Part shown: one piece after another, positions 1 through 43,276 of the stretch | How positions within the stretch are numbered: position 1 is the first letter of the stretch | Layout: each line of letters opens with the position of its first letter | From: Candidatus Saccharimonadota bacterium | GTDB lineage: Bacteria; Patescibacteriota; Saccharimonadia; Saccharimonadales; Saccharimonadaceae | Reading direction: 5' to 3' | DNA: 43,276 nt | NCBI GenBank assembly: GCA_017514975.1 | Contig: JAFWIF010000014.1 | Location: forward strand, 116,070 to 159,345 | Made by a program: the position numbers and the translations under genes | The notes under the pieces: model-generated | The model's database searches: none | Told to the model about the DNA's origin: nothing | Seen by the model: only the letters and a program-made list of their open reading frames with translations

Positions 1-1
1 A

Positions 2-1513
2 GTTGGTATCCTGCACAACGGAGAAGAAACTCTTGGCTTTTTAAATAACGAGCCTATTGAAATTCCTAACGAAATCCAAAACAAGAAATATTATATTAAC
101 CTCGTAAATAATCAGGCTCTCGATAAAGAAAAAATTTACACGATTACTGCACGGATTAACAATAATCTCCATACTGAGTTTGGAATCAAAAATCTGTATC
201 ATCGTATGATTTTTACTGCCTGCGCTTTGGTGGCCGAAAGGTACGGAGCGAAACTTCAAAATGTAAAAGATATGGGATATAGAGTATTTCATGACCATGT
301 CTCTGATGTTCTTTCAAATTCGCTCGAAGCTAATAAGAATCAAAACTCCAAAATTAAGATTCTGCTCGATGTTTTTTCTGAAATTAGAATGAACATCTCA
401 GAGAACCAACCAGCGATTAATAATTTTATTGATTGCGTCTGCGAGATTTCTGACTGCATTAATTCGAACGAGTGGCGCGGCGAAGATGTAATGGGTATCT
501 TCTTTAATGAGTTTAATCGTTATAAAAAGAAGTCCGAAGCTGGGCAGATATTCACGCCTGAACATATAACCTCATTTATGTATCGTTTAATCGGCGTGAC
601 TGAGAACGATTATGTTGGCGATTTCTGTTGTGGTTCCGGAGGTTTCCTTGTTAAATCCATGAGTAATATGATGAAACAAGCTGGCGGATACGAGACGAAT
701 AAGGCACGAGAAATCCGAAGGGAACATTTATTTGGTATTGAGTTTGATCGTGAAATATATGCCCTAGCTTGTGCGAATATGATGATTCATAAAGACGGCA
801 AAACTAATCTCGAACAAATGGACACCAGAAGCGATAAGGCTTGCGAATGGATTGCCTCAAAGCCAATAACAAAAGTATTAATGAACCCGCCATACGAGAA
901 TAAATATGGTTGTATTGAAATCGTAAAGAATGTGCTTGATAACGTTAAACCAGGGACGCAATGTGCTTTTATTTTGCCAGATAAAAAACTTGAAAAGGTT
1001 TCAAGGGCTGCGATTAATCATATCTTGAAATATCATAGACTTACAAAAATAATTAAATTGCCGGAGCCTTTATTCTTCGGCGTCGGGATAACGACCTCGG
1101 TTTTTGTATTTGCAGCCTGGGAACCGCAAAACAATCAAGAGATTTTTGCTTGCTATATGGAGGATGATGGTCTTGAAACTGTTAAAAACCAAGGTAGGCA
1201 CGACGTAAAAAATAAATGGCAGGCAATCGAAGATTACTGGATTGATGCTATTTACAAACAAAAGGACGAAAAATACCATACTGATCAATGGATAAAACCC
1301 AATGAACATTTGTCGTATCAGATGCCTGAAAAGCCTTTTGAGATTTCAGAGGAAGATTTCAAGAAGACTGCTATGGATTATATCTGCTTTAAGAATGGCA
1401 TTGATACCAAGGAGTTCGGCGAGAATCTTCTTAATGCTGCTCTGTATGGCAGTGAAGTTACATCCGATGATACTGGAGTTAATATCAAGATAGGTGGCGG
1501 TTCAAATGATTGA
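2..1513 (+). CDS. hsdM: N-6 adenine DNA methyltransferase (HsdM-like or type IIG-like), 5' end outside window
   Basis: The frame is open from base 2, so the gene enters from the left edge; 503 codons are visible and the ATG at 206 is internal. It would methylate adenine in the site recognised by the next gene product. Visible motifs are a GQIFTPEHI segment near 541, the SAM-binding motif GDFCCGSGGF near 619-650, and the catalytic NPPY at 884-895. The about 68 residues before position 206 are not typical HsdM; an N-terminal nuclease domain beyond the edge, giving a fused restriction-methylase, is possible but cannot be seen. The stop overlaps the start of the specificity gene by 8 nt. The block is richer in A and T than the rest of the window, which suggests transfer. 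Methylase identity is firm; the subtype is not. Confidence 0.9.
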   Translation, partial: VGILHNGEETLGFLNNEPIEIPNEIQNKKYYINLVNNQALDKEKIYTITARINNNLHTEFGIKNLYHRMIFTACALVAERYGAKLQNVKDMGYRVFHDHVSDVLSNSLEANKNQNSKIKILLDVFSEIRMNISENQPAINNFIDCVCEISDCINSNEWRGEDVMGIFFNEFNRYKKKSEAGQIFTPEHITSFMYRLIGVTENDYVGDFCCGSGGFLVKSMSNMMKQAGGYETNKAREIRREHLFGIEFDREIYALACANMMIHKDGKTNLEQMDTRSDKACEWIASKPITKVLMNPPYENKYGCIEIVKNVLDNVKPGTQCAFILPDKKLEKVSRAAINHILKYHRLTKIIKLPEPLFFGVGITTSVFVFAAWEPQNNQEIFACYMEDDGLETVKNQGRHDVKNKWQAIEDYWIDAIYKQKDEKYHTDQWIKPNEHLSYQMPEKPFEISEEDFKKTAMDYICFKNGIDTKEFGENLLNAALYGSEVTSDDTGVNIKIGGGSND

Positions 1514-2564
1514 TGTGAGTGGATGGGGCGAGTTCAGAATAGAAGATATTTTTAATGTGGTTAAAGGAACTCGTTTGACTAAAGCGGATATGAAGGACGG
1601 AACAATTAAATTTGTCGGTTCGTCTGCTATGAATAATGGCGAAACACATAGAATTGCTAATAACGAGAGGTTACATCCTGCAAATACTATCACTGTTTGC
1701 TATAACGGTAGTGTAGGCGAGACATTTTATCAGGATGAGGAATTTTGGGCTTCAGATGATGTAAATGTACTATATCCGAAGTTCAATATGACAAAGAATA
1801 CGGCAATGTTCGTTTGCCCTATTATTAGATCTGTCGGCAAGAAGTATGCATTTATTGATAAATGGAAGCAGGAAGATATGAAAAATGCAGTTATTAAACT
1901 TCCAATTAATATGGAGGGCGATCCTGATTGGGATTATATGGAATCCTATATGAGGGCTGTAATGGAAGAATCTGAAAAAAGCATTGAGAATCTGAAAAAA
2001 GCTGATGATACAAAGCATCTGATTGATGTAAGTGAGTGGGGTGAGTTTAGGGTTGGTGATTTATTTGATAAACTGACCTTAAAATGTCGTAAATCTGATT
2101 TTAACAAAGCAGTTGATTGTTCGGAGATTCAGACCGAGGAATTTTCATTGCCTCTTACTAATGCAAAGCACTTTAACAATGGCATTCAATTTTATGGAAG
2201 ACCTGATGAATGGGATTCAGCAGAAATGACTATTGATATTGTTAGTAATGGAGCGATTGCGACAGGTGATGTTTATGCTCAACCTCAAAAGACAGGTGTT
2301 CTTTGGGATTCGTATTTAGTCAAGTGCAAATATGATATAGGGTCTGAATTTGTTTTACAGTATATGGCTTGTGTTATCCAGAGATGTATTAAGCAGTATT
2401 TTGGATGGGACGATAAATGTACTTGGGATAAGGTCAAGGAACAGATGCTTCGACTCCCGATAGATGCAAACGGTGAACCCGATTGGCAATATATGGAAGA
2501 CTATATGAAAAGACGGCTTAATGAAGCAGAACTGGCCGTATCGCAATTACAATTGGCGGTATAG
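1506..2564 (+). CDS. hsdS: Type I-style DNA specificity subunit (HsdS) with two target-recognition domains
   Basis: 352 residues that would give the methylase its target site. The protein is an internal duplication. Each half opens with a related phrase (IDVSGWGEFRIEDIF and IDVSEWGEFRVGDLF) and ends with a conserved stretch (KLPINMEGDPDWDYMESYM and RLPIDANGEPDWQYMEDYM) followed by a charged helix. This is the classic HsdS plan of two recognition domains separated by helical spacers. The ATG at 1506 is chosen over the GTG at 1494 because AGGTGG lies 8 nt upstream of it. The gene overlaps the methylase end, so translation is probably coupled. The recognised sequence cannot be predicted from this. 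No HsdR helicase-nuclease is in the window; it may lie to the left or be fused to the methylase. Confidence 0.88.
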   Translation: MIDVSGWGEFRIEDIFNVVKGTRLTKADMKDGTIKFVGSSAMNNGETHRIANNERLHPANTITVCYNGSVGETFYQDEEFWASDDVNVLYPKFNMTKNTAMFVCPIIRSVGKKYAFIDKWKQEDMKNAVIKLPINMEGDPDWDYMESYMRAVMEESEKSIENLKKADDTKHLIDVSEWGEFRVGDLFDKLTLKCRKSDFNKAVDCSEIQTEEFSLPLTNAKHFNNGIQFYGRPDEWDSAEMTIDIVSNGAIATGDVYAQPQKTGVLWDSYLVKCKYDIGSEFVLQYMACVIQRCIKQYFGWDDKCTWDKVKEQMLRLPIDANGEPDWQYMEDYMKRRLNEAELAVSQLQLAV

Positions 2565-2616
2565 TTATGAAGAATGATTACTACGCCAGCGCGCACGTCA
2601 AAACAAGGAGATTATA

Positions 2617-2796
2617 ATGGCGCGCGCAAAGAAAAATGGGGAATTTGTGAACTGTAAAGTAAGACAAGATATTGCCGATAGACTTAATGCTTATTCTGAA
2701 AAAACCATGATTCCTAAGACTGCCATCGTCGAAAAAGCAATTGAGGAATATCTGGATAGAGCTAAGACCGATAATAGTGAAATCGAACAAAAATAA
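2617..2796 (+). CDS. Small ribbon-helix-helix (CopG/Arc-like) DNA-binding protein
   Basis: 59 residues. A short beta-strand-like segment (FVNCKVRQDI) is followed by two helices (ADRLNAYSEKT, then TAIVEKAIEEYLD), the ribbon-helix-helix layout. Such proteins bind operators as dimers and often autoregulate. A strong AAGGAG site sits 7 nt before the ATG. The start overlaps the TAA of a 16-codon reading frame (2567-2617), giving a TAATG junction that may couple translation. It lies 52 nt behind the specificity gene and is probably in the same transcript, so regulation of the restriction-modification genes is a reasonable guess. The fold call rests on pattern only. Confidence 0.75.
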   Translation: MARAKKNGEFVNCKVRQDIADRLNAYSEKTMIPKTAIVEKAIEEYLDRAKTDNSEIEQK

Positions 2797-2829
2797 AGGC
2801 ACTACGGCTCCTTGCTTCGATGACAAAAA

Positions 2830-2930
2830 CCTTTTCAACCCATGAGGATAGGTTAGCCATTTCCAAAAGGTAGCTTTTATGTTAGGACGTAACCTTTTGC
2901 CTTATTCGTCCTTAATATCTTATTTCTTTC
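2830..2930 (+). other. Overlapping alternative hairpins downstream of the restriction-modification block
   Basis: ACCTTTT occurs near 2829-2835 and again at 2892-2898. AAAAGGT at 2865-2871 can pair with either copy, and AACC/GGTT pairs support the first alternative. A further pairing AGGACG/CGTCCT overlaps the second hairpin. The folds exclude one another, as in attenuators, but no coding gene follows on this strand. No gene is seen in 2797-3134. Confidence 0.4.
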
Positions 2931-2945
2931 TATTATGCGCTTTGA

Positions 2946-2973
2946 GACGAAAAACCGCGCCTTGCGGCGGGTT
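2946..2973 (-). terminator. Intrinsic terminator, minus strand
   Basis: Read on the minus strand, ACCCGCC-GCAA-GGCGCGGT forms a GC-rich stem with one bulged base and is followed by TTTTT. It would stop transcripts arriving from the tRNA side or from the structured element at 2999-3058. Confidence 0.6.
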
Positions 2974-2991
2974 CAAGATTTTCTGCATTTA

Positions 2992-3007
2992 GTGAGCCGG
3001 GTGGGAC
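2992..3007. repeat. 16-bp direct repeat of the tRNA-Lys 3' end (possible att scar), distal copy
   Basis: The 16 bases GTGAGCCGGGTGGGAC are identical to 3137-3152 inside tRNA-Lys. There they hold the acceptor 3' strand and part of the T stem. The rest of a tRNA is absent here, so this is a fragment, as left when an element integrates into a tRNA 3' end. Confidence 0.65.
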
Positions 3008-3058
3008 ATAAACAATGCGCCGTCGTTTCCTAGCGGAAACCGGGCATTGGACGCACCC
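2999..3058. other. Extended imperfect hairpin next to the att-like repeat
   Basis: Nested pairings are GGGTG 2999-3003 with CACCC 3054-3058, CAATGC 3013-3018 with GCATTG 3044-3049, CCG 3020-3022 with CGG 3041-3043, and GTTTCC 3025-3030 with GGAAAC 3035-3040 around a TAGC loop. Together these give about 20 pairs. It could be a recombination substrate or an RNA element. No known family is recognised. Confidence 0.5.
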
Positions 3059-3100
3059 GCGTGATTTCTCGCCACATCCGAGCCTATCAATTTGGCATAA

Positions 3101-3125
3101 AAATAAGGCCTGATGGCCTATTTTT
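3101..3125 (-). terminator. Terminator of the tRNA-Gly/tRNA-Lys transcript
   Basis: AATAGGCC-ATCA-GGCCTTATT on the minus strand is followed by further T residues, 10 nt past the CCA end of tRNA-Lys. The sequence is symmetric enough to act on the plus strand too. Confidence 0.75.
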
Positions 3126-3134
3126 CTGTCAAAT

Positions 3135-3211
3135 TGGTGAGCCGGGTGGGACTCGAACCCACGACACCAAGCTTAAGAGGCTCGTGCTCTAACCAGCTGA
3201 GCTACCGGCCC
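3135..3211 (-). tRNA. tRNA-Lys (anticodon CTT)
   Basis: Minus-strand cloverleaf. Acceptor GGGCCGG pairs with CCGGCTC, the D arm is GCTCAGCTGGTTAGAGC, and the anticodon stem CGAGC/GCTTG closes the loop CTCTTAA. The T arm is GTGGG-TTCGAGT-CCCAC. CCA is encoded at 3135-3137. It is the second gene of a Gly-Lys pair, and its 3' end is duplicated at 2992-3007. Confidence 0.95.
3137..3152. repeat. 16-bp direct repeat, copy within tRNA-Lys
   Basis: Identical to 2992-3007, with starts 145 bp apart. It covers one base of CCA, the discriminator, the acceptor 3' strand and the start of the T stem, the part of a tRNA most often used by tyrosine recombinases. Confidence 0.65.
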
Positions 3212-3267
3212 TCACCGCTACTGCGACTTGCAGTGCACGAATTATGCTACTATCAAAAACGCAAAAA

Positions 3268-3344
3268 TGGTGCGGGTTAAGAGACTCTAACTCTCGACCT
3301 CTTCCTTGGCAAGGAAGCGCTCTAAACAACTGAGCTAAACCCGC
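3268..3344 (-). tRNA. tRNA-Gly (anticodon GCC)
   Basis: Minus-strand cloverleaf. Acceptor GCGGGTT pairs with AACCCGC, the D arm is GCTCAGTTGTTTAGAGC, and the anticodon arm is CTTCC-TTGCCAA-GGAAG. The T arm is GAGAG-TTAGAGT-CTCTT, with TTAGAGT in place of the usual TTCGANN loop. CCA is encoded at 3268-3270. It is transcribed ahead of tRNA-Lys. Confidence 0.93.
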
Positions 3345-3354
3345 ATATATATCT

Positions 3355-3382
3355 ATGTTACCAAAAATGCTTAAAAAGTCAA
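3355..3382 (-). promoter_or_regulatory. Promoter of the tRNA-Gly/tRNA-Lys pair
   Basis: Minus strand TTGACT (3377-3382), 16-nt spacer, TAACAT (3355-3360). The predicted start is a few nucleotides before the tRNA-Gly 5' end at 3344. Confidence 0.6.
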
Positions 3383-3528
3383 ATGACTCGAGGTTTGAGC
3401 GAAGAAGGAAGAGATTGTAGCAGGTTTTCGCCTTGCGTGACGCTTAGCGATTAAAATCGACACCGTGCGAGTCTGCGGAATGTTGCAAAAACAACTTGCT
3501 GTAATCGCGCATAATGTTGGCGTCCGCT

Positions 3529-3561
3529 ACTTTATTTTGCGCGGTAACTTTATTTTGCGCG
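3529..3561. repeat. 15-bp tandem repeat at the end of the surface-protein gene
   Basis: ACTTTATTTTGCGCG occurs at 3529-3543 and 3547-3561 with an 18-bp period. The second copy carries the last codons and TAA of the surface protein, so the tail Arg-Ala-Lys-stop is repeated just downstream. Confidence 0.8.
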
Positions 3562-6500
3562 ATAGCGTCGCCATATCCTTATGGCATAATAAATGCTGCC
3601 GGATGCGCCCAAGACGCCAAAACCTAATATAACGAGGTAGCGCACTAGCGTGTCGCCAGTTTTTGGCGGGGCGGGGTTGACAGGGAGTGATTTTGGAGCA
3701 GGTTTAGGAAGGAGTGTGTTTGTCCATTCATAGACATCGCTACCTTCAACGTAGTCACCTTTGGTTGCGCGATAAGCCTCGGGGACCACCCCTTCGCCCC
3801 AATCCACGACGCGGGCATTTTTGGGAATAATAAATCTATAGATTTGAGTATTGTCGCCGTCGAGCGTCCAACCGCCGTCATCGCTTACGAGTGTCGCGCG
3901 CGCCATGCGCCTTGAGCCGTCGAGTTCGTAGGTCAAAGAGCCGTTCAGGAAGCTGGTCGGACGAGTGCCGGCTTGATTATTGTTATCGTTCCAGTTAATC
4001 TTTAACGCGACTTCTTTCATCGCGATATTCTCAAAAACTAAACCGTCAATATATTTGTTGTCTTTGACTTCTTCCGACCAAACCGTCTTGACGAGCGTTT
4101 CGTCAACATAAATGTCTGCCTTGATTCCCTTGAGCATCTCAGCGTCGTTTTCTGGAGTAGAGACGACGATTTTGAGTCGTTTTGGCACGGCGTCGTAATC
4201 GATCAGAGGGTCGTCGCCGCGCTTTTCCTCGACAATCCAAGCGTAGGTGTATGAATTATGAACACCGTTGCCGTGACTGTTAGTTGCATCGTTAAGAGTG
4301 CCCGGATAATAATCAGTGTCACCGATAGTGGTTGTTGGTCCATCGAAGCGAAAAGCGTCAAATGATACTTTTCCGCTAGCATCATTCGTAGCGGTCAAGG
4401 AAGCTCCAGTCGCCATATTACCGGCAACGCTACTGTCTGGCGTAAGCGTAAAATCAAACTGGCCATCTACAAGCTCGCCACCATTGAAAACTTTCGCAAT
4501 CGGCTCTATCGCCAGCTCGCCAAGAGAAAGTTTGTCGGTATTCTTGAGCGCGTATGTTGTACAAGCGATACCGGTCTGCCAAACATAGTTCGCACCAGTT
4601 GCACGACTTTTGACGGCAAATTCTGACCAGGGTGTGTTGGGGTCGGAGCCGGTCGTAATGATTTTATCGTCAACAAGTTTGAGCCCTGTCTGTTTGGCGA
4701 AAGTAACTGAGCTTAAATCGTTTGTGTTAGAGTCAAGCGCAAAGCTCTCGCCGCCAGTACCAAACTTTGCATTCTCAATTGGCAAACGATCAAAATCAGC
4801 GTCATCGTTCGGTCTCACCCAATCTTGACTCTCTGGAACATCTAGGTCTTCGCCGTAAAAGATAAAGGTCGTATCGGGATTGGCGCCTTCGATCGAAACG
4901 GTAAAGTCGATATCGGTACCCGAGCCGCCAGATAATACTTGCCAGTCAGAGCTAGTGCCTGGAGTGATGTTGCCCTGCCCGACTTTGACATAGTTGCTAA
5001 ACATAACCCCATCATCGCGCGATGCGCGTAAAATTGTGCGATAATATTCGCCGTTATTGAGATTACCCCATACGTCCGGCTCGTTAACACTATAACTATA
5101 CGAACCGGCACTCATGTCTGGGTCGTAAGGATTGCGGTCAATGTATTTGTTGTGGTCGTGCGTACGTTCATTGCCGGTATATTTCGGAATACGTTCAAGG
5201 TTTTTAAAGGTAATCTTATTGATCGTAATCGCTACATTGTGTTTTTTGCCGTTAACGTCAATTGCAGCATTTTCGTAGATGATTTTAATCGGATTTGCGG
5301 TGCGATCAATCGTGTAATCGCCTGAATCTGGCCATTGGATTGTACTTTGTGTGTTTAGCCAAGCATAGTTCTGGCTTTGAACAAGAATCAGCTCAGGATC
5401 GGTGCCGCCTTGTTCTGGTGCAGACGCTTCGATGCCTTCAATCTTAAAAGGTACTTCGCCGATATAAGCAATGCGGTAATATGTTTTGGGTACATCAAGC
5501 TGCTCGGTGGCCCAATCGGTCGTCGAAATTTTATAGACGCCTGGGGCGAGATGGCCTGCGCCGTTTGGATTGTAATCTTTTTGGATGTTTAAGTTGGTGG
5601 TACTATCCGGAAGCGGATTGATATCTGGCAAAGTAGTGTGCTTCTTAATGCTATCGCGATCAATAATTAAATCGATATAGTCGCGCTTACTGTCGATCAT
5701 GATAGCGCTCTGTCCGTCTGGAGTAAATTCGGTTTGCTTGTTAAATAAATACAATACATCGCTGTCATTGGCGGCAATGTAATATTCCGAGCCAGCACGG
5801 CCGCGGCTGTTTTTAGTGAGCCAAATATTAGAATTCTTGGCAGAAATCTGCGTCAGTTTAGGAAAAGCTGCAGGAATATCATATACATTGACACCGAAAA
5901 TTTCGCGCCCATACTCGGCGGCACCAGTAATCATAGAATCTTCCTTCGTAATAAGTTCGTAATCGGTGGAACCGTTATAGTAATCGCCCGGCCATGCGCC
6001 TCCCGTGATGCTGTGCTGTTTGTTTGTTGGGCCAATGTTAGAGTTATCCATATTGTCGAGGCGCAGATAGGTGAGATTTGAGCAGCCCTCAATTAGGCCA
6101 TCCATATTGAGGATTTTCGGCATAGCGCCAAAACGATGTAGATCTAAGGCATCCAATCCGGTGTCGTCCTTGAAGAAGTTCTTTAAAGAGACGGCCTCCG
6201 ACGCATCTAGGCCGGCGAAGGCAAACTCTGTCGTCTTCGTAAAGCCCTCGAACATACTGGTTGCGCGAAAGCCGTTAAAACTAAACTTGACGCCAATATT
6301 ATTCATCTCGAAGACGACTTTCTTAACGTAGGGTCTGATATCAGTACTATCGTTATAGCTCTTTTTCCAGATATTGTCCCAGTCGGCCTTGCTGTCGAAG
6401 TTATACGATAAGCCAGCAGAGGTCATATTGTTGCGCGGCTTAATCATCAATGTGCCGTTAGATTTGAGTTCGAAGTACCAGGTATCAAAGTAGCGAGACG

Positions 6501-6621
6501 CAGTCATAGCTCCGCCAGACGTAGCTAGAACCTGCGATTGCGATATAAAAAAGCTCGATATTAACGCTAGAACGCTAATAGCAATCATTGAACAGGCCTT
6601 AAATTTTGACTTTAGTAGCAT
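3550..6621 (-). CDS. Large sortase-anchored surface protein with leucine-rich, pilin-like and Cna-B-like regions
   Basis: 1023 residues. The ATG at 6621 is chosen over the TTG at 6645 because GAGAGGTGAT lies directly before it. A signal peptide (residues 1-33, cut after VLA) is followed by a region like BspA/DUF285 surface repeats (MFEGFTKTTEF to LTYLRLDNM). A long beta-rich middle comes next. A pilin-type isopeptide domain follows (FDFTLTPDS to YAWIVEEKRG), then a Cna-B-like domain with NWNDNNNQAGTRP. The tail is PPKTGD, a hydrophobic helix and RRYRAK, a sortase signal with P in place of L. It is likely displayed on the cell surface and used in contact with a host cell. No sortase is in the window. 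The domain calls are by pattern; the surface location is firm. Confidence 0.88.
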   Translation of the reverse strand: MLLKSKFKACSMIAISVLALISSFFISQSQVLATSGGAMTASRYFDTWYFELKSNGTLMIKPRNNMTSAGLSYNFDSKADWDNIWKKSYNDSTDIRPYVKKVVFEMNNIGVKFSFNGFRATSMFEGFTKTTEFAFAGLDASEAVSLKNFFKDDTGLDALDLHRFGAMPKILNMDGLIEGCSNLTYLRLDNMDNSNIGPTNKQHSITGGAWPGDYYNGSTDYELITKEDSMITGAAEYGREIFGVNVYDIPAAFPKLTQISAKNSNIWLTKNSRGRAGSEYYIAANDSDVLYLFNKQTEFTPDGQSAIMIDSKRDYIDLIIDRDSIKKHTTLPDINPLPDSTTNLNIQKDYNPNGAGHLAPGVYKISTTDWATEQLDVPKTYYRIAYIGEVPFKIEGIEASAPEQGGTDPELILVQSQNYAWLNTQSTIQWPDSGDYTIDRTANPIKIIYENAAIDVNGKKHNVAITINKITFKNLERIPKYTGNERTHDHNKYIDRNPYDPDMSAGSYSYSVNEPDVWGNLNNGEYYRTILRASRDDGVMFSNYVKVGQGNITPGTSSDWQVLSGGSGTDIDFTVSIEGANPDTTFIFYGEDLDVPESQDWVRPNDDADFDRLPIENAKFGTGGESFALDSNTNDLSSVTFAKQTGLKLVDDKIITTGSDPNTPWSEFAVKSRATGANYVWQTGIACTTYALKNTDKLSLGELAIEPIAKVFNGGELVDGQFDFTLTPDSSVAGNMATGASLTATNDASGKVSFDAFRFDGPTTTIGDTDYYPGTLNDATNSHGNGVHNSYTYAWIVEEKRGDDPLIDYDAVPKRLKIVVSTPENDAEMLKGIKADIYVDETLVKTVWSEEVKDNKYIDGLVFENIAMKEVALKINWNDNNNQAGTRPTSFLNGSLTYELDGSRRMARATLVSDDGGWTLDGDNTQIYRFIIPKNARVVDWGEGVVPEAYRATKGDYVEGSDVYEWTNTLLPKPAPKSLPVNPAPPKTGDTLVRYLVILGFGVLGASGSIYYAIRIWRRYRAK

Positions 6622-6751
6622 ATCACCTCTCAAATCTCGCATCAACCGACGCGAACATATATTCCTGTTGTTTATATTAGCACAACCATAATCAAAAAAC
6701 CATGACCATTATATTTTCGGCTTGTCGCGCACCGCAAGTTAAAAGTATATT

Positions 6752-6780
6752 TTGACCGTAGTTATACTTGGCGATATAAT
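6752..6780 (+). promoter_or_regulatory. Promoter of tRNA-Pro and probably pgeF
   Basis: TTGACC (6752-6757), 17-nt spacer, TATAAT (6775-6780). The start falls about 4-5 nt before the tRNA 5' end at 6791. Confidence 0.8.
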
Positions 6781-6790
6781 AATAATGCGT

Positions 6791-6865
6791 CGGGGCTTGG
6801 CGCAGTGGTAGCGCGCACGTCTGGGGGACGTGAGGTCGGCAGTTCGATCCTGCTAGCCCCGACCA
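6791..6865 (+). tRNA. tRNA-Pro (anticodon GGG)
   Basis: Acceptor CGGGGCT pairs with AGCCCCG, with the C1-G72 pair usual for bacterial tRNA-Pro. The D arm is GGCGCAGTGGTAGCGC, the anticodon arm CACGT-CTGGGGG-ACGTG and the T arm GGCAG-TTCGATC-CTGCT. CCA is encoded at 6863-6865. No terminator separates it from pgeF, so the two are probably cotranscribed. Confidence 0.95.
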
Positions 6866-6890
6866 TGGAACTGAAATTTATTAAACTCTG

Positions 6891-7670
6891 ATGATTCAAG
6901 ATTCTCAACATGCAACCGTCATTAATAGGGGCCAAGTTAGTTTTTTGCATTTTCCTGTATTTGATCAATACCCAGAGGTAGTTGCCTGCTTTGCGATGAA
7001 AGGCGAAACGGACAGGTATTACGATTACGCCCCCGGTAACCATCGCAAGGAGCTATGGAGTGAGCTTGGGATTGATGGCGACTTGGTTGTTGGAATTAGC
7101 GAGCAGATTCACAGTGTAAACGTAGCGCGAGTCGACGACGCAAGATGTCGCTACACTAAACTTGACGGGCTCGTCACAAATCGCCGAGATATTTTCTTAA
7201 CGACTTTGGTAGCGGACTGCATAGCGCTCTTAATTTACGACCCAAAGAATCATGCCGTCGCCAACCTACATTCGGGCTGGCGCGGAACACTCGCAAAAAT
7301 GGCGAGGGTCGGCGTACAAAAGATGATTGACGAATACGGCTCGCGACCAGAAGACTTAATCTGCGTGATTTGTCCCAGTATTCGCCGCGATGATTTTGAG
7401 GTAGAGCGCGAGGTGAAAGACGATTTCGCGCGCCAATTTCGGGAGATTGCGGACGAAATAATCGAAGAGGTTGATGGTCATAAATTCATGATTGATACTG
7501 TCGCCTGTAATAAATATATGCTGGAAGAAATGGGGCTGAGACAAAAGAATATTATCGATACAGGAATCTGCACAGTCTGCGCAAATGACGTTTTGCATTC
7601 GTATCGAGCCAATAAGGACACCGAAAAGGCGCGACGCAATCTCGCATTGATTGGTCTAAAAAGCTGCTAG
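6891..7670 (+). CDS. pgeF: PgeF/YfiH family multicopper-oxidase-like (laccase domain) protein
   Basis: 259 residues, the usual family length. All three zinc ligands of the family are present: His in SEQIHSV, Cys in VADCIALL and His in NLHSGWRG. The C-terminal signature CTVCANDVLHSYR is also there. In Escherichia coli this family (PgeF) removes wrongly incorporated residues from peptidoglycan precursors; purine nucleoside activity is also reported for relatives. The protein is cytoplasmic. The gene follows tRNA-Pro by 25 nt and has no Shine-Dalgarno site. Its ATG overlaps the TGA of an 8-codon frame that starts within the CCA of the tRNA (6865-6891), so reinitiation from this minicistron is conceivable. 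A clear terminator follows at 7697. Confidence 0.9.
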   Translation: MIQDSQHATVINRGQVSFLHFPVFDQYPEVVACFAMKGETDRYYDYAPGNHRKELWSELGIDGDLVVGISEQIHSVNVARVDDARCRYTKLDGLVTNRRDIFLTTLVADCIALLIYDPKNHAVANLHSGWRGTLAKMARVGVQKMIDEYGSRPEDLICVICPSIRRDDFEVEREVKDDFARQFREIADEIIEEVDGHKFMIDTVACNKYMLEEMGLRQKNIIDTGICTVCANDVLHSYRANKDTEKARRNLALIGLKSC

Positions 7671-7696
7671 CAGATACTGCGTAGTAATTGTAATGC

Positions 7697-7719
7697 TCCG
7701 TGCTTAACGGACTTTTTTT
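7697..7719 (+). terminator. Intrinsic terminator after pgeF
   Basis: TCCGT-GCTTA-ACGGA stem-loop (7697-7711) followed by TTTTTTT (7713-7719). Confidence 0.8.
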
Positions 7720-7750
7720 GACGGAACACTTTGCGCCACTAAAACCATGA

Positions 7751-7929
7751 TTGGCGACGGCTACGATACCGCGAGCCAAACAAAAAAACCGAAACCAGAA
7801 GGTATCGGCTGTAAAAGAAGCGACTTAATCGCAGGTTGCTTCAGCGCTTGTACGTCTCTCAACTCTGTCTTGCACAAGTGCTTAATGTTATTTTAGGTCG
7901 AATCGGATGAGACGTCAAGCTTGTTTTTT
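7751..7929 (+). ncRNA. Candidate small structured RNA of about 180 nt
   Basis: No reading frame of note lies in this stretch, but it can fold extensively. CGATACC 7764-7770 pairs with GGTATCG 7801-7807. GAAGC 7817-7821 pairs with GCTTC 7838-7842 around a GCGA/TCGC hairpin. A 12-bp stem (GCTTG-T-ACGTCTC 7846-7858 with GAGACGTCAAGC 7909-7920) is followed by TTTTTT at 7924-7929, like a terminator. TTGACG (7718-7723), 16 nt, TAAAAC (7740-7745) could be its promoter. It does not resemble SRP RNA, tmRNA or RNase P. The rest of the gap up to 8045 shows only a lone TATAAT at 7998-8003. Confidence 0.42.
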
Positions 7930-8045
7930 ATGATATTTATGTTTTAATTTTATCAATGGATAACAGGGGTATTTGGCGAAAAAAGCTTGTATTTTTGTAT
8001 AATTATTGTGAAATATATATCAAGTGTCGGCCGTGGGTTGGGCTT

Positions 8046-8074
8046 TTGAAAAAACCGAGCGATTAAGGTAAAAT
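8046..8074 (+). promoter_or_regulatory. Promoter of the superoxide reductase operon
   Basis: TTGAAA (8046-8051), 17-nt spacer, TAAAAT (8069-8074). A GGAGG ribosome site at 8089-8093 follows, 9 nt before the ATG at 8103. Confidence 0.8.
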
Positions 8075-8102
8075 AGAAAATATAAAATGGAGGAAATAAA
8101 AA

Positions 8103-8492
8103 ATGGAGTCAGAAGGCTTAAAATTTTACCGCTGCAATAGTTGTGGTAATTTATGCTTAGTATTAGTTGATCCGAATGTGAAGCCGGTGTGCTGCGGCAA
8201 TGAAATGGAAATACTCAATAGCAACACGACAGATGATGGAAACGAAAAGCATTTGCCGGTAATCGAAGTAGGGACGAACTCTGTGACCGTGAAGGTCGGC
8301 GAAGTGCCTCATCCGATGGAGACTGCGCACCGCATCGAATGGATTGCGCTTCTTTGTGGCTCGCGAATTGAAATCAAAAAGCTCGGAATTTCATCCGCGC
8401 CAGAAGCAAAATTTGAAAAAATCGAGACAGACGGAAAATTGCGCGCTTATGCATTCTGCAATATTCACGGTCTTTGGTCTTCTGAGCAGTAG
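8103..8492 (+). CDS. dfx: Desulfoferrodoxin (superoxide reductase, two iron centres)
   Basis: 129 residues, the usual length of class I superoxide reductase. The N-terminal desulforedoxin centre uses C11, C14, C30 and C31. The catalytic centre has the E48-K49-H50 motif (EKHLP), H70 and H76 (VPHPMETAH), and C119 with H122 (CNIHGLW), which is the full four-His, one-Cys set. It reduces superoxide to hydrogen peroxide in the cytoplasm without releasing oxygen, using electrons from a rubredoxin-like donor not seen here. It is first in an operon with a CPSC membrane protein and a DsbA-like protein and has its own promoter and strong ribosome site. The identification is very secure. Confidence 0.96.
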   Translation: MESEGLKFYRCNSCGNLCLVLVDPNVKPVCCGNEMEILNSNTTDDGNEKHLPVIEVGTNSVTVKVGEVPHPMETAHRIEWIALLCGSRIEIKKLGISSAPEAKFEKIETDGKLRAYAFCNIHGLWSSEQ

Positions 8493-8504
8493 CGGAGGCG
8501 GAAC

Positions 8505-9146
8505 GTGCCGAAAGCAAAGCACCTTAAGAAAATCCGCAACTGGCTCGATGAACGCGGCTTAAGGATTAAGTTGGCGATTCTTAGCACGAGCGCGTTATTG
8601 AAGCGCCCGCGATATCTCTGCGTTTTCTTATTAAGCTGGTATGTTATTTTGTATTTTTTGAGTTTTTTTCGAGACGGCAGCGGAAACTGGTCGTTACTAT
8701 GGTCGAATCTAGGACTCGGCGCAAAATGGCAACTATTAGGACGGGTCGGCGTAGAGACGTGGCGAAATTTCGGCTCTCTCTATGGATTAAGCCTCGTCAT
8801 ATTAGCGGCACTGCAGGCGCTAACAGTAATACATTTGCTCTACGCGGTGCGCCATAGAGAAAAGAGCAAGATTAAAGAAAGCGCAATAGACGGCGCGAGC
8901 ACGGGTAGTATTGGTGCAGTGATTGGGTTTATTACCTTGGGGTGCCCAAGTTGCGGTATTACGATGTTTACCCCTATATTAACTACAGTTGCCGGCGCTG
9001 GCGCGGTAGCAGCCGTCGAGACGCTAAACCAGATTTTTATTGTAATAGCCTTTATATTGTTGTTTTACACAATCGTAAAATTGGGCTACCTGAACTTTAT
9101 CGTATTACACGCAAAAAAGGAGAAAAAAGATGCAAAAAGCGATTAG
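8505..9146 (+). CDS. Polytopic membrane protein with a CPSC motif, redox operon
   Basis: 213 residues, family not recognised. The start is GTG at 8505, with GGAGG 6 nt upstream. A positively charged N-terminus is followed by about four membrane segments (residues 36-55, 93-115, 133-165 and 171-190). The third carries LGCPSCGITMFTP with C147 and C150, a CxxC pair placed as in membrane thiol-redox or metal-handling proteins. It lies between superoxide reductase and a DsbA-like protein and overlaps the latter by 17 nt. A role as the membrane partner that reoxidises or reduces the DsbA-like protein is therefore plausible, replacing DsbB or VKOR. That function is inference from context; a metal transporter is the main alternative. 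Confidence 0.8.
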   Translation: MPKAKHLKKIRNWLDERGLRIKLAILSTSALLKRPRYLCVFLLSWYVILYFLSFFRDGSGNWSLLWSNLGLGAKWQLLGRVGVETWRNFGSLYGLSLVILAALQALTVIHLLYAVRHREKSKIKESAIDGASTGSIGAVIGFITLGCPSCGITMFTPILTTVAGAGAVAAVETLNQIFIVIAFILLFYTIVKLGYLNFIVLHAKKEKKDAKSD

Positions 9147-9843
9147 GGTAATCGCCATAATAATAGTAGTGGGGTTTTTGGGGAGCTTAATGTTTTTCAA
9201 TATCGCAAACCCAGCACCGCCAGACATGACGGCATGGAACGAGGCGATGACGATGGGCGACAAGAACACGGCGAAGCACCATTTTGTGATGTATACGGAT
9301 TTATTTTGTCCTTATTGCGATAAGTTTTCAGATGCGTTAACGGCGAATAAAGATGACTTTATAGAGAAATATATCAATGGTCGCAAAATATTATTCGAGA
9401 TTCGTATGACGGACATGAATTATGCTTTTGGACATTCCAATAACAGTCGTCCTGCGGGCGAGGGCGCATATTGTGCAGCGAGGCAAGGAAAGTTCTGGGA
9501 ATACTACGAAAGTCTGCTCGGCAAACTCTACGAAGATTATCACTCAAAAGGAATTGGAGTCGATCGCGATTCAGAAAAAATTCCAGATTTAGAGATGGCG
9601 TATTTTTACGAAGCGGGTCGCAAAGCGCAGCTTGACGAGGAGAAATTTATAAGCTGTCTTGACAACCACGAGGCAGCCGAAGAACTCGACAAGAACACCG
9701 AGCGCGCGCAACAGATCGTGCCTGGCGGGGTGCCGTATTTTGTGTTCGATAAGTTTACCGAAAACGGCTTCCTCGGCAACTGGAACGCCGACGAAGACTA
9801 CAAGCAGGCAAAACTCCTGCTTGACGCAGGACTAAACTCCTAG
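9130..9843 (+). CDS. Membrane-anchored DsbA/BdbD-like thiol-disulfide oxidoreductase
   Basis: 237 residues. One N-terminal hydrophobic helix (residues 5-24) serves as an anchor or signal, followed by a thioredoxin-fold domain with the active site C60-P-Y-C63 (TDLFCPYCDKF). The conserved PGGVPYFVF segment holds the cis-proline. The likely role is forming or isomerising disulfides in exported proteins outside the membrane. AAGGAG (9117-9122) precedes the ATG, and the gene overlaps the CPSC membrane protein, so the two are coupled. Extra cysteines occur in GAYCAA and ISCLDNH. It ends the redox operon. Family assignment is firm; whether it oxidises or reduces its substrates is unknown. Confidence 0.92.
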   Translation: MQKAIRVIAIIIVVGFLGSLMFFNIANPAPPDMTAWNEAMTMGDKNTAKHHFVMYTDLFCPYCDKFSDALTANKDDFIEKYINGRKILFEIRMTDMNYAFGHSNNSRPAGEGAYCAARQGKFWEYYESLLGKLYEDYHSKGIGVDRDSEKIPDLEMAYFYEAGRKAQLDEEKFISCLDNHEAAEELDKNTERAQQIVPGGVPYFVFDKFTENGFLGNWNADEDYKQAKLLLDAGLNS

Positions 9844-9853
9844 AACGAGTCAT

Positions 9854-9890
9854 AAAAAAAGCTTCGCCACAATAATAGTGCGGCGAAGCT
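9854..9890 (-). terminator. Terminator of the slipin gene
   Basis: Minus strand AGCTTCGCC / GGCGAAGCT stem (9860-9868 with 9882-9890), followed by seven T residues (A-run 9854-9860). The plus strand has no T-run after the stem. Confidence 0.8.
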
Positions 9891-9903
9891 AAATCGAAGA
9901 AGG

Positions 9904-10653
9904 CTATTGAAGATGTCTGCTAACAACATCTTTGATGTCGTTTGGCAAAACGATGACCGTCTTTTGAGAAGGGTCGGAAGAGATTTTTTCGAGAGTCTGA
10001 AGCGTACGAATTTGAATACCACCTGGAGTGCGAGCCAAAAGACTGGCGGCTTCAGAGACGGATTGGGCGGCAGATTTCTCACCTTCGGCAACGATAATGG
10101 CGGCACGGCGTTCGCGTTCGGCCTCGGCTTGCTTTGCCATCGCGCGTTTCATATCGGCAGGAAGTTCGATATTTTGAAGCTTTACATTCTCGATATCAAT
10201 ACCCCATTTGTCCGTCTCTTTGTCGACGATCTCTTTAATTTGCACCGAGATCTCATCGCGCTTACTCAAAAGCTCGTCAAGTTCGAAATTACCAGTGATG
10301 TCGCGCAAGGCAGCTTGAGCGAAATTGGTCGTCGCGTAAATATAGTTAGTAGTTTCGAGGAGTGCTTTTGCTGGGTCGAGCACACGAAAATACACAATAG
10401 CATCAACGCCGACGGTAACGTTGTCTTTGGTGATAACCTCTTGCTTGGGGACGTCGATAGGAGTCGTACGGACATCGACATTCACCATCGTCTGAACGAA
10501 AGGTAAAATAACTCGAAAGCCTGGATCCTTGACGCCGCTATAGCGCCCAAGCGTAAAGACGACTCCGCGTTCAAACTGGCGAATGACACGCGCACCACCA
10601 GCTATAGCGATAATTGATATAAATAAAACGATAATAATAAATGCAGCCAACAT
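9904..10653 (-). CDS. Slipin/stomatin-like SPFH (band 7) membrane protein
   Basis: 249 residues, typical of bacterial slipins. The N-terminal membrane helix (residues 2-22) is followed by the SPFH signature (RVIRQFERGVVFTLGRY, then PGFRVILPF and VDVRTTPIDVPKQEVITKDN). A charged helical region rich in Ala, Glu and Arg (MAKQAEAERERRAAIIVAEG) and a C-terminal tail complete it. Such proteins oligomerise at the membrane and organise local lipid-protein domains; many pair with an NfeD protease partner, not seen here. AAGGAA precedes the ATG. The gene lies downstream of the candidate RNA at 10738-11402, separated from it by a strong terminator. Confidence 0.95.
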   Translation of the reverse strand: MLAAFIIIVLFISIIAIAGGARVIRQFERGVVFTLGRYSGVKDPGFRVILPFVQTMVNVDVRTTPIDVPKQEVITKDNVTVGVDAIVYFRVLDPAKALLETTNYIYATTNFAQAALRDITGNFELDELLSKRDEISVQIKEIVDKETDKWGIDIENVKLQNIELPADMKRAMAKQAEAERERRAAIIVAEGEKSAAQSVSEAASLLARTPGGIQIRTLQTLEKISSDPSQKTVIVLPNDIKDVVSRHLQ

Positions 10654-10737
10654 ATACTTCCTTTTTGGTTATGCTTTTTGTGATTATTTTATGTTAGACA
10701 GACAATTTCTGCAATAGTACAAGATGATAGACGACTG

Positions 10738-10793
10738 AAAAATACCCCCGAGAATGACTCTACGCGGGAAAATAACGTAAAGCTTCTCGAGGG
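10738..10793 (-). terminator. Strong terminator closing the 660-nt candidate RNA
   Basis: Minus strand CCCTCGAGAA pairs with TTCTCGGGGG over ten positions with one G-T pair (10784-10793 with 10745-10754). TATTTTT follows at 10744 down to 10738. Confidence 0.8.
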
Positions 10794-11402
10794 TTCCGAA
10801 ATGAACGAACGATCGCATTTTGATTGCTCTGCGGATGCGATTAGTCCGCGGTTTGCCGCGAGATAGATTCGTAAACGAATCCGTCACGTTCGCTCGTGGC
10901 AAACAAAAAAACAGACAGGCTTCCATCGCGGCGACAGAGTATTTGTCATCTGTCGTCGAGTAGATTGGAGGACTGGCGCACAGTGCGCTGAAAGCGAGAG
11001 GGTTGGCCCGCATTCATTCAGGCGCACGTGCGCCAATGCTAGAGTTGAAAGCTTCTCTTCTATTAATAGGAGAACACGAGAGTAAACAAAGAAGCAGTCA
11101 ACCCTAGGATTGACGCAGCCTCTCGAAAGAGGCGTGCGTGAACAAAGCAAAATTCCTATTAGGCGTCATCTTAAGCCAATGAAGCTTATAGATAGGGTGC
11201 GCCCCGAGGATCTTTGCTTTTTCATCTGTTTTTTTTAAAAAACGACAACGATATACCAATCGCCGTCACGGCTAAACTCTAGCTACGGAGCTAATTTTTT
11301 GATAGTCCTTAGACTTGCAAGCCGGCTCTCTATTTTGATTGAAAAGAGAAAGACAAGCTAAAAGCTATGGGACTGCCAAAAAAGCAGCTAGAACTTAGCT
11401 TA
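10738..11402 (-). ncRNA. Candidate large structured non-coding RNA (about 665 nt)
   Basis: This stretch has a consensus minus-strand promoter (11409-11437) and a strong terminator, and no convincing reading frame. It is packed with hairpins: TAGCT/AGCTA 11280-11293; TCTCT...AGAGA near 11327-11349; ACGCA-GCCTCT-CGAA-AGAGGC-G-TGCGT 11113-11139; CTATTAATAG; GGCGCACGTGCGCC 11021-11034; CGACAGA/TCTGTCG 10932-10955; GATTCG-TAAA-CGAATC 10866-10881; CGCGG/CCGCG 10847-10860. Long-range pairs are AGTCC 11304 with GGACT 11370, AAAGCAAA 11144 with TTTGCTTT 11213, and TGGCGCAC 10974 with GTGCGCCA near 11027. I find no RNase P, tmRNA or SRP signature. It could instead be two adjacent RNAs. Transcription is inferred, not shown. 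Confidence 0.6.
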
Positions 11403-11408
11403 TTGTTT

Positions 11409-11437
11409 ATTGTATCATACTTTACGATAAATGTCAA
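11409..11437 (-). promoter_or_regulatory. Near-consensus promoter of the candidate large RNA
   Basis: Minus strand TTGACA (11432-11437), 17-nt spacer, TACAAT (11409-11414). It matches consensus at 11 of 12 positions, the best match noticed in the window, as expected for a highly expressed stable RNA. The predicted start is near 11402. Confidence 0.8.
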
Positions 11438-11462
11438 CATTTTTTATAAATTATGCTAGAAT
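11434..11462 (+). promoter_or_regulatory. Extended -10 promoter, leaderless gene at 11470
   Basis: TCAACA (11434-11439), 17 nt, TAGAAT (11457-11462) with TGC just before it (extended -10). The ATG at 11470 is 7 nt after the -10, so the mRNA should start at or within a base of the start codon. The -35 overlaps the -35 of the opposite-strand promoter. Confidence 0.65.
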
Positions 11463-11469
11463 ACTAGTA

Positions 11470-12162
11470 ATGAGCGCAATTATCAGGATAGGAGAGAGCG
11501 CCGAAGCAAAGCAGGTGGGAGAGCTGGGCGCCGCATTGACAAAGGTGCACCGCAGAGGCGCGCGTGTGGCGGCAGGCTTCGTAGTGCCGCGCGAGACGCG
11601 GCTAACGAATGGTCTTAGCAACGAGATTTTGCGAGAATTCGACCGCCTCAAAACAAAACAGGTCGTACTAAGAGCATCAACAGAAGACGGCGTCGAAACA
11701 GAGTCACTGCGTGACATCAAGAGACAGGCATTGCTCGGTGCAGTAAGCTATCTGCAAGATAATGCGCGACGGCGCGGTAGGCAGGCCGCAATTATCGTAC
11801 AAGAACAGCTCTTTGCGGAAGTATCGGGCAGAAGTTACTCGATCAATCCGGCAACACTAGACGCAGACGAGGTGCTTATCGAGGCTCAATTGTGGATGAA
11901 TCGTACGGTGCTCGCAGGCGAAAACGAGACGGATTTAATCGTGATACGCAAAACGACGGGCTCGGTAATCCTAGAGAGCGAAGACGAGGGGGAAATTTGC
12001 CTAGAACCGAGACAAGTTCAGGAGATATACACCTTGACAAGACAGGTCGAAAGAGAGTTTGGCGAAAGAATTAGTTTGGACTGGGCGTATGACGAAGGAA
12101 AACTTTATGTCTTGCGAGTGAAGATGATAAATCACGACATAATAACGAGTTTCCAACAATGA
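11470..12162 (+). CDS. PEP synthase/PPDK-type ATP-binding domain fragment, stand-alone
   Basis: 230 residues resembling only the N-terminal nucleotide-binding part of PEP synthase or pyruvate phosphate dikinase. Landmarks are GELGAALTKVHRRGARVAAGFVVP (here broken by residues 18-41), VVLRASTEDG in place of the usual VRSSATAED, and IIVQEQLFAEVSGRSYSINP. The swivelling phosphohistidine domain and the PEP-binding barrel are absent, and the middle of the domain is shortened. The full reaction is therefore not possible; a regulatory or degenerate role is more likely. The start at 11470 is preferred to 11431 because an extended -10 lies between them. The stop overlaps the rarA start (ATGA), so it is translationally coupled to a repair gene, an odd pairing. 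Confidence 0.75.
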   Translation: MSAIIRIGESAEAKQVGELGAALTKVHRRGARVAAGFVVPRETRLTNGLSNEILREFDRLKTKQVVLRASTEDGVETESLRDIKRQALLGAVSYLQDNARRRGRQAAIIVQEQLFAEVSGRSYSINPATLDADEVLIEAQLWMNRTVLAGENETDLIVIRKTTGSVILESEDEGEICLEPRQVQEIYTLTRQVEREFGERISLDWAYDEGKLYVLRVKMINHDIITSFQQ

Positions 12163-13364
12163 CGCGAGCGCAAGAAAAAGATGAATCGAAACGGCGCCCT
12201 TTAGCCGAACGGATGCGCCCGCAAAAACTCGAGGAGGTATTAGGACAAGACGAAATAATCGGCGGTGGCAAAATCCTCACCGAAATCGCACACAAGCAAG
12301 AACCGGTGAATATTATTTTTTGGGGGCCGCCTGGGACTGGCAAGACGACCTTGGCGCGAATCGTGGCGAAAGAATTTAAGGCAGATTTTATTGAGATATC
12401 GGCGGTCACGAGTGGAAAGAAAGACGTCGAGCGTGTCATAGAAATAGCAAAACAAAATTGGAACCTGCAGATTAGGACGGTTTTATTTGTAGATGAGATA
12501 CATCGCTTTAATAAGGCCCAGCAAGATGCGTTTCTGCCGCACGTCGAAAGCGGGCTGATTACGCTGATCGGAGCGACAACTGAGAATCCGAGTTTTGAAG
12601 TGATAGCGCCGCTACTATCAAGAAGTCGCGTGATTATTGTTCAGCCACTTAGCAAGCCGGCATTAGTCAAAGTCTTGGAGAGAGCAATCGATGCTGAAGG
12701 GGCAAAAAAGAGGGTGACGCAGGAAGCGATTGATTATTTAGCGGAATTGGCAGGGGGCGACGCAAGGTTGGCACTAGGCGACCTCGAGCTAGCGCTAAAC
12801 CTAAGGAAAAAAGTCGACGTTGACACCGTGAAGGAGGCGGCTGGGCGGAAAATGCCTGGATATGACAAGGCGGGAGATATGCATTATGATACAATCTCTG
12901 CGTTTATTAAAAGTATGCGCGGGAGTGATACCGATGCGGCGCTGTATTACTTGGCGAGGATGGTTGATGCGGGCGAAGATCCGAAGTTTATCGCGCGGAG
13001 AATGGTGATTTTTGCATCGGAAGATATTGGGTTAGCGGGTAATGGCGCGCTGGGCTTGGCACTCGATGCATTTATGGCGGTCGAGCGAGTCGGAATGCCA
13101 GAGAGCGGGTTGATTTTGGCGCACGTCGTGACGGCATTGACGAAAGCGAAAAAATCGCGCGCAACAACAGATGCGTGGTATAAGGCGAGAGAATTAGCAA
13201 AAAAGACAATGGGTTTGCCGGTGCCAGTATGGTTGAGAAATGCACCGACGAAATTGATGAAGGATTTGGGTTACGGAAAAGGCCAGAAGTGGGAAGCGGG
13301 CTTTCATCTTGATAAAAATTATCTACCTGACGAGATAAAAGACGAAAAGATATTTGAAAAATAG
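12159..13364 (+). CDS. rarA: Replication-associated recombination protein RarA (MgsA), AAA+ ATPase
   Basis: 401 residues, slightly shorter than Escherichia coli RarA. Walker A is GPPGTGKTT (residues 56-64), Walker B is VLFVDEIHRF (108-117), sensor 1 is LIGATTENPSFEV, and the C-terminal tetramerisation part includes PEFIARR-like and FASEDIGLAG segments. RarA acts at stalled forks together with SSB and RecA. The family entry motif PLAERMRPQKLEEVLGQ is intact. The start overlaps the previous stop by 4 nt. A possible terminator lies in the following gap, before nusA. Confidence 0.95.
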   Translation: MTRAQEKDESKRRPLAERMRPQKLEEVLGQDEIIGGGKILTEIAHKQEPVNIIFWGPPGTGKTTLARIVAKEFKADFIEISAVTSGKKDVERVIEIAKQNWNLQIRTVLFVDEIHRFNKAQQDAFLPHVESGLITLIGATTENPSFEVIAPLLSRSRVIIVQPLSKPALVKVLERAIDAEGAKKRVTQEAIDYLAELAGGDARLALGDLELALNLRKKVDVDTVKEAAGRKMPGYDKAGDMHYDTISAFIKSMRGSDTDAALYYLARMVDAGEDPKFIARRMVIFASEDIGLAGNGALGLALDAFMAVERVGMPESGLILAHVVTALTKAKKSRATTDAWYKARELAKKTMGLPVPVWLRNAPTKLMKDLGYGKGQKWEAGFHLDKNYLPDEIKDEKIFEK

Positions 13365-13398
13365 AATAGCACTACGAGGCGCCAAGCTAAGTGGGGAC

Positions 13399-13427
13399 TT
13401 GCATATAAGGCTATCAAGATGTATAAT
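13399..13427 (+). promoter_or_regulatory. Promoter upstream of nusA
   Basis: TTGCAT (13399-13404), 17-nt spacer, TATAAT (13422-13427). The predicted start near 13434 gives a leader of about 130 nt before the nusA ATG. Confidence 0.65.
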
Positions 13428-13429
13428 AA

Positions 13430-13473
13430 GGCTATTCTGAATAATAGCCGGCCTGAAAAGGGACGGCGTTTTT
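13430..13473 (+). promoter_or_regulatory. Overlapping hairpins in the nusA leader, possible attenuator or rarA terminator
   Basis: GGCTATT (13430-13436) pairs with AATAGCC (13443-13449). The last GCC can instead join GCCGGCC (13447-13453), pairing with GGGACGGC (13460-13467), which is followed by TTTTT (13469-13473). The first hairpin begins about where transcription should start, so the second may simply terminate readthrough from rarA. Confidence 0.4.
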
Positions 13474-13562
13474 AATATTGGCGTTGGACTAAGAAGCACA
13501 CGTAATTGGGTGCACTAGCCGAAATAGCGCCAAGGTAACCGAGTTAAGAAAAAGGAGTAAAG

Positions 13563-14729
13563 ATGGAATTAGACTTAAAACAATTAGTAGCGATGGTAGA
13601 TATAATCGCTGAGGAAAAAAATCTACCACAAGAAACCGTAATAGACGTGATCCAGCAAGCGATTGCGGCGGCGTGGCGCAAAGATAATGGCGATAAAGAT
13701 ATGGACGTACGCTGTGAATTAAATCTTAATTCGGGCGAGGCGGAAGTATTTGTGACGCGAGAAGTCATCGAAGACGATGTCGCCTATAACCCAGCGACAG
13801 AAATTCCACAAGCAGAAGCAAAAGGCAAAGAAATTGGCGAAAAAGTCGAAGAAAGCCATCCGGTAACCAGTTTTGGCCGCGTTGCCTCACAGACGGCGAA
13901 ACAGGTCGTAATTCAAAGATTGCGCGAAGCAGAACGAGATGCAGTGTTGGCGATGTATGAAGATAAAATCGGAACGGTCGTAAACGGCACAATTGTACGC
14001 GTTGAGCCAAAGTTGGTGCGCATCGATCTCGGTAAAGCGACTGGAATTATGCCAAAATACGAACAAATCGAGGGTGAATATTATGCAGTCAGTTCGCGCA
14101 TCAAAGTATTCATTAAAGAGATTGAGCGCAATGAACGTGGTGCGCAATTGATTTTAAGTCGCGGCTGCCCAGAGTTTGTTGAATATTTGTTTAGGCAGGA
14201 AGTACCAGAGATTGAGACTGGTTCTGTTGAGATTAAGGCTGTTGCGCGCGAAGCAGGGCGCAGAACGAAGATTGCGGTTGCAGCAACGATGCCTGGCATT
14301 GATCCGGTCGGAACGTTCGTAGGTGGACGAGGTGTGCGCGTACAAGCGGTCATGAACGAGATTGGCGACCGCGAGAAGATTGATATCGTTAACTGGAGTG
14401 ATAATGCGTCCGAATATATTCGCGAAGCGCTTAGCCCAGCAGAGATTCAAAAGGTTGAAATTGACGGTAAAAAAGCAAGCGTGTTCGTCGCGAAAGATCA
14501 GCAATCGGTAGCAATTGGTCGAGTTGGACAGAATGTGCGCTTAGCTTCAAAACTGACAGGATTCGATATTACGGTTGAGGTAGTAAAGGCGTCGGAAAAG
14601 AAAAAGAAGAAAAATGTTGAAGATTCCCTGCTCTCGGCGCTTGAAGAAGGCGACGAACCCGAATCGCAAGAAGCGGCAAACGATGACGCGGCGGAGAATA
14701 GCGACGCGGCTAGTTCGACAAACGAGTAA
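13563..14729 (+). CDS. nusA: Transcription termination/antitermination factor NusA
   Basis: 388 residues: N-terminal RNA-polymerase-binding domain (residues 1-125, opening MELDLKQLVAMVDIIAEEK), S1 domain (about 132-200, GTVVNGTIVRVEPKLVRIDLG), and KH1 (GGRGVRVQAVMNEI) and KH2 (IGRVGQNVRLASKLTGFDI). A highly acidic tail of about 40 residues takes the place of the extra C-terminal repeats found in enterobacteria. NusA binds RNA polymerase and nascent RNA and modulates pausing and termination. AAGGAG is 7 nt before the ATG. The leader carries a promoter and a terminator-like fold; autoregulation of nusA is known in other bacteria, so attenuation is possible. A strong two-way terminator follows. 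Confidence 0.97.
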   Translation: MELDLKQLVAMVDIIAEEKNLPQETVIDVIQQAIAAAWRKDNGDKDMDVRCELNLNSGEAEVFVTREVIEDDVAYNPATEIPQAEAKGKEIGEKVEESHPVTSFGRVASQTAKQVVIQRLREAERDAVLAMYEDKIGTVVNGTIVRVEPKLVRIDLGKATGIMPKYEQIEGEYYAVSSRIKVFIKEIERNERGAQLILSRGCPEFVEYLFRQEVPEIETGSVEIKAVAREAGRRTKIAVAATMPGIDPVGTFVGGRGVRVQAVMNEIGDREKIDIVNWSDNASEYIREALSPAEIQKVEIDGKKASVFVAKDQQSVAIGRVGQNVRLASKLTGFDITVEVVKASEKKKKKNVEDSLLSALEEGDEPESQEAANDDAAENSDAASSTNE

Positions 14730-14745
14730 TCGGCGATAAACCAGT

Positions 14746-14773
14746 AAAAAGCAACCGCAACGGTTGCTTTTTT
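14746..14773. terminator. Bidirectional terminator between nusA and the DUF2130 gene
   Basis: AAAAAGCAACCG-CAA-CGGTTGCTTTTTT is a near-perfect stem with A-run and T-run on opposite sides. It serves the convergent genes on both strands. Confidence 0.92.
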
Positions 14774-14795
14774 CACGGATGCGGTTATTTGATAG

Positions 14796-16040
14796 TTATT
14801 GCTGTTTGGCAAATTTGGCGGCCATAGTTGGGTTGCCGCGCGTAAGGCGTTTAATAGTGAGATCGTCGAGCTTATTTTCTGCGGAATTTAAATGTTTATC
14901 GGAAAGCATAAGGGCGTCACGGGTCTTTTTCAGGTCTTCGATAGCCTTGTCGATTTGCTTGATGGCCTCGAGGTGTTTCTTGCCGGCATTTTTCATAGTA
15001 TTGAGCCATGAGGCTTTCCAATCGTTCATGTCGCGTTCAAAATTTGTCACATCTATATCTTGGTTTTTGATTGCAATCAGGTCGTTCTTGTACTGTAAAG
15101 AGTTCATCGCGGCGTTTCGCAATAAGGAAATCATAGGTATAAAAAACTGCGGACGGATAACGTACATCTTAGGAAAACGGTACGAAACATCAACGATGCC
15201 GGCGTTATACAGCTCACTGTCTGGCTCGAGTAAGCTGACGAGAATCGCGTATTCACAGTGTTTCTCGTTGCGATCCTTGTCGAGCTCTTTGAAAAAATCT
15301 TCGTTTTTGTGTTTCGTAGCGGTGGTGTCAGATTCGTTCTTCATCTCGAACATGATTGAGATGATCTCGGTGCCATTTTCGTCAGCTTCACGATAAATAT
15401 AGTCGCCTTTGCTGCCAGAACGCGCATCGTTATCCTTCTCGAAATAAGCGTGTGGAAAAGCGGTTGCGCGCAAACGGTTAAACTCGGTTTGACAATGTTG
15501 TTCGAGGGTTTCACCAATCATTTTTGTACTTAGTTTTGATTTTAGATCTTTGAGGCGCTCAATCTCGCCCTCTTTTAACTTTAAGATCGCGTCGTATTCG
15601 GCCTTGAGTGAAGCCTCGCGCAATTCGGCGGCAGATTTTAGAGACGCTTCGCGAAGTTTTGCAGAGTCGGCCTGTGTGGCGAGTTTTGTTTTTAGTTCGC
15701 TGAGTTCGCGCTGAGTAGGAGCAAGGGCGTTTGCGACAGCAAGCTCTTGGGTGGTCTTTGCATGATTGCGCTCTTCGGCAAGCTGACTCTTAAGCTGGGC
15801 TAAGGCGGCTTCGAGCTTGGTTTTCTCGGAGGTAAATGAGGCGGACAATTCGGCGGTTTTTTTGTCGAAGGAGGACTGTTGCTCTGCCAAGGCGAGTTTG
15901 CGTTCGGCGGCAACGCGATCGAGGCGAACAGCAAGCTCGCGCTCAAATTCATGATTTTTTACCTGACTAAGTATGTCGGCATAGCTAGTGTCGTCAACCT
16001 TAAAGGTGGTGCCGCATTTGGGGCATTTTAGTTCTGCCAT
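14796..16040 (-). CDS. DUF2130 family coiled-coil protein with zinc finger and nuclease-like core
   Basis: 414 residues. The N-terminal zinc-finger-like MAELKCPKCGTTF holds one CxxC pair. A long Ala/Glu/Lys/Leu coiled coil spans about residues 30-180. The DUF2130 core (MIGETLEQHCQTEFNR to PKMYVIRPQF) contains GSKGDYIY and MFEMKNE, which look like the D...ExK pattern of PD-(D/E)XK nucleases, and a C-terminal helical region follows. The family is widespread and its function is not established; a DNA-linked role is inferred from the core. AGGAGGAG lies just before the ATG. The gene is monocistronic, convergent with nusA and divergent from murB. Confidence 0.88.
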   Translation of the reverse strand: MAELKCPKCGTTFKVDDTSYADILSQVKNHEFERELAVRLDRVAAERKLALAEQQSSFDKKTAELSASFTSEKTKLEAALAQLKSQLAEERNHAKTTQELAVANALAPTQRELSELKTKLATQADSAKLREASLKSAAELREASLKAEYDAILKLKEGEIERLKDLKSKLSTKMIGETLEQHCQTEFNRLRATAFPHAYFEKDNDARSGSKGDYIYREADENGTEIISIMFEMKNESDTTATKHKNEDFFKELDKDRNEKHCEYAILVSLLEPDSELYNAGIVDVSYRFPKMYVIRPQFFIPMISLLRNAAMNSLQYKNDLIAIKNQDIDVTNFERDMNDWKASWLNTMKNAGKKHLEAIKQIDKAIEDLKKTRDALMLSDKHLNSAENKLDDLTIKRLTRGNPTMAAKFAKQQ

Positions 16041-16134
16041 CGCTACTCCTCCTGTTTATTTATTGTTATTGTATCATGCGGCAAAAGATAACCCGAGGCG
16101 CTCTGCTATCGTAAAGAACAAAAAAACAAGGGCG

Positions 16135-16143
16135 TGATATAAT
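16135..16143 (+). promoter_or_regulatory. Extended -10 for leaderless murB
   Basis: TGATATAAT ends 6 nt before the ATG at 16150. No Shine-Dalgarno site fits between them, and no good -35 is seen (AGAACA at the right spacing). Confidence 0.75.
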
Positions 16144-16149
16144 TTCAGT

Positions 16150-17178
16150 ATGAAAATGCGCGAAAATGTATCATTAGCAGAGCTTACGACAATGCGGCTA
16201 GGCGGGCTAGCGCGCTATGTGGCTGAAATCGATAACGAAAGTGATTTGGTCGAAGCATATCATTTTGCGCGGGAGAATAATCTGCCAACATATATACTCG
16301 GCGGAGGTAGCAACGTTATCGGACGTGATGAGGGTTTTGCTGGGGTAATCCTTCTCAATCGCATGAAAGGCATTTCGGTGTTCGAAAGCGACGCGGAGAA
16401 AGTGCGAATTACGGCACAGAGCGGGACGAGATTTGGAGATTTAGTGGAGTTTAGTACGAAATTATGGAACGGGGATAGTTTTGGCTACTCGGGCATTGAG
16501 GCGCTTGCGGAAATTCCTGGCTCAGTCGGAGCGGCGCCAGTACAAAACATCGGTGCCTACGGGCAAGAAATTGGCGACAGCCTGTATCGCGTAGGCGTAT
16601 ATGATACACGCGAACAAAGATTTCGCCAGCTGACAAAAGCACAGCTAGGACTAGGCTATAGACGCAGCATCTTTAATCATGGGGCGGAGATTGGTAGATA
16701 TTTTATCACAAACGTAACTGTCGAGCTCTCGAAAAAATGGATGGAGCCGCCATTTTATAATTCCCTACAAGCTTACTTCAATGAACACAATATAGCGGAT
16801 TTGACGCCGGCGATTATCCGTAAGGCGGTCAGTGATATTCGCAGTCGCAAGTTGCCCGACCCACGCTGGGTAGCGAGTAGTGGATCATTCTTTAAAAACA
16901 TCTATCTTGACCCAGAGGCGGCGGAAGCGGCGAGAGAGCGCGGGATTCCGGTCTTCGATAACGGCAAAGTAGCGGCGGGCTGGCTGATTGAAAATGCAGG
17001 GCTGAAAGGTTGCGACTTTTACGGCATGCGCGTCTCGGAAGACGCAGCGCTAGTTTTAATTAATGAACGAGCAAAATCCTATGCAGACCTGGCACGAGCG
17101 CGCGCGGCAATCGTGGCGCAAGTTTACGATAAGTTTGGGCTGACGCTCGAGCAAGAGCCGGTCGAGATTGGAGGGTAA
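16150..17178 (+). CDS. murB: UDP-N-acetylenolpyruvoylglucosamine reductase MurB
   Basis: 342 residues, type I MurB length. FAD-binding signature GGGSNVI (residues 51-57), EALAEIPGSVGAAPVQNIGAYG (here with GxVGAAPVQNIGAYG), YRRSIF, the catalytic serine in SSGSFFKN, and AGWLIENAGLKG near the end are all present. It reduces UDP-GlcNAc-enolpyruvate to UDP-MurNAc in the cytoplasm, the second committed step of peptidoglycan synthesis, so this organism makes or finishes its own wall. The mRNA is predicted to be leaderless from TGATATAAT. A second Met at codon 3 is an alternative start. folD follows with no gap, and GGAGG inside the murB end serves as its ribosome site. Confidence 0.95.
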   Translation: MKMRENVSLAELTTMRLGGLARYVAEIDNESDLVEAYHFARENNLPTYILGGGSNVIGRDEGFAGVILLNRMKGISVFESDAEKVRITAQSGTRFGDLVEFSTKLWNGDSFGYSGIEALAEIPGSVGAAPVQNIGAYGQEIGDSLYRVGVYDTREQRFRQLTKAQLGLGYRRSIFNHGAEIGRYFITNVTVELSKKWMEPPFYNSLQAYFNEHNIADLTPAIIRKAVSDIRSRKLPDPRWVASSGSFFKNIYLDPEAAEAARERGIPVFDNGKVAAGWLIENAGLKGCDFYGMRVSEDAALVLINERAKSYADLARARAAIVAQVYDKFGLTLEQEPVEIGG

Positions 17179-18006
17179 ATGGGGCGCGTAAAAGTTCTAA
17201 ACGGAGCGGAGCTCGCTGGGTTTATAAAAGAACGCCAGGTACAGCAAATTGCTCAATTACGCAACGACGCCGGTCGCGCATGGCAGACACCAAAATTAGT
17301 CATTTTTTACGACAATAACAGTCCAGTCATCGCGAAATACATAGAACTCAAACGACGCTACGGACAAGATATCGGCGTCGCAGTCGAAGTCGTAGGTCTG
17401 ACTAGAGAAAATGCGACCGGGAGAATGAAACAGGCGAGCGAGGACGAGCAGACGCGCGGGATTATCGTGCAGTTGCCGCTTGAGAATGTTGATGCGGCGA
17501 TTATTGATCAAATTCCGCTTGAAAAAGACGTGGACGGACTACGCGGACAACGCGACACGGCGACGGCGACAGCAATTCATTGGCTATTGACGGGTTACGG
17601 TGTCGATCTGGCAAAACTAAAACTAGGCATCGTCGGACGCGGAAAATTGGTTGGCGCACCGCTTGAAAAAATGTGGCGCGAAAGCGGCTATGACGTTACG
17701 GTATTTCGCAGCAAAGACAATCTAGCCGAACTCAAAGAGTGCGACGTCGTAGTCTCGGCGACGGGAGTAGCAGGGCTGATAAAATCGGAAATGTTGGGCG
17801 AGAATGCGATTGTTGTTGATGCGGGAACGGCAAGCGAAGGCGGGGTTTTGCGCGGAGATTTAGCTGAAGACGTGCGCACGACGCGCACCGACTTAACACT
17901 TACGCCGCGAATTGGTGGAGTGGGGCCACTAACGGTAGCGATGCTGTTTGAGGCGGTGATTAGAAACGCGCAGGAGCCCACAGAGAAGGCAAAAACACCA
18001 ACTTGA
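17179..18006 (+). CDS. folD: Methylenetetrahydrofolate dehydrogenase/cyclohydrolase FolD
   Basis: 275 residues, the usual length. The catalytic pair sits in Y54xxxK58 (YIELK). IIVQLPL, EKDVDGL, the Rossmann-type GRGKLVGAPL and the terminal GGVGPLTVAML are all present. It interconverts methylene-, methenyl- and formyl-tetrahydrofolate with NADP, supplying one-carbon units for purines and formyl-Met. The ATG directly follows the murB TAA, so the two form an operon. The terminator stem overlaps the stop codon, which saves space but places the hairpin against terminating ribosomes. Confidence 0.95.
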   Translation: MGRVKVLNGAELAGFIKERQVQQIAQLRNDAGRAWQTPKLVIFYDNNSPVIAKYIELKRRYGQDIGVAVEVVGLTRENATGRMKQASEDEQTRGIIVQLPLENVDAAIIDQIPLEKDVDGLRGQRDTATATAIHWLLTGYGVDLAKLKLGIVGRGKLVGAPLEKMWRESGYDVTVFRSKDNLAELKECDVVVSATGVAGLIKSEMLGENAIVVDAGTASEGGVLRGDLAEDVRTTRTDLTLTPRIGGVGPLTVAMLFEAVIRNAQEPTEKAKTPT

Positions 18007-18019
18007 GGCTGGTGTTTTT
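17992..18019 (+). terminator. Terminator overlapping the folD stop codon
   Basis: AAAACACCA (17992-18000) pairs with TGGTGTTTTT (18010-18019). The folD TGA at 18004-18006 is in the loop. Confidence 0.82.
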
Positions 18020-18067
18020 ATATTTAAAGTATTGATTAAAATAATCAAGTATTTTTCGTAGAATGCT

Positions 18068-18144
18068 TGGCAGGGGTGGCAAGACTCGAACTCGCGACAC
18101 CTGGTTTTGGAGACCAGTGCTCTAGCCAACTGAGCTACACCCCT
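18068..18144 (-). tRNA. tRNA-Trp (anticodon CCA)
   Basis: Acceptor AGGGGTG pairs with CACCCCT, with discriminator G. The D arm is GCTCAGTTGGCTAGAGC, the anticodon arm CTGGT-CTCCAAA-ACCAG and the T arm GCGAG-TTCGAGT-CTTGC. The 3' CCA is encoded at 18068-18070. This is the normal UGG-reading tRNA-Trp. Confidence 0.95.
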
Positions 18145-18154
18145 AACGGTGTTT

Positions 18155-18182
18155 ATTATAACACTTCACAGAAAAATGATAA
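18155..18182 (-). promoter_or_regulatory. Promoter of tRNA-Trp
   Basis: Minus strand TTATCA (18177-18182), 16-nt spacer, TATAAT (18155-18160) with TGT before it. It starts a few nucleotides ahead of the tRNA 5' end. Its -35 is the complement of the -10 region of the opposite gene. Confidence 0.65.
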
Positions 18183-18185
18183 AAT
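18177..18185 (+). promoter_or_regulatory. Extended -10 for the DHH phosphoesterase gene
   Basis: TGATAAAAT ends 9 nt before the ATG at 18195. This rules out the ATG at 18186, which would be upstream of the RNA start. Confidence 0.65.
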
Positions 18186-18194
18186 ATGTTTATC

Positions 18195-19184
18195 ATGTAT
18201 GAAAAGTTTGCGGAGTTTATTAAAGACAAAAAACATATTTGCGTGATTCAGGCAGAAAATCCGGACGGAGACTCGCTCGGGTCAGCGTTGGCGCTAGAGG
18301 AAGCGTTGGGCGAGATGGGAAAAGAGGTCTCGTTATATTGTCCTGTCGATATTCCGAAGTATATGCGCTATTTTGAAGGGTGGAGTCGAGTCGACATTGA
18401 GTTTCCGTATAAAGCGGAAGGATTGATTATCGTGGACACGGCGGCGGAAACTTTATTGTCGAAATTGCTCGACGACGCGGCGATACGAAATTGTCTTTAT
18501 ACGACGCCGGTATTCGTGATCGACCACCATGAGACCGAAGCGGACTTGCAATTTCCTTACGAAGCAATCATCGAACCGATGTCGTCATGTTGCGCGCTGC
18601 TTTATAAGATTTTTGATGAACAAAAAATCAAGATTAATGCGCAATGTGCGGAAAATTTACTTTACGGAATCTTATCGGACACACTAGGCCTCACTTCGCA
18701 ATCGACGACAGCAGAAGATTATCGTACAGCAGGCGCACTGATTGATCGCGGAGCGCAAATTGCCGAGATGGAGGAGCGACGACGCGAATTAATGAAGAAA
18801 TCGGCGCGCATTTTAGACTACAAAGCAGACCTGATTAAGCGCGTAGAATACCACCTCGACGGCCGACTAGCAACGGTACATATTCCGTTCGAAGAGATAC
18901 AAGAGTTTTCCGACGAGTATAACCCGAATGTGCTAATCTTGGAAGAATTGCGGTTGGTCGAAGGGGTCGAAGTGGCAGTCTCGGTAAAAACTTATCCTGA
19001 CGGTAAATTAACTGGCAAGATTCGCGCCACCAAGCCGATTGCAGAGCAATTGGCGGGGTATTTTGGTGGTGGCGGACACGCGTACGCGGCAGGCTTTAGA
19101 ACATACGATAATTACGAAACAGCCCTGCCGGAAATTATAAATGCGACGATGAAATTACTAGACGACGAAAAAGCACAAGCATGA
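18195..19184 (+). CDS. DHH/DHHA1 family phosphoesterase (NrnA-like)
   Basis: 329 residues from the second ATG, chosen because the -10 abuts the first. Motif I is AENPDGDSLGS, motif II IIVDTA, motif III (DHH) VIDHHETE, and the DHHA1 end is GGGGHAYAAGF. Relatives degrade nanoRNAs and 3'-phosphoadenosine phosphate, or cyclic dinucleotides, using manganese in the cytoplasm. The His that usually opens motif I (HxNPDGD) is Ala here, but the metal-binding Asp residues and the DHH triad are intact, so activity is likely. The stop TGA is also the first part of the extended -10 of the next gene. Substrate preference cannot be decided from sequence alone. Confidence 0.9.
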   Translation: MYEKFAEFIKDKKHICVIQAENPDGDSLGSALALEEALGEMGKEVSLYCPVDIPKYMRYFEGWSRVDIEFPYKAEGLIIVDTAAETLLSKLLDDAAIRNCLYTTPVFVIDHHETEADLQFPYEAIIEPMSSCCALLYKIFDEQKIKINAQCAENLLYGILSDTLGLTSQSTTAEDYRTAGALIDRGAQIAEMEERRRELMKKSARILDYKADLIKRVEYHLDGRLATVHIPFEEIQEFSDEYNPNVLILEELRLVEGVEVAVSVKTYPDGKLTGKIRATKPIAEQLAGYFGGGGHAYAAGFRTYDNYETALPEIINATMKLLDDEKAQA

Positions 19185-19190
19185 TATAAT
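19182..19190 (+). promoter_or_regulatory. Extended -10 for leaderless phosphoketolase N gene
   Basis: TGATATAAT ends 6 nt before the ATG at 19197. Its TGA is the stop codon of the DHH gene. Confidence 0.75.
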
Positions 19191-19196
19191 GCAGAT

Positions 19197-20138
19197 ATGC
19201 ATGGTCTGGGCATCGATCTTGAGCAAATTGAACGTAGGATTCGTTTTTGCAACTATTTGGTCGTGGCGCAGATTTTTTTACAAGACAACTTTTTACTAGA
19301 AAGACCGCTAGAATTTGACGACATCAAACCGCGCCTGTTGGGGCACTGGGGGTCATGTCCTGGCGTCAATATCGCCTACGCCAATCTTCGAGCGCGTTTT
19401 CCTGGAATGCAATTTATCCTCGGCCCTGGGCACGCTTTCCCTGCCCTACAAGCAAATCTATTTTACGATGGCGATTTATATGATTATTACCCAGAAGCAA
19501 CGCCAAATCGTGAGGGCTTAGAATACGTATGTAAAAGCTTTTCGTGGCCCTATCAGTTCCCTTCACACGCAAGTCCGCTAACGCCAGAGGTCGTAGCGGA
19601 GGGTGGCGAGCTTGGCTATTCATTGGCAACCGCGTATGGGGCGGTGTTGGGACGACCAGATAAATTCGTGGCGGTGATGATTGGCGACGGAGAACTAGAG
19701 ACGGGGACGGCGTTAGCGAGTCTGAATTTAAATAAGCTCTTGCGCTCAGAGGGGAACGGGCGCGTCTTGCCGATTTTACACCTAAATGGCTATAAGATTT
19801 CAGCACCAACGATTTACGGACGAAGCAGCGAACGCGAACTATTGCAGATGTTTAGAGGTTTTGGCTACGAGCCGATCGCCATCGATGGTACCGATACGGA
19901 AAATTTCCAACTTGCGCTGGCAGATTTACCGGAAAATGCGTTCGTGATTTTAAAAACTCCCAAGGGATACACGGGTCCGACGAGTCTCAACGGGATAAAA
20001 TTGGCCGACAACTGTGCATCACACCAAGTACCGCTACCGCTTGCAAAAACCGAACCCATACAGCTCAAGATTCTAGAAGATTGGCTCAAATCGTACGATT
20101 TTAAGGAGCTTTATAAGGAATTTGCGCATGACGATTAG
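19197..20138 (+). CDS. xfp: Phosphoketolase, N-terminal half (thiamine diphosphate-binding subunit)
   Basis: 313 residues that match only the first part of Xfp/Xpk, normally one chain of about 800. Present are the catalytic His motifs GHWGSCPG, GPGHAF and FPSHASP, the thiamine diphosphate motif GDGELETGTAL, and the lysine motif LNGYKISAPT. The chain ends after SHQVPLPLAK and a short helix, just where the linker to the middle domain begins. With its partner it would split xylulose 5-phosphate or fructose 6-phosphate by phosphate into acetyl phosphate plus an aldose phosphate, a major energy route in fermenters. GPGHGG of the family is GPGHAF here. The mRNA is predicted leaderless. Confidence 0.92.
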   Translation: MHGLGIDLEQIERRIRFCNYLVVAQIFLQDNFLLERPLEFDDIKPRLLGHWGSCPGVNIAYANLRARFPGMQFILGPGHAFPALQANLFYDGDLYDYYPEATPNREGLEYVCKSFSWPYQFPSHASPLTPEVVAEGGELGYSLATAYGAVLGRPDKFVAVMIGDGELETGTALASLNLNKLLRSEGNGRVLPILHLNGYKISAPTIYGRSSERELLQMFRGFGYEPIAIDGTDTENFQLALADLPENAFVILKTPKGYTGPTSLNGIKLADNCASHQVPLPLAKTEPIQLKILEDWLKSYDFKELYKEFAHDD

Positions 20139-20164
20139 AGAATTAGGAGGAGAAAGAGGATAAA

Positions 20165-21334
20165 ATGGATTTGCCGACACTGATTGAAAAACCTGGAGCA
20201 ACACGCAGTTCGAGTGCGGAGCGCTTCGGTGAGAGCCTACGCGATGAACTACGACAGCATAAAGATTTTTATTTCTTTTCGCCCGATGAGACGACATCGA
20301 ATCGATTAGACGCCGTATTCAAAGATGAAAACCGCGCGTGGATGCAAAAGATTGAAGCGTGGGATAAAAATCTGGCGACGAATGGGCGCGTAATTGAATT
20401 GCTCTCTGAAAATACGCTGTTTGCAGTGATGGCGGGACATATCCTGAGTGGCGGCAGAGGCGCGATGACGTCTTACGAGGCTTTTTTGCCGATTATTGCG
20501 TCGCAAGTTGCGCAACATCTAAAGTTTTTAAAGCAAAGCAAAGAAACGACATGGCGTCCGCAATATCATGCGCTAAACATTTTATCGACTTCGTGTTGGC
20601 AGCGACAAGACCATAACGGATACACGCATCAAAACCCTGGCTTGATTTCCGATTTGCTGGCCAAACCGTCAAATCTAGTAAACTGTTTGTTCCCTGTTGA
20701 CGACGTGGCGGCCGCGGCGGCGTGGGAGTTGATGGCGAATACAAAAAATGTTGTAAATCTTACAACATTTAATAAGACTTTGCAACCGAGATGGATTGAT
20801 ATAAATCATGCACGATTCCAACTAGCAAACGGGGGCGCATCTATCTTCCAGTTTGCCTCAGATGCGGACCCAGAAGTAATCATAGCAGGCGTAGGCGACA
20901 TTCCGACCGCGGAAGCGCTTAGAGGAATGCGCCTCGTAAAACAGGTGGTGCCGACTTTGCGTATGCGCTTTGTAGGAATCGGCGCATTGTCATACGGAGC
21001 AATTGGCGTCACAGACAACAAGCTCGATAGAAAAACGTTTGATGATTATTTCACGACAACGAGGCCGATTGTGGTTAACTTTCACGGTTATCCAGAGACG
21101 ATGCGAGCAATCTTTGGGCATTATACGGACGCGCGTCGCGTTGACGTGCATGGATACGAAGATCAAGGTTCAACGACGACACCGCTTGACGAATTGGCAC
21201 GGAACCACTGCTCGCGCTACGATATCGCGATGAATATTTTGGCACGCGCAGGTTATGTCGATACGACGTCAAGATTTCACGAGGCAATAGAACAAATCGC
21301 CGAATATGCACGTGAATTCGGCGATGACGAATAA
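20165..21334 (+). CDS. xfp: Phosphoketolase, middle and C-terminal half
   Basis: 389 residues that continue the Xfp fold where the previous gene stops. Present are FSPDETTSNRL with the catalytic Glu, NGRVIELLSEN, GRGAMTSYEAF, the His motif RQDHNGYTHQNPG, and the C-terminal VNFHGYPETMRAIF and DVHGYEDQGSTTTP. The gap between the halves is 26 nt and holds AGGAGGAG, so this is a proper second cistron rather than a frameshift. Together the halves give 702 residues, about 100 fewer than the usual chain, with the loss mainly in the linker. Every active-site motif that I can check is present across the two products, so a heteromeric active enzyme is expected. Confidence 0.92.
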   Translation: MDLPTLIEKPGATRSSSAERFGESLRDELRQHKDFYFFSPDETTSNRLDAVFKDENRAWMQKIEAWDKNLATNGRVIELLSENTLFAVMAGHILSGGRGAMTSYEAFLPIIASQVAQHLKFLKQSKETTWRPQYHALNILSTSCWQRQDHNGYTHQNPGLISDLLAKPSNLVNCLFPVDDVAAAAAWELMANTKNVVNLTTFNKTLQPRWIDINHARFQLANGGASIFQFASDADPEVIIAGVGDIPTAEALRGMRLVKQVVPTLRMRFVGIGALSYGAIGVTDNKLDRKTFDDYFTTTRPIVVNFHGYPETMRAIFGHYTDARRVDVHGYEDQGSTTTPLDELARNHCSRYDIAMNILARAGYVDTTSRFHEAIEQIAEYAREFGDDE

Positions 21335-21375
21335 ATAACAGTAGATTTAAGACCTTTTGTTTAGGGCAGATTTTT

Positions 21376-21384
21376 TGATAAACT
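21376..21384 (+). promoter_or_regulatory. Extended -10 for the leaderless M1 aminopeptidase gene
   Basis: TGATAAACT ends 6 nt before the ATG at 21391. Confidence 0.7.
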
Positions 21385-21390
21385 AAGAAT

Positions 21391-23781
21391 ATGGAGAAAT
21401 TTTTTACTTATTTTCACCCCGAGCATTATGACCTGAATTTCGATATTAATTCCGACAAAACACAGGTCTCGGGACATGTCGTCATAACAGGAACAGCAGT
21501 ACATAAGACGATTAAGTTGCATGCGGTAGGAATGGATATTTCGGCAGTGACAATAAATAAAAAAGCAGCCAACTTTAGCTATAAAGATGGAGTATTGACG
21601 ATTAATCGTGTAGAGCTAGGGGCGCTTGAGGCGGCGATTGAATACACAGCGCCAATCACAACAAACATGGAGGGCGTCTACCTCTCGACATATCGATGGC
21701 GCGATGAGGAAAAAAAGATTGTGGCGACACAGTTTGAATCACATTACGCAAGACAATGTTTCCCGTGCATTGACGAGCCAATGGCAAAAGCAACGTTTTC
21801 GCTCACACTGACAGCGTCAAAGGACGATACGCTATTGGCGAATATGCCGGTTTTGTCTGAAACGGTAGACGAAGAGCGAAAATCGGCAATTTTTGAAACG
21901 ACGCCGAGAATGTCGACGTATCTTTTGGCGTTTGCGGTTGGCGAGTTCGTGGCATTTGAGACGTATTCGGAAAATGGTGTAAAAATTACAACATACGCGG
22001 GCCTGAATCAAAAAACGGAAGACTTAGAGTTGGCGGGAGAATTTGCGGGCGAAGTCCTAGATTTCTACGGCGACCGATTTAAGACGGAATTTCCGCTACC
22101 AAAATTGGACCTGCTTGCATTGCCGGATTTTGAGGCGGGAGCAATGGAGAACTGGGGGCTGGTAACGTTCCGCGAAATTGCACTGCTTGCAAACGAACAT
22201 TCATCGTTAGAGCAAAAACTGTACGTTTATATTGTCGTAGCGCACGAATTGGCGCATATGTGGTTCGGCGATTTGGTAACGATGGCGTGGTGGGACGACT
22301 TGTGGCTAAACGAATCGTTCGCAAACTTGATGGAGATTTACGCGACTGCAAAGCTGCGACCAGAGACGAGAGCGTGGGACGAATTTTATACGGGTTCGGT
22401 ACTGCCAGCATTGCGACGCGATTGTCTGCTTGGCGTACAGCCGGTAAAGGTTGAGGTGCGGAACGTCGAAGATATCGCCAATCTCTTTGACGGGGCGATC
22501 GTGTATAGTAAAGGGGCGCGATTGTTGCTTATGTTAATGAGAGAGATGGGAGAAGAGGCGTTTTTTGCGGGATTGGCAGATTACTTTAAAAAGCACAAAT
22601 ACTTCAATACGGTTGCGGACGATCTATGGATTGCGCTTGATAAATACGCCGAGTTTGACGTAAGGCGGTTTATGACGCCATGGCTAACAAAAGCAGGATA
22701 TCCAGTCGTGACAGGAGACGGTGAGGATATTATTGAACAGGAAAGATTCCTGATCAGCGGGAGCGACAAAGAGAGTCGCTATCCGATTCTTTCGCTACGA
22801 GACGATCTGTCTGGGCATTACTTGATTCTATTAGACAAGGAGCAGTTATCAAAAAAACTACAGACAGTCGAACAGTTAAACGAAGAACAGAGGCTAAGAC
22901 TATTGCTTGATCAGAAATTGCTAGCTAAAACGAAACGAGTCGCAAGCGCATCACTGCTACCACTCATCATGTCCTTCAAAGAAACAAAAGAGGTGGTAGT
23001 CTGGGAGATAATTGCGAGTATTGTGGCTGACTTGAAGATATTTCTACAACCAGATTCGGCGGATGAAGACAGGTTTCGCGCTTTTATTAAGCAGCTCGTG
23101 GAAACAAACTACGTCCGACTAGGAGTAGTCGCAAAAACTGACGACAACGAAGAAGACATAAAGCTGCGATCGATTATTATGGGGCTAATGCTATATACGA
23201 AAGACGAGGCGTTTATGCACGAGGTGCTTGAAAAATACGGCGAGGCCGAGATTGCGCAAGTGCCAGCGGACTTGCGCTGGATAATTGCCTCAACCGTTGT
23301 GCGCAGTGACACGAAGAAAGTTGCCGAGTACTTAGAATTGTATAAATCGACGCCGGACGCGGCGTTAAAACGAGACTTAAGCGAAGGCATGACGGCGACA
23401 CTCGACGCGCCCACATTGACTACTTTGCTGACAAAATTAAAAGACGGTACGGTTCGTCCGCAAGATAGGTTTGGCTTCTTTTTCAAGATTGCGCGCAATC
23501 ACGTATCAAAAAAGGCGGCGTTTGCATGGATGTATGAGAATTGGGAGTGGATTTGCAAGAACGAAGGTGATAAAACAACACCAGAATACCCAAGATACTT
23601 AGCGGGACTGATTCGAGACGAAGACGAGGCGCGGAAATTTAAAACATTCTTTGAGCCGCATGCGAAAGAGGCAATATTGGAGCGGGATTTGGCGGTCGCA
23701 TTCCGAGAGATTGACGCAACAATGCGGTTAATTCAGACTGACAAAACAGAGGTAGCACGATATCTCGAGGAGAACGCGTGA
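21391..23781 (+). CDS. M1 family zinc aminopeptidase
   Basis: 796 residues. The exopeptidase signature GAMEN (FEAGAMENWG) and the zinc site H285-E-L-A-H289, with E308 placed 18 residues later, match the family exactly. The N-terminal beta domain and the long helical C-terminal ERAP1-like domain are both present. There is no signal peptide, so it should be cytoplasmic and trim peptides to free amino acids. That suits an organism that takes up peptides instead of making amino acids. The mRNA is predicted leaderless. The stop overlaps the GTG of the next gene (GTGA). Confidence 0.95.
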   Translation: MEKFFTYFHPEHYDLNFDINSDKTQVSGHVVITGTAVHKTIKLHAVGMDISAVTINKKAANFSYKDGVLTINRVELGALEAAIEYTAPITTNMEGVYLSTYRWRDEEKKIVATQFESHYARQCFPCIDEPMAKATFSLTLTASKDDTLLANMPVLSETVDEERKSAIFETTPRMSTYLLAFAVGEFVAFETYSENGVKITTYAGLNQKTEDLELAGEFAGEVLDFYGDRFKTEFPLPKLDLLALPDFEAGAMENWGLVTFREIALLANEHSSLEQKLYVYIVVAHELAHMWFGDLVTMAWWDDLWLNESFANLMEIYATAKLRPETRAWDEFYTGSVLPALRRDCLLGVQPVKVEVRNVEDIANLFDGAIVYSKGARLLLMLMREMGEEAFFAGLADYFKKHKYFNTVADDLWIALDKYAEFDVRRFMTPWLTKAGYPVVTGDGEDIIEQERFLISGSDKESRYPILSLRDDLSGHYLILLDKEQLSKKLQTVEQLNEEQRLRLLLDQKLLAKTKRVASASLLPLIMSFKETKEVVVWEIIASIVADLKIFLQPDSADEDRFRAFIKQLVETNYVRLGVVAKTDDNEEDIKLRSIIMGLMLYTKDEAFMHEVLEKYGEAEIAQVPADLRWIIASTVVRSDTKKVAEYLELYKSTPDAALKRDLSEGMTATLDAPTLTTLLTKLKDGTVRPQDRFGFFFKIARNHVSKKAAFAWMYENWEWICKNEGDKTTPEYPRYLAGLIRDEDEARKFKTFFEPHAKEAILERDLAVAFREIDATMRLIQTDKTEVARYLEENA

Positions 23782-24347
23782 AGGAACTAAAGATCGTAGC
23801 AGTAGTAGGAATGAGCGGCAGCGGAAAGTCGAGCGCGATCGACTATCTCACGGAGCACGCAGTACCGCGCGTGTATTTTGGAGGGATAATTTATAAGGCA
23901 ATGGAAGAAGCCGGGATAGAGCGCACGCCAGACAGCGAACGAATATTTCGAGAAGAGATACGAGAAAAGGAAGGCAAGGATTTTGTAGTACGCCAAGCGT
24001 TAGTAGATATTCGCAAACTGATTGAGGCGGGACAGCGCCGAATCGTATTGGACGGCCTATATACTTGGACAGAATATAAAATTCTAAAAAAAGAATTTCC
24101 AACAGAGTTAACAGTAATCGCCGTGGTCGCACCAAAGGCTTTGCGCAGGAAACGCCTAGCAGAACGACCGCGTCGTCCTTTTAATGCACAGGAAGCAACA
24201 GAACGCGACTACAGCGAAGTAGAGAAACTAGAAAAAGGCGGACCGATAGCGCTAGCAGATTACTATATTTACAACAATAAAGACATGGCGCATTTTCATG
24301 CGCAATTTGCGGAGATTCTAAACGAAATTGGCTTTCTCGCAAAATAG
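23778..24347 (+). CDS. P-loop nucleotide kinase-like protein (dephospho-CoA/adenylate kinase type)
   Basis: 189 residues. Walker A is GMSGSGKS (residues 11-18), a FGGIIYKAMEEAGI segment follows, then the Walker B-like IVLDGLYTW. A lid-like RRKRLAERPRRPF segment and TERDYSEVEKLEKGGPIALADYYIYNN lie near the end. This layout fits the small P-loop kinases related to dephospho-CoA kinase and the archaeal adenylate-kinase-like group; the substrate is uncertain. The start is GTG, overlapping the aminopeptidase stop, so translation is coupled. The gene is convergent with the TraX-like gene, with only 6 nt between the stops and no terminator visible. Confidence 0.82.
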   Translation: MKELKIVAVVGMSGSGKSSAIDYLTEHAVPRVYFGGIIYKAMEEAGIERTPDSERIFREEIREKEGKDFVVRQALVDIRKLIEAGQRRIVLDGLYTWTEYKILKKEFPTELTVIAVVAPKALRRKRLAERPRRPFNAQEATERDYSEVEKLEKGGPIALADYYIYNNKDMAHFHAQFAEILNEIGFLAK

Positions 24348-24353
24348 ATATCC

Positions 24354-25103
24354 CTAAAAATGCGTATAGATAATCATACGAATTAACACGATGACAATAA
24401 GATGCGCCGGGTAGTAGGCGTAAAAGAGATATTTCGGGAGACGGCGACCTTTTTCGCCGCTATATAGAGCGAGCGGAATGAAGGCGAGTAGCGCGAATAA
24501 CTGCGTAGGTAAGTGAATCTGCAACGAGAGAAGACAAGTGATGACGGCAAGCAAACCGAACAATGCAATCCGATACGGCGTAGAGTTGAGCTTGAGGTGA
24601 CGGCGGACAAACCAAAAGCCAATCACGAGAGCAACGCCGAGTGCGCCATAATCGAGATTTAGGACAGCGGCGGCGGCGAGCAAAAACGGAATCGGCAGAT
24701 ACCAGAGAGGTTGCTTTTCAGCCTTGTTTGCGCAAGCGATCCCGAGAAAGCCGAGAATCAGGGTAAAAATCACGCTATGAGGATAAGCGCTAATAAACCA
24801 AAGTAGCCAGCCGCCGCCGGAATGAATAATCTCATTCGAAACATCTGAATACCCAACATGCGTAACGGTAGCGAGTACCCATAGTAAAGGCTCGCTAATA
24901 AGCGCAAGAATAAGTAGGCGAATAAAATATTTTCTACGCGAGCGCGTATGTCGAAAGCCTTCAGCAATCATAAAAGCGTAGAGCGGAAAGGCAATGCGCC
25001 CAATCGCTCGCATCGGCTCATTGTTATCGACTAGGTAGAGGCCGACATGATCAATTGCCATAGTCAGCATTGCGATTAGCTGAAGTGCCGCGGAAGTCAA
25101 CAT
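24354..25103 (-). CDS. TraX family polytopic membrane protein
   Basis: 249 residues from the ATG at 25103, chosen over 25109 because the extended -10 ends at 25110. About seven to eight membrane helices; MTMAIDHVGLYL near the start and RIAFPLYAFMIAEGFRHTRSRRKYFIRLL are the TraX signature. TraX of the F plasmid N-acetylates pilin, and chromosomal relatives are thought to be membrane acyltransferases. A role in modifying a surface pilin or wall polymer fits a genome with pilin-like adhesins, but this is inference. Predicted leaderless and monocistronic. Confidence 0.87.
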   Translation of the reverse strand: MLTSAALQLIAMLTMAIDHVGLYLVDNNEPMRAIGRIAFPLYAFMIAEGFRHTRSRRKYFIRLLILALISEPLLWVLATVTHVGYSDVSNEIIHSGGGWLLWFISAYPHSVIFTLILGFLGIACANKAEKQPLWYLPIPFLLAAAAVLNLDYGALGVALVIGFWFVRRHLKLNSTPYRIALFGLLAVITCLLSLQIHLPTQLFALLAFIPLALYSGEKGRRLPKYLFYAYYPAHLIVIVLIRMIIYTHF

Positions 25104-25109
25104 AAGCAT

Positions 25110-25118
25110 ATTTTATCA
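25110..25118 (-). promoter_or_regulatory. Extended -10 for the leaderless TraX-like gene
   Basis: Minus strand TGATAAAAT ends 6 nt before the ATG at 25103. Confidence 0.72.
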
Positions 25119-25183
25119 TTATTTCAGCTTTCGCGGGAGATATGTTAGAATGAAAGTAAGTATAGAGGTGGATATTTTTTGAA

Positions 25184-25816
25184 ATGTCAAAGAAGCAACG
25201 CATAATTATCTTTTGTCTTAAAGCGTTTATTTTTGCGGTCGCGACATACTGCCTGTTGCGCTTCTTGTTTGACCCTGGATACGGGCGATACGGTGGCTTT
25301 ATCGCGGGATACATCTTTTTGTTTGGTCCGCAAATCTTGAAGCTGTTTGGCGGCGAGGCGCCGGCGAGGCCGCAAATTGTCTTTTTCGCGTTCGTAATAA
25401 TTTCGCTAGATTTTGGAATTTGCTTTGATTTTTACAAATATGTGCCGATGTTTGATAAATTCGTACATTGTCTCTCGGGGATAATCGCCGCACTTGCGGC
25501 GCATTATATCATGCAGTTTTACGGTGCAGACAAGGCAAGTCGTAATTTCCGCGTATTCTTTATGCTTGCCTTTTCGTTATACGCTTCGGCGGCATGGGAG
25601 TTGTTTGAGTTCGGCGCAGATAGACTGCTGCATCAAAATATGCAACAGCTAACCTCTATTGGACTAAATGACACGATGCTAGATATGCTGTTTACCTATA
25701 TCGGGGGGCACATAGGGGCGGTAATCGCAATGGCGCCATGGATGGATAAGTTTTTCTTGGAAGAAGGCGAGAGCGAGGAAAAGAGGAAGGTTGCAAATAA
25801 ACACACTACGAAGTAA
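25184..25816 (+). CDS. DUF2238 (YjdF)-like integral membrane protein
   Basis: 210 residues with about six membrane helices. Conserved polar residues inside the membrane give the family pattern: FDKFVHCLSGI, AAWELFEFGADRLL and NDTMLDMLFTYIGGHIGA. The function of the family is unknown. AGAGGTGG at 25164-25171 is the ribosome site, with a rather long 12-nt spacing. TGTTAGAAT near 25143-25151 can be the extended -10, so this gene, unlike its neighbours, has a normal leader. It is divergent from the TraX-like gene. Confidence 0.78.
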   Translation: MSKKQRIIIFCLKAFIFAVATYCLLRFLFDPGYGRYGGFIAGYIFLFGPQILKLFGGEAPARPQIVFFAFVIISLDFGICFDFYKYVPMFDKFVHCLSGIIAALAAHYIMQFYGADKASRNFRVFFMLAFSLYASAAWELFEFGADRLLHQNMQQLTSIGLNDTMLDMLFTYIGGHIGAVIAMAPWMDKFFLEEGESEEKRKVANKHTTK

Positions 25817-25899
25817 TAGCTGGACAAAAAAACGAAGTCATCTAATTACTTACCGGTAATACCGCTGAGCCATTTGCGAATAAATGCTTGCTTTTTTGA

Positions 25900-25947
25900 A
25901 AAAAATATGTATAATTAGGAGATATTTCAGCTTTTTGGCTGATTTTT
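25900..25947 (+). promoter_or_regulatory. Promoter followed at once by a terminator-like hairpin (leader of the orphan gene)
   Basis: TATAAT at 25910-25915 is preceded by TTGCTT 16 nt upstream (25888-25893). Just after the expected start, TCAGC (25927-25931) pairs with GCTGA (25938-25942) and TTTTT follows at 25943-25947. RNA polymerase would meet a possible stop signal after about 25 nt, before the gene at 25997. Confidence 0.45.
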
Positions 25948-25996
25948 GTTCCTTAGAGGATGATTACAGCACTGTATTGAAAGAAGGTGAGAAAAA

Positions 25997-26500
25997 ATGA
26001 CATGGATACCAGACGAATTGTTCGACAAGAGACTCCCTATGATTAAAAATTGGAGCGCATGGACATGCTTTGACAAAGTACCAGACAAGGACGGCAAGCT
26101 CGTTCCTCGACGTAAGAACTATGAGCAAAGAAGCGAGGAGGCCGAGCATTGTCGCGAGCAGTTACAAAAAATACTAGACAACAATTTGAGCATCTTGCTT
26201 TCCCCAAAGGTTCCTATATATATCGAAGGAGCAATCGATGGACGCTATGTGAGTATTAAATTGATAGCACTACAGTGCATGCGCAATAGAAAGATTGTCT
26301 TCGGTAATATTAACGCAGGCCGCTTACGGCTTTGTGGGGGCGATATTAGAGACGACCATGCGAAAAATGATCATTATTTTGAACTAAGCAATGCAGGCGC
26401 CACCAATAACACGACGACACGCGCGAATTCTTGCAGTAAAGATGAATACAATTGCGGGATCGATGTATTTTTTTGTAGATGCGCTTCGTATAACGATTAG
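25997..26500 (+). CDS. Hypothetical protein, orphan, cysteine-rich C-terminus
   Basis: 167 residues, not recognised. It has no signal peptide or membrane helix. The N-terminal half is charged and helical (NYEQRSEEAEHCREQLQKILD). The middle looks like alternating beta strands (PIYIEGAIDGRYVSIKLIAL). The last 35 residues hold four of the seven cysteines (SCSKDEYNCGIDVFFCRCAS), which could bind a metal. AAGGTGAG sits 9 nt before the ATG. It has its own promoter with a hairpin-T-run leader and its own terminator, so it is a separately controlled single gene. It lies beside a tRNA-like fragment and the secretion genes, which suggests accessory DNA. Confidence 0.7.
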   Translation: MTWIPDELFDKRLPMIKNWSAWTCFDKVPDKDGKLVPRRKNYEQRSEEAEHCREQLQKILDNNLSILLSPKVPIYIEGAIDGRYVSIKLIALQCMRNRKIVFGNINAGRLRLCGGDIRDDHAKNDHYFELSNAGATNNTTTRANSCSKDEYNCGIDVFFCRCASYND

Positions 26501-26528
26501 TGATTAAATTTTAGCTTATATTGATCAG

Positions 26529-26554
26529 ACTCCCTGCGGCGAGTCGAACCGCCA
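26529..26554 (-). other. Degenerate tRNA or tmRNA 3'-end-like fragment
   Basis: The minus strand reads GGCG-GTTCGACT-CGCC, like a T arm with one base too many, then GCAGGGAGTC like an acceptor strand. The rest of a tRNA is missing. It may be chance or an old integration scar. Confidence 0.3.
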
Positions 26555-26575
26555 ACAGACAATTACTATACTCAA

Positions 26576-26599
26576 GCAAACCACTCGGTTTGCTTTTTT
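26576..26599 (+). terminator. Terminator of the orphan gene
   Basis: GCAAACC-ACTC-GGTTTGC stem (26576-26593) followed by TTTTTT (26594-26599). Confidence 0.88.
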
Positions 26600-26630
26600 G
26601 CATCACGCTACAGACTGGGCGACTTCGTAT

Positions 26631-29600
26631 TTATCGCATTTTGCTCTTAGCCTTCTCGATATCGGCTTGGCGTTGCGCCTCAATCTTCGCTCTCTCTTCC
26701 TCTATATTCGCACTGGAGCTGTTATTGTCGTGAATAAAGTTTATTTGTTTGTCCGATAATTGCCCTGTATACTTTCGGTCTTCAGAGGCATACTTTTCTA
26801 ACATGACGTCAGCAAGTACCTGTGCGCTCGATGGGCGCCCATCCGGTGGAGCATCCTTACTCTTCCTCGCTAGAGTGTCGTAAAATGATGACTGCAGGCT
26901 GCCAAGTTGCGACATATTCATGCCCGATAGAATTTGTTCCTGCCTCCCCGTGTCAAGCTGATCAAAAAGCGTCGCCATCTGTTCATTTGCTGTGATATTA
27001 CCCTTCTGGGACGAAAGCGCCGCACGCCAAGCCTGATCGGACATTAAATCCACAGCCGGGTCGGCAGCGATATGTTGGAAGAAGTCTTTATTTGCCTTTC
27101 CGTAAACTTCTGGCGAGACGCCTTTCTCGGCCTCATCTTGAAAAATATCACTCTTGCGCTCGATTACTTTGAGCACACCCTCATCCTTATCGCCAATCTC
27201 AGCATCACCAATTCTTTCGTTTTTAAGATTGCCTAGAAACTCTTCGCTATTTAGCGATTTGGCAAATGCTATAGATATAGGGTCGTCCGAATTGGCTAAA
27301 AGCGCATTTCTGATTGCTCCGCGATAGTTTTTGTCAGTAGCGAGCTTTGTGCGAGCTTCTTTATCTGAAACAATCTTATCTAATATGCGGTACGTGAACT
27401 CTGGTTTATAGTTTGTACCTCGTATTAACCCCACTATGGCGTTCTCGTCCGTAATACCCATTACATCCTCCTCTCCGCCGAGGCTTTCGATTATAGCACT
27501 TGGGTCGGCATTGTTGGCGGCGTAGCTTTCAATAGCTTTACGAATCTGTTCGTTATAACTAGTAAGTCTATTGGTACGCATTCTCATCTCTAATAGCTGT
27601 TTTCGTGAAGGTTTCTTGACGTTCTCTAACTTGCCAATCTCTTTTTCGTCCGAGTCTGCTATATATTGCCCTCTCCTTGTTTCAAGTCGATTCTTTTTGT
27701 TCATCTGCCTACGATACGCCCAATCCCCAACCCGCGTGTGGTCCTGCATTTTTTGTTTTACCCATGGAGAAACCGTGCCCTGCGCTTTCCCCTTCATCTT
27801 ATCAAGTATGCCGGTTATCTGAGAGATGGCATTTAGAGACTGCTTGATTGCGCTCGGGATTAAGAAAAAAGGTACGACACTAATCAATAGCGCAGAAACA
27901 GCAACAGTGCCCATATTCTCACTGCCAATATTTGCACGGATAATTAATTTTCCCACAAAACTACCACCATAAACAAGAAATGAGCATATCGGATAAGCAA
28001 ATAGAAGGCCCTTGAACAGTCCAAACCATTTATCGAAAAAGAGCTGTTTAAGATTAGGGAGAATATAGCAAATAAACGCTAGTGGCGACACGATAACGAG
28101 TATCACCGCCAGAGCGTTTCTTACGGCCAACAGAATAAACAGGAATAATCCAGCGATAGCAATAGAAACTATCGCGCCTACAACAAGCATTAAAAAGCCA
28201 CCCAGTACGCCCGTCGCCCAGTCTCTAGCGAACTTAAATAGAACAAAGAGTATGCCAGCCGAAGCGGCGATTGCCACTACGAGGATGGCGGCATTAGCTC
28301 CAGTGTTACCTGGAGAGGCCGCGTTCGTAAACACGTCGCCCGCGTCTTTATCGGCGTTTATCGCAAGTTGAATGCTATCTCCTGCCTTGTTCAATAAGGC
28401 TTCAATTCCCCCGCCAGCAATATTAGCTGCGTCTATGGCAAGTTGACAAATAACGTACGAAAGATTAATTAATATAGCTGCTATGATTAATTTTGGTAAT
28501 ATTTTCTTGATACCGTAATTATCTATACCTACACCTGTTAGCTGAGAGAAAATAACAACAAGAAACAGGATAATGAAGATTACATTTGCGAGATTGCGAA
28601 AATAGCTCCATGCTTGCTGAGTGCCGTTATTCGCCTCAAATAATTTTGGCTCTATTTTTAAATAATCATCTATGCGTTCATACAGAAAACCCACAAGACT
28701 TTCTAGCGCGCCAGTAACTGGACACAAAAACCAGCCAACTGCTGGAGGAGCGGTGCTCCAGCAGTCTAGCTTGTCTTCCTCAGTATCTACGCACGCATCT
28801 TGATCTTGATCGTAGGTTTGGCCGTTGGCCTCGCAGTCGTTGATTTTTTGCTGGGTAGCGGCATCAACGGTTGAACCGCTAATATCTGGGACGTCATCCG
28901 TAGTGCCAGTCAAGTCAGCGTTTTCACTGTTGACAGTAGCCGTATCCAGGAATGAGCCTATCTTGCTAACAAGATTAGTTTTTAAGTTACTCCAACTCGT
29001 AGCTATAGACATAGGCGCCATTTCGCCATAATAATTGCCTTTGATACTTTTTAGCTCGATATAATTCTTATTGTCGTCGGTAAAACGGAATAAAATGTCG
29101 CCATTGTTTTCGCGGAATGAGACATGCCCCACTTGATTGCCTGCGTTTTTGTCGTCCGTACATATGACGTTTGTTTTGACTTTGTTTACGGTTAGACTAA
29201 AACAGTCAGGGCCGCCACTGGCATTTGCCGTAGCCGACTGATTACTTGCTGGTTGCGATGTTGCGGTAGTCTCGTTGACGATTTTTGGCCTCTCGCGGTC
29301 GGAATATGTGTTGCGATTACTGGCGATTGTGCGGATAGACGCCTTGACGCCGTCCCAACCGTGATGAACATCGATGCCTTCAACTATCGCGGCAGGGTTG
29401 TTTTTAGTCTCATTGTAGATAACAACCCGTAAGGTGGCAGACTTTCCAGATCCGACGTATTCGATACCCTTTTCTGGCTCATTCTTGATAATTAGACTTT
29501 GATCCTCTTGGTCTGGATTATCAGAACAAATTTCGCTACTGAGCCTGCTAGAATTATCGCCGGCCTGCAGCGTAAAGCAGGCTGTACGAGCCGCATAAAC

Positions 29601-29699
29601 ATGAGAATCTGCATTGCCGAACGCAACGAGTAATGACAACGCCGTTATTAGACCGATAATCAGAACGCCGACGTAGCGCGAGAAAATAGTCCTTTTCAC
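26631..29699 (-). CDS. VirB6/TrbL-like type IV secretion membrane protein with long extensions
   Basis: 1022 residues. A signal helix (residues 12-35) is followed by an extracellular domain of about 300 residues with a Cys pair region (DCEANGQTYDQDQDACVD). A block of six to eight membrane helices then spans about residues 370-640 (from NVIFIILFLVVIF to VVPFFLIPSAIKQ). A cytoplasmic helical tail of about 380 charged residues completes it. The membrane block has the VirB6/TrbL look found in conjugation channels and in secretion loci of this phylum. The start GTG overlaps the stop of the upstream gene (GTGA). It probably forms the inner channel for DNA or protein transfer. VirB4 and VirD4 are not in this window. 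Confidence 0.82.
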   Translation of the reverse strand: MKRTIFSRYVGVLIIGLITALSLLVAFGNADSHVYAARTACFTLQAGDNSSRLSSEICSDNPDQEDQSLIIKNEPEKGIEYVGSGKSATLRVVIYNETKNNPAAIVEGIDVHHGWDGVKASIRTIASNRNTYSDRERPKIVNETTATSQPASNQSATANASGGPDCFSLTVNKVKTNVICTDDKNAGNQVGHVSFRENNGDILFRFTDDNKNYIELKSIKGNYYGEMAPMSIATSWSNLKTNLVSKIGSFLDTATVNSENADLTGTTDDVPDISGSTVDAATQQKINDCEANGQTYDQDQDACVDTEEDKLDCWSTAPPAVGWFLCPVTGALESLVGFLYERIDDYLKIEPKLFEANNGTQQAWSYFRNLANVIFIILFLVVIFSQLTGVGIDNYGIKKILPKLIIAAILINLSYVICQLAIDAANIAGGGIEALLNKAGDSIQLAINADKDAGDVFTNAASPGNTGANAAILVVAIAASAGILFVLFKFARDWATGVLGGFLMLVVGAIVSIAIAGLFLFILLAVRNALAVILVIVSPLAFICYILPNLKQLFFDKWFGLFKGLLFAYPICSFLVYGGSFVGKLIIRANIGSENMGTVAVSALLISVVPFFLIPSAIKQSLNAISQITGILDKMKGKAQGTVSPWVKQKMQDHTRVGDWAYRRQMNKKNRLETRRGQYIADSDEKEIGKLENVKKPSRKQLLEMRMRTNRLTSYNEQIRKAIESYAANNADPSAIIESLGGEEDVMGITDENAIVGLIRGTNYKPEFTYRILDKIVSDKEARTKLATDKNYRGAIRNALLANSDDPISIAFAKSLNSEEFLGNLKNERIGDAEIGDKDEGVLKVIERKSDIFQDEAEKGVSPEVYGKANKDFFQHIAADPAVDLMSDQAWRAALSSQKGNITANEQMATLFDQLDTGRQEQILSGMNMSQLGSLQSSFYDTLARKSKDAPPDGRPSSAQVLADVMLEKYASEDRKYTGQLSDKQINFIHDNNSSSANIEEERAKIEAQRQADIEKAKSKMR

Positions 29700-31027
29700 G
29701 CAGTCATCTCCCGCATTTTCTTAGAAGTTTCGATAACGGAGTTGAGCAAGTCGCTTCTGATTGTCGTCAAATTTGCATGCAGTTTCGAGAAGGCGTCGCT
29801 GGCGTTTTCGCGTTTTTCTACAACACTAGGCTCAAGTGATTGATTAGCGCAATTTAAAATATCGTTGCCTTCTAATCCTATTTGCTGACAGACTTCGATA
29901 ACATCCATACGAGCTCGAGCGAGAGTATTGAATAATTCTCCAGTCTTTATAGTATTCTTCTGACTTTCGTGTTTGTAAAAGACCTGATAAGCGTCTTGTA
30001 TTTTTGTCTTTATCTCCTCGACTGGATAATCTTGGAGAGCCGTGACGAAATCGTCATAAGAAAAGATGCGGGCATTATAAGCCAAACGAGCGCGCGTAAA
30101 ATAATCTTGGGTTAAGTCAACCGTCTTCGACAACTCTTCGTCCTTACTAAGGTCGTCTGTGGCCTTATAAACCTTTTGGAAGTCAGAAAATAGAGTATCG
30201 GCAGTAGCGTAGTATGCGTAGATGTCCGACTCCTCAATGGCTATTTCAGATAAGGCGCCGACCTCTTCTGGCAAATCTTCGTCGCTCTCTTTGCCGTAGA
30301 TTAAGTAATTGCCGTAGCGGTTCCATTTAGTCTTGAGGTCGGCGATAGCGCTGGATTGGCCTTTGGTATTGGGCTTAAGGGCGCCAGCAGACAATAGGGC
30401 GCCGATAAGGACTATAATTGCGAGGGCGCCGACGATTGAGGCGATAAGAATCGGCTTGCGTTTGCGCTTTGCCTGCTCTTTGGCCTGAACCTGTGCGGCC
30501 GCCTGAGTAGCGATAGCCTGCGAGAAAAAATCTGGAACTTGATTCGGGGTAGCCGGGCGCTGTTGGCGTCCGAGGTAATTTGAGCGAGTGCTCGTGGCAA
30601 CACGGGGTTGAGCGCTGTTGGCCGATAGATTGCTAGCCGGAACCGCGCTAGTCGTTGTGGTCGAATCGGAATTTAACGAAGGCGCAGAGGTACTAGCCTG
30701 ATACTGATTCGAACTAGGCGAGACGACAGCGGGCTGAGAAGAGACGATGTTAGGAGTATCGCTACGGAACACATCGGTAGCGGACGAGTAGGCTGGGCTA
30801 CTAGGCGTCGGTGAGGGAGACGAGGGAGACGAGGAAGGCGATTGTGGAGAAAGCGGCGGAGTAGGCGATACGGAAAATGACTGTGCGGCAGAGGTAGGAG
30901 ATGGAGTGGAAGGAGAAGGTGTCGGGGTAGGAGTCGAAGACGACATATCGTTAACGTCCGCGCCGTCATCGCTCGAAAAAGTATCATCGTGCGAAATAAA
31001 CAGCGCCGTCCCGTCGTCGTTCTTCAT
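29696..31027 (-). CDS. Single-pass membrane protein with Pro/Ser-rich N-terminal region, secretion operon
   Basis: 443 residues, not recognised as a family. Residues 25-170 are low-complexity Pro/Ser/Thr (SPTPTPS-like runs) and probably disordered in the cytoplasm. A basic stop-transfer KRKRKP precedes one membrane helix (ILIASIVGALAIIVLIGALL). The outer part of about 220 residues is helical, with two Cys (VCQQIG and ILNCAN) that could form a disulfide. It is coupled by GTGA overlap to the VirB6/TrbL-like gene, so it likely belongs to the same secretion complex. Translation should start on a leaderless mRNA from TGCTAAAAT. Confidence 0.8.
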   Translation of the reverse strand: MKNDDGTALFISHDDTFSSDDGADVNDMSSSTPTPTPSPSTPSPTSAAQSFSVSPTPPLSPQSPSSSPSSPSPTPSSPAYSSATDVFRSDTPNIVSSQPAVVSPSSNQYQASTSAPSLNSDSTTTTSAVPASNLSANSAQPRVATSTRSNYLGRQQRPATPNQVPDFFSQAIATQAAAQVQAKEQAKRKRKPILIASIVGALAIIVLIGALLSAGALKPNTKGQSSAIADLKTKWNRYGNYLIYGKESDEDLPEEVGALSEIAIEESDIYAYYATADTLFSDFQKVYKATDDLSKDEELSKTVDLTQDYFTRARLAYNARIFSYDDFVTALQDYPVEEIKTKIQDAYQVFYKHESQKNTIKTGELFNTLARARMDVIEVCQQIGLEGNDILNCANQSLEPSVVEKRENASDAFSKLHANLTTIRSDLLNSVIETSKKMREMTA

Positions 31028-31033
31028 ACTGCA

Positions 31034-31042
31034 ATTTTAGCA
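31034..31042 (-). promoter_or_regulatory. Extended -10 for the leaderless secretion operon
   Basis: Minus strand TGCTAAAAT ends 6 nt before the ATG at 31027. Confidence 0.72.
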
Positions 31043-31105
31043 TAAACATTTTGGTTTTTACAAAAAACGGAGCGAGAGTTGTTTCGCCGGCGGCTTATGT
31101 AGACA

Positions 31106-31813
31106 CTATGACTCCTCAAGTTGTGCCTGCATATCAGATAAGGCAAGGAGAAGGGCTGGGAGCTGAAGCGTATTAGCCAAGTCAGATTCGAGACGAGCGA
31201 AGCTGTCAGTGAATTCGGCCTGTGTCGCGGCGAAGGCAACGCGTTTTTCTTCATAAACAGATTGCGAGCAAATGTTTTCACAGGCAAGCAGGCTAGTAGC
31301 AAGACTGGATAAACGCGGCAAGAGTTCGAGATAATGCTTTTTGGAAGAGTCAAGCTGCGGACTAGTGAGCGTGCTAAGCCGAGTGCGAAAACTATCTAAA
31401 CTACGCACATAAGCTGCAAAGTCGTCACGAGACTGTTGGTCAAGGAGCGTAACGTGTGCGCGCAATTCAAGCAGATCGCGCAAAAACGCTTGCTCGTGGG
31501 TGAGCGTTTGATTGAACTGGTCAAGCGAATTGAGTATCGCCGAGTGCTTGCGCTGAATGTACGGATTGTCTCGAAAACGCGCGTACGCATCGTCAAAACG
31601 CGCCCGCGCAGATTGGTAGGTAGCGAGATCGCCGGACTGGAGCGACGAATTCATGATGCCAAGAACAGTAGATAACGTGGTGGCCGCATCAAAGCTGGAG
31701 TTACGTTGATATTTTTGATAGGAGACGACAAGACTAAGCGATTCGCAAACTGCGAACAATACAATAAGCGCGGCGAGCAGAAAAACTTTTGGCGAGATGC
31801 GTTCGCGCGTCAT
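31106..31813 (-). CDS. Small membrane-anchored coiled-coil protein, coupled to the acyltransferase
   Basis: 235 residues, not recognised. One N-terminal membrane helix (residues 10-32, FLLAALIVLFAVCESLSLVV) is followed by an outer helical domain of about 200 residues rich in Leu, Ala, Ser and Arg, with repeated heptad-like segments. It carries one close Cys pair in LLACENICSQ. The ATG overlaps the stop of the acyltransferase gene (ATGA), so it is made together with it. It may assist the acyltransferase at the cell wall, but only the coupling supports that. Confidence 0.72.
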   Translation of the reverse strand: MTRERISPKVFLLAALIVLFAVCESLSLVVSYQKYQRNSSFDAATTLSTVLGIMNSSLQSGDLATYQSARARFDDAYARFRDNPYIQRKHSAILNSLDQFNQTLTHEQAFLRDLLELRAHVTLLDQQSRDDFAAYVRSLDSFRTRLSTLTSPQLDSSKKHYLELLPRLSSLATSLLACENICSQSVYEEKRVAFAATQAEFTDSFARLESDLANTLQLPALLLALSDMQAQLEES

Positions 31814-33681
31814 CGGAGACTCCTCACGAGATTGTTTAGTAAATTGGCATAAGTGCGCCGCCCGTCAGGGTTGAGATGAATATGGTCGTCGTACATGAGC
31901 GACCAATTGTCGTGGGCGACCTGCCACCAGTCGGCGACAACAACATTGCTATGAGTATCAGCAAAACTTTTTAGCGCATTGTTTTGCGAATCGCGTGGCT
32001 GCATGGGGCCGGCGTATGCCGTAACAAAAATTAACTGACGCCCTGCCCCGGCGACCGAAACAATATCCTGGAGTAATGCGTCGGTAATCGTACGCTCGTT
32101 GGTTGCGAGACTAACGATAATAATCTTAGGCAGCTTGCCGGTCGCGGAATAGCCCGCCAAGAGCTTCGTGGCAACTTCAATGCCGCGCGACTCAGCCGCG
32201 TCGACGTAAGCGTTTTCGATTGTCGATTCGAGTTCGGCTTTTGCGCCGAGCGTCACAGAGTCGCCGATGATTAATACATCGGCAGAATTTGGCGAGTCAG
32301 CGGCGCGATAGCCTGAAGATTGAGTAGGCGGCGTATTGGCGAGTTTATTAAACTCAGTCGCGAACACCGTATCGGTAACTTTAAGAAAAGCTTTTGCGCC
32401 AAGATAATCGGTATCGTGCGACGCAGTGCGCTTGGTCCGAGAATCGTGCGAGATTTTTGATGAGTTGAGCTGAGCAGAAATAGAGGATGTTTTGGGCGTT
32501 GTAACAATAGTGAGAACGGCGGGAACGATTAGGATCGCACAAATAGCAACGAACGCAAAGCGATACGCGAGCGGACGTTTGTGAAAAGAAGCGAAGAATT
32601 TTGGATTTGCAAAAGTACGTGCCAATACAACAGCGAGGACAAGACTGACGATAAAAGCGAGCAGTGGAATGAGCCAAAAAACGAAGGCGGCAGACGACCG
32701 CTGCAGATCTGGAAAAAGTGCAAGAAAATGTGGCAATAAAAGGTACAGCGGCCAATGAAAGAGATACAGGCCAAACGACAAATTGCCGAGTGTATCAAAA
32801 AACTTCACCATACGCGGAATACGGGCGCGGACAAGGCGGTTGGGCTGCAAGCGAATAATACAAAACAGAGCACAGGCAGTTGAGACGGAAACTGCCGGAA
32901 GCGCAAGAGCGAAAGTCAGCGGGTTTTGATAAGACGTCTTTAGCGCAAACAAGGTTATCGTAACGACCGCAATAACGAGCCCGAGCGTAGGCAGGAACTT
33001 TTGCGTGCGCGGCGTGCGCGGACGAAGCGCATTGAGAGCAGCAAAAGAAATGCCAACTACAAACGGCGCAAAATGCGTATCGAGCGCAAAATAGGCGCGG
33101 TCGGGTTCGCGAAATAGACCGCCATGAAGCGAAGCGAGAAAGACCGACAGGAGCGCGAGTAACGCAGAGCAGATGGCGAGACCCTTGAGGCCATGGCGAT
33201 AATTGGGCGCAATTTTGAGAAAGCCCGCAATTAGAAAAGGGGCAAATAAAATAAATTGGAACTCGAGTGCGAGAAACCATGTATGCTCGAAAAGATTTGG
33301 AGAAATTGTGTTTTCATAGCTGCCGCCAGTAATGAGCTCGGCAATGTTAGTGGAGAAGGTGAGCGCATACAATGCGTTGAGTGGAGTATTAACAAGAATA
33401 TCTCTTGGTAGAACGAAGGCGCAAGCAAGCACGACAACGACACAAAAGAGTAATGGCAGCCAAAGACGTGCGAGACGTTTGCCGAGAAAACGAAAATAAC
33501 GCAAGCGATGATAACGAGAATAATCGCGTATCAGACTAGTGGTCAAGAGAAAACTTGAGAGCGTAAAAAAAATATCAACAGCAAGAAAACCGCCTGGCAA
33601 AAAATTGCGAAAAAAATGGTAAAGCAAAATCAGAACGATAGCAAAAAAACGCAAAGAATTGACACCGATAAGCCATGGCAT
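31810..33681 (-). CDS. OafA/OatA-type acyltransferase with SGNH domain
   Basis: 623 residues. The N-terminal acyltransferase-3 domain has about ten membrane helices and opens LRFFAIVLILLYHFF with the catalytic-type His; GGFLAVDIFFTLSSFLL and RLARLWLPLL follow. The C-terminal outer SGNH domain (from about residue 460) has IIGDSVTLGA with the nucleophile Ser and DDHIHLNPDG with the Asp/His pair. This fusion matches OatA-like enzymes that O-acetylate peptidoglycan or surface polysaccharide and protect against lysozyme. The mRNA is predicted leaderless. The small coiled-coil gene is coupled downstream. Confidence 0.93.
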   Translation of the reverse strand: MPWLIGVNSLRFFAIVLILLYHFFRNFLPGGFLAVDIFFTLSSFLLTTSLIRDYSRYHRLRYFRFLGKRLARLWLPLLFCVVVVLACAFVLPRDILVNTPLNALYALTFSTNIAELITGGSYENTISPNLFEHTWFLALEFQFILFAPFLIAGFLKIAPNYRHGLKGLAICSALLALLSVFLASLHGGLFREPDRAYFALDTHFAPFVVGISFAALNALRPRTPRTQKFLPTLGLVIAVVTITLFALKTSYQNPLTFALALPAVSVSTACALFCIIRLQPNRLVRARIPRMVKFFDTLGNLSFGLYLFHWPLYLLLPHFLALFPDLQRSSAAFVFWLIPLLAFIVSLVLAVVLARTFANPKFFASFHKRPLAYRFAFVAICAILIVPAVLTIVTTPKTSSISAQLNSSKISHDSRTKRTASHDTDYLGAKAFLKVTDTVFATEFNKLANTPPTQSSGYRAADSPNSADVLIIGDSVTLGAKAELESTIENAYVDAAESRGIEVATKLLAGYSATGKLPKIIIVSLATNERTITDALLQDIVSVAGAGRQLIFVTAYAGPMQPRDSQNNALKSFADTHSNVVVADWWQVAHDNWSLMYDDHIHLNPDGRRTYANLLNNLVRSLR

Positions 33682-33687
33682 AGATAT

Positions 33688-33696
33688 AGTATATCA
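33688..33696 (-). promoter_or_regulatory. Extended -10 for the leaderless acyltransferase gene
   Basis: Minus strand TGATATACT ends 6 nt before the ATG at 33681. Confidence 0.72.
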
Positions 33697-33741
33697 CTTG
33701 TAAGTTGCCAGCATCAGGCAATCACGGGAGACCATCGATAG

Positions 33742-35193
33742 CTAGTATGGTAGAAGAGATTGTAGCCAAAGACTGAGTTCTTCGATCAGGAACGAATCAG
33801 CATTTTCCGAGGCAAGCTTCTTTAATGATTCGAGATATGAACCTTGTTGAGCGGCGAGTCGCGCGAGACGGTATTGTTCCCACGTGGACTGCTCGGCCTC
33901 AGAAAGTGCATCGGGATAATTGCGCGCCTTGTAATGCAGAAGCAACTCCGGCAAACGAGGGTCGTCAAAATCAGGATGAAAATCGGCGAGGTCGCGCAAA
34001 GAAGCGTTTTTTACGGCATCGCAGCGAGTGCGATCGGGGCGATCGAGGAAGGCGTCATAAAGAGCAGCTTCAGCGTCTTTAGCCTTCGGGAACTCGGGCA
34101 TCTTTTCGTATTGTTCGCGGACGCGTTCGATGAGGTCAGGGTGAGCAAGAAGAATTTTGAGATGTTTGTCGATAGTAGCGCGATCGAGGTGAATATTTTG
34201 CCAAGCGTGCGCAGATTCGAGGACGCTGAGCGGAGCGACAGCTGGGCAGTGATTGTATTTGAGTTCTTTGATGATTGGAAAAAAAGTTGACGCCTTATCG
34301 GAAGGCGAGGATGCGCCGGACGCGGTCTGCGACTCGCGCTTCTCTGCGGCTTTTTTGGCTAGCACCTCGTCGAGATTGTAGCGTAAGTCAAAAACAAGCA
34401 CGTTGCCGTGGCGTGCGGGCGCAATCGGAAAAGCAACGGTTGTTTTATCGTGATCGGCGCTATAACGGCCGGAAGAATAGACAAAAGGAAGCGGCTTGGC
34501 AAGATTGACGAGAGCCTGAACGGACTTTTTGTGACGAAGACGAAAGAGATAATCAAAGAGCTTGGGCTGATGTTGTTTGATGAGACGCGAAACATCTATC
34601 AACGCATTCACATCTGACAAAGCGTCGTGTGCCGATTCGTGAGAGATGTGATTTAATTTTGTGATAAGCTCGAGGCGATTGGTTGCCCTGCCTTCTTCGG
34701 TAACCGGCCAATTGATTCCATCTGGGCGCAGGGCGCGCGTCATGCGCACAACGTCGAGAAGATCCCAGTGACTGCGGCCGTCTTTCCATTGCCACTCGTA
34801 CGGGTCGTAAAAGTTGCGCCAGAACAGATAACGCATAAACTCATCGTCGAAGCGAGCAGAATTGTAGCCGGTAGCGATCGTATTTTCCGTAAAGATTTCC
34901 GTGCTGAGATATTTGCAAAATTCGGCTTCGCTAAGTCCGTCCTGTACGGTCGACTGAGGGGTGATTTTGGTGACCATAATCGCTTCTGGACTAGGCAAAG
35001 TATCGTCGGCGAGCTTGACGAGTAAATTTACAGGATCGCCAATCGGCTCTAGATCGAGAGTAGTGCGCTGCCCGGCAAATTGCATGATACGATCAGAGCG
35101 TGGGTTGAGTCCGGAAGTTTCGAGATCATAAAAAAAGAAGGTTTCTGGGGAAGGTTGTTTGAGAGCCTTCGTAGAGTTATGTGCACCTGTCAT
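33742..35193 (-). CDS. sbcB: Exodeoxyribonuclease I (ExoI)
   Basis: 483 residues from the ATG at 35193, near the 475 of Escherichia coli ExoI. The longer frame from 35364 is rejected because an extended -10 and a terminator lie inside its extra part. The DEDDh active site is visible: D23 and E25 in FYDLETSG, Asp in YNSARFDDEFMRY, and His/Asp in HDALSDVNALIDV. The SH3-like and C-terminal helical domains of ExoI follow. It digests single-stranded DNA 3' to 5' in recombination and mismatch repair. Monocistronic and predicted leaderless. Confidence 0.94.
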   Translation of the reverse strand: MTGAHNSTKALKQPSPETFFFYDLETSGLNPRSDRIMQFAGQRTTLDLEPIGDPVNLLVKLADDTLPSPEAIMVTKITPQSTVQDGLSEAEFCKYLSTEIFTENTIATGYNSARFDDEFMRYLFWRNFYDPYEWQWKDGRSHWDLLDVVRMTRALRPDGINWPVTEEGRATNRLELITKLNHISHESAHDALSDVNALIDVSRLIKQHQPKLFDYLFRLRHKKSVQALVNLAKPLPFVYSSGRYSADHDKTTVAFPIAPARHGNVLVFDLRYNLDEVLAKKAAEKRESQTASGASSPSDKASTFFPIIKELKYNHCPAVAPLSVLESAHAWQNIHLDRATIDKHLKILLAHPDLIERVREQYEKMPEFPKAKDAEAALYDAFLDRPDRTRCDAVKNASLRDLADFHPDFDDPRLPELLLHYKARNYPDALSEAEQSTWEQYRLARLAAQQGSYLESLKKLASENADSFLIEELSLWLQSLLPY

Positions 35194-35199
35194 AGCAAT

Positions 35200-35208
35200 A
35201 TAGTAGCA
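35200..35208 (-). promoter_or_regulatory. Extended -10 for leaderless sbcB
   Basis: Minus strand TGCTACTAT ends 6 nt before the ATG at 35193, and the terminator of the upstream gene begins just behind it. Confidence 0.65.
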
Positions 35209-35214
35209 CGAATG

Positions 35215-35236
35215 AAAAAAGCCGCCTATTGGCGAC
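35215..35236 (-). terminator. Terminator of the membrane protein gene at 35258-35851
   Basis: Minus strand GTCGCC-AATA-GGCGGC (35231-35236 with 35221-35226) followed by TTTTTT. Confidence 0.82.
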
Positions 35237-35257
35237 TTGGGGGAAAGTTGCGACAAC

Positions 35258-35851
35258 TCAACGCGCAGAAATCGACAAATGTCGCCAATCTCTGACGCAC
35301 TGCGAAAGTGCGCGACTTTCATAGTAGCGCGGAGCAATACCATGCTTATAGCATTGCGCGCCATAAGTCATCGCAGCATCAACGACACCCTTCGTTCCGC
35401 AGGCCATCGCGCCGTGATATTCAACGAGTAAAACGCCGAAAAATATTACTATCGTAATAAAATCTGGTGCGGGGCTCATCGAGAGCGCGCTGCGCACAGT
35501 AAGATACTGCGTTGAAAGCAAAAACGCCGATGCGCCACACAGGACAAGCGCCACTAGCCGCTGTAAGCTAATAGACTTCATGCGGAAATAGCGCACTTCT
35601 TTGCGTGCCATTGTGCTGCCGCGGTGATAAGATAGGCCATAGCGGAGACGAGCAAGGCGTCGTGTGTGCTTCAGGCGCCGAGAAAGCGAGTCGCTTGGGC
35701 GAATCTCGACTCGTCGGCTCTTGCGCAACATCAGGCAACGCCCAAATAAATAGGCGATGCCAAGAAAAGCGACGAGCGCAATCCAGACACCGACAAATGA
35801 CGGATCAAAATCCGCGGTGATGGTTTTTTGTAACAAATTATCATGCGTCAT
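35258..35851 (-). CDS. Hypothetical two-helix membrane protein with cysteines in the tail
   Basis: 197 residues, not recognised. The first membrane helix (residues 17-40, GVWIALVAFLGIAYLFGRCL) is followed by a basic loop of about 60 residues (many Arg and Lys). A second hydrophobic stretch (LVALVLCGASAFLLS) and a third (FITIVIFFGVLLVEY) follow. The C-terminal region has GTKGVVDAAMTYGAQCYKHGIAPRYYESRALSQCV with two Cys (here given in part: YGAQCYKHG and LSQCVRD). AAGGAGGG lies before the ATG. It has a near-consensus promoter and its own terminator, so it is a well expressed single gene. The tail may be a small conserved domain, but I cannot name it. Confidence 0.7.
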   Translation of the reverse strand: MTHDNLLQKTITADFDPSFVGVWIALVAFLGIAYLFGRCLMLRKSRRVEIRPSDSLSRRLKHTRRLARLRYGLSYHRGSTMARKEVRYFRMKSISLQRLVALVLCGASAFLLSTQYLTVRSALSMSPAPDFITIVIFFGVLLVEYHGAMACGTKGVVDAAMTYGAQCYKHGIAPRYYESRALSQCVRDWRHLSISAR

Positions 35852-35915
35852 ACAACCCTCCTTGTGTGACTAGATTAACAGTTGCGGGCCTATACATAAT
35901 TTAGGCCATCTTTTT

Positions 35916-35944
35916 ATTATAGCACAAGCACCATAAAAAGTCAA
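35916..35944 (-). promoter_or_regulatory. Near-consensus promoter of the gene at 35258-35851
   Basis: Minus strand TTGACT (35939-35944), 17-nt spacer, TATAAT (35916-35921) with TGC before it. The leader holds a GGCCTA/TAGGCC hairpin and then the strong ribosome site. Confidence 0.85.
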
Positions 35945-36027
35945 GCAAATAGTCAACGATCGGCGAATTAGTTGATTTTGTCTTGCCGCCTGCAGGTATA
36001 GATGAGCCAAAAAGGTCTAATAGGAGG

Positions 36028-36786
36028 TTATTCGCCAGAAGTGGTTGCTTCTTCTGAAGAAGTGTCCTTTGAAGCGGAAGTGTCGTTGGCCTCTACGGTC
36101 GTGGTTTTATTGATTTTTGTGTCAAGATCAACAAGTTCCTGAGAAGGCTGGATTGTCTCAATCGGGTCGATAAGCATGACGACGAATTTTAGTGGACTAT
36201 TGGGAGGGATGGTGCCCTGTTGGTTCTCACCGTAAGCCATAACCGCAGGGATCGTCAATTCGCGAATGCCGCCAATCTTCATGCCGACAATCCCCTCTAG
36301 CCAACCTTTGATAATATTCGGTGTACCAGAAAGTGGCGTTTTGAGAGCTGCTGGGTTGGCGGAATCGTCGAATGAAGAATCGAAGATAGTCTCATCGGAA
36401 AGCCAGCCAAGATAATAAGCAGAATAGCTAGTAAAGTTTTCGTCGGTTACCTCGGCGCCGTCGCCGATCTTGATATCTTCGGTTTCGAGAGTGTCGATAT
36501 CGGCGGCGTTGAAGGCTTTGACGCGAGCCTTTTGGGCCTTAAATTCTTCAAAATATTTCGCGGATAATTCATCGGCCTGTTTGTTGACTTTATCTTCGTA
36601 TTCGGCGAGTAGCTGCGTATAGCGAGCTTGTTCTTCGGCGGTAGCGGTACTGGTTTTAGACTTGCCGCCATAGTTCAAAACAAGGCCGGCATAGAGCGCA
36701 AAAGTCGAGCCTAACATAAGGAGCGCAATCAAAACGATAACTATGCGCTGTTTTGGGGTGGTTTTAACTTCTTCGTTTTTAATCAT
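36028..36786 (-). CDS. FKBP-type peptidyl-prolyl isomerase, membrane-anchored and exported
   Basis: 252 residues. An N-terminal membrane helix (residues 14-33, IVIVLIALLMLGSTFALYAG) and a charged helical linker lead into an FKBP domain. The FKBP landmarks are IKGWLEGIVGMKIGGIRELTIPAVMAYG (here split: KGWLEGIVGMKIGG and RELTIPAVMAYG), IPPNSPLKFVVMLI and a short SYSAYYLGWL strand. The domain should sit outside the membrane and help fold surface or secreted proteins. A Ser/Thr/Glu-rich tail follows. The ATG overlaps the pheT stop (ATGA), so it is made with phenylalanyl-tRNA synthetase, a genome-packing pairing with no clear functional link. Confidence 0.92.
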   Translation of the reverse strand: MIKNEEVKTTPKQRIVIVLIALLMLGSTFALYAGLVLNYGGKSKTSTATAEEQARYTQLLAEYEDKVNKQADELSAKYFEEFKAQKARVKAFNAADIDTLETEDIKIGDGAEVTDENFTSYSAYYLGWLSDETIFDSSFDDSANPAALKTPLSGTPNIIKGWLEGIVGMKIGGIRELTIPAVMAYGENQQGTIPPNSPLKFVVMLIDPIETIQPSQELVDLDTKINKTTTVEANDTSASKDTSSEEATTSGE

Positions 36787-39233
36787 TTTATTTTCTCCAA
36801 TTGATTCATTATTGTTTGACTATCTGACTTGGTGAGAGTTTTGTCGGGGTGGGCAAAATCGAGATGAAAACTAACGGTCGGCGGAGCATCAAGGGTGTCG
36901 GTCTGACGGTAAATTGAAACGGGAGTAATCTTAGAAATGAGCCCATGTTTATCTAAGACAGCACGGATCTTTTCATAGAGCGAGGCGTAGGTCGTGTTTT
37001 TCAGAGGAAGCGTAAGATCGCGCGAGACAGACGGATAGGTCGAGGTACGGAACGACTGCGAGGGGGTGGAGCGAGAGGCGTCGAGGAGTGCGGTCAAGTC
37101 GAGTTCGAAACCGGATAGCCCTCGCGGGAGTTTGAAAGATTTTAAAATTGAGGGCGATATTTCGCCTAGATAACCTAGCGGCTGGTTGGTTGTGGTGTCA
37201 TAAATTGCTACGGTGCGACTTTTCACGAAATATGGGGCGGCGGTGTCATCGGTAATCGGACGCAACTGGTAGGAAATATTGCAAAAAGCTAATACGGACT
37301 CGAGGTAAAGTTTGGCGTCATAATAATAGGTTTCTTGGCCGTCGTCGCTAACGTAAAGGAAGGCAAGCTGATGTGTGGCCGTAGGCACGCCGTCAGCGTC
37401 AAGAGGGCGGTTTTTTGAATAAACTTGGTTGAACTCAAATAGGGCGTAGCGATGATAGCCAGCGCGCAAATTGCCGTAAACTTTATCGAGTAGCGAGGGG
37501 AGGAGAGCTTGGCGAACAAACTGCAAATCGGGCGAAATTGAATTGACGAGCCGGTAAGACGCATCGGGATTTTGGCCGGCCTTACGAAGCAAATCTTCGT
37601 GGACAAAAGAATAAGTAAGAACCTCGTTGGCGCCGCGTGCAGCGAGGTGATGGCGGAGAGCGGTTTTAAGGCTTATCAAAGAGTTAGGGGTCGCGGTGGC
37701 GTGGAGAGGGAGAGTTTTTGGGATATTGTCGTAGCCGCTAAGTCTCCCGAGCTCTTCGACGATATCGACCGGTAGCGATAGATCGGTACGCCAAGGCGGA
37801 AGCGTAAAAATGAGCGTATCGGCAGACGTTCGCGAAGGGATATTTACATTTGCGAGCAAAGTTTGTGCTTCGTTTTGTTGGAAAGATGTTCCAAGCAGGC
37901 CGTTAATAGTTGGAAGATCGACGGCAATAGTTGACTCTGGTCGAGGAGACGGGTATTGATCGGCGAGATGAAGCGGCGTCGCAAAACCAGCAAGCGCGGC
38001 ATACTGCAAAGCGACCGGTAGGGTCTGAGCGACAGGTTGCCCCTTAGTAAAACGCGTAATCGCCTCGCTGAAGATACCGTGGTGCATCTGCGTCTTGCGT
38101 AAGTTATAAAGACTAAAGGTAGCTGATTCGAGGAGAATACGCTTTGTGTTGGCGTCGATTGCAGTATCGAGGCCGCCCATAGCGCCCGCGAGCGCGACGG
38201 GACGATCGTTGCTTGTAATGACAATGTCGTCCTCAGTAAGTTTTAATGTTTGCCGATCGAGCAAGGTAATCGTTTCGCCAGCACGACCAGTGCGGACGAT
38301 GATTTTTGGCGTCTTAGCCTTGCCGAATGCGAGGAATTTATCGTAATCAAAAGCGTGGAGAGGCTGGCCGGTTAGCAGCATGAGGTAGTTGGTAAGGTCG
38401 ACGATTGGGTCAAGTGGACGAACGCCAGAGCGAGCGAGCAAGGTAGCGGTTTTGGTGAGATACTTGGACTTTTTGGCGGTATCGTCGACACGCAACACGA
38501 GCGCCGTATAACGAGGACAAATAGCGGCGTCTGTGATTTCGATTGCTAGGTCGAGCGTAGAATCATGGGGGAAATCTTTGGTGTCGTCAGACGTAAGCCA
38601 GTTTGGCGTGACGAAAGGCTGACCAAGAATACCCGCCACTTCACGCGCAAAACCGATAATGCCAAAAGTGTCTGGGCGATGGGTGAGAGATTTATTTTCG
38701 ATATCGAGAATAATATCATTGAGTGAAAATAGTTCGGCGAAAGAATCACCCGCGCTAGCGCTCGCTGGGTCGAGCTCGACGATGCCAGAATGATCGTCAC
38801 CCAAATCCAGTTCATCGGCACCAGCAAGCATACCGTAGGAATCGAAAGTCTTGAGCATTTTACGAACGCCAATCAGGAACGGGGCGTCCTCGTTGACGCT
38901 AGCTGGAACTGTAGCGCCTGGAGCAAGCCAGACAGCAAGCATACCTTTGCGAACATTCGGCGCACCACACATGACTTGAATCAAGCCGTCCGCATCGCGC
39001 ACGAGTTTCTTTGCGTCTGCACGCCCACCGTCATCAATCTTGCAAAGAGTTAAGTGAGTGTCGGGGATTTTTTCGGCAGATTTAACTTCGACGACGTAAA
39101 TATGGTTGTATTTTTTGGTTTGATCAATGACTTGTTCGACTTCTACGAGACGTGAGGCGATAAGCTCAATGAGAGTCTCGTTTGAAACTTTAATGTCGAC
39201 GTATTCCTTGAGCCAATTGAGAGAGACTAGCAT
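36783..39233 (-). CDS. pheT: Phenylalanyl-tRNA synthetase beta subunit
   Basis: 816 residues, the full bacterial length. Domains in order: the N-terminal tRNA-binding OB fold (IQVMCGAPNVRKGM), the B3/B4 editing domain (LTHRPDTFGIIGFAREVAG, LDPIVDLTNYLML), the B5 domain (TLPPWRTDLSLPVDIVEELGR), the pseudo-catalytic core, and the C-terminal anticodon-binding domain (SVSRDLTLPL). With PheS it forms the heterotetramer that charges tRNA-Phe, and beta hydrolyses Tyr-tRNA-Phe. It overlaps pheS by 7 nt and FKBP by 4 nt, so the three genes form one coupled operon. Confidence 0.97.
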   Translation of the reverse strand: MLVSLNWLKEYVDIKVSNETLIELIASRLVEVEQVIDQTKKYNHIYVVEVKSAEKIPDTHLTLCKIDDGGRADAKKLVRDADGLIQVMCGAPNVRKGMLAVWLAPGATVPASVNEDAPFLIGVRKMLKTFDSYGMLAGADELDLGDDHSGIVELDPASASAGDSFAELFSLNDIILDIENKSLTHRPDTFGIIGFAREVAGILGQPFVTPNWLTSDDTKDFPHDSTLDLAIEITDAAICPRYTALVLRVDDTAKKSKYLTKTATLLARSGVRPLDPIVDLTNYLMLLTGQPLHAFDYDKFLAFGKAKTPKIIVRTGRAGETITLLDRQTLKLTEDDIVITSNDRPVALAGAMGGLDTAIDANTKRILLESATFSLYNLRKTQMHHGIFSEAITRFTKGQPVAQTLPVALQYAALAGFATPLHLADQYPSPRPESTIAVDLPTINGLLGTSFQQNEAQTLLANVNIPSRTSADTLIFTLPPWRTDLSLPVDIVEELGRLSGYDNIPKTLPLHATATPNSLISLKTALRHHLAARGANEVLTYSFVHEDLLRKAGQNPDASYRLVNSISPDLQFVRQALLPSLLDKVYGNLRAGYHRYALFEFNQVYSKNRPLDADGVPTATHQLAFLYVSDDGQETYYYDAKLYLESVLAFCNISYQLRPITDDTAAPYFVKSRTVAIYDTTTNQPLGYLGEISPSILKSFKLPRGLSGFELDLTALLDASRSTPSQSFRTSTYPSVSRDLTLPLKNTTYASLYEKIRAVLDKHGLISKITPVSIYRQTDTLDAPPTVSFHLDFAHPDKTLTKSDSQTIMNQLEKIK

Positions 39234-40279
39234 GAGAACTCCTTGAGAAAAGTTAGTTTGGCAGATTCAAAATGGCGCACATCGTCGAGTTCGTAGCGCA
39301 ACATAACGAGACGGTCGATACCGCCTCCCCATGCAAAGCCTTGATATCTGCTTGAATCGATGCCGGCTAACTCGAGTACGCGCGGATGAATCATGCCGCA
39401 ACCGAGCATTTCGAGATAATCGCCTGGCTTCCCCGCCCCGCCAAGGCTGGCTGGTTTTTCGATCATAAATTCGAGGGAGGGCTCGGTGAAAGGAAAATAT
39501 GCGGGCTGAGTCTTGATATTGAGCGGTTGCTCATAATACTGCTCAAAGAATTGACGTAGAATACCAAGCATATCACCTAGCGTACAAGTCTCCGAAACAT
39601 ACACGCCTTCACACTGGTAAAAGGTGTGTTCGTGGGTTGCGTCGACGTCTTCGTTGCGATAAACGCGCCCTGGAATCACGACGGCGATCTGGCCAGTTTG
39701 CTTTAACTTGGTTAGGTTTGCCTTGAGAGCGCGGTGCTGCATTGTGCTAGTATGTGCTGGCGGGATAAAGCCCTCGGCGGTACGGAAAGTGTCGTAGCCA
39801 TCGCGTGCGGGATGATCTTTTGCGAAATTTAAACTATCAAACATATGGAACTCGTCATCAAGCTGATAGGACTCCATCACGTCAAAACCCATACGCTGAT
39901 ATATTTCGACTACGCGATCCAACTCAGTCATAAGCGGATGCATACTACCTGCGTCGGCAGTCAAAAACGACGGAATAGGGGCATTTTCGGCCATCGGCGC
40001 AGTTAAGTCGAGCGGAGGGAGATTGCTTGCGGCTTCTTGCTCGGCGGCGGCTTCTAGTGCTTGGATTTGGCTAGTTAACTTTTGCTTTTTTGCGTTGAGT
40101 TCGCGTCCGTAAGAGGCGCGTTCTTCTTTTGGTAAAGTCGGAATTTTTGCATAAGCAGCGCCTAGGGCTTTTAGCTCGGCTTTAAGGCGATCCAACTCCG
40201 AGCTATTGCGCTGAGGCGACATTGTTGACGAGGCGCTATGCGCGCCACGACTAGGCGTTTTTGACTCCTGATACTCCAT
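39227..40279 (-). CDS. pheS: Phenylalanyl-tRNA synthetase alpha subunit
   Basis: 350 residues. The N-terminal coiled-coil arm (residues 25-90) leads into the class II catalytic core, with HPLMTELDRVVEIYQRMGFDV (here GSMHPLMTELDRVVEIY), the motif 2 region VYRNEDVDATHEHTFYQCEG, EFMIEKPA, CGMIHPRVL and motif 3 AWGGGIDRLVMLRY. It activates phenylalanine and transfers it to tRNA-Phe with PheT. There is no Shine-Dalgarno site; a TAAACT or TATAAT element lies 4-10 nt before the ATG, so the leader is very short or missing. Confidence 0.97.
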   Translation of the reverse strand: MEYQESKTPSRGAHSASSTMSPQRNSSELDRLKAELKALGAAYAKIPTLPKEERASYGRELNAKKQKLTSQIQALEAAAEQEAASNLPPLDLTAPMAENAPIPSFLTADAGSMHPLMTELDRVVEIYQRMGFDVMESYQLDDEFHMFDSLNFAKDHPARDGYDTFRTAEGFIPPAHTSTMQHRALKANLTKLKQTGQIAVVIPGRVYRNEDVDATHEHTFYQCEGVYVSETCTLGDMLGILRQFFEQYYEQPLNIKTQPAYFPFTEPSLEFMIEKPASLGGAGKPGDYLEMLGCGMIHPRVLELAGIDSSRYQGFAWGGGIDRLVMLRYELDDVRHFESAKLTFLKEFSC

Positions 40280-40283
40280 AGTT

Positions 40284-40298
40284 ATTATAAGTTTAACA
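40284..40298 (-). promoter_or_regulatory. Promoter elements just before pheS
   Basis: Minus strand TGTTAAACT (40290-40298) and TATAAT (40284-40289) overlap within 20 nt of the ATG at 40279. The first would leave a leader of about 4 nt. Confidence 0.5.
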
Positions 40299-40334
40299 TA
40301 CTTTTAAAAGCTCTGGAGTGAGAGAATAAAAGCT

Positions 40335-43133
40335 TTAGAATCTCTTACGGAGAACGAGGAGAGAGATAACGCCAGAGAGGGAGGCGCCAAAAATGATGAA
40401 GGGGAGCATGAGGGATTGTTTGTTGGCGTCGTTAGTTTTTGGGTTGGCTGAGTTGACGGATTTTGGGGCAGCTTCTGTGTCTTGGTTGTTAGCAGAGTCT
40501 GTGGGAGCGATGGGGTCTGTAGGAGTGGTAGGATCTGCGGGAGAGTTAGAATCAGGGTTCTTCTCCCAGATAGCATAGAGCGTGATTGTATCGTTGTTGG
40601 TAGTAGTGAGATTGGTAATGCTCTGCTCGTCGGTGTAGCTATCGCCAGTGTCGTCTGGTTTGGTGTTCCAGTGCTTGAAGGTGTAGCCTGGTTTGGTGAA
40701 GCTGTTTTTGGTGAGGGATTTGGTGGTATCGTAGGTATGGGTTTGGTTGGTCATAGTGGTAATAATGGGGTCTTTGGAAGGATTGGGGTCGTTAGAGTCG
40801 TAGGCAATAGTGTAGGTGTTTGGTTGCCAGTTGAGGTAGAGCTTGATGGTTTGGTCGGAATGAGTGAGGTCGGCGAAGTCTGAGGATTGGTAGTCGTGAG
40901 CATGCTGGCTATAGCTTGTGCCAGTGCCGTCGGGTTTAGTATTCCAAGCGGCGGCTTTATCTACGTGGTAGCCCGGTTTGGCGGCGTTTAGACAATCTGG
41001 GTTATTGTAGTCGGTGAGGCCGGTAGAGATCATGGCTTGGCCGTAAGTGAAGATACGGTGATTCCAAGCTTGGTTGGGCTGGGAGAAGGCAGAGCCGTCT
41101 ACGATTAGCCAGCCATCAGTATCTGCGTGATAGGTTGCGCCATGCGGGTCGATGATAGTGCCGCCATTGAGGTTGTAGTTGACGTAGAGATAATAAATCT
41201 TTTTGTTGGTCATGAAGAGCTTTGCGCCTTCGGTATCGGAGCTCGAGATAGTGAATTCGGGGCCGACGAGGAGATTGTTGGTCTCGTCGTAGGTTTGGGT
41301 GTTGGGGCAGGAAGAGTTGGGGTTGTTTTGGTTGGCGGTGCAGGCAGAGGTTTTGAGAGAGTAGCCGGTTTTGGGAGCGGTTTGGACGAGACGATAGGTG
41401 CCGAGACCGAGGTTTCCGAAATTGACTTGACCGTTTTCGTTGGTGGTTCTCAAGAGACCGTCGCCGTCATTCGGAGTGTAATCTTGCCAGTTGGAACCGT
41501 TTTTAATTTGAAGTTTGAGCTTAGCGCCTTTGAGGAGTTGCTTGGAATCGGTGTCGGAGAGGAAGGCGGTGGCAGAGTGGGGCTCGGGGGGAGTAGTAGA
41601 AATAACAGAGGAGGCAAGGAGGACGGAATCGCGTTTAAAAGTTTTAGGCGCGGAATCGTAGTAAATTGTGGCCGAGTTGCTAACAGGGACATCTTCGGAT
41701 ACCTGATTATAGTAGACATTAATCCAAGTGACATAGCCGAGAAAGCGACCATTAAACTTTGAACCGTTACCATAGACGGCATTGAAGAAATCGATTAAAG
41801 CGGTGCGGCTTGATTGAGGATAGTAGCCATTCGCAATAGCATTGTCGGCGAAATTCTCGGCAGGATTGCTGGCTAAATCATAGACGGAAGGAGCGTCAAT
41901 GCCTGGGCGACCAAAGTAAATTAAAATCGTTGGAGTGCCATCGGAAGCAATATAAGTACCGTATTGGAGAGGTCGAGAAGTAACGCGAGATTTGAAGTCG
42001 GCGTAAGGTTCTCCTGAATTCGGGTTCAATTTCGTAAAAAGCGAAGTAAGATTGACGTGTTTTGCGCCCGGAAGAACATGGCCGTAGCTGATGGAAGGAT
42101 TGGCGGAGCCATCATTAGCGAGGTTAGTCGGCAGGAGAAAGAGTGGCGAAATACCATCGCCGCCTAAAGCAATATCCGTAGCGCCTGGGACGGTGTCTTC
42201 GATAAGTATCCCTTTAGGAGTGCCATCTTGACCAAGAGAAGCAAACATAGAGTCGAAGAGGGTTGGCTCAGAAACGCGGAAGCCATAGCTGGCGCGATTG
42301 TTGTGGTAGGCGCCGACGACATACTTTGAGCTATTAGTCATGCGGCTGAAATCGTGAGTCGGGGTCGCTATTTTGAAATAGTAATCAACCGAGTTAACTG
42401 TCACTTGACCGAGATAGGCGTTTTCTGGAGTAAAAACATATTCAGTTAGAACAGCCAGATTAGAGAAAGTGAAATCAGGAAGCTCGGCAAGACCGTTGGC
42501 GTTTTCGGTAAATTTAATCCAAAGATTGGCGCCACTATGATACCATTGAGCGATTGTTTCGCCAGAAGCGTTAGTAATGTTTACCCAATCAGTCGCGCCG
42601 ACCGAGAAAGGATTTTTGCCGCCAACTAATTGCGAGACAAAGGGTATCTTGACGGTGTCGCCAGTCTTGACGGTTACGCCCGGAGCAAGATGAAATTTTA
42701 CAGACAAGGAGAGGCGACTACGGGAAGAAACGGTAATATCGACAGGAGTAGCGTAGTCGTCAAGATTTTGGGAAGCGTTAGAACCCGATTGGATAGTAAT
42801 CGGCGTGCCATCTTCGCGAGTAACAGAAAAATCTTGCACCTCGACATAAGAGCTAAGGTCAGCAGCATAGGTTTCTGGAGCAACGAATGTAGAGGCGATT
42901 GCGACCAAGGCAAAAGCGAATAGGCACAACAGAGGAACCGCGAAAAGAAAACTGCGACATTTGCGACGATTGCTAGTTAAGAGACTCTTAAGATACCCCC
43001 CCCCAGAGGCTTGTTTTGTATGGGCGTCTTGCCCAGAATTTGAGGCGCGCGCATGGCGAATTTTCTCCTTGTTTTGCTTTTTTATTTTGACCTGATTTGA
43101 GGGTAGTTTAGCATTGTTTTGGGATTCCGTCAA
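40335..43133 (-). CDS. Large sortase-anchored adhesin with Cna-B-like and InlB-type repeat regions, phase-variable candidate
   Basis: 932 residues from TTG at 43133, with GAGAGGAG 8 nt upstream. A basic N-terminal region of about 58 residues, containing G44-G46 encoded by nine consecutive G, precedes the signal helix (FLFAVPLLCLFAFALVAIA). Then come a long beta-rich adhesin region and a Cna-B-like domain (LLKGAKLKLQIK to YRLVQTAPKTGY). Two Listeria-Bacteroides-type repeats follow (YLYVNYNLNGGT; YTIAYDSNDPNPSKDP with YTFKHWNTKPDDTGDSY). An Asp/Pro/Thr-rich stalk and a sorting tail NPKTND, helix, RKRF complete it. The Glu usually closing the Cna-B isopeptide bond (E in LxExxAPxGY) is Gln here. 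It would be displayed on the cell surface for attachment. Confidence 0.88.
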   Translation of the reverse strand: MTESQNNAKLPSNQVKIKKQNKEKIRHARASNSGQDAHTKQASGGGYLKSLLTSNRRKCRSFLFAVPLLCLFAFALVAIASTFVAPETYAADLSSYVEVQDFSVTREDGTPITIQSGSNASQNLDDYATPVDITVSSRSRLSLSVKFHLAPGVTVKTGDTVKIPFVSQLVGGKNPFSVGATDWVNITNASGETIAQWYHSGANLWIKFTENANGLAELPDFTFSNLAVLTEYVFTPENAYLGQVTVNSVDYYFKIATPTHDFSRMTNSSKYVVGAYHNNRASYGFRVSEPTLFDSMFASLGQDGTPKGILIEDTVPGATDIALGGDGISPLFLLPTNLANDGSANPSISYGHVLPGAKHVNLTSLFTKLNPNSGEPYADFKSRVTSRPLQYGTYIASDGTPTILIYFGRPGIDAPSVYDLASNPAENFADNAIANGYYPQSSRTALIDFFNAVYGNGSKFNGRFLGYVTWINVYYNQVSEDVPVSNSATIYYDSAPKTFKRDSVLLASSVISTTPPEPHSATAFLSDTDSKQLLKGAKLKLQIKNGSNWQDYTPNDGDGLLRTTNENGQVNFGNLGLGTYRLVQTAPKTGYSLKTSACTANQNNPNSSCPNTQTYDETNNLLVGPEFTISSSDTEGAKLFMTNKKIYYLYVNYNLNGGTIIDPHGATYHADTDGWLIVDGSAFSQPNQAWNHRIFTYGQAMISTGLTDYNNPDCLNAAKPGYHVDKAAAWNTKPDGTGTSYSQHAHDYQSSDFADLTHSDQTIKLYLNWQPNTYTIAYDSNDPNPSKDPIITTMTNQTHTYDTTKSLTKNSFTKPGYTFKHWNTKPDDTGDSYTDEQSITNLTTTNNDTITLYAIWEKNPDSNSPADPTTPTDPIAPTDSANNQDTEAAPKSVNSANPKTNDANKQSLMLPFIIFGASLSGVISLLVLRKRF
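42996..43004 (-). repeat. G9 homopolymer tract in the adhesin coding region
   Basis: Nine consecutive G on the coding strand encode Gly44-Gly46, before the signal helix. Gain or loss of one G would shift the frame and abolish the surface protein. Confidence 0.9.
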
Positions 43134-43276
43134 TGCCTAACTCCTCTCAATACCTTTGCAACACATTAGCGGAGTTCTAAGCTGTATACCTAAATGTAAG
43201 CGTTTCGTATTGTAATAGTCAAGATAGCGGCTGACGCGTTGCTGAGTTTTAAAAATGGATTCTTTATCTGGGAGAT

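What the first reader, a model, noticed from the sequence alone, without database searches (positions are those of the whole stretch)
10738..11437. Large undescribed structured RNA gene of about 660 nt
A near-consensus minus-strand promoter (TTGACA-17-TACAAT, 11409-11437) opens a stretch that ends in a strong terminator (10738-10793) and holds no convincing protein frame. At least ten local hairpins plus several long-range complements (AAAGCAAA with TTTGCTTT, AGTCC with GGACT, TGGCGCAC with GTGCGCCA) fill it. Signatures of RNase P, tmRNA and SRP RNA are missing. RNAs of this size that are not ribosomal are rare; the known large families (OLE, GOLLD, ROOL) are the closest comparison in scale, not in sequence.
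Basis: partly seen in the sequence, partly recalled or inferred. Interest (0 to 1): 0.88.

Follow-up and report, generated by a model that had tools for sequence, protein, structure and literature searches.

The report
Orphan 665-nt structured RNA gene candidate
In a tiny Saccharibacteria genome, a site that in sister species carries a small protein gene with its own promoter and terminator instead carries about 665 bases that code for no protein and fold unusually well, so it looks like a large RNA gene found in this one species only; no transcript and no second copy has been seen to prove it.

Summary
On the minus strand, 11402-10738 is a closed transcription unit: TTGACA-17-TACAAT promoter, a first stem starting about 3 nt after the expected +1, 11 hairpins, and a terminator with a U-run. 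It folds at -255.7 kcal/mol, z -10 to -12, the best of 620 windows (about 207 kb) of its genome. It has no Rfam match even at E<=10 and no credible protein frame. New here: in 28 related genomes the same site (SPFH gene on one side, PPDK_N-like gene and RarA on the other) holds a one-gene protein cassette (about 120-450 aa); in 9 it is empty. Only this genome has RNA-like content there. Within helices G-U exceeds A-C 18 to 5 (p about 0.008), favouring the minus strand as the folded one. Limits: no homologue was found in about 400 family genomes, order or phylum samples, phages, plasmids, viral contigs or GTDB contigs, so covariation cannot be tested. Both strands fold almost equally well, which DNA palindromes would also give. 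I favour a lineage-specific structured noncoding RNA gene (about 0.6) over palindromic or decaying filler (about 0.27). "Gene" is plausible; "family" is not established.

The parts
11409..11437 (-). extended -10 promoter TTGACA-17-TACAAT (TG before the -10)
   Evidence: same kind of promoter at the same place and direction in relatives; 24-nt 87.5% match with the promoter region of relative L025
10738..11402 (-). predicted noncoding transcript, about 665 nt
   Evidence: no frame, no Rfam match, z -10 to -12
11271..11399 (-). domain 1: long interrupted 5' stem (50 pairs), starting about 3 nt after the expected +1
   Evidence: MFE; z -4.5
11244..11267 (-). domain 2: 9-bp hairpin
   Evidence: MFE; z -2.7
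10905..11235 (-). domain 3: multibranch domain closed by AAAAAAACAGA/UCUGUUUUUUU, with five hairpins
   Evidence: I6, 11 of 11 complementary; z -9.8
10803..10895 (-). domain 4: three-hairpin junction
   Evidence: z -3.1
10737..10794 (-). domain 5: intrinsic terminator (stem 10794-10744, then U-rich tail)
   Evidence: z -5.4
9904..10653 (-). SPFH/stomatin-like gene downstream (79-88% identical in relatives); left flank of the cassette site
11470..12162 (+). divergent PPDK_N-domain gene; right flank of the cassette site
   Evidence: PF01326

Best explanation
The stretch is a stand-alone noncoding RNA gene of one Saccharibacteria lineage. RNA polymerase starts at about 11402 from a strong extended -10 promoter and stops at the hairpin at 10794-10744, giving an RNA of about 665 nt that folds into five domains, starts and ends in stable stems, and is not translated. 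It sits in a chromosomal cassette site (promoter - one variable gene - terminator) that in relatives carries a fast-changing protein gene; here the payload is RNA. Shown by computation: the anatomy, the exceptional folding, the lack of a frame, the synteny. Inferred: that it is transcribed and that its fold is selected. Most likely way of working (a guess, no direct evidence): a stable structural RNA that acts through its own shape or as a protein scaffold, its end stems protecting it from exonucleases.
For: Folding z -10 to -12 against +0.8 to -4.5 for protein cassettes at the same site in 14 relatives; best of 620 windows of its genome. Promoter at the same place, type and direction as in cassette-bearing relatives. 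First stem starts about 3 nt after the predicted +1 and the last stem is a terminator. No frame, no SD-led ATG, no Pfam match. Next to helices shared by both strand folds, G-U on the minus strand 18, A-C 5; shuffles give 51:49, p 0.008.
Against: No homologue: 45 genus, 393 order, 394 family genomes by DNA; 385 order and 380 phylum genomes by single-sequence covariance models of two domains; phages and plasmids; viral and GTDB contigs. Hence no covariation. The + strand folds about as well (z -10.0). RNase P of the same genome has z only -1.2, so such an extreme z is not what every real RNA shows. No transcript data.
Confidence: 0.6

Rival explanations
1. Palindrome-rich DNA rather than an RNA gene: the cassette lost its protein gene and filled with inverted repeats (insertion of palindromic elements, or template-switch repair that perfects hairpins). 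The promoter and terminator are leftovers; any transcript is a by-product.
For: Both strands fold almost equally well. Palindromic noncoding elements occur in the genus: G035/G036/G011 carry at this same site a 100-nt hairpin whose arms change together (10 of 37 pairs changed on both sides, none broken) and a second diverged copy elsewhere; the same genome has a perfect 32-bp-stem palindrome after gyrA (C14:959-1083) sharing TAGCTGCTTTYTTGGCA with the RNA's first stem.
Against: G-U over A-C 18 to 5 next to helices; no perfect palindrome with a stem of 14 or more in the region in the scan; domain 1 arms are only 80-86% complementary and rich in wobbles; no second copy in the genome; boundaries coincide with promoter and terminator.
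Confidence: 0.27
2. A decayed protein gene of the cassette family (pseudogene), or a protein gene broken by assembly errors.
For: Relatives have a protein gene in this site, read from the same kind of promoter; the cargo family found in 12 genus genomes is absent from this genome.
Against: No DNA or translated similarity to the relatives' cargo beyond short weak matches; intact cargo genes fold at z +0.8 to -4.5, not -10, and decay does not create helices.
Confidence: 0.06
3. An mRNA with a long structured regulatory leader for a short peptide or for the downstream SPFH gene.
For: SPFH lies downstream on the same strand; ORFs of 88 and 109 aa exist.
Against: A terminator with a U-rich tail lies between the RNA and SPFH; SPFH has its own SD-like site; the ORFs have no SD-led ATG and no family.
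Confidence: 0.05

Closest known systems
OLE RNA (Rfam RF01071)
   Same: about 600 nt, structured, noncoding
   Different: no Rfam match; OLE is conserved in many Firmicutes with protein partners (general knowledge); this has no relative
ROOL and GOLLD RNAs
   Same: large multi-hairpin RNAs of unknown function
   Different: no Rfam match; those are often found in phages and prophages (general knowledge), no phage match here; they form homo-oligomeric complexes (abstract of PMC12286853), not testable here
Protein cassettes at the same chromosomal site in sister species
   Same: same flanking genes, same kind of extended -10 promoter in the same direction, similar length, terminator
   Different: theirs have an SD site and an intact ORF of about 120-450 aa and ordinary folding energy; this has neither and z about -10

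Membership tests
Any of the 4227 Rfam 15 families (incl. OLE, ROOL, GOLLD, RNase P, tmRNA, SRP) | covariance-model match at the curated score | tested here: not met
   gathering; E<=10: best E 0.63, all far below gathering scores
RNase P RNA | is this the genome's RNase P RNA? | tested here: not met
   RNase P found at C14:15027-15407, E 5.8e-80
Conserved structured ncRNA family | homologues in other species with compensatory base changes | tested here: not met
   no homologue; covariation therefore untestable
Stand-alone ncRNA gene | promoter, structured stretch, terminator, no frame | tested here: met
   (sequence level only)
Stand-alone ncRNA gene | transcript observed in the cell | not testable with these tools
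   no RNA-seq available
Integron attC array | paired RYYYAAC / GTTRRRY core sites | tested here: not met
   one RYYYAAC and no GTTRRRY on the minus strand, the single RYYYAAC outside the RNA

The most novel reading that the evidence does not exclude
A new class of large structured RNA that took over a protein-cassette site in one Saccharibacteria lineage: an RNA payload in place of a fast-changing protein payload, read from a promoter of the same kind.
Probability: 0.25. Interest if true: 0.75.

Novelty: new variant of a known kind. Interest (0 to 1): 0.5.

Why it matters
Non-ribosomal bacterial RNAs above 600 nt are few and mostly unexplained. One in a reduced genome of about 0.9 Mb, at a site where sister species carry a protein, would show that a large RNA can arise or be swapped in within one lineage, and it can be tested directly by RNA-seq and probing. 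If it is palindromic filler instead, it is a warning that single-sequence folding scores alone can suggest RNA genes.

Tried and rejected
Rfam at permissive E-values: only chance matches. DNA similarity in genus, order and family: hits of 15-41 nt; nearly all of those inspected lie in reading frames of other genes. Pseudo-translation used as bait in viral and GTDB contigs: none. Single-sequence covariance models R1 and R2: only the locus itself. Homology with the structured stretch of G035/G036/G011: none. Integron attC: no. Pseudogene of relatives' cargo: no. Strong folding next to SPFH in L134, L151, L128 and L156 is tRNA-like sequence and long terminator hairpins (by eye); L180:11023-13000 is coding with repeats. 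The GU/AC test on RNase P (2 vs 7) was uninformative, since its MFE folds share few pairs between strands. Literature searches for large or structured noncoding RNA in Saccharibacteria or Patescibacteria found nothing.

Full report
What is there. The minus strand from 11437 to 10737 reads as one closed unit: TTGACA-17-TACAAT with TG before the -10, an expected start at about 11402, a first stem that begins about three bases later, then a terminator stem at 10794-10744 followed by a U-rich tail. Only three promoter sites of that quality exist in the 43-kb window, one of them at a tRNA gene. No frame longer than 109 codons runs through it. The ORFs match no Pfam family, and no ATG has an SD-like site, although the SPFH gene and relatives' genes do.

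Is the structure more than chance? The fold is at -255.7 kcal/mol, 10 to 12 standard deviations below dinucleotide shuffles. It is the most extreme of 620 windows of the same length over about 207 kb of the genome; the next windows, checked with shuffles, reach -3.5 to -8.8. The -8.8 one holds a perfect 32-bp-stem palindrome after gyrA. Every domain contributes, and without the terminator the rest is still at -10.3. The number of pairs common to both strands' folds is 154, against a mean of 46 and a maximum of 107 in 120 shuffles.

Which strand? Energy does not decide: the + strand has z -10.0. Next to the helices common to both strands, however, there are 18 G-U and 5 A-C positions on the minus strand. 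Shuffles give 360:340, so p is about 0.008, and seven protein cassettes of relatives give roughly even counts. G-U keeps a helix in RNA while A-C does not, so this favours a minus-strand RNA. It is a single-sequence test, thought of after seeing the folds, and should be read as moderate evidence.

Surroundings. The organism is a Saccharibacterium (inferred from its relatives); many of its nearest named relatives come from gut or faeces of herbivores. The order DsbA-like, SPFH, site, PPDK_N-like gene, RarA is conserved, with SPFH inverted in some species. In 9 relatives the site is about 30-43 bp. In 28 others it holds a protein frame of about 120-450 aa, in the printed cases read in the direction of our RNA. 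Of the 14 whose site was printed, nearly all show an extended -10 promoter (TGNTATAAT) and a terminator-like hairpin; our promoter region matches that of L025 over 24 nt at 87.5%. Nine of these proteins were collected as a weakly similar set; a model of them finds a protein in 12 of 45 genus genomes and none in ours. The cassette transcripts of relatives fold with z between +0.8 and -4.5. So the site is a variable one-gene cassette, and only in this genome is the payload RNA-like.

Relatives of the RNA. None were found by DNA search in genus, order or family genomes, by covariance models of two domains in order and phylum samples, in phages or plasmids, in viral contigs or in GTDB contigs. The single-sequence models are weak (0.59 bits per position), so a remote homologue could be missed. 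A relative with the kind of conserved motifs that OLE or GOLLD show would probably not be. The RNA is an orphan, which is why covariation is untested and why I do not call it a family.

Explanation. I commit to a lineage-specific, stable, untranslated structured RNA (0.6). The main rival is palindromic filler in a variable site (0.27). It gains weight from equal folding of both strands, from covarying palindromes at the same site in three relatives, from the gyrA palindrome that shares a 17-nt core with our first stem (the reversed control pattern gave two hits too), and from the modest z of a real RNA, RNase P (-1.2). It loses weight from the G-U excess, the many wobbles, and the exact fit between structure, promoter and terminator. 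What the RNA does is inference; a scaffold or structural role is the likeliest, with low certainty.

Comparison with known things. No Rfam family matches. OLE, GOLLD and ROOL are alike in size and in being large structured noncoding RNAs, not in sequence or conservation; homo-oligomers are known for them (PMC12286853, abstract). I rate it a new variant of a known kind, with the caution that existence as an RNA is not yet shown.

Noticed in passing
L081:4255-4660, L082:4322-4730, L080:7450-7828 (relatives G035, G036, G011): At the same site, upstream of the cargo promoter, a roughly 400-nt palindromic noncoding stretch; its 100-nt hairpin has 10 of 37 pairs changed on both sides and none broken among three species, with a diverged second copy elsewhere in each genome (L176-L178). 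Possibly a repeated structured element of that lineage; no Rfam match.
   Followed up: partly
L192:959-1083 (G000 contig C14, after the gyrA gene): Perfect 32-bp-stem palindrome enclosing two hairpins, single copy, sharing TAGCTGCTTTYTTGGCA with the first stem of the window RNA; these are the only occurrences in the genome within 2 mismatches.
   Followed up: partly
window 9904-12162 and the matching site in L007-L032, L072-L085: Variable one-gene cassette site between SPFH and a PPDK_N-like gene, with a strong extended -10 promoter and mostly unclassified, fast-changing, often low-complexity small proteins.
   Followed up: partly
window 3550-6645, 26631-31813, 40335-43133: Large predicted surface proteins and a cluster of membrane/secretion-like genes, judged by eye only.
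   Followed up: no
window 206-2564: Restriction-modification-like genes (N6-adenine methyltransferase and type I specificity-like subunit) near the window start, judged by eye only.
   Followed up: no
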